A stretch of DNA of 34,899 bases from an uncultured Pelagibacteraceae bacterium (GTDB lineage: Bacteria > Pseudomonadota > Alphaproteobacteria > Pelagibacterales > Pelagibacteraceae): assembly GCA_902567945.1 (NCBI GenBank), contig CACFOC010000009.1:1-34899 (forward strand), read 5' to 3'. Positions 1 through 34,899 of the stretch are shown here, in pieces (position 1 is the stretch's first letter; every line of letters starts with the position of its first letter). The notes below the pieces were generated by a model. The model saw only the letters and a list, made by a program, of their open reading frames with translations. It ran no database searches and was not told where the DNA came from. The translations under genes and the position numbers were made by a program.

Positions 1-55
1 ATTTATCTAAAGGTATAGTTTTTTTCTTTTTTAAAATATTAACTATTTTATTCAT
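1..55 (-). CDS. N-terminus of MidA/NDUFAF7-like SAM-dependent methyltransferase (DUF185), truncated by window edge
   Basis: Reverse complement of 1-55 reads MNKIVNILKKKKTIPLDK with ATG overlapping the lgt stop (ATGA). An IPLDK-type N-terminus next to lgt is typical of alphaproteobacterial DUF185 methyltransferases. Only 18 codons are visible. Confidence 0.6.
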   Translation of the reverse strand, partial: MNKIVNILKKKKTIPLDK

Positions 56-846
56 TTTTTTATGGATTTGGCTATAAATAATCCAATAATTATTGTGAGC
101 AGACTTAACAAAGTTCCCATAGAAAAATTATTAAATAAAAGTCCAAGTTGGATATCCGGTTCTCGAAATAATTCTGAAAATATTCTTAGAAAAGAATAGA
201 CAATTAAAAAAAAGGCTGAAATAAAGCCAGTTTTATATATTAGTTCTTTTTTTAAAGCTAAATAATTTATTATTATAAATAAAACTACACCTTCTAAAAT
301 AGCTTCATACAGTTGTGAGGGATGTCTGGGCATAGAATCTACATTTGGAAAAATTACTGCCCAGGGTGCAGTAGAAATTTTTCCATAAAGTTCTCCATTT
401 ATAAAGTTAGCTAATCTTCCTAAAAAAATACCAATTGGGGCGACACAAGCTATTATATCAGAAAATTTAAAAAAATTATTATTAGTTTTTTTTGCAAATA
501 AAAAAATCGCCACTATAACTCCCAATAATCCACCATGGAAAGACATTCCTCCTCTCCAAACTTTAAAAATTTCTAGAAAATTTTCACTGTAATATTCAAG
601 ATTATAAAAAATTATGTAACCTATTCGACCACCAATAATTATACCTAAAATTAAATAAAGTATTAAATCATCAAAATCTGTTTTCTTTATTTTATTAAAA
701 TTATTATTAATATTACTGACTCTAGCGAGTATTTTTCTTCCATATGCCCAACCCAATAAGATGCCAAAAATATAAGCTATCGAATACCATCTAATTTGGA
801 ATATACCCAAATCAATTAGTACTGGATCAAAATTATGGACTATCAT
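52..846 (-). CDS. lgt: Prolipoprotein diacylglyceryl transferase
   Basis: 264 aa; Lgt signatures GGRIGYIIFYNLEYY, GGMSFHGGLLG, GRLANFINGELYG, RHPSQLYEA. Confidence 0.96.
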   Translation of the reverse strand: MIVHNFDPVLIDLGIFQIRWYSIAYIFGILLGWAYGRKILARVSNINNNFNKIKKTDFDDLILYLILGIIIGGRIGYIIFYNLEYYSENFLEIFKVWRGGMSFHGGLLGVIVAIFLFAKKTNNNFFKFSDIIACVAPIGIFLGRLANFINGELYGKISTAPWAVIFPNVDSMPRHPSQLYEAILEGVVLFIIINYLALKKELIYKTGFISAFFLIVYSFLRIFSELFREPDIQLGLLFNNFSMGTLLSLLTIIIGLFIAKSIKK

Positions 847-909
847 TTACAAAAAAAAAAGATTTATTTAATTAGTGAATTAAAATAACTTAATGATATT
901 AAAAAATAT

Positions 910-1176
910 ATGGAAAAATATAACAGATTTTTAAGAAATATAGCTGAATTAATTGAAAAAGGATTATTCACTTCAAAAGATATCAAAAAAGAACTAGAAA
1001 ACGTTATAAAATTCAATATTGATAACATTAAAAATAGACTAGATGTTGTTTCTAGAGAAGAGTTTGAAGTACAAAAGAAAATGATCGAAAAGATTAAAAA
1101 AGAATTAATTATGATAAAAAAAACGAAGAGGCAAAAAAAGTCTAATTATAATGTTAAGAAGGTAAGGAAATCTTGA
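910..1176 (+). CDS. Small BMFP/YqiC-like accessory protein (UbiK-like)
   Basis: 88 aa, coiled-coil; C-terminal SREEFEVQKKMIEKIKKEL resembles the 'R.EFDVQ..VL...R..L' core of BMFP (DUF526) proteins. Confidence 0.7.
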   Translation: MEKYNRFLRNIAELIEKGLFTSKDIKKELENVIKFNIDNIKNRLDVVSREEFEVQKKMIEKIKKELIMIKKTKRQKKSNYNVKKVRKS

Positions 1177-2470
1177 CTCTAAGCCCTCTTAGAGGACTAT
1201 CCTCAAAAGAAATGCTTCCTCCATGCGAACGAATTATATCATTAGTAATCGACAATCCTAATCCAACTCCCGATTTATTTTGACCTCTACTTTTGTCAAT
1301 TCTATAAAAAGGTTTAATAACGTTTTGACGTTCATTTTCTGGTATACCCGGTCCATCATCATCAATTAAAATTATTAAATCATTCATTTTTTGTTTTGTA
1401 GTGATCTCCACTTTTTTTCCATAAGATAGCCCGTTATCTATTATATTAGCTAAGCATCTTTTAAACGAATTAGGTCTTAATTTAATTTCGTTAGTATTTT
1501 CTAGTTTTAAATATATTTTTTTACTATCATATTTATTTGCAATATCTTTAAGGATAAAATTAATATTAAGCAGACTTGTTTCTTCATTTTTTTGATATCT
1601 CGCGAATTCAAGATATTCGTTAAGCATTTTTTCCATTTCAGTAATATCATCACTCATTTTTTTTGCTAAATCTTCCTGTTTCAAAAAAGCTAATTGTAGT
1701 TTTAACCTGGTTAAAGGGGTTCTTAAATCATGACTTATTCCTGATAACATTTCTGATCTTTGATTCAAATGTATAGAAATCCTTTTTCTCATTCTATCAA
1801 ACTCATAAGCAGCTTGCCTTATTTCTTGGGCACCAGAAGGCCTAAACTCTTTTATGAGTTCACCCCTACCAAATCTTTCTGCCGCTTTAGCTAAATTTAC
1901 TATTGGCTTAGTTTGATTTTTTAAAAAAAATATTGCTATGGTTATTAGTAAAAGACCAGGCAAGGTTATCCATAAAGCAAATATACGAGCAGAGGATGGT
2001 GCAATTTTATTTTTAGGAAAAAATATTTGTAAAAAACCATTTTTATATTTTATTTTTAAATATACTGTTTCTTTATATGAAGTTGTATCGAACCAGTAAG
2101 CATCAGGAAAAGCTGATTTTAACTCTCTCCTTAAACTCCTATCCATTGGACTGAACCATCTTTCAGGTATTACAGCAGGAAAAATTTCATTTTCTTTTAC
2201 TCTAACAACAAAATCAAAATTTTTATTATATAAATCTAAAATTTCTTCCTTATTTTCTTGGTCGCTTTCATAAATTTCTAACAATGTTTTTACTTCACTT
2301 ACTAATGAACGAGTCATTCCTTTATTAGCTTTTATCCAGAGACTATCGAAAAAAACTACAGTAATAACTATCTGAAGTAAAATTATTGGTGCTGCTACAA
2401 TTATAAGAGATCTGTAAAAAAGTCTTTTCGGTAATATTTTTTTTACAAAATTATTCAATCCATAAAACAT
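1154..2470 (-). CDS. EnvZ-type sensor histidine kinase (two TM, HAMP, HisKA, HATPase)
   Basis: 438 aa; GISHDLRTPLTRLKLQL H-box, N-box RCLANIIDNGLSYG, G-boxes DDDGPGIP and GVGLGLSI. Confidence 0.93.
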   Translation of the reverse strand: MFYGLNNFVKKILPKRLFYRSLIIVAAPIILLQIVITVVFFDSLWIKANKGMTRSLVSEVKTLLEIYESDQENKEEILDLYNKNFDFVVRVKENEIFPAVIPERWFSPMDRSLRRELKSAFPDAYWFDTTSYKETVYLKIKYKNGFLQIFFPKNKIAPSSARIFALWITLPGLLLITIAIFFLKNQTKPIVNLAKAAERFGRGELIKEFRPSGAQEIRQAAYEFDRMRKRISIHLNQRSEMLSGISHDLRTPLTRLKLQLAFLKQEDLAKKMSDDITEMEKMLNEYLEFARYQKNEETSLLNINFILKDIANKYDSKKIYLKLENTNEIKLRPNSFKRCLANIIDNGLSYGKKVEITTKQKMNDLIILIDDDGPGIPENERQNVIKPFYRIDKSRGQNKSGVGLGLSITNDIIRSHGGSISFEDSPLRGLRVKISLPS

Positions 2471-3128
2471 AGCCTTCTCCTCTTATAGTTTGTAAATATT
2501 TTGGGTTTTTTGGATCATACTCTATTTTTTGTCTTAATCTTGTAATAACAACATCAATAGTTCTTTCTTTAGCAATATTTATAATTTTACCAATATCATT
2601 TCTAGAAAATACTTTTCCGGGATATTTAAGCATTTTTTCCAAAATTTTCTTTTCTTGGGGGTTAATTTTTTTAGTTTCATTTTTTCTTTTAATATTTAGT
2701 TTTTTTAAATTTATCACTGAACTTCCTATATGTATTTCTTCGGGAAGAATAGGTTTTTGTACTTTATTTAATATGTTTTTAATTCTTAACAAAAGCTCTT
2801 TAGGCTCAAATGGCTTCGCAAGATAGTCATCCGCACCAAATTCAAGCCCTTCGACTCTATTTCTTGTCTCGCCTTTTGCCGTGAGAAGAATTATAGGAAC
2901 ATTCATATTTTTTTTTACTTCTTTTGTTAGCATTAATCCACTTTCTCCTGGCATCATAATATCTAAAATTATTATATCAAATTTTATAATTTCTAATTTC
3001 TCTTTAGCATCTTTTGCGTTCTGGGCGGTAGTAACTATGAAATTATTTTCTTCAAGATATTGTTTAACCAAATCTCTAATTCTGTCATCGTCATCAACTG
3101 CAAGTATATGAAATATATTTTTACTCAT
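2451..3128 (-). CDS. OmpR/PhoB-family response regulator
   Basis: 225 aa; acidic pocket AVDDDDR, phospho-acceptor IIILDIMMPGESG, winged-helix RTIDVVITRLRQKIEYDPKNPKYLQTIRGEGYVL. Confidence 0.94.
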   Translation of the reverse strand: MSKNIFHILAVDDDDRIRDLVKQYLEENNFIVTTAQNAKDAKEKLEIIKFDIIILDIMMPGESGLMLTKEVKKNMNVPIILLTAKGETRNRVEGLEFGADDYLAKPFEPKELLLRIKNILNKVQKPILPEEIHIGSSVINLKKLNIKRKNETKKINPQEKKILEKMLKYPGKVFSRNDIGKIINIAKERTIDVVITRLRQKIEYDPKNPKYLQTIRGEGYVLWIE

Positions 3129-3564
3129 TAATAATTTTGTTTAATACCTTTTTGAATTTTAAAACAGAATCAGAATCTGAATTTTTTAAAGCATTATAAA
3201 TTTTTTTCTTTTGTTCAGTAAATATTTCATTAAAAATTTTTTTCCCTTTTTCATTTAAAAAAATATGTCTTTGCCTTGAATCAATTTCTCCTTTTTTAAT
3301 AATAATTGAATTATTTTTTATTAAGTCTTTTAAAATTCTATTCAAACTTTGTTTTGTAATTTTTAATTTATTTAAAAGTCCTGAAATTGTAATTCCATTA
3401 TTCCTTTCAACTAAAATGATGACACGATGATGTGCCGAACCAAAGGAATATTTCTTTAACACTTTTTTGGGGTCCGAATAAGTTTCTCTATAAACGTAAA
3501 ATATTTGTTCTATAAAATCTTTAATATTTTCATCTTTTAAATATAATAATTCTCTCATAATCAA
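3121..3564 (-). CDS. MarR-family transcriptional regulator
   Basis: 147 aa; wHTH ITISGLLNKLKITKQSLNRILKDLIKNNSIIIKKGEIDSRQRHIFLNEKG. Overlaps the response regulator start by 8 bp; MarR + OmpR pairing is reminiscent of petP/petR of other alphaproteobacteria. Confidence 0.88.
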   Translation of the reverse strand: MIMRELLYLKDENIKDFIEQIFYVYRETYSDPKKVLKKYSFGSAHHRVIILVERNNGITISGLLNKLKITKQSLNRILKDLIKNNSIIIKKGEIDSRQRHIFLNEKGKKIFNEIFTEQKKKIYNALKNSDSDSVLKFKKVLNKIINE

Positions 3565-3581
3565 TTTTTGGGTCAGTTATA

Positions 3582-3610
3582 TTGACATATCTATATAAGA
3601 TAGATACTTT
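3582..3610 (+). promoter_or_regulatory. Candidate promoter TTGACA-17-TACTTT with inverted repeat TATCT-ATATA-AGATA in the spacer
   Basis: TTGACA 3582-3587; IR arms 3588-3592 and 3598-3602; -10-like TACTTT 3605-3610; in the marR/ilvE divergent intergenic region. Confidence 0.45.
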
Positions 3611-3650
3611 TTTGAACTAAATAAATCAATTAAGATTAGTAAATTTTTTT

Positions 3651-4538
3651 ATGGAACCCATACCTTTTGATAAAAGATCGGGAAAGATTTGGTTTAACGG
3701 CAAGGCAGTAAATTGGCCTGATGTGAAGATTCATGTTTTAAGTCATGGATTACATTATGCTAGTTGTGTTTTTGAAGGGGAAAGAGTTTATGAAGGCGAA
3801 ATATTTAAACTTGAGGAACACACAGAAAGATTATTTCACTCTGCTTCCAGAATGGGATTCAAAATTCCTTATAGCCAAGAAGATATAAATCAATCTTGCA
3901 AAGAAATAGTTAAAATTCAAAAAGTACAAAATGGTTATGTTAGACCCGTAGCCTGGAGAGGCAGCGAAATGATGGCTATCTCTGCACAAAAAACAAAAAT
4001 TCACGTAGCTATTGCTGCTTGGGATTGGGGATCGTATTTTGATCCTAATCTTAAATTAAAAGGTATAAAATTAGATATCTCTAAATGGAAAAGACCTGCC
4101 CCTGACACAATCCCTTGGGACACAAAGGCATCTGGATTGTATATGATTTGCACTTTATCAAAACATGAGGCAGAAAAAAAAGGGTTTACAGATTCTTTAA
4201 TGCTCGATTACCAAGGTAATGTTGCAGAGGCAACGGGTGCGAATATTTTTTTTAAAAATAAATCTGGTGAATTACATACACCAACACCAGACTCTTTTTT
4301 AAATGGTATAACAAGAAGATGTATAATTGATATTGCAAAAGCTAAAGGAATAAAAATTTTTGAAAGAAAAATTAAACCTGAAGAGATGGCAAATTTTGTT
4401 GGATGTTTTCTTACAGGAACCGCAGCTGAAGTTACTCCAGTTTCTCAAATTGATAAATATAATTTTAGTGTTTGTAATGTAATTAAGGACTTATCAGAAA
4501 GCTATCAAGTTTTGGTCAGAAAAAAAACAACAGGTTAA
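3651..4538 (+). CDS. ilvE: Branched-chain amino acid aminotransferase
   Basis: 295 aa; class IV aminotransferase features: GKAVNWPDVKIHVLSHGLHYASCVFEGERVYEG, EATGANIFF, NGITRRCIIDIAK, FLTGTAAEVTPV. Confidence 0.93.
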   Translation: MEPIPFDKRSGKIWFNGKAVNWPDVKIHVLSHGLHYASCVFEGERVYEGEIFKLEEHTERLFHSASRMGFKIPYSQEDINQSCKEIVKIQKVQNGYVRPVAWRGSEMMAISAQKTKIHVAIAAWDWGSYFDPNLKLKGIKLDISKWKRPAPDTIPWDTKASGLYMICTLSKHEAEKKGFTDSLMLDYQGNVAEATGANIFFKNKSGELHTPTPDSFLNGITRRCIIDIAKAKGIKIFERKIKPEEMANFVGCFLTGTAAEVTPVSQIDKYNFSVCNVIKDLSESYQVLVRKKTTG

Positions 4539-4549
4539 AAATTTTTATA

Positions 4550-5119
4550 TTAACTACTAGCGTGATCAATTCCTTTTTTTACATAATCATATCCTGTGTA
4601 AAGAGTCAGGAAAGCTGAAAGCCATAATAAAATAATTCCAATTGTATGAGCATTATAATCTTGAAAGCTAATAATTCTATTTCCACTTTCTCCTGTTAAA
4701 AGAATTGCAATTGCAAACATTTGAATAAAAGTTTTAAATTTAGCCAATCCTGTTACAGGCATAGAAATTTTAGCTTTAGCTAAAAACTCTCTCAAACCTG
4801 AAATTAATATTTCTCGAGTAAGTATTATAATTGCAGCGATAACTTCATAATTTTTAATTATATCGTTCATGACCAGCAGAACTAAAGCAGCAGCTACAAT
4901 AATTTTATCAGCTATAGGGTCTAAAAGTTCTCCAAGCTTAGATTCCTCTTTATATAGTCTTGCCAATAAACCATCCAAGAAATCTGTAAAGCTAGCTAAT
5001 ATAAATATAAAAAATGGTATTAGATCTCCCAAAAAACCAGGTATGTAGAAGGTGATTACAAATATAGGCACCAAAATAATTCTTCCTATAGTCAAAATGT
5101 TAGGTATTTTTATTTTCAT
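4550..5119 (-). CDS. pgsA: CDP-diacylglycerol--glycerol-3-phosphate 3-phosphatidyltransferase
   Basis: 189 aa; CDP-alcohol phosphatidyltransferase motif DFLDGLLARLYKEESKLGELLDPIADK. Confidence 0.95.
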   Translation of the reverse strand: MKIKIPNILTIGRIILVPIFVITFYIPGFLGDLIPFFIFILASFTDFLDGLLARLYKEESKLGELLDPIADKIIVAAALVLLVMNDIIKNYEVIAAIIILTREILISGLREFLAKAKISMPVTGLAKFKTFIQMFAIAILLTGESGNRIISFQDYNAHTIGIILLWLSAFLTLYTGYDYVKKGIDHASS

Positions 5120-5128
5120 ATATTTAAT

Positions 5129-6970
5129 TTAGCTGTGAAAAAAATCATGTATTTTTTTTGCTACAGCAATTTCTATACCTTCTACCTTTTTTAAATCATC
5201 AAAACTAGCTGATTCGACAGCCCTAGCTGATCCAAAATAATTCAATAAAGCTCTTTTTCTTGTTCTTCCAATGCCATTTATTTGATCCAACAAAGATTTG
5301 GTTAAATTTTTCTTTCTTTTCATTCTATGGCTGCTTACTGCAAATCTATGAGCCTCATCTCTCAATCTTTGAAGAAAAAATAGCAAAGGTTCTCTTTTGC
5401 TTAATTTAATAACATTAGTTTTATGAAAAAAGGTTTCATCTCCTTTGTTTCTGTTTTTCCCTTTTGCTATAGCTATTATAGGAATGTCATGAAAGCCGTA
5501 TTCATCCAATATTTTTCTACCTATTGAATATTGGCCTTTACCGCCATCAATTATTACCAAATCAGGAATCATAACATCAGCTTGTTTTTTACCTTTAATG
5601 ATTTTCGAAAACCTTCTTTCGAAAACTTCCTTTAACATTCCATAATCGTCCCCAGCTCTAAGTTCTGTATTTTTTATATTAAATTTTCTATATTTTTTTT
5701 TAATAAAGCCTTCCGATCCAAATGTAATCAAGGCTCCGACCGAGCTTGATCCTTGAATGTGGCTATTGTCATATACCTCAATTAATCTTGGTAAAACATC
5801 TAATTTAAATTTATCAGCAACTTCATTCAAAAGTTTATTATTAGTTTCAGATTCAAAAATTTTTCTTGTCAAAGCTTCTTTTGCATTTTTTTCAGCCATT
5901 TTAGATAATTTTAAACCATTTCCTTTTATGGGAATTTTTATAGATATAAATTTATCTTCTTTTTTTTCTAAAGCTGATTTAATTAGACTTAAATCTTTTA
6001 TTTTTTTATTAAGTAAAATTTCAGCAGGCACATTTTTGTTTTCGTAAAATTGTATAATAAATGAAGCCAACACTTCTTCCTCAGTATGAGATTTATCATG
6101 GGAAGGAAAATAAGACTGATTACCCCAGTTTTGTTTAGATCTATAAAAAAATACCTGAACGCAACTTTTTCCGGCTTCTTGTGCAATAGAAATAACATCG
6201 GCATTATCAAGATTTGTAGAACTTACACTTTGTGAGGACTGTATTTGAGTCAAAGCTTTTATTCTGTCTCTTAAAACTGCAGCTTTCTCATAATCCATTT
6301 TTTTACTACTTATTTCCATTTCCATCGATAATTTTTTTTGAATATTTTTGGATTTTCCTGAAAGAAATGATACGGCATCAGATACAAGTTTAGAATATTC
6401 AGTTTTATTTATGTAATCTACACAAGGTGCAGAACATCTTTTAATTTGATACAGAATACACGGTCTATCTCTATTTTTAAAAACTGAGTCATTACAAACT
6501 CTTAGTAAAAAAACTTTTTGCAGAATTTTTATAGTCCAGTTAGCGGATCCAGCAGAAGCAAAGGGGCCAAAATAATAACCATTTTTATTTTTTTTTCCTC
6601 TATGTTTGGATAATTGAGGCCAGTCACAATCTTTTTCTATAAAAATATAAGGAAAAGATTTGTCATCTCTTAAAAGAACATTAAATTTAGGTTTAAATTT
6701 TTTAATCAGATTTGCTTCTAAAAGCAAAGCTTCGGCTTCACTACTCGTTGTTACTATTTCCAAACTGTTTGTTAAGGCAAGCATCCTTTCCGTACGTATT
6801 GCCTGGTTCTGGTCCAGAACGTAACTTTTTAATCGATTTGGTAGATTTTTAGCTTTACCGACGTAGAGTACTTGACCTTTTTTATCAAGCATTCTGTACA
6901 CCCCTGGACTATTAGAAACTAAAGGTATTTTTTTTCTAATTAATTCTTTTCCAAAATCAAGATCCCTCAT
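5129..6970 (-). CDS. uvrC: Excinuclease ABC subunit C
   Basis: 613 aa; GIY-YIG ([29 protein letters not shown]), UVR motif ([13 protein letters not shown]), C-terminal [18 protein letters not shown] nuclease, helix-hairpin-helix tail. Confidence 0.97.
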
Positions 6971-7385
6971 AGTCTTTTCTTGTTTTAAAAACTTCTACTC
7001 CAACTGATTTAGCATTTTTAATAGCTTCTGGTTTTTCAATTTTAATTGTTGCAGAATTAATTCTTTTATCTTCGAATATTTCTTTGAAAGAATCTTCAGC
7101 CAAACTTTCTAAAAAATTATATTTTTTAGTTTGACTTAAGTTTTCTAATTTATTTGTAATTTTTTCATAGTCTACTATGCTTTTTATATCTTTTTCATTA
7201 GGAAGAGAATTTTGGTTAACATCTAAAACTATATTGAATTTTATTTTTTGTTTTCTTATTTTTTCGTGTTGGTGAATACCTATTATTTCTTCAATAATAA
7301 AATCTTTAATAAATACAGTTCTTTTAATCGAACTTTTATCTTTTCTAGGTTTTAGTTCTACAATTTTAAAATTATTCTTTTTCAT
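6957..7385 (-). CDS. Dihydroneopterin aldolase-like (FolB family) protein
   Basis: [33 protein letters not shown]...[11 protein letters not shown]...[14 protein letters not shown]...[19 protein letters not shown] is FolB-like. ORF track starts at 7421; the Met at 7385 (MKKNNFK) is the more likely start. Confidence 0.82.
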
Positions 7386-8121
7386 TTTTCTTATTCCACG
7401 ATAAATTTTGGCCACTATCAACAGTTATAATTTGCCCTGTAACAGAATTATTATTGATCAAAAATTCAACGGTATCGCAAATATCTTCTAATCGAACAGA
7501 CTTTTTAAGAAGAGTAGATTTTACTTGATTTCTAAAATGTCTTTCAGTTTGCCTTTTACTTTTTATGGTTGGACCAGGCGCAATAGCATTAACTTTAATA
7601 TGAGGTCCTAATCGCATAGCCATAGTTTTGGTTAAAGTCTGCAAACCGCTTTTACTAATAGTATAAGACATGAAAAAAGGAGTAAGGTTGAATATTCTTT
7701 GATCAATAATATTAATTATATTAGATATAGTTTTTTTTGAAGCTTGTTTTGCAAATTGTTTAGTTAAAATGGTTGGAGCAAGAAGATTAATATTTAAATG
7801 GTCGTTCCAGCTTTTGGTTGTGAAATTTGTAATGTCGTCCTTTTCAAATAAAGCAGCGTTGTTTACAATACAATCAATTGTACCAAGTTTTTTTCTTGCT
7901 AAAGGTATAATTTTTTCTACTTGTTTTGGGTTTTTTAGATCAGCTTTTATTAAAGCCACTTTTACCCAGTTTTGTTCTATGATTTTTTTTAATTTTTTAG
8001 CTTTTGATGATGATCGAAAATAATGAAGAGCTATATTCCAGCCTTTTTCAGCAAAGTGTAATGCTATGGCCTTACCCACTCTTGTTGCTGCTCCAGTAAT
8101 TAATAAATTTTTATTTTTCAT
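7372..8121 (-). CDS. Short-chain dehydrogenase/reductase, possibly FolM-like dihydromonapterin/pteridine reductase
   Basis: 249 aa; [12 protein letters not shown] Rossmann motif, NNAA, catalytic [13 protein letters not shown]. Adjacency to a FolB homolog suggests a pterin substrate (inference). Confidence 0.82.
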
Positions 8122-10268
8122 CTTTTTCTTTTTGGCTTGGTTCCTGGTTTACCTTGTGTCGACCTTCCTTCAGGATAAATTTTATTTTGGAGTTTAGATT
8201 GTCTTATTTTTGGATTAATTCCAATCTCTAATTCACTTGCTTCCAATTTTCTTATTTCATCTCTAATTTTTGCAGCTTCTTCAAATTCGAGATTTTCAGC
8301 AGCTTCTTTCATTTTTTTCTTAAGGGATTTTAAATGTTTTTTTAAATTGTGACCAATAGACGATTCAACATTAATTTTTGCATAATCCCTTTCATATATA
8401 CTTTCTAAAATATCTGTTATTTCTTTTTTAATTGAAGTTGCACTAATATTGTTTTTTTTGTTGTATGTTAATTGCAATTTCCTTCTTCTGTCGGTTTCTT
8501 CAATTGCTTTTTCAATACTTTTAGTTTTTTTATCAGCATATAGAATGGCTTTTCCCTCAACATTTCTAGCTGCTCTACCTATCGTTTGAATCAAAGATCT
8601 TTCTGATCTTAAAAAACCTTCTTTGTCTGCATCTAATATTGCTACTAGCGCACACTCAGGAATATCCAATCCCTCTCTTAATAAATTAATTCCTACCAGA
8701 ACATCGAAAACTCCCAATCTTAAATCTCTCATGATTTCAATTCTTTCCAAAGTATCTATGTCAGAGTGCATATATCTAACTTTTATTCCATTTTCATGAA
8801 GGTATTCAGTTAAATCTTCAGCCATTTTTTTAGTTAATGTTGTAACTAAAGATCTAAAATTTTTCTTAGCAACATCTTTACATTCGGCTAAAAGATCATC
8901 CACTTGATTTTTTGCTGGTCTAATCTGAACTTCTGGATCACACAATCCAGTAGGTCTTATCACTTGGTCTACAAACTTTCCAGAAGTTTGCTCAAGTTCC
9001 CAGGGTCCTGGTGTAGCTGAAACAAAAATAGTTTGAGTTCTCATAGCGTCCCATTCCTGGAATTTTAGAGGACGATTATCCATACATGAAGGAAGTCTAA
9101 AACCATATTCTGACAAAGTTTTTTTTCTTGTATGATCACCTTTATACATTCCATTTAACTGTGGAACGGTTACGTGGCTTTCATCAACAAAAATTAAAGT
9201 ATTATCTGGAAAATATTCAAAAAGAGTAGGAGGGGGTTCGCCTGGTTTTCTTCCAGTTAAAAATCTAGAATAATTTTCTATACCAGCACAAGTTCCTGTT
9301 GCTTCTATCATTTCTAAATCAAAACGTGTTCTTTCTTCTAATCTTTGTGCTTCTAATAGCCTATTTTCAGTTTTATGTTTTTTTAAAGTAATTTCTAATT
9401 CTTTTTTTATTTCCACCATTGCTTGTTCGATAGTAGGCCTAGGGGTTATATAGTGGCTATTTGCATATAATTTAATTAAATTTAAGTCATTAGTTTTGCT
9501 TCCAGTAAGAGGATCAAATTCGGCAATTTTTTCAACTTTATTTCCAAACAAAGAAATTCTCCAAGCTCTGTCTTCTAAATGAGATGGAAAAATTTCTAAA
9601 TTATCTCCTCTTACTCTAAATGTACCTCGATGAAAGTTTTGGTCATTTCTTTTATACTGAAGATTAACTAAAGTTTTAATAATTTGCTCACGATTATGCT
9701 CATGGTTTTTTTTGATACCCAAGGTCATTTTACTGTAGGACTCCACTGAACCTAAACCGTAGATACAGGAAACACTTGCAACAATAATTACATCATCCCT
9801 TTCAAGCAGTGATCGAGTCGCCGAATGTCGCATTCTATCTATTTGTTCGTTAATCGATGCTTCTTTTTCAATATAAGTGTCAGATCTTGGTACATATGCT
9901 TCTGGAGTGTAATAATCATAGTAAGAAACAAAATATTCTACTGCATTGTTAGGAAAGAAAGTTTTCATCTCACCATATAATTGTGCTGCTAAAGTTTTAT
10001 TGGGAGCGAGGATTAAAGCAGGTCTATTCAATGCTTCAATTATTTTTGCCATAGAAAATGTTTTACCAGAACCGGTTACACCTAATAGAACCTGATCATT
10101 TTTTTTGTCTTTTATTCCCGAAATCAACTTTTTTATGGCTTCAGGTTGATCGCCTGCAGGTTTAAAATCAGACACAGTGGATAGCTTGATTCCGCCTTCT
10201 AATTTTTTTCCAAATAAAAAGTCTTTATCAATTGGATCCGAGGACTTTTCTTGATATGTATTTTGCAT
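8118..10268 (-). CDS. uvrB: Excinuclease ABC subunit B
   Basis: 716 aa; [17 protein letters not shown] Walker A, beta-hairpin [37 protein letters not shown]-terminal UVR motif. Confidence 0.98.
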
Positions 10269-10280
10269 AATAACTAATAA

Positions 10281-11489
<1,209 letters not shown>

Positions 11490-12440
11490 TTAAGCTTTAG
11501 ATGACAAATGTTTTTCTGCTTCAAGTGCAGCCATACATCCCATTCCAGCTGCAGTAACTGCTTGCCTAAATATTTTATCTTTAACATCACCTGCCGCAAA
11601 AACACCAGGTATATTAGTGATTGTAGAGTCTGGTTTGGTAACTATGTATCCTTCTTTATCCATATTTAACTGACCTTTAAAAAGAGATGTAGCTGGATCA
11701 TGTCCGATAGCGATAAACAAACCATCTATTTTTGATTCTTCTACCTTATTTGTTTTTACATTTTTAATTTTTATTCCTTTAACATTTTTTGGTTCACTAT
11801 CTCCAATAACTTCTTCGACAACACTATCCCAAATAATTTCAATTTTTTTGTTAGCCATTAGTTTCTTTTGAAGCATTTTTTCAGCTCTTAGAGCATTTCT
11901 TCTATGTATTAGTTTAACCTTTGAAGCAAATTTAGTTAAAAACATTGCTTCCTCAACAGCTGCGTTACCTCCTCCGACTACTGCAACAGTTTTATCTTTA
12001 AAGAAAAAGCCGTCACAAGTCGCACATGCAGAAACTCCAAATCCTCTAAATTTCTGTTCAGATTCTATATTAAGCCATCTAGCTTGAGCTCCCGTTGAAA
12101 TAATAATTGAATCTGCGGTATATTTTTGTCCACCATCTCCAACAGCTTCAAATGGTTTAGATTTTAAGTTTACCGAAGCAATATGATCTTCAATCATTTC
12201 TGTTCCAACAGCTTTAGCTTGATCTCTCATTTGTTCCATCAACCAAGGCCCTTGAATAACTTTTGAAAATCCAGGATAATTTTCTACATCAGTAGTCGTT
12301 GATAATTGTCCTCCAGGCTCCATGCCATGCACAAGCATAGGCTTTAACATTGCTCTAGCTGCATAGACTGCAGCAGTATACCCAGCAGGACCAGATCCTA
12401 TAATTAAGACTTTAGAATGTTTTTTTGAATTATTATTCAT
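11490..12440 (-). CDS. trxB: Thioredoxin-disulfide reductase
   Basis: 316 aa; GSGPAGYTAAVYAARA, redox-active CATCDG, GGGNAAVEEA, FAAGDVKDKIFRQAVTAAG. Confidence 0.97.
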   Translation of the reverse strand: MNNNSKKHSKVLIIGSGPAGYTAAVYAARAMLKPMLVHGMEPGGQLSTTTDVENYPGFSKVIQGPWLMEQMRDQAKAVGTEMIEDHIASVNLKSKPFEAVGDGGQKYTADSIIISTGAQARWLNIESEQKFRGFGVSACATCDGFFFKDKTVAVVGGGNAAVEEAMFLTKFASKVKLIHRRNALRAEKMLQKKLMANKKIEIIWDSVVEEVIGDSEPKNVKGIKIKNVKTNKVEESKIDGLFIAIGHDPATSLFKGQLNMDKEGYIVTKPDSTITNIPGVFAAGDVKDKIFRQAVTAAGMGCMAALEAEKHLSSKA

Positions 12441-12488
12441 ACTTTAAACTAATATGGGTACTTTTAATAAAATTTAAAGCTTTTAATC

Positions 12489-13520
12489 TTATTTAAAAGT
12501 ATCGTTAAATTGTTGGTTTACTCTTACAAAAGTTGTGCATTTGCTAAGCTGTTTAAGAGAAGGGGCACCAACATAAGTACAGCTACTTCTTAAGCCACCC
12601 AGTATATTTTGGACAGTGTCTTTTATTTTACCACGGAATTTTAATTGGACTTTTTTTCCTTCACTACTTCTATAATCCGAAAGTCCTCCATAATGTTTTT
12701 CAAGTGCTGTATCTGAACTTGATCCATAAAATTCTATAAATTGGGATCCATTTTTTTTTACTTTTTTTCCACCACCTTCTTCGTGACCTGCAAACATTCC
12801 TCCAAGCATTACAAAATCACCACCACCACCAAATGCTTTTGCTACGTCACCAGGACATGTGCATCCTCCATCAGCAATAATATGAGCGCCTAATCCATGG
12901 GCTGCATCAGCACATTCTATGACCGCACTAAGCTGGGGGTAGCCAACACCTGTTTGGATACGCGTTGTACAAACGCTGCCTGGACCAATGCCAACTTTTA
13001 CAATATCAGCTCCATTCATAACTAATTCTTGAGTCATATCTGCAGTAACTACATTTCCAGCAATTATGGTTTTGGTAGGATATTTTTCTCTTACTGACGC
13101 AACAAATTTACTAAAATGGTCAGAGTATCCATTTGCAATATCAATACATATAAATTCAAAAAAACTACATTCTTTCATTATTTCATTTAATCGTTTGTAG
13201 TCATCGGGGCTTGTCCCGGTACTGAGAATTAAGTGCTGGTGAATTCCTTTTACAGAAGAATTACGTTTAATTGCTTTTAGATTATGTTGTTTTGTCAAAC
13301 ACGTCATTATTTCAAATTCAGCTAAATTTTTTGCAATTTCTATTTCTCCAACACCATCCATATTTGCAGCTATAATTGGAATGCCTGACCATTGATGATT
13401 GGAGTATTTAAATTTATAGGTACGTTTAAGCTCTACGTCTTTACGACTAGATAGCGTACTGCGTTTTGGCCGAAACAAAACATCGGCATAATCCAGTTTA
13501 ATATCTTCCTCAATACGCAT
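12489..13520 (-). CDS. guaC: GMP reductase
   Basis: 343 aa; [32 protein letters not shown]-terminus closely resembles enterobacterial GuaC; catalytic loop [36 protein letters not shown]; no CBS domains, unlike IMP dehydrogenase. Confidence 0.92.
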
Positions 13521-13618
13521 ATTTCCATGAAGGATGTATAAAGGTTTATGATTTTAAAGAAAAGCTATTTATTAATTATATGTGGATAAATAAAATTTAG
13601 GAATATATATAAGTATTT

Positions 13619-14566
13619 ATGGGAAAGCTAAAAGCCTTACTTTTAACCGAGGGTATGCATGGAATGATTAGCCAAGTAGAAGGTCTGGCTAAGGCATTAA
13701 ACACTGAGTATAGTCATAAAATTGTAAGATTAAGTTTTCCTTGGAATTTAATACCACCTAAATTTACACCTGTTTCGCAGATAGTTTTAAAAGATAAAAT
13801 TTATATAACTAATAATGAAATTCCAGACTTAATAATTTCCTGTGGAAGAAAAAGTGTAATACCATCAATTTTTCTTAAGAGAAGGAATTCAAAAATATTT
13901 ACAATTCACGTTCAAGATCCAAAAGTAAGTTTTAAAAATTTTGACGCAATTATAGCTCCAGAACATGATAATTTAAAAGGAGATAATATTTATACATCCA
14001 AAGGCGCGATCCATTACATAACCGAAGCAGAAATAAGCAAAGCTAGACAATATTTGGCAGACAAGATTCAAAGTGAAAAAATAGTTTCATTAATTTTAGG
14101 CGGGCCTAACAAATATTATAATTTTAATTCTGATCAAATAATTAATATATTTAATCAAGTAAAATCAATTTTTGTATCCATCGGCTATAAAATAATTATA
14201 ATTCCATCTATGCGTACTCCCAAAGCAATCATTGAGTTAGCAATAAAAGAAATGGGATCAAGTGGCCATGTTGTAAATAAAGTTGATAAGCAAGCTTATT
14301 TATCTGCATATGCACTTGCAAATTATGTAATAGTGACATGCGATTCTACATCTATGATTTCAGAGGCTGCAACTTCCGGAAAACCTATATTTGTTGCTCA
14401 CATGAAAGCAAAAAAAAATAATTATAGATTTAAGAGATTTTTTAAACTATTTAAACAAATGGGAATTATTAGAGATCTAGGAGAAAAAGTTGAAGATTGG
14501 ACATATAATAAACACAATGAAGCACATAGAATAGCGATTGAAATAAAAAATAAAATAAAAAATTAA
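13619..14566 (+). CDS. ELM1/GtrOC1-like (mitochondrial fission ELM1 family) protein
   Basis: 315 aa; ALLLTEGMHGMISQVEGLAKAL, LIISCGRKSVIPSIFLKR, IHVQDPKVSFKNFDAIIAPEHD, LILGGPNKYY, VTCDSTSMISEAATSGKPIFV match the domain layout of the family. Confidence 0.82.
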   Translation: MGKLKALLLTEGMHGMISQVEGLAKALNTEYSHKIVRLSFPWNLIPPKFTPVSQIVLKDKIYITNNEIPDLIISCGRKSVIPSIFLKRRNSKIFTIHVQDPKVSFKNFDAIIAPEHDNLKGDNIYTSKGAIHYITEAEISKARQYLADKIQSEKIVSLILGGPNKYYNFNSDQIINIFNQVKSIFVSIGYKIIIIPSMRTPKAIIELAIKEMGSSGHVVNKVDKQAYLSAYALANYVIVTCDSTSMISEAATSGKPIFVAHMKAKKNNYRFKRFFKLFKQMGIIRDLGEKVEDWTYNKHNEAHRIAIEIKNKIKN

Positions 14567-14570
14567 TTTA

Positions 14571-15236
14571 ATGGAATTTTTAAATTCTTTAAAAAAAAGA
14601 TCAAAGCATTACAGCAAACCTTTCAGCCATTGGGAATTAAATGAGCCATTAACACAAAATGCGATAAAAGAAATTTGTGAAACTGAAATTACAGATTTAG
14701 TTAAAATGAATATAAACTATGATGGTACAAGAGCCATAGATGGAGGCGAAGGAAAATTTAGATCAGGCTTATCTCATGGAGGAAAGGCAATAAAGTTTAG
14801 GTGCTTTGTTAACAAAGATAATTCAAATAATTTTCCAAATTTAAATAGTTTAGTTCAAGAACTTAGATCAAAAGACATCCATGGCTATATTAGTGAATTA
14901 ATAAAAAAAGATCTTTCAAAATCTTATGTAAGGGTTGAAGTAATATGTGATCGTCAAGGATTTTGGCTAAAACCTCATTGTGATATTAAAGAAAAGTTAA
15001 TTTCTTGTTTATTATTTGCAAATCCATTTAATGAAAATGAAAATCTGGGAACAGACTTTTATGATGAAAAATTAAAAAAAGTCAAAACAGTTCCATACAA
15101 AAATAATTATGGATATTTTTTTACCAGCGGACCAAATACCTGGCATGGGATGGAAAAAAAAAAAATTAAAAGAGAAAGAAGATGTTTGCAAATTAACTAC
15201 GTTTCATTTGAAACTGACTGGAAAGTTAAAACTTAA
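14571..15236 (+). CDS. 2OG-Fe(II) oxygenase-like protein
   Basis: 221 aa; HxD ([18 protein letters not shown]), distal H ([27 protein letters not shown]) consistent with the double-stranded beta-helix triad. Confidence 0.72.
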
Positions 15237-18200
15237 ATTTCTTGAATAGCTTTTACACTAATTTTTTTAGACTTAAGTGATTTTATTCCCTCTAAACAAG
15301 CATAAGCGGTAGACATATTTGTACAATATGGAACTTTATTAATTAAAGTTGCCCTTCTTAAGGAAGTTGAATCTAAAATACGATATTTGCGTTTTCCTCC
15401 TCCAGTATTAATTACCAAGGCAATTTTTTTTGCATTCAATATATCAACTATATGAGGAGATCCTCCACTTACTTTATTTACTTTTTTACACTTAATACCA
15501 TTTTTTTTTATTGCATTTGCAGTACCTTCGGTGCCGCATAGTGCAAAATTTAATTTAACTAATTTTTTTGCTAAATCTATTCCTTCATTTTTATGTTTAT
15601 CTTTTAATGAGATGAATGCTAATCCTTTTGTAGGCAATGAATTTCCAGAAGAAATCTGACTTTTTGCATATGCAAGACCAAAATCTTTATCCATTCCCAT
15701 TACCTCTCCAGTGGATTTCATTTCAGGACCTAGCAACACATCTACATTTGGAAATTTATTAAATGGAAACACAGCTTCTTTTACTGCATACATATTTTTA
15801 TTTTTATTTTTTAAATTAAAATTTGATAATTTTTTACCCATCATTACTTTCGAAGCAATTTTCGCTAACGGAATTCCCTTTGCTTTTGAAACAAATGGAA
15901 CAGTTCTGCTTGCTCTTGGATTTACTTCAATGATGTAAATTTCATCATTTTTAATTGCATATTGCACATTCATAAAACCTTTTACTTTTAATGCCAATGC
16001 TAATTTTTTAGTTTGATTTTTAATTTCAGCTATTAATTCTTTTTTAATGGCAACTGGTGGTAAACAGCAAGCCGAGTCACCCGAATGAATGCCTGCTTCC
16101 TCAATGTGTTGCATGATTCCAGCGACAAATACTTCTTTTCCATCTGAAATAGCATCAACATCAACCTCCATTGCGTTGTTAATAAATTTATCTATTAATA
16201 TGGGATTATTTTCTGCAGCTTTAAAAGCTTCCTCAACAAAATTTTTTAATTGATTTTTTTCATGAACTATTTCCATTGCTCTTCCACCCAAAACATAGGA
16301 AGGCCTGACAACCAAAGGTAAACTAATTTTATCTGCAATTTTGATTGCTTCTTTATAAGATTTTGCAATTCCACTATCTGCTTGTTTTAATTTTAATTTA
16401 ATTAAAAGTTTTCTAAATCTTTCTCTATCTTCCGCAAGATCAATTGAAGAATATTGAGTTCCTAAAATTGGCAGCGAATTTTTGTGAAGAAATTTTGCTA
16501 ACTTAATAGGTGTTTGTCCACCAAATTGAGCAATTACACCTAGCAAACTACCCTTAGATTTTTCCTTTAAAATTATGTTGTGCACATATTCTTCAATTAA
16601 GGGCTCAAAGTATAATCTATCGCTAGTATCATAGTCAGTAGAAACGGTTTCAGGATTGCAATTTATCATTATCGTTTCGTACCCAGATTCCTTTAATGCG
16701 AAACTTGCTTGGCAACAGCAGTAATCGAACTCTATACCTTGACCAATTCTGTTGGGTCCTCCACCTAAAATAATTACTTTTTTCTTAGATGATGGATTTG
16801 CTTCACATTCTGTTTTATGCATGAAATTTCTTTGATAAGTTGAATACATATAAGGCGTAAAAGACTTAAATTCAGCAGCGCATGTATCTACTTTTTTAAA
16901 TACTGGAAAAATATTTAAAGCTAATCTTTTTCTTCTAACAATTTTTTCATTTAAACTAGATAGTTGAGATAATTTTTTATCAGAAAATCCTATTGATTTA
17001 ATTCTGTTAAATTCATTAAATTTTTTAGGCAGGCCTTTTTTTAAAATAGTGTTTTCAGTATCTACAATTTCTTTAATTTGTTCTAAAAACCATGGATCTA
17101 TATTTGATAATTTATGAATTTTACTAATTTTAATTTTTTTACGCATTGCTTCAGCAACCAGCAAAATTTTATTTGGAATATTTATCTTCAATTTTTTTTC
17201 GATTTCTTTCTTGCTTAAAGAAAAAATTCTATCTAATCCTGAAAAACCAATTTCAAGCGACACCAAAGCTTTTTGGAGAGATTCTTTGAAATTTCTTCCA
17301 ATTGCCATAGCTTCACCCACAGACTTCATTGAAGTGCCCAATATTGCTGGAGTAGTAGAAAATTTTTCAAAAGTAAATCTTGGAATTTTAGTAACTACAT
17401 AATCTATCGTTGGCTCAAAAGATGCTGGAGTAACTTTTGTAATTTCATTTTTTAACTCGTCGAGCGTGTAGCCTATAGCTAGTTTTGTTGCAATCTTTGC
17501 TATTGGGAAACCCGTAGCCTTCGAGGCAAGCGCAGAAGATCTAGATACTCTAGGATTCATTTCTATTATTACCATTCTTCCATTTTTGGGATTTATGGCA
17601 AACTGAACGTTGGAACCACCAGTCTCAACTCCAATTTTTCTAAGACATGCTATAGAAGCATTTCTCATCACTTGGTATTCCTTATCAGTTAATGTTAGGG
17701 CGGGTGCTATCGTAATGGAATCTCCCGTATGAATTCCCATGGGATCTACATTTTCTATTGAACATACAATAATGCAGTTGTCATGTTTGTCTCTTACAAC
17801 TTCCATTTCAAATTCCTTCCAACCTTCTAGACATTCTTCGACTAAAACTTGAGTTACAGGCGATGCTTCCAAACCTTCTTTTATAATTTTAAAAAATTCT
17901 TTTTTATTTTTAGCAATACCACTTCCTAGGCCTCCAAGAGTAAAAGCTGGTCTAATGATAGCTGGCAATCCTATTTTTTTTAAACTTTTTTTTGCTTGAT
18001 TTAAGTTTTTAACTATATCAGATTTTGGAAGATCCAAACCAATATCAGACATATTTTTTCTAAATTTTTTTCTATCTTCCGCATTTGAAATTGCTTTTGA
18101 ATTTGCTCCAATTAATTCAATTTTATATTTTTTTAAGAGCCCATTTTTTTCAGCTTCCATTGCCAAATTTAATGCAGTTTGACCCCCCATAGTTGGTAAA

Positions 18201-18457
18201 ATTGCATCAGGTTTTTCTTTTATTAATATTTTTTCTAAAATTTCTTTTGTAATTGGTTCAATATAAGTTTTGTCAGCAACTTCCGGATCAGTCATTATAG
18301 TTGCGGGATTTGAATTTATTAAAATTACTTTATAACCTTCGTCTCTCAAAGCCTTGCAGGCTTGGGTGCCAGAGTAATCAAACTCACATGCTTGACCTAT
18401 AATTATTGGACCCGCACCTACTACTAAAATTTTTTTAAGGTCTTTTCTTTTTGGCAT
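15233..18457 (-). CDS. carB: Carbamoyl-phosphate synthase large chain
   Basis: 1074 aa; two ATP-grasp halves ([48 protein letters not shown]), C-terminal MGS-like domain. Confidence 0.98.
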
Positions 18458-19646
18458 TTTTTTTAATATGGTTAATAAATTCTTGAAATAAATAAACGCT
18501 ATCTTGCGGACCAGGATTTGACTCCGGGTGATATTGAACTGAAAAAACAGGTTTGTTTTTTAATCTAATTCCTTCAATACAATTATCAAATAATGATTTA
18601 TGAGTTATCTCGACGTTCTTGGGTAGACTTTTTTTAACAATTTCAAAACCATGGTTTTGAGATGTGATTTCTACATTGCTATTTATTAGATTTTTAACAG
18701 GATGATTGGCTCCTCTATGCCCAAGTTTCATTTTTTTTGTTTTTGCACCAAGAGCTAAAGCAAGTATTTGATGACCAAGACAAATACCAAAAATAGGCAT
18801 TCTTTTTTTAATTAAAGTTTTGATAATTCCAATTGCATATTTTCCTGTAGCAGCTGGATCGCCAGGCCCGTTAGATAAAAATACACCGTCGGGTCTCAAC
18901 TTTAATATTTTTTCAGCACTTGTTTTACAGGAGACTATATTAACTTCACATTTAAAATCAGAAAAATATCTTAGAATATTTTTTTTTATCCCATAGTCAA
19001 TTGCCACAATTTTAAATGATTTAGTTTTATTTTTTAAAAATCTACTTTCTTTTTTCCAGGTTTTAAATCCAGCCCATTTATAATTTTTTTTAGTTGTAAC
19101 TTTTTCAGCTAAATCTAAATTTTTTAGACCACACCATTTATTTGATAAATTTCTTAATTTGTTAATATTAAATTTACCTTTTTTAGAATAAGAAATAGTA
19201 CCTTTGGGCGCACCTTTATCTCTTATAAAGTTTGTTAAACGTCTAGTATCAAGACCGGTAATACCTACAATTTTATTTTTTTTTAACCAGTTATCTAAAT
19301 GTTTTAAAGCCCTATAGTTTGATGGATTTGAAATTTCAGAATTTAAAATTACGCCTTTTGTCCAGACTTTGTCAGATTCATGGTCGTCATTATTTGTTCC
19401 AACGTTTCCAATGTGAGGAAATGTAAAATTGATTATTTGCCCTGCATAAGAAGGATCCGAAATTATTTCTTGGTATCCAGTAATAGAAGTATTAAAACAA
19501 ACTTCTCCAGTGGTTGTACTTTCATAACCAAAGCCATGTCCTTTGAAAAAGGTCCCATCTTCTAAAACTAAAACGCCTGTAGGATTAATCTTTTTAAGAT
19601 TATCTTGCGATGTATGGTTTAAATTTGTTTTTACTACCAAATACAA
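18435..19646 (-). CDS. carA: Carbamoyl-phosphate synthase small chain; non-ATG (TTG) start likely
   Basis: 403 aa; [17 protein letters not shown], GATase class I nucleophile [28 protein letters not shown]. The codon at 19646-19644 is TTG; no in-frame ATG before the conserved core. Confidence 0.95.
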
Positions 19647-19779
19647 CTCATGAGTTAAAGGGTTTTACTATAAAACATGATTTTGCGCAAGATATGAAAA
19701 AGAATTTATCTCGTCAAGATGGAATTTTTTTCTTTTGAAGAATTTTGATCTGTGCAGTAAGTTGATATTTTTATAATTC

Positions 19780-20241
19780 ATGTCACTTCGAAAAAAAATA
19801 AACGACGAATTCAATTCTGCGTTAAAAAGCAAAAATAAAATTTTAGTTTCTACCTTGAGGTTAATTTTGGCCGCTATAAAAGAACGAGATATTGAGAACA
19901 GAACTAGCGGGAAAAAAGAGGAGGTTAAAGATCCAGAAATTGTAAAAGTTTTAAGAAAAATGAAGAAACAAAGGCAAGATTCCATTGATTTATATAAAAA
20001 GGGTGAAAGACAAGAATTATTAGAAGCCGAACAAGCGGAAATTAAAATTATAGATGCTTACTTACCAAAACAACTTGGCGACGAAGAAACAAAAAAAATC
20101 TGCAAAGAAGTTATAGAATCGTTAGGAGCTACAAGCATGAAAGATATGGGAAAAATTATGGGGTCTTTAAAGCAGAAATATTCTGACACAATTGATTTTT
20201 CAAAAGTAAATATAATAGTTAAAGGACTATTAAGTTCATGA
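19780..20241 (+). CDS. GatB/YqeY domain-containing protein
   Basis: 153 aa; SLRKKINDEFNSALKSKNKILVSTLRLILAAIKERDIENR, YLPKQLGDEE, MGKIMGSLKQKYSDTIDFSKVN. Confidence 0.94.
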   Translation: MSLRKKINDEFNSALKSKNKILVSTLRLILAAIKERDIENRTSGKKEEVKDPEIVKVLRKMKKQRQDSIDLYKKGERQELLEAEQAEIKIIDAYLPKQLGDEETKKICKEVIESLGATSMKDMGKIMGSLKQKYSDTIDFSKVNIIVKGLLSS

Positions 20242-22025
20242 AATATCCCAAAGAATATCTTGAAGAAATTAAACAAAGACTAAAAGTATCGCAGGTTGTT
20301 GGCAAATCTGTGAAACTAAAAAAAAGAGGAAAAGAATTTATTGGCTTGTCACCATTTTCAAATGAAAAAACACCTTCTTTTACAGTGAATGATGAAAAAG
20401 GATTTTATCATTGTTTTAGTACTGCCGAACATGGAAATATTTTTGATTTTTTAATGAAAACTAAAAATTACAAATTTGGAGAAGCCGTTAGAACGCTTGC
20501 TAGCGATGCTGGTATGCAACCGTATAGGTTCTCCAAACAAGATGAGGAGAAGCAAAATAGGTGGAAAGTTTATAATTTAATTTTAGAGAAATACGCTAAT
20601 TTGTGTAGCGATGAACTATCATCAGGAAAATATCCCGAAATTATTAAATATTTAGATGAAAGAAAAATAACTAAAAAAGAAATTATATTTTTTAAAATAG
20701 GTTATGCGCCAATAAAAAGCAATTTTTACGACTTACTAAAAAAAGAATTTAAAGAGGATCAAATAAATTCATCTGGAATTTTTTATTTAGATGAAATAAA
20801 AAAAATATATATCGATAGGTTTAGAGGTAGAATAATTTTTCCAGTGAAAAATATTAATAATTCCATTTTTGCTCTTGGGGGAAGATCTTTATCCAAAAAA
20901 AGTTTCGCAAAGTATATCAATTCTCCTGAGACAGAATTTTATAAAAAAGGAAATAATCTTTATAACATAAATTTTGCAAAAAACTGCAGAAACCAAGCAG
21001 AGCAAATATTTGTAGTAGAAGGTTATATGGACGTTATAACTCTTCATAAATTTGGCATAGAAAATGTTGTTGCAAATCTTGGCACTGCGATGACTGAAAG
21101 ACAACTAGACTTAATATGGAGATTTTTTAAAAATCCAATTATTTGTTTAGACGGTGATATAAGTGGACGCAAAGCTGCATTAAGAGCAGCAGAAAGATTA
21201 TTTCCTTTGATGAAAGCAGGATTTAATATTTATTTTTTAACTTTACCAGAAAATTTAGATCCTGATACTTATTTAAATCAAAAAGGCAAAGAATCTTTTT
21301 TAAAATTTTCAGAGAGCAAAATAGAAATAAAAGATTTTATTTGGGATTCATACTATAATGAAGTAGACAAAAACAATCCAAGCTCACTCACATTGTTTGA
21401 AAAAAAAATCAAATCTCTTTGCAATGAAGTTAAGGATAAAACTTTAGCTAAGTACTACCTTGATAATTTTTTGAAAAAAATTAACAGTCTTACACCTATT
21501 TTAAATTCAAAAAAATATAAATTTTCGAAATTTAGAGAAATGACAGTTCCTCTTCAAGTTACTAAAGATATATATAAACAAAGAAAAAAGTTTGAAGAAC
21601 AGGAATTAAAAGAGCTATCAATTTTATATTTAATAATAAGCAATTTAGATATATTTAGAAAAAATATTGAATTGATATCAGAAATCAATTTTTCAAATCA
21701 CTTAATTGTAGAATTTAAACAAAAAATCATTGAGTGTTTAACCTCAGAGAAATACTTTGATAGAAAAGTTTTAAAATTAGATGATTTTGATCAAAAATAT
21801 CAAGAACTTATAAAAAGTATAAACAAAAATGCACCAGTAAAAATTATTTCACAGAACCAAAATGAAGAAAAAATTTTGTTAATATTTGAAGAAATTATGA
21901 ATGAAATTAAAGAAATTGACTTAAGAAAAAAAATTGAATCTCTTGAAGATAAAGTTTCTCTAAATCTTGATGAAAAGCTTTATTCTGAGCTTTTGTCATT
22001 AAGAAATCAGTTAAAAGGTGGTTAA
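20238..22025 (+). CDS. dnaG: DNA primase with degenerate zinc-binding motif
   Basis: 595 aa; N-terminal motif LSPFSNEKTPSFTVNDEKGFYHCFSTAEHGNIFDFLM, Toprim VVEGYMDVITLHKFGIENVVANLGTA, LDGDISGRKAALRA. ATGA overlap with yqeY. Confidence 0.96.
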   Translation: MKYPKEYLEEIKQRLKVSQVVGKSVKLKKRGKEFIGLSPFSNEKTPSFTVNDEKGFYHCFSTAEHGNIFDFLMKTKNYKFGEAVRTLASDAGMQPYRFSKQDEEKQNRWKVYNLILEKYANLCSDELSSGKYPEIIKYLDERKITKKEIIFFKIGYAPIKSNFYDLLKKEFKEDQINSSGIFYLDEIKKIYIDRFRGRIIFPVKNINNSIFALGGRSLSKKSFAKYINSPETEFYKKGNNLYNINFAKNCRNQAEQIFVVEGYMDVITLHKFGIENVVANLGTAMTERQLDLIWRFFKNPIICLDGDISGRKAALRAAERLFPLMKAGFNIYFLTLPENLDPDTYLNQKGKESFLKFSESKIEIKDFIWDSYYNEVDKNNPSSLTLFEKKIKSLCNEVKDKTLAKYYLDNFLKKINSLTPILNSKKYKFSKFREMTVPLQVTKDIYKQRKKFEEQELKELSILYLIISNLDIFRKNIELISEINFSNHLIVEFKQKIIECLTSEKYFDRKVLKLDDFDQKYQELIKSINKNAPVKIISQNQNEEKILLIFEEIMNEIKEIDLRKKIESLEDKVSLNLDEKLYSELLSLRNQLKGG

Positions 22026-22086
22026 AAAAGCTATAGATTTTATTAATTTAGTTATTATATATAAGTTCGCCATTGGATTATAAATA

Positions 22087-23997
22087 ATGAAAAATACATC
22101 AGAAAAGAAAATTACAAAATCCTTCGAAAGATTATTAGACAAAGGAGTTCATAGAGGTTTTATTACTTATGAAGAACTGGGCAAATCTCTTGGCAAAAGA
22201 AACATTAGTCAAGAAAATATAGAAAAAGCTTTTTTATATTCTTTTGATAACAAAGTTTGTCTCGTTGAAAAAAAATCAGATTATCGCCTAATTAAGAAAA
22301 AACAAACAAGCTCAAACGAAAGTGAGAAAAGTTCTGAACAGGATAAAAGTGATGATCCTATAAGAATGTACCTAAGAGAAATGGGAGGAGTTGAGCTTCT
22401 TTCTCGAGAGGGTGAAATTGCTATAGCAAAAAGAATAGAAGCTGGGAAGAATGTTATGATAAATGCACTTTTACAAAGTCCTCTAACAGCAAAAAAAATT
22501 TTTGAATGGAAAGATAAGCTAGAAAAAAATGAAATTTTAGTTAGAGAAATTATAGATATAGATTCAACTTACCTTGATTTAGACTCTGAAGGAGAGGATG
22601 CAAACCAGAAAAAAAATAAATTAAAAAACAAATTAAAAGATAAAAAAGAGGAAGATGAAAAATCAGACAAAGACAAAGACAAAGAAAAAGATGGGAACGA
22701 TAAAGACAACACATATTCTGAAGATGATGAATTCAATCCTTCTCTGGCTGCAATGGAAGAAGAAATTAAACCCCAAGTCATTTCTACTATTCATTCTCTT
22801 TCAAAACAATATTCAAAACTAATTAAGTATCAAAATGAAAAGTTAGAATGTGTTTTAAGTGGTAAAGAATTTTCTCGATCAAAAGAAAAAGCTTTCAAAG
22901 AAATTCAAAATCAAATATCTTTAAAAATAAAAACGTTACAATTAAATCCTACAATATTAGAAGAATTAGTTAAGGAACACTATCAAGAGAATAAAAAAGT
23001 TGTTGGACTAGATGGTCTTTTACTTAGATCAGCAATGGAGAATAAAATATCAAGAGAAGAGTTTCTTAAATACTATATAGGAAATGAAATAAATCCAAAT
23101 TTCCAATCATTTCTTAATGAAAACATACTCTGGAAAAACTTTTTTAAAAAAAAGAAAAAAGAATTTTCTGAAATTAGAGATAGGCTAATAGAATTTAGTA
23201 AAAAAATTGGCTTGTCAGTAAGTGAGTATAAAGTTTTAGTTAGTAGAATTCAAAAAGGAGAAAAAGAGGCTCGAGTTGCCAAAAAAGAAATGGTAGAAGC
23301 TAATTTAAGATTAGTGATATCAATAGCAAAAAAATATACAAATAGAGGTCTACAGTTTTTAGATTTAATTCAGGAAGGTAACATTGGGTTAATGAAAGCG
23401 GTAGATAAATTCGAATACCAGAGAGGTTATAAATTTTCAACTTATGCAACTTGGTGGATTAGACAAGCTATTACTCGATCAATAGCAGACCAAGCAAGGA
23501 CAATTAGGATACCAGTGCATATGATAGAAACAATTAATAAAATAGTAAGAACATCAAGACAAATTTTGAGTGATCTGGGAAGAGAACCAACTCCAGAGGA
23601 GCTTGCAAAAAAATTAGCTATGCCATTAGATAGGGTCAGAAAAGTTTTAAAAATCTCTAAAGAACCAGTTTCATTAGAAACTCCTGTAGGCGATGAAGAA
23701 GATAGTAGTCTCGGTGATTTTATAGAAGATCAAAATGCTCTGCAGCCTCTAGACGCCTCAATAAGATCTAACTTAGGAGAATCTACAACTAAGATATTGG
23801 CCACTTTAACTCCAAGAGAAGAAAGAGTTTTGCGTATGCGATTTGGAATTGGAATGAATACAGATCACACTTTAGAGGAAGTAGGTTTACAATTTTCAGT
23901 TACAAGAGAAAGAATAAGACAAATTGAAGCTAAGGCCTTAAGAAAACTTAAACATCCCAGCAGATCTAAACATTTAAAAAGCTTCTTAGAGAAATAA
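22087..23997 (+). CDS. rpoD: RNA polymerase primary sigma factor (sigma-70)
   Basis: 636 aa; [29 protein letters not shown] (1.2), [74 protein letters not shown], region 4 [30 protein letters not shown]. Confidence 0.98.
22666..22689 (+). repeat. Hexanucleotide tandem GACAAA x3 plus GAAAAA inside rpoD
   Basis: gacaaagacaaagacaaagaaaaa read directly; encodes DKDKDKEK. Confidence 0.9.
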
Positions 23998-24011
23998 AAA
24001 TTTGATCTTTA

Positions 24012-24896
24012 ATGATTAAATTACTTTGGAATACTGAATATCAAAATCTACCAGATCCAAACAATCCTACAAAGCAGGATTTAGTGGACAATAAATGGGG
24101 TATTTATCATAAAAAAAATTCTGACAGATGGATTTTTAATATTTTAAAGAATGTAAAATTTAACATTATAGATGATGAAAAAAAATTAAAGAAAGAAGAT
24201 ATTCTTATAATCGTAGATTCTAGTCCAGAAAAGAAAAAAGAATTTTATATAAAACTAAAATTAGCGTGTAATAAAATTTTTCTAATACATTTAGGCGATG
24301 AATCAGGGATACTTGATTTAAGTAGTATTTATGATGGTTTTAACTTTGTTTGGCGATCATTCTGTCTTAGAAGATTTTTTGACAATAAAAAAGTTAAATG
24401 TATACCAATTGGATATAAATCAGGAGTTCATTTAAATAAAGAAATTAAGAAAAAATATAAGTGGTCTTTTATTGGCACTCCACATAGATCAAGTAGACAT
24501 GATTTACTATTTCAATTATCACAAATAAAACCTTCGTTTTGCCATATAACAAAAAAATTTAACGAAAAGATTATTGATAGCTTAGAAATGAGTAAAGTGT
24601 TGTCTTCAACGGAATTTATACCTTGTCCAAATGGTTTCTTTCATCCCGAAACATACAGACTTTATGAAGCTTTGGAATGTGGGTGTATACCAATTGTAGA
24701 GAATGCTTTTCAATACTATGATCGTCTTTTTCCAAATAATCCATTTATTAAAGTCGACAAATGGATAGATGCAAAATCTATAATTAAAGATTGGAACGAA
24801 GAACAAATAAATAAAAAAAGAAAAGAATGTCAATTATGGTGGCATAAATATCAAAAACAACTTCAAGAAGACATACTTAATACAATTACATTATGA
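24012..24896 (+). CDS. Exostosin (GT47)-like glycosyltransferase
   Basis: 294 aa; KYKWSFIGTPHRSSRHDLL and FIPCPNGFFHPETYRLYEALECGCIPIVE resemble the exostosin C-terminal domain. Confidence 0.72.
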   Translation: MIKLLWNTEYQNLPDPNNPTKQDLVDNKWGIYHKKNSDRWIFNILKNVKFNIIDDEKKLKKEDILIIVDSSPEKKKEFYIKLKLACNKIFLIHLGDESGILDLSSIYDGFNFVWRSFCLRRFFDNKKVKCIPIGYKSGVHLNKEIKKKYKWSFIGTPHRSSRHDLLFQLSQIKPSFCHITKKFNEKIIDSLEMSKVLSSTEFIPCPNGFFHPETYRLYEALECGCIPIVENAFQYYDRLFPNNPFIKVDKWIDAKSIIKDWNEEQINKKRKECQLWWHKYQKQLQEDILNTITL

Positions 24897-25237
24897 AAGA
24901 TAGCAAATTAGATAAAATTGAAATATTTATTAAAGAGCAAAAAATTTCTGAGGCTCAATTTGAATTATCAAAATTAGGTAAAGAATATGAAAAAAATCCA
25001 GACTATCTTTTTTTAAGAGGAAAGGTTTTTTATTTAAATAGATTATATTATGCAGCGATAGACGCATTGCTAATAGCTTTAGAATTTGAAAAAAATAATA
25101 AAATTTATAATTTGATCGCTGAAATTTACGGAGTAATTGGAAATAACGAATTAAAAAAAAAAATTATGGATTTAAATTTAAGATCAGAAGCAATCAAATC
25201 GCTAAAAGAACAATTATACGGAATTTATAGAAAATAA
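24893..25237 (+). CDS. Small TPR-like protein
   Basis: 114 aa; helical repeats (YLFLRGKVFYLNRLYYAAIDALLIALEFEKNNKIYNLIAEIYGVIGN) consistent with TPR; ATGA overlap with the upstream gene. Confidence 0.6.
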   Translation: MKDSKLDKIEIFIKEQKISEAQFELSKLGKEYEKNPDYLFLRGKVFYLNRLYYAAIDALLIALEFEKNNKIYNLIAEIYGVIGNNELKKKIMDLNLRSEAIKSLKEQLYGIYRK

Positions 25238-25254
25238 TTAAATTTAAAAAATTA

Positions 25255-26196
25255 CTAATTTTCTTTATAATTTTTTATTTCTTTAATTATATACCTTGGT
25301 CTTCCTCTTGTCTGTTCGTGAATTCTTGCTATATAGAGGCTCGAAATTCCAATTGTAATTAATATTATTCCTGAAAAAAAAGATATTGAGATTAATAATT
25401 GGGTAGTACCTGGTACTGCTAATCCAATAAATTTTTGATAAAAAGCATAAAAAATTAAAATCACTGAAAATAAAAAAGTAATTAATCCTAAAATAATTCC
25501 TAAATATAATGGGGCTAAAGAAAAACTAGTTATGCCTCTAATAAATTCTAAAGTTGGCCCGACCGATGAAAATAGTGGAAATTTAGACTTTCCAGCAGGT
25601 CTACTTTCTAAAACATATTCAACAAAAGTCTGTTTGAAACCAACCCAAACAGACAATCCTCTAACATAGGGATTATATTCATGAGGATTTCTTATATGCT
25701 CTATTGCTCGCCTTGAAATAAGTTTAAAATCCCCAGCATCTAAAGGAAGTGGTATATAAGATAATTTATTTATTATCCTGTAAGCAATCTTAGTTAAGAA
25801 TATTTGTAATTTACTTTCTCCTAACCTTTTAGTTCTGACAGTATGAACTACATCAAAACCATTTTCAAACTTCTCAATAAGCTTAGGAATAAGTTCCGGA
25901 GGGTCTTGTAGATCTGCCTCCATATATATAACACAATCTCCTGAGCAATTATCAAATCCAGCTAAAATACAAGGTGCATTTCCGAATCTTCGAGACATAT
26001 TTATTATTTTTATTGGATATTTTTTTTGAAGATCGATTAATAATTTTTCAGACGAGTCAGAAGAGTCATCGTTTACAAAAATCATTTCATATTTCCAATT
26101 ATTTAACTTTTCAACTGTTTTAGAAACTCTAGACACGAGTTCAGGAATAATCTCTTGTTCATTTCTAAATGAAAATATTATAGAAAGTAATTTCAT
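25255..26196 (-). CDS. GT2 family glycosyltransferase, polyprenyl-phosphate glycosyltransferase (GtrB/DPM-like) with two C-terminal TM helices
   Basis: 313 aa; SIIFSFRNEQEIIPEL, IFVNDDSSDSSEKLL, YMEADLQDPPELIPKL, DAGDFKLISRRA, R.RPRYIIKE tail. Confidence 0.92.
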   Translation of the reverse strand: MKLLSIIFSFRNEQEIIPELVSRVSKTVEKLNNWKYEMIFVNDDSSDSSEKLLIDLQKKYPIKIINMSRRFGNAPCILAGFDNCSGDCVIYMEADLQDPPELIPKLIEKFENGFDVVHTVRTKRLGESKLQIFLTKIAYRIINKLSYIPLPLDAGDFKLISRRAIEHIRNPHEYNPYVRGLSVWVGFKQTFVEYVLESRPAGKSKFPLFSSVGPTLEFIRGITSFSLAPLYLGIILGLITFLFSVILIFYAFYQKFIGLAVPGTTQLLISISFFSGIILITIGISSLYIARIHEQTRGRPRYIIKEIKNYKEN

Positions 26197-26203
26197 AATT
26201 TCT

Positions 26204-26914
26204 TTATTTTTTTAAAATAAATTTTTTTTTTTTAATTAAATGTAAAGCTTTTTTTGAAGGAAGCCCAGTTATTTGGCAAGTCCATTTAGGAGAAATTCCA
26301 ACATTTGCTGATAAATGATACATTCCATAATTCCAAGTATATATATCTCCAGCTTTCCATTGAGAAAGAACATTATTACCCACTTGGATTATATGCCCCC
26401 AATCCCAATCTTCTAAAAATAATAAATATCTTTTTATTTTCTTTGAATCTGCATTATTTAAATTTCCTTTTTTTTTTACTCCACCGTATGCATCAAAATG
26501 CCAAGGATTTGTATTTCCTGGATTTTGTTTGAAGCAAGCAATAGTCACATAATCTAGTCCACAGATATTTTTTAGTTTATCAAATTCTTCTGGCAGCTTG
26601 TCTCTATTATCTATCCACTGAGTATATTTAGAGTTATGTTCATTATAACCATGTTTTATATGATCTAATTTTGATGCAGCTTTACTTTCAGGATGTAATT
26701 GAGTTGGAATTAACTTTCCATTCTTAATATCTTCTTTATAAAGTTCAGTAGAAATTTCCTCTTTTTTTTTTTCGAGTTTTTCTTTTATTTTAGAAAAATC
26801 AAAATTCATAATTCTACCAACATATTTACAATCTTTAGATTTAACAGATGGATTATAATGCCAATCTTTTTTTGATTTTTTATATTCTAGCAAGCTTTTA
26901 AATTCTTTAGGCAT
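26204..26914 (-). CDS. 2OG-Fe(II)-type oxygenase-like protein
   Basis: 236 aa; PWHFDAYGG (HxD) followed by GNNVLSQWKAGDIYTWNYGMYHLSANVG (distal H); overlaps the PLP gene by 8 bp. Confidence 0.65.
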   Translation of the reverse strand: MPKEFKSLLEYKKSKKDWHYNPSVKSKDCKYVGRIMNFDFSKIKEKLEKKKEEISTELYKEDIKNGKLIPTQLHPESKAASKLDHIKHGYNEHNSKYTQWIDNRDKLPEEFDKLKNICGLDYVTIACFKQNPGNTNPWHFDAYGGVKKKGNLNNADSKKIKRYLLFLEDWDWGHIIQVGNNVLSQWKAGDIYTWNYGMYHLSANVGISPKWTCQITGLPSKKALHLIKKKKFILKK

Positions 26915-27791
26915 TTTTAATACTCATATTTCCCAATAATTTTGAAATACAAACTCTTCTCCACTCTGTTCCTCTGTCATGATCGTTAAACATTTTATTT
27001 TTTTTATCAGTTATACCAAAAATAACGCAGTCGCTAGGATTTAATTTAAGTTCTCTACAAATTTTTAACTGTTTTTCTCTAAAATTGTTTTGATTGTAAT
27101 CAGGTTCAAATTTTTTACACAGTTCATATCCCACTCCGGCTGAAATTTTTGATACCATATCCATACTTGTAAAAATATCTACCGGATCATCGTTATTTAT
27201 TTTTTTACACCTTAGTCCTATTCGCAACCTTTCTGTTCCATAAAAAGCTTTACTCATACTAAAAGATAATCCCTTTATACAAGGTCTATCTAAATCAAAA
27301 TCAATATTCCTGCAAACTGAAAAATAAGCACAATCTATAAAAACTGGAACATTTAGATCGTCACAAATTTTTATAATATTTTCCATTTCAGGATGTTTTG
27401 TCCCACAATCACTAAATGGTAAAGATATTATTAAAGCATCATTTTTTTTTATTTTATCATCTTCAATGTAAGTCCAACCTGGATAATTGTTTCTCCACGA
27501 TAGGGTATGATATTTAAACTCACCTTTAAAGCATCTCATTCTTCTATTTTTATTTTCGGCATAAAAAAAATCAAATGATTGTGTTGTACCATGAACAAAA
27601 CTTAAAGATTTAAATTTTTTCAAACCGTGTAAATTATTTAACTTACTTGACTGTATCCATTCAAAGTAAATATTTAAAAAATTATTTAATATTTTTTCAT
27701 CATGTAAATATTTTGAACTGAGAGATTTTGATATAAATTCAAAAACCTCTTTATTGGGTATTGGACCAGATTTTTTACCATTAAATTTCAT
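26907..27791 (-). CDS. Short PLP-dependent fold-type-I aminotransferase-like protein
   Basis: 294 aa; FVHGTTQSFDFFY, VPVFIDCAYFSVCR and SFSMSKAFYGTERLRIGLR (candidate Schiff-base Lys + Arg) match fold-type-I landmarks. Confidence 0.65.
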   Translation of the reverse strand: MKFNGKKSGPIPNKEVFEFISKSLSSKYLHDEKILNNFLNIYFEWIQSSKLNNLHGLKKFKSLSFVHGTTQSFDFFYAENKNRRMRCFKGEFKYHTLSWRNNYPGWTYIEDDKIKKNDALIISLPFSDCGTKHPEMENIIKICDDLNVPVFIDCAYFSVCRNIDFDLDRPCIKGLSFSMSKAFYGTERLRIGLRCKKINNDDPVDIFTSMDMVSKISAGVGYELCKKFEPDYNQNNFREKQLKICRELKLNPSDCVIFGITDKKNKMFNDHDRGTEWRRVCISKLLGNMSIKNA

Positions 27792-27831
27792 ACTAACCGA
27801 ATATAACAGGAGTATTAAATAACATATGATT

Positions 27832-29985
27832 TCAAGAATTGTGAATTCTTTTATTTTTTTTCAATTCTAAGCTATCGTATTTTTCAAATTTATTAATTTT
27901 ATCAAAAATATTTACCTTATATTTATTTTCAAAATATTCTTTTTTGATCATTTTATTTTTTTCTTCCCTTTTAATTTTTTCTAAGATTTTGTTATCAAAA
28001 TCTATTTCATTTTTTATATTATCACCCTTTCTAGCCCATATAACTTTCCTTCTTGTAAATTCCCAGTAATTATTTTCAAAATTTTTTGTATTTACAGTTT
28101 TTACAGAGTTTTCAATTCTCTTTAATTTTACACTTTTAGAACCAGAATTAACGTAAAATAAATATTCAGCAATATTATATTTGAAATTTACTTGTCTATT
28201 ATCCATATTAATTCTAGGCATTCTTAGATCCTGGTACATAAATATTTCATCAATTATTTCATGGTTTTTTTGCCATTTTTCTTCTCCAACCAGATTTCTA
28301 ACCAAATTTTTTAACTCTCTATAAAAAACACTAAAATTTTGAGAAACTTCTAGAAATATAATTTCTTCAATATCTAAATATACATCACTATATTTTTTAT
28401 TATAAATTGCTCTTCCTTTTCCTTTTAACAGATCTTCTATCCAATTATTAGTTCTGAATATTAAATTAGTATATATAAATGGATGATCTTTTTCGTTTGC
28501 TTGATCACAAATAAATTTGACTAGATCTTTGCCAGATATTTTCAATTCATTAGCTAGATAATTCATAATATAAAATCCTAATTTAAAACTATGAATTACA
28601 AGTAACACTACTGAAAATAAGTTGCTTTTTTTCCAATCTTTCTTATTCATAGTTGATGTTTCTATTACAATTTCTTCATATTCTCTCAACCACTCTTGTT
28701 CTCTTGGCGAACAGTGAGTTTCTAGCAACTCTATTTTTTTAGTTTTGATACCGTGTTTTTTTTTGTAAGATTCTTCATTCAGTTCAGTATTTGGATAAAC
28801 TTGTGTTTGGTAAATAAATATGTGGTTATTAATATTAGAATGTAAAAGATATCCTAATCCGTCTATCCAACTTTCATAAGTTTCCCCAGGTAATCCCAAG
28901 ATCATTTCTGCATAAACAGGTATTTTTAAACTATTAAATCTTCTTTCTAACTCAGAGTAAGGTTCTAATTTAATATTATCTCTTTTGACATTTTTAAGAG
29001 CTTCTTTCGAATTAGATTGTCTTGCTAATGTAATTCCCTTTTCTAAATCGTAAACATGAAGCATATTTGCTATTTTAAAAATTTGTTCGCTAGTATTTTT
29101 TCCCCAACAAGTTCTAAATTTTTCCGGGTATCCAGATTCAATTTTTTTTTCAATTAATTTTTCAGCAATTTTTATATCCCTTCTGTGCATACCAAAATTA
29201 GAATCAGCATTAAAAAGATATTTTATTTTTTTTTTCGCCACCCAATCTATTTCAGCAAAAACACGTTCTAGTGAATGAAATCTGTATTTCGTAGTATTTC
29301 CTCCTTTTCCCCAATAGCAATATGTACAAAGAAAAGGACAGCCTCTGTTAGTTTCTATAATAGCTTGATAATTATGGTTATTTACATCTTTTACTAAATA
29401 ATCAAATTCTCCTTCCAGGTAAGGTGATGGGTATATATCCATATCTTTAATAAAAGGAAATTTTTCATAATTTATAATGCATTTTTTTGATTTTTGATCT
29501 CTAAAAGCTACATTTGGAATTTTTGAAAAATTTGATTTATCTTCAAGATATCTTAAAAGTATTTCATTAAATGCATCCTCACCCTCAGCTCTAATAGCAA
29601 CATCTATAAATGGATAATTTTTAAAATATTCATCTGGCTGGTGTGGACAACTAGCGCCTCCAAATATAATTAAAGTTTTAAATTTTTCTTTTAAAATTTT
29701 TGCAACTCTTAAGCATAACTGTTCATTCCACATTGCAATAGAAAAAACAGCAATATGAGGAATTTCTTTATAGTAATTTTTTATTATATTTTCTGGTGTT
29801 TCTGGATGAAAAATAAATTTATGAAATTTAAAATTATTTTTAATTTTAACATTTTTCTTTGCATTTGCAGATAAAATTCCCGATACAAGAGGAAGGTAAG
29901 TTACTCCCCCCGAGCCCATAAGCAAGTTGTATTCATTAAAAAAAACATTAATTTTTTTTATACTATTATTCTGATTCATTAACAC
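27832..29985 (-). CDS. B12-binding-domain radical SAM protein
   Basis: 717 aa; N-terminal Rossmann-like B12-binding region (VAKILKEKFKTLIIFGGASCPHQPDEYFKNYPFIDVAIRAEGEDAFNEIL), then NRGCPFLCTYCYWGKGG (CX3CX2C), GLPGETYESWIDGLGYLL, and a ~250-aa C-terminal extension. Confidence 0.9.
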   Translation of the reverse strand: MLMNQNNSIKKINVFFNEYNLLMGSGGVTYLPLVSGILSANAKKNVKIKNNFKFHKFIFHPETPENIIKNYYKEIPHIAVFSIAMWNEQLCLRVAKILKEKFKTLIIFGGASCPHQPDEYFKNYPFIDVAIRAEGEDAFNEILLRYLEDKSNFSKIPNVAFRDQKSKKCIINYEKFPFIKDMDIYPSPYLEGEFDYLVKDVNNHNYQAIIETNRGCPFLCTYCYWGKGGNTTKYRFHSLERVFAEIDWVAKKKIKYLFNADSNFGMHRRDIKIAEKLIEKKIESGYPEKFRTCWGKNTSEQIFKIANMLHVYDLEKGITLARQSNSKEALKNVKRDNIKLEPYSELERRFNSLKIPVYAEMILGLPGETYESWIDGLGYLLHSNINNHIFIYQTQVYPNTELNEESYKKKHGIKTKKIELLETHCSPREQEWLREYEEIVIETSTMNKKDWKKSNLFSVVLLVIHSFKLGFYIMNYLANELKISGKDLVKFICDQANEKDHPFIYTNLIFRTNNWIEDLLKGKGRAIYNKKYSDVYLDIEEIIFLEVSQNFSVFYRELKNLVRNLVGEEKWQKNHEIIDEIFMYQDLRMPRINMDNRQVNFKYNIAEYLFYVNSGSKSVKLKRIENSVKTVNTKNFENNYWEFTRRKVIWARKGDNIKNEIDFDNKILEKIKREEKNKMIKKEYFENKYKVNIFDKINKFEKYDSLELKKNKRIHNS

Positions 29986-30283
29986 TTAATTCTCCACGAA
30001 CTTTATTAATAAATTTTGATAGAATCTCTCTTTCTTCGGGTGAAAAAATACTTTCTTTTTGGTTAGCTGACTTAATTTCATCTTTTATTTTATTTAAAAT
30101 TTCTTGTCTTCCTTGTTTATTATAAAGGTAATTTTCTACTTTGCCTTCATAATCTTTTAATATTTGTCCTAAGGTGAATTGAAAAAGCAAATAAGAAGCA
30201 ATTAGTACAATTAAAGTTTTATAAATAAATAATTTCATGAAAATATTTCTATAAATATTAAGGCATATTATATTTAAAATCAA
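29966..30283 (-). CDS. Small single-TM hypothetical protein
   Basis: 105 aa; hydrophobic FIYKTLIVLIASYLLFQFTLGQIL then charged helix; overlaps the radical SAM gene start by 20 bp. An internal Met (MKLFIYK) is the more likely start (~30238). Confidence 0.6.
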   Translation of the reverse strand: MILNIICLNIYRNIFMKLFIYKTLIVLIASYLLFQFTLGQILKDYEGKVENYLYNKQGRQEILNKIKDEIKSANQKESIFSPEEREILSKFINKVRGELSVNESE

Positions 30284-30294
30284 TTCAAATAAGT

Positions 30295-31929
30295 TTAATA
30301 CTTTTTATAAATTGTATTGATTGAAATGCCATCGATTTTTATTTCATGAAATATTTCAAAATTTTTTGGAGCAATAAATTCATCAGGTCTTGTTATGCCC
30401 CTCCAATCTCTGAAATTATTAATAATATAATCAGCATCATTAATATCGTTAGTTATTGAGATTTTTTGTCTATTAGTATTTTTAAGAATATTTTTACTTA
30501 GGTTAAGATCGGTTGTGCTTAAATTAAAAATTTTTACTTTTCCATCTTCTTTTTCAGCAATATATTCTAAGGCGTGTTTGTTACTTGTTCCTGAAAAATC
30601 CATCTCAAATTTTTTATTAAAATTCTTTCCAGCGAAAAAATTAAAATAAATATTTTGGTGCGGGTGATTTTTATACATCCAGTAGATATTAGGAATAATT
30701 AAGGCTAATATTAATATATATAAATAATTATTTTTTTTTTTAAAAAAATAAATCCTTATCAAATTTAGACCAAACATAGAAATTAATAATAAACTTGGGT
30801 AGATGAAAAAAAGATGTCTCCAACTATCATAAGAAATTGATTTAAAATTGACTGCAACTATTAGAGGAATAATAAAAGTTAATAAGAAAATTAAATCCTG
30901 TAACTCTCTATTGCTTCTCCACAAATCTATATATGAATCATTTTTTTCTATTTTTAATAATCTCTTTGTCGTTCTTAAAAAAAGAAAAATAAAACCTATG
31001 GCAAATAAAGATAAATATAATAAAGGTGTGCTAACTAAAATCCAAACCAAATGATAATGCCACGGTGGGTTAGTTGCAAATATGTATTGACCTAAATAAA
31101 AAGTATGTATGGTAAGAATATGGTCACCAAGGAACTTAAAAGAAAATAAAAAATTTTTTAAAGGATCGCTCCATAAAAATGGCCAAAACAAAAATATAAA
31201 AACTGGAAACAATATTAAAAAAGTTATTAGAGGATTTATATTTTTTTCTTTATTTTTTTCGATCCGGAAAATATTTATAATATAAAAAATTATAATTATA
31301 GAAGGTAATATTAAGCCTAAAATTCTCACATTAATCATAAGTGCAGAAAAAATTGCAAATATTGTGCTAGTTTTATAATTTGGTTTTTCTAAAAAATTTA
31401 TTGCTAAATATAAATTGATTATAAAAAAGGACATAAAAATTATATCCTTATTATTATAAAAACTATTGGCAAATATTTTTGGACTTGCTACTAACATTAT
31501 AGTGCCAAGAATAGAAATAATCCAAGAATTGTATCTTTGTTTTATTAATAAATAAAAAAAATAAGAAGATATGAAAAAAAATAAAAAAGTAGAAAAGTGT
31601 CTTAATAAATAATATTGCCTACTATCTTCAATTTGGAAAATAAATTCCAAAAATGCCATAGGGAGATCAAATGCGACACCAGAAGTTGGAATTATATCTA
31701 GACTTGGATGCTCAGACAACTGTCCTGAAATAATTTCTTTAATTTTTGGTATATTTTCCGGTGAAAAAATTTTAAATACAGATTCAAGTGACAAAAATCC
31801 AACAACTCTAGTATTGTCTTCATCTATTGATATTCCATAATCTGAAAATATAAAAATTCCAATAAAAAAAAATATTACAAAAAATATAAATGTTAGTAAT
31901 TTGTTATTTGAATTTAAAAATGTTGACAT
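30295..31929 (-). CDS. GT39/PMT-like multi-spanning membrane glycosyltransferase
   Basis: 544 aa; early acidic pair in GISIDEDNTRVVG, ~10+ hydrophobic segments, SPKIFANSFYNNKDIIFMSFFIINLYLA typical of GT39-like proteins. Confidence 0.78.
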   Translation of the reverse strand: MSTFLNSNNKLLTFIFFVIFFFIGIFIFSDYGISIDEDNTRVVGFLSLESVFKIFSPENIPKIKEIISGQLSEHPSLDIIPTSGVAFDLPMAFLEFIFQIEDSRQYYLLRHFSTFLFFFISSYFFYLLIKQRYNSWIISILGTIMLVASPKIFANSFYNNKDIIFMSFFIINLYLAINFLEKPNYKTSTIFAIFSALMINVRILGLILPSIIIIFYIINIFRIEKNKEKNINPLITFLILFPVFIFLFWPFLWSDPLKNFLFSFKFLGDHILTIHTFYLGQYIFATNPPWHYHLVWILVSTPLLYLSLFAIGFIFLFLRTTKRLLKIEKNDSYIDLWRSNRELQDLIFLLTFIIPLIVAVNFKSISYDSWRHLFFIYPSLLLISMFGLNLIRIYFFKKKNNYLYILILALIIPNIYWMYKNHPHQNIYFNFFAGKNFNKKFEMDFSGTSNKHALEYIAEKEDGKVKIFNLSTTDLNLSKNILKNTNRQKISITNDINDADYIINNFRDWRGITRPDEFIAPKNFEIFHEIKIDGISINTIYKKY

Positions 31930-32003
31930 TTTGCAATTATAACACTTAAAAAATATAAATAAAATTAACTAAACTAAGCACAATTTACTCAATAATTTCT
32001 TAA

Positions 32004-32029
32004 ACTTGAAACAGATATAAAACTCAAGT
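32004..32029. repeat. Inverted repeat ACTTGA-N14-TCAAGT upstream of the tRNA
   Basis: Arms 32004-32009 and 32024-32029 are exact reverse complements. Confidence 0.6.
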
Positions 32030-32047
32030 AAAAGCTAATTTATTAGA

Positions 32048-32124
32048 GGGCCTGTAGCTCAGCTGGTCAGAGCAGTACACTCATAATGTATTGGTCCCAG
32101 GTTCGAATCCTGGCGGGCCCACCA
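32048..32124 (+). tRNA. tRNA with CAU anticodon (elongator Met, or Ile2 if lysidine-modified); CCA encoded
   Basis: Full cloverleaf read by eye: acceptor GGGCCTG/CGGGCCC, D arm AGCTCAGCTGGTCAGAGCA, anticodon loop CTCATAA, T arm CCAGG-TTCGAAT-CCTGG, A73, CCA. Confidence 0.95.
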
Positions 32125-32137
32125 AATATATAAAAAT

Positions 32138-33010
32138 ATGGCAAATATATTTTCAATGGTTACTTTAAAAGGTTCTAATTTTTATACGAAATATGCCATT
32201 AAATCTTTTTTTCAAAATACTAAATTAGAAAATGAAGATGAATTTTTATTAATAAATAATGATCATTGTAACACTGATGAGTTTTCTATTTATAATAGGA
32301 TAAGAATAATTAATAATGAAACACCATTTAGCTTTGCAGAAAATGTAAACCAAGGGATTAGTCTTGCTATAAAAAATAAAAAAAATCTTATTTTTTTAAA
32401 CAATGATATAATTTTTACAAAAGATTGGTTTAATCCTTTAAAATTAGAGTTAAAAAACATATCTATTCCAGTATCAAATCAATTATTTCAATATAATTCA
32501 GCTTGTGAAAAATTGAAATTAATCCCCACAATGCGATTTGACCAATTTAATGAAAATTATGATTTGCTAAATGATATTACAGCAGCGCATAAAAAAAAAT
32601 TTAAGGCAAATCAAAAATTTCAAACTTTGTTAATGCCATTTTATTGTTTTAAATTACCTTACGACATATTAAATAAAATAGGATATTTTGATCAGTCTTT
32701 CGGCAAAGGAGGCGGGGAAGATATTGATTATAGAATCAGGTGTGCAGTTAAGGGATATGAGGTTAATTTTTTATTGGATAGCTATCTGCTTCATTTTCAT
32801 GGAAAATCAACATGGGACGGAATTGAAAGCAAGCAAGAAACTGAAGAAAGAAATAGAATATATATAAACACTTTCAAAAAAAAATGGGGAGAAGAAATAA
32901 CACAAATATTTATAATGAGAAATAATTTTTCCAATATACTATCTAAACAGAAAATTGAAGATGAATTTAAACAAAGAAAATTTGGTGAATTAATTAGAAA
33001 ATTATTATAA
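32138..33010 (+). CDS. GT2-like glycosyltransferase
   Basis: 290 aa; NLIFLNNDIIFTKDWFNPL, FGKGGGEDIDYRIRCAVKGYEVNFLLDSYLLHFHGKST. Confidence 0.85.
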   Translation: MANIFSMVTLKGSNFYTKYAIKSFFQNTKLENEDEFLLINNDHCNTDEFSIYNRIRIINNETPFSFAENVNQGISLAIKNKKNLIFLNNDIIFTKDWFNPLKLELKNISIPVSNQLFQYNSACEKLKLIPTMRFDQFNENYDLLNDITAAHKKKFKANQKFQTLLMPFYCFKLPYDILNKIGYFDQSFGKGGGEDIDYRIRCAVKGYEVNFLLDSYLLHFHGKSTWDGIESKQETEERNRIYINTFKKKWGEEITQIFIMRNNFSNILSKQKIEDEFKQRKFGELIRKLL

Positions 33011-33015
33011 TTTTA

Positions 33016-33993
33016 TTATTTTCTTATTTCATCAAAAAATTTTTTCCATTCGATAGACCTAACATCCCAAGAATATAAATAATTGATAGACTGGCGTTGA
33101 AGTTTAAGTTTTTCTTGATTTTCTTTTGACCAAAAGTTTTCAATACTGTTAAGAAGAGTTTTTCCATATTTTTTTTCTAAATTTTCAAAATTTCTATCAA
33201 ATCCAACAAAAGTTCCAAAAGGCGCACAAGTTTCATAAAGTGCTCCTAAATTTGTTGTAACTATTTCACAACCTGCTGCCATAGATTCAATTGCTGAAAT
33301 GCAGCTCGTTTCTGGCCATATACTTGGAAAAGAATAAATGTGTGTTTTTTTTAGCAATTCAATTATTTTTTTGTTTTCAACAAAACCCAAATAATTAACA
33401 TTTTTCAAATTTTTGCATTCATTGAATAAATTTGTATATTGCTTAGCATAAACACTATCAAAGCTCTTTCCATAGATTTTTGTTGAAGAACAAACATTAA
33501 GCTCAACATTATTTTTTAAATTTAAATTCTTAAAAATATTTAACAAATTAGCCAAACCTCTCCAAGGAGTTGTGTGATAAATTAAATTTATTTTATCTTT
33601 TGGTTTTTCTTGGAATTCAATTTTTTCGATAGCGTTTTTGATTACTAATGATTTGGTTTCTGGTATTTTAAATTGATAAACAAATTTTTCGAAGTTCCAA
33701 TTAGAATTAAATACTATATAATCTATTTTATCTGTATAATCTTTTGAACCTAAATTTTGAGCTTCTTTTTGGTTAACAAAGTGTTGCATCCAAAGTACAT
33801 TAATTCTTTCTTTTTCCAATAAGTCATAATCAGTATTATTTAGGATTAAATTTATGTTTTTAAAACTCTCATCTGGAAGATACTTTAGTAAAAGTCTTAG
33901 CTGACTTTCACTTCCACCAGAAGACTCATTAAATACTATTGGTCTAGTTGAATCATTATTTAGTTTTTTTATAATTCTAGATTTTTCTTCCAC
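33016..33993 (-). CDS. GT4 (group 1) glycosyltransferase
   Basis: 325 aa; KINLIYHTTPWRGLANLLNIF, VNYLGFVENKKIIELLKKTHIYSFPSIWPETSCISAIESMAAGCEIVTTNLGALYE. Confidence 0.88.
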   Translation of the reverse strand: MEEKSRIIKKLNNDSTRPIVFNESSGGSESQLRLLLKYLPDESFKNINLILNNTDYDLLEKERINVLWMQHFVNQKEAQNLGSKDYTDKIDYIVFNSNWNFEKFVYQFKIPETKSLVIKNAIEKIEFQEKPKDKINLIYHTTPWRGLANLLNIFKNLNLKNNVELNVCSSTKIYGKSFDSVYAKQYTNLFNECKNLKNVNYLGFVENKKIIELLKKTHIYSFPSIWPETSCISAIESMAAGCEIVTTNLGALYETCAPFGTFVGFDRNFENLEKKYGKTLLNSIENFWSKENQEKLKLQRQSINYLYSWDVRSIEWKKFFDEIRK

Positions 33994-34010
33994 GGATAAA
34001 ATTTAGTAGG

Positions 34011-34604
34011 CTATTTTTCAACAAATTTTTTTAAACTAATAAATAATTTTTTTACGTCTCCATTATTTGTTTCTATCACCGAAGTAAACTCTTCTTTCTG
34101 AGTTCTTGCTAGGCTTAATCCTTCTATTATTAAGTCTCTAATCAATGGCTTGTCAGGATTTTTCGTGTATACGCGCCAGTCGATTTTAACCTCTGGTTTT
34201 TTATCGGTAGCAAGCAGCAAACTTCTTACTATCGTGTACTTTTCATTTATGATTTCAGCAGAAAGGACTTCAATTTTGGGATCTGAGTAATCTGATAGTC
34301 GAGATGTAAAACTTTTTAAGAAGTATTTTTCAAACAGTTCATGGTACTGATTTAATTCTTCTTCATTAAGTTGTTTTCTATATTTTCCAAGAGAATAATA
34401 TCCCACCCCTTTAATATCAACGGTTTTAAGAGCCATTTCTGATAGTTTTTTTGTTTTAAATTCTTTAGTGTTTGATGCCACGAGTATTTGTTTTGCTTCA
34501 TTAACTATTTCAGTAATAAATTGTTTTGGATCATTACTATATGAAAGACATATATTAGGTACAATAAAAATAAAAAAAGAAACAATGAAAAAATTTTTTT
34601 TCAT
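34011..34604 (-). CDS. mlaC: MlaC/Ttg2D-family phospholipid-binding protein
   Basis: 197 aa, signal peptide; GVGYYSLGKYRKQLNEEELNQYHELFEKYFLKSFTSRLSDY, VDWR-like KIDWRVYTKNPDKPLIRDLIIEGLSLARTQKEEFTSVI. Confidence 0.88.
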   Translation of the reverse strand: MKKNFFIVSFFIFIVPNICLSYSNDPKQFITEIVNEAKQILVASNTKEFKTKKLSEMALKTVDIKGVGYYSLGKYRKQLNEEELNQYHELFEKYFLKSFTSRLSDYSDPKIEVLSAEIINEKYTIVRSLLLATDKKPEVKIDWRVYTKNPDKPLIRDLIIEGLSLARTQKEEFTSVIETNNGDVKKLFISLKKFVEK

Positions 34605-34624
34605 AAATTAGACCTTTATTATAA

Positions 34625-34899
34625 TTAATTAGCTTCTATTTCTTCCCAATCGCTATCATCTTGGGTAGCTACCGCAGATTCTGAGTTTGATATTTTTTTA
34701 TTCCTATTTTGTAGATACAAACTTTTCACAGATGCATAAAGGTCTATGGAATTTTCTTCCAGGCTATCAAATGATTCAATATTTTTTGCTCTAAAATCAA
34801 CTGCTCCTGTGCTTCTGTAGTACCAGTAATTATGTTCAGAAAAAGTACGATCTTCAACTTCTGTGTTATGAGTAATTTGATAAACTGGATCTAAAAATA
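34625..34899 (-). CDS. mlaA: C-terminus of MlaA/VacJ-family lipoprotein, truncated by window edge
   Basis: Not in ORF track. My translation of the reverse strand: ...FLDPVYQITHNTEVEDRTFSEHNYWYYRSTGAVDFRAKNIESFDSLEENSIDLYASVKSLYLQNRNKKISNSESAVATQDDSDWEEIEAN*; VDFRA..IE..DSLEENSIDLYA..KSLYLQNR is MlaA-like, and mlaC is adjacent. Confidence 0.8.
   Translation of the reverse strand, partial: FLDPVYQITHNTEVEDRTFSEHNYWYYRSTGAVDFRAKNIESFDSLEENSIDLYASVKSLYLQNRNKKISNSESAVATQDDSDWEEIEAN

Follow-up and report, generated by a model that had tools for sequence, protein, structure and literature searches.

A PLP enzyme and an iron oxygenase encoded side by side in a variable island of a Pelagibacteraceae genome form a conserved pair recurrent across aquatic phages

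The window analyzed here, the whole 34,899-nucleotide stretch of DNA, lies on contig 9 of an 869 kb alphaproteobacterial assembly that is 72% complete. Complete genomes of the host family are about 1.2 Mb. Genome size, base composition and the links to pelagiphages suggest a SAR11-like bacterium. Within the window, six minus-strand genes, encoding a GT-C (PMT_2) protein, a 105-aa protein, a radical SAM (rSAM) enzyme, a PLP enzyme, an oxygenase and a GT2 protein, form a block that is bounded on one side by a tRNA gene. In transcriptional order, followed by the tRNA, the features are:

30295-31929, minus strand: first insert gene, predicted GT-C type membrane glycosyltransferase of the PMT_2 family (32.9 bits, cut-off 26.1)
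29966-30283, minus strand: small protein of 105 aa from a TTG start, with one hydrophobic stretch in its translation
27832-29985, minus strand: predicted B12-dependent rSAM enzyme of the KedN5/TokK kind (Radical_SAM match and TokK alignment)
26907-27791, minus strand: predicted minimal fold-type-I PLP enzyme, 294 aa (22 homologues and fold search)
26204-26914, minus strand: predicted double-stranded beta-helix Fe(II) oxygenase with an HxD...H motif (22 homologues, fold search and adjacency to the PLP gene)
25255-26196, minus strand: predicted GT2 polyprenyl-phosphate glycosyltransferase of the ArnC/PgfS type with C-terminal hydrophobic segments (Glycos_transf_2, 87.9 bits)
32048-32124, plus strand: tRNA-Met (CAT), a conserved landmark bounding the insert (ARAGORN)

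The ORF list and translations placed the three central enzyme genes on the minus strand exactly where the initial annotation had put them, with a 40 bp gap between the rSAM and PLP genes (27792-27831), an 8 bp overlap between the PLP and oxygenase genes (26907-26914) and a 7 bp gap between the oxygenase and GT2 genes (26197-26203). The ORF for the 105-aa protein, which matched no Pfam family above cut-off, shares 20 bp with the rSAM ORF. Against NCBIfam, the GT2 protein scored below cut-off with both NF047588 PgfS (237 of 500 bits) and NF007986 ArnC-like (147 of 529 bits).

We compared the gene interval between rpoD and MlaC in four congeners. None of the six insert genes, the GT-C gene included, was found in the congeners' islands, which hold different cargo instead. 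The outer genes at 24012-25237 and 33016-34604 were kept in all four congeners, as was the tRNA-Met (ARAGORN), and the gene at 32138 was present in one. Because the congeners keep the outer genes and the tRNA-Met without the six genes, the block at 25255-31929 is the strain-specific cargo of an apparent surface-glycan island, flanked by conserved neighbours. The glycosyltransferase and surface setting suggested in the initial annotation is supported by the GT2 gene, the GT-C gene and the variable island. The GC content of the insert genes (0.22-0.29) is not clearly distinct from that of the flanks, so composition argues neither for nor against transfer. A defence role was rejected; PADLOC matched the rSAM alone, with the candidate model PDC-M51A at 82 bits.

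Turning to the individual enzymes, the rSAM protein matched Pfam Radical_SAM at 40 bits (cut-off 29.5) and the B12-binding family at 26.6 bits, under its cut-off of 32.1. Its CxxxCxxC cysteines are C216, C220 and C223, within RGCPFLCTYC. TokK (PDB 7kdx) aligned with residues 24-480 at an E-value of 2e-72, spanning the cobalamin-binding domain and pairing W86 with TokK W76, while residues past about 480 were unaligned; CysS is also a relative. The NF033712 (KedN5) model gave 268 bits against a cut-off of 700, and the protein is, on sequence, a relative and not a member of this curated subfamily. The aligned span, the CxxxCxxC cysteines and a tryptophan matching W76 are what the window rSAM has in common with the TokK, CysS and KedN5 C-methyltransferases, making C-methylation its likely activity, whereas its neighbours are glycosyltransferases and not carbapenem, cystobactamid or enediyne genes.

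Sampling of 196 other genomes of the family turned up relatives of the rSAM, at 27-36% identity, in 17 (18/197, or 9%, with the own genome), and they occur in genomes without the PLP and oxygenase genes. Four of the seven family rSAM loci that were fetched have an AdoCbl-II riboswitch in the same stretch, and the receptor adjacent to the riboswitch (in locus L069, and in L240 of the own genome) has TonB-B12 as its best model, under the cut-off. Given the AdoCbl-II riboswitch and TonB-B12-like receptor, both of which are found in the own genome, a B12 supply for the host rSAM is plausible. A single-sequence viral scan with the rSAM gave no matches; viral relatives of both the rSAM and the oxygenase were recovered with alignment queries. 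The closest viral homologue of the window rSAM has only about 32% identity, and none of its best 15 viral matches lies in a locus carrying the PLP gene.

The PLP protein had no Pfam match above threshold, Aminotran_1_2 reaching 15.9 bits against a gathering cut-off of 19.7, and no NCBIfam or PHROG family. K181, D153, R190 and R279 are invariant across 22 homologues; by motif position, we take these to be the Schiff-base Lys, the pyridine Asp, the phosphate-binding Arg and a C-terminal substrate Arg, the last lying in a C-terminal Arg motif that we assume, from knowledge of the family, to be the alpha-carboxylate-binding position. A profile search with the family found no significant homologue among PDB sequences. 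The structural model of the protein, built from 10 sequences, had 444 matches in the PDB at E ≤ 0.001 (best 4e-9), with modest Foldseek TM-scores of about 0.5-0.67; the best solved folds were HisC, threonine-phosphate decarboxylase (CobD), MppP and Plu4, and MppP stands among the better matches by TM-score. Together, the invariant R279 and these fold neighbours point to an alpha-amino-acid-type substrate for the predicted enzyme. An hhalign comparison of the PLP profile with the window's own class-I aminotransferase gave nothing usable.

Among bacteria, the PLP gene was found in the own genome only, both in 297 sampled family genomes and in 399 genomes of the phylum, and a class-wide search added one weak match. 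In scans of IMG/VR contigs, by comparison, PLP proteins at 60-65% identity to the window copy were detected, and the wider family comprises 24 loci, with a further copy in the single-cell genome of an alphaproteobacterium.

The oxygenase likewise had no match in Pfam, NCBIfam or PHROG, and a profile search against PDB sequences gave no significant solved homologue. Its predicted iron triad, H139-x-D141...H200, is invariant across 22 homologues, as is R162, and K210-x-T212, at the usual 2OG-binding Lys/Arg position, is present in the branch that includes the window copy, with Phe in other branches. A fold search with the structural model returned AspH, C-P4H, AsqJ, further 2OG oxygenases and cupins; the enzyme is probably 2OG-dependent. 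The oxygenase profile found only the own genome among 247 family genomes, a single-sequence viral scan gave no matches, and hhalign of the profile against the window's other 2OG protein produced nothing usable. The cofactor classes originally proposed for the three enzymes are supported by the TokK alignment of the rSAM, the invariant Lys181 of the PLP protein and the invariant HxD...H residues of the oxygenase.

To define how often these genes are found together, PLP loci were clustered at 80% identity and loci found through the rSAM were added, giving 22 non-redundant PLP clusters, one of them from a bacterial single-cell genome and the others from aquatic viral contigs. The oxygenase accompanies the PLP gene in 19 of the 22, and the two genes abut or overlap in 12; the PLP gene leads in seven of these, the arrangement of the window, and follows the oxygenase in five. 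Neither gene was present in any of 80 control viral loci (39 clusters) picked by a GDP-mannose-dehydratase-like gene. For 16 adjacent pairs, distances among the PLP proteins correlate with those among the oxygenases (Mantel r 0.82, p about 0.0002), and dN/dS values of 0.03-0.17 in informative homologue pairs indicate purifying selection on both. With this selection and homologues at 60-65% identity, chance ORFs were ruled out. These comparisons show that the PLP enzyme and the oxygenase are a conserved functional pair, and that this pair, and not a three-gene cassette, is the conserved unit.

Does the rSAM belong to the same pathway? A KedN5/TokK-type rSAM lies near the pair in 12 of the 22 loci overall, a figure partly ascertained through the rSAM itself, against 0 of the 80 control sugar loci. 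When only the 14 PLP clusters identified independently of the rSAM are counted, a KedN5-type rSAM is in the flank of four, two of them PLP paralogues on one contig, leaving three independent cases. Co-occurrence of all three genes elsewhere, which the initial annotation had proposed to check, was observed in 17 of 80 rSAM-anchored viral loci compared to 0 of 80 controls, and in one locus (L144) a carbamoyltransferase, the PLP enzyme, the oxygenase and the rSAM are contiguous in that order. By cluster, 8 of 46 rSAM-anchored clusters have the PLP gene, a fraction biased upward since the query alignment included pair-linked rSAMs. The pair was also found without a KedN5/TokK-type rSAM (L002, L003, L004, L007, L008, L012, L018 and L025-L034). 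That the three genes are a single inherited cassette was rejected, given that the pair often lacks the rSAM and that the nearest viral kin of the window rSAM lack the PLP gene. We conclude from these sequence distributions that KedN5/TokK-type rSAMs are repeatedly recruited beside the pair, the three not travelling as one cassette. The earlier suggestion of one pathway for all three is partly supported: the pair is linked in 19/22 loci, and the rSAM, with only about 32% identity to its nearest viral homologue, is missing beside many pairs.

It is possible, though somewhat unlikely, that the pair is genuine and that the rSAM, though in the same island, tailors another substrate independently, such as a sugar or lipid. 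The contrast between rSAM homologues in 18/197 family genomes and a PLP gene in one of 297 fits such independence, as do the several family copies beside B12-uptake or sialic-acid-like sugar genes and the PLP-less loci of the nearest viral rSAMs, but viral contigs have the same rSAM type near the pair far more often than the controls do, and in L144 it is contiguous with the pair.

The other neighbours of the pair in phages bear on what it might make. Epimerases are present in 14 of the 22 PLP loci, TPP E1-type halves in six and separate DegT genes in four. Frequent epimerase, DegT and glycosyltransferase neighbours would be expected if the PLP enzyme aminated a nucleotide-linked keto sugar, as a sugar aminotransferase, with the oxygenase and rSAM modifying the amino sugar. 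We consider this improbable; sugar aminotransferases are normally of the DegT type, to which the PLP family does not belong, the C-terminal Arg motif is invariant in the family, 4/22 loci have a DegT gene in addition, and control loci, too, are typically rich in epimerases.

A StrB1-type amidinotransferase (PDB 1bwd, E 2e-82) is encoded in 8 of the 22 loci, adjoining the PLP or oxygenase gene in several, and in cyanophage S-SCSM2R an amidinotransferase adjoins the oxygenase homologue. VioC/VioD and MppO/MppP each combine a non-heme iron oxygenase with a PLP enzyme on one amino acid. By analogy with these enzymes, which form capreomycidine and enduracididine, respectively, the pair might make a cyclic or hydroxylated guanidino amino acid. 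The amidinotransferase, the same cofactor pairing and the position of MppP among the fold matches speak for this possibility, but we judge it to have a small chance of being correct. No sequence similarity to VioC/VioD or MppO/MppP was detected at the thresholds used, the window PLP enzyme is much smaller (294 aa), the phage genes are adjacent and overlapping, and no amidinotransferase was found in the window or the rest of its genome (in the 72% complete assembly). In addition, part of the amidinotransferase excess comes from loci reached by way of the rSAM; the unbiased set has 2/14 (p 0.07).

In one phage (L003), the pair is alone beside DnaB with no sugar genes, indicating that a glycan role is not universal; in L030 and L031 it lies among nucleotide-metabolism genes and in L139 beside a tail gene. 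Pelagibacter phage Mosig is the only isolated phage among 50,697 records with a PLP relative, a distant one whose gene cluster, close to tail fibre genes, includes proteins annotated as Asp/Arg-hydroxylase-like. These loci, together with the nearly exclusive occurrence of homologues in viral contigs, would suit a module whose target is phage DNA or a virion protein, for instance a tail fibre, with the copy in the bacterium being a captured phage cassette that is re-used or decaying. This explanation too is distinctly unlikely, given that no set of known DNA-hypermodification genes could be recognised next to the module, that the window copy is intact in a glycosyltransferase operon, and that many phage copies are in sugar clusters.

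We favour a model, to which we assign a probability of about 0.42, in which the product of the pair is an unusual group, derived from an amino acid and destined for a surface glycan, with the rSAM adding C-methylation. The PLP enzyme would act on an alpha-amino-acid-type substrate, and the oxygenase would hydroxylate or desaturate the same molecule, before or after the PLP step, to give an unusual amino acid or amine; the overlap of the two genes suggests coupled synthesis. The GT2 and GT-C proteins would load and transfer the polyprenyl-linked residue, and the B12 rSAM would C-methylate the same substituent or the sugar. In phages, the module has interchangeable partners, namely B12-rSAMs, StrB1-type amidinotransferases, TPP enzymes, epimerases and glycosyltransferases.

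Parts of this arrangement have precedents. ArnC/ArnT and PgfS/PgfM resemble the window in that an ArnC/PgfS-type GT2 and a GT-C protein flank the three tailoring genes, but the window GT2 is below both curated cut-offs, no flippase gene was recognised and the window has three tailoring enzymes that differ in kind. Host-recognition clusters of pelagimyophages and cyanomyophages carry LPS glycosyltransferases and radical SAM cassettes as units of gain and loss (PMC7029224). The pair loci share with these clusters the aquatic T4-like phages, the LPS glycosyltransferases and the radical SAM cassettes, but the pair is not described there, and the main text has no words beginning with oxygenase or aminotransferase. 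In Campylobacter phages CP220 and CPt10, radical SAM genes and a putative glycine amidinotransferase gene make up an interchangeable cluster (PMC2853527), a similar combination in a phage, though the PLP family is unmatched among isolated phages save for the Mosig relative. As a kind, exotic tailoring cassettes are already known from the glycan islands of phages and hosts. No named pathway was found for the three enzymes, in agreement with the initial annotation, and the pair was not described in the literature searched on radical SAM with phage and amidinotransferase. To judge from these papers, the PLP and oxygenase pair, recurrent across aquatic phages, is previously undescribed.

Many radical SAM and oxygenase genes that lie close to host-recognition and sugar genes in aquatic phages are unexplained, and a tightly linked two-gene core with clear cofactors offers a small, expressible starting point for such genes. 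More speculatively, and doubtful at present, the pair with a B12 rSAM, amidinotransferase or carbamoyltransferase could constitute a hitherto unrecognised phage-borne pathway, traded by aquatic phages and streamlined marine bacteria, that decorates the surfaces of cells or virions with a new kind of branched or guanidino amino acid. Should the product decorate surfaces, the host, whose genome apparently imports B12, would have surface chemistry with a B12-dependent step, and the pair would bear on the surface-chemistry competition between phages and the most streamlined marine bacteria.

Genes for split TPP-dependent E1/transketolase-like halves adjoin or neighbour the pair of PLP enzyme and Fe(II) oxygenase in several of the fetched loci (L004, L007, L010, L023, L027, L096 and L110), and no such halves were found in the control sugar loci, 80 viral loci chosen by a GDP-mannose-dehydratase-like gene. 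A small methyltransferase-like gene directly follows the pair in four viral loci:

L008:9501-10052
L018:7510-8070
L004:9583-10125
L007:9433-10137

We also noted a common phage cluster (L115, L122, L128, L130, L143, L145-L148 and L157) in which the PLP gene is accompanied by a StrB1-like amidinotransferase, two oxygenases, an epimerase and a B12 radical SAM enzyme.

Radical SAM genes of the type of P0001, the window's own B12-dependent enzyme, share a stretch with AdoCbl-II riboswitches in other family genomes (L069, L070, L072 and L074). Within the window's own genome, such a riboswitch lies ahead of a TonB-B12-like receptor (L240, contig 13, 22000-27832; riboswitch at 3245-3325 of the locus), with a further B12-type radical SAM gene immediately upstream.

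The window itself carries a second, unrelated candidate oxygenase, adjoining an ELM1-like protein:

14571-15236, putative 2OG-Fe(II) oxygenase (weak PF13640)

The tRNA-Met at 32048-32124 is a constant landmark, with island cargo varying on both sides among the congeners.

Viral contig IMGVR_UViG_3300032138_000680 (L011 and L036) carries the PLP gene in two divergent copies, with one B12-type radical SAM gene nearby. Elsewhere, the PLP domain forms a fusion protein with a ParB-like domain (weak PF02195) at its N-terminal end:

L037:5485-6861
L038:5485-6861
L096:13089-14465

Since free-serine kinases are among the ParB-fold proteins, this fusion is a possible clue that the PLP enzyme acts on a phosphorylated amino acid.
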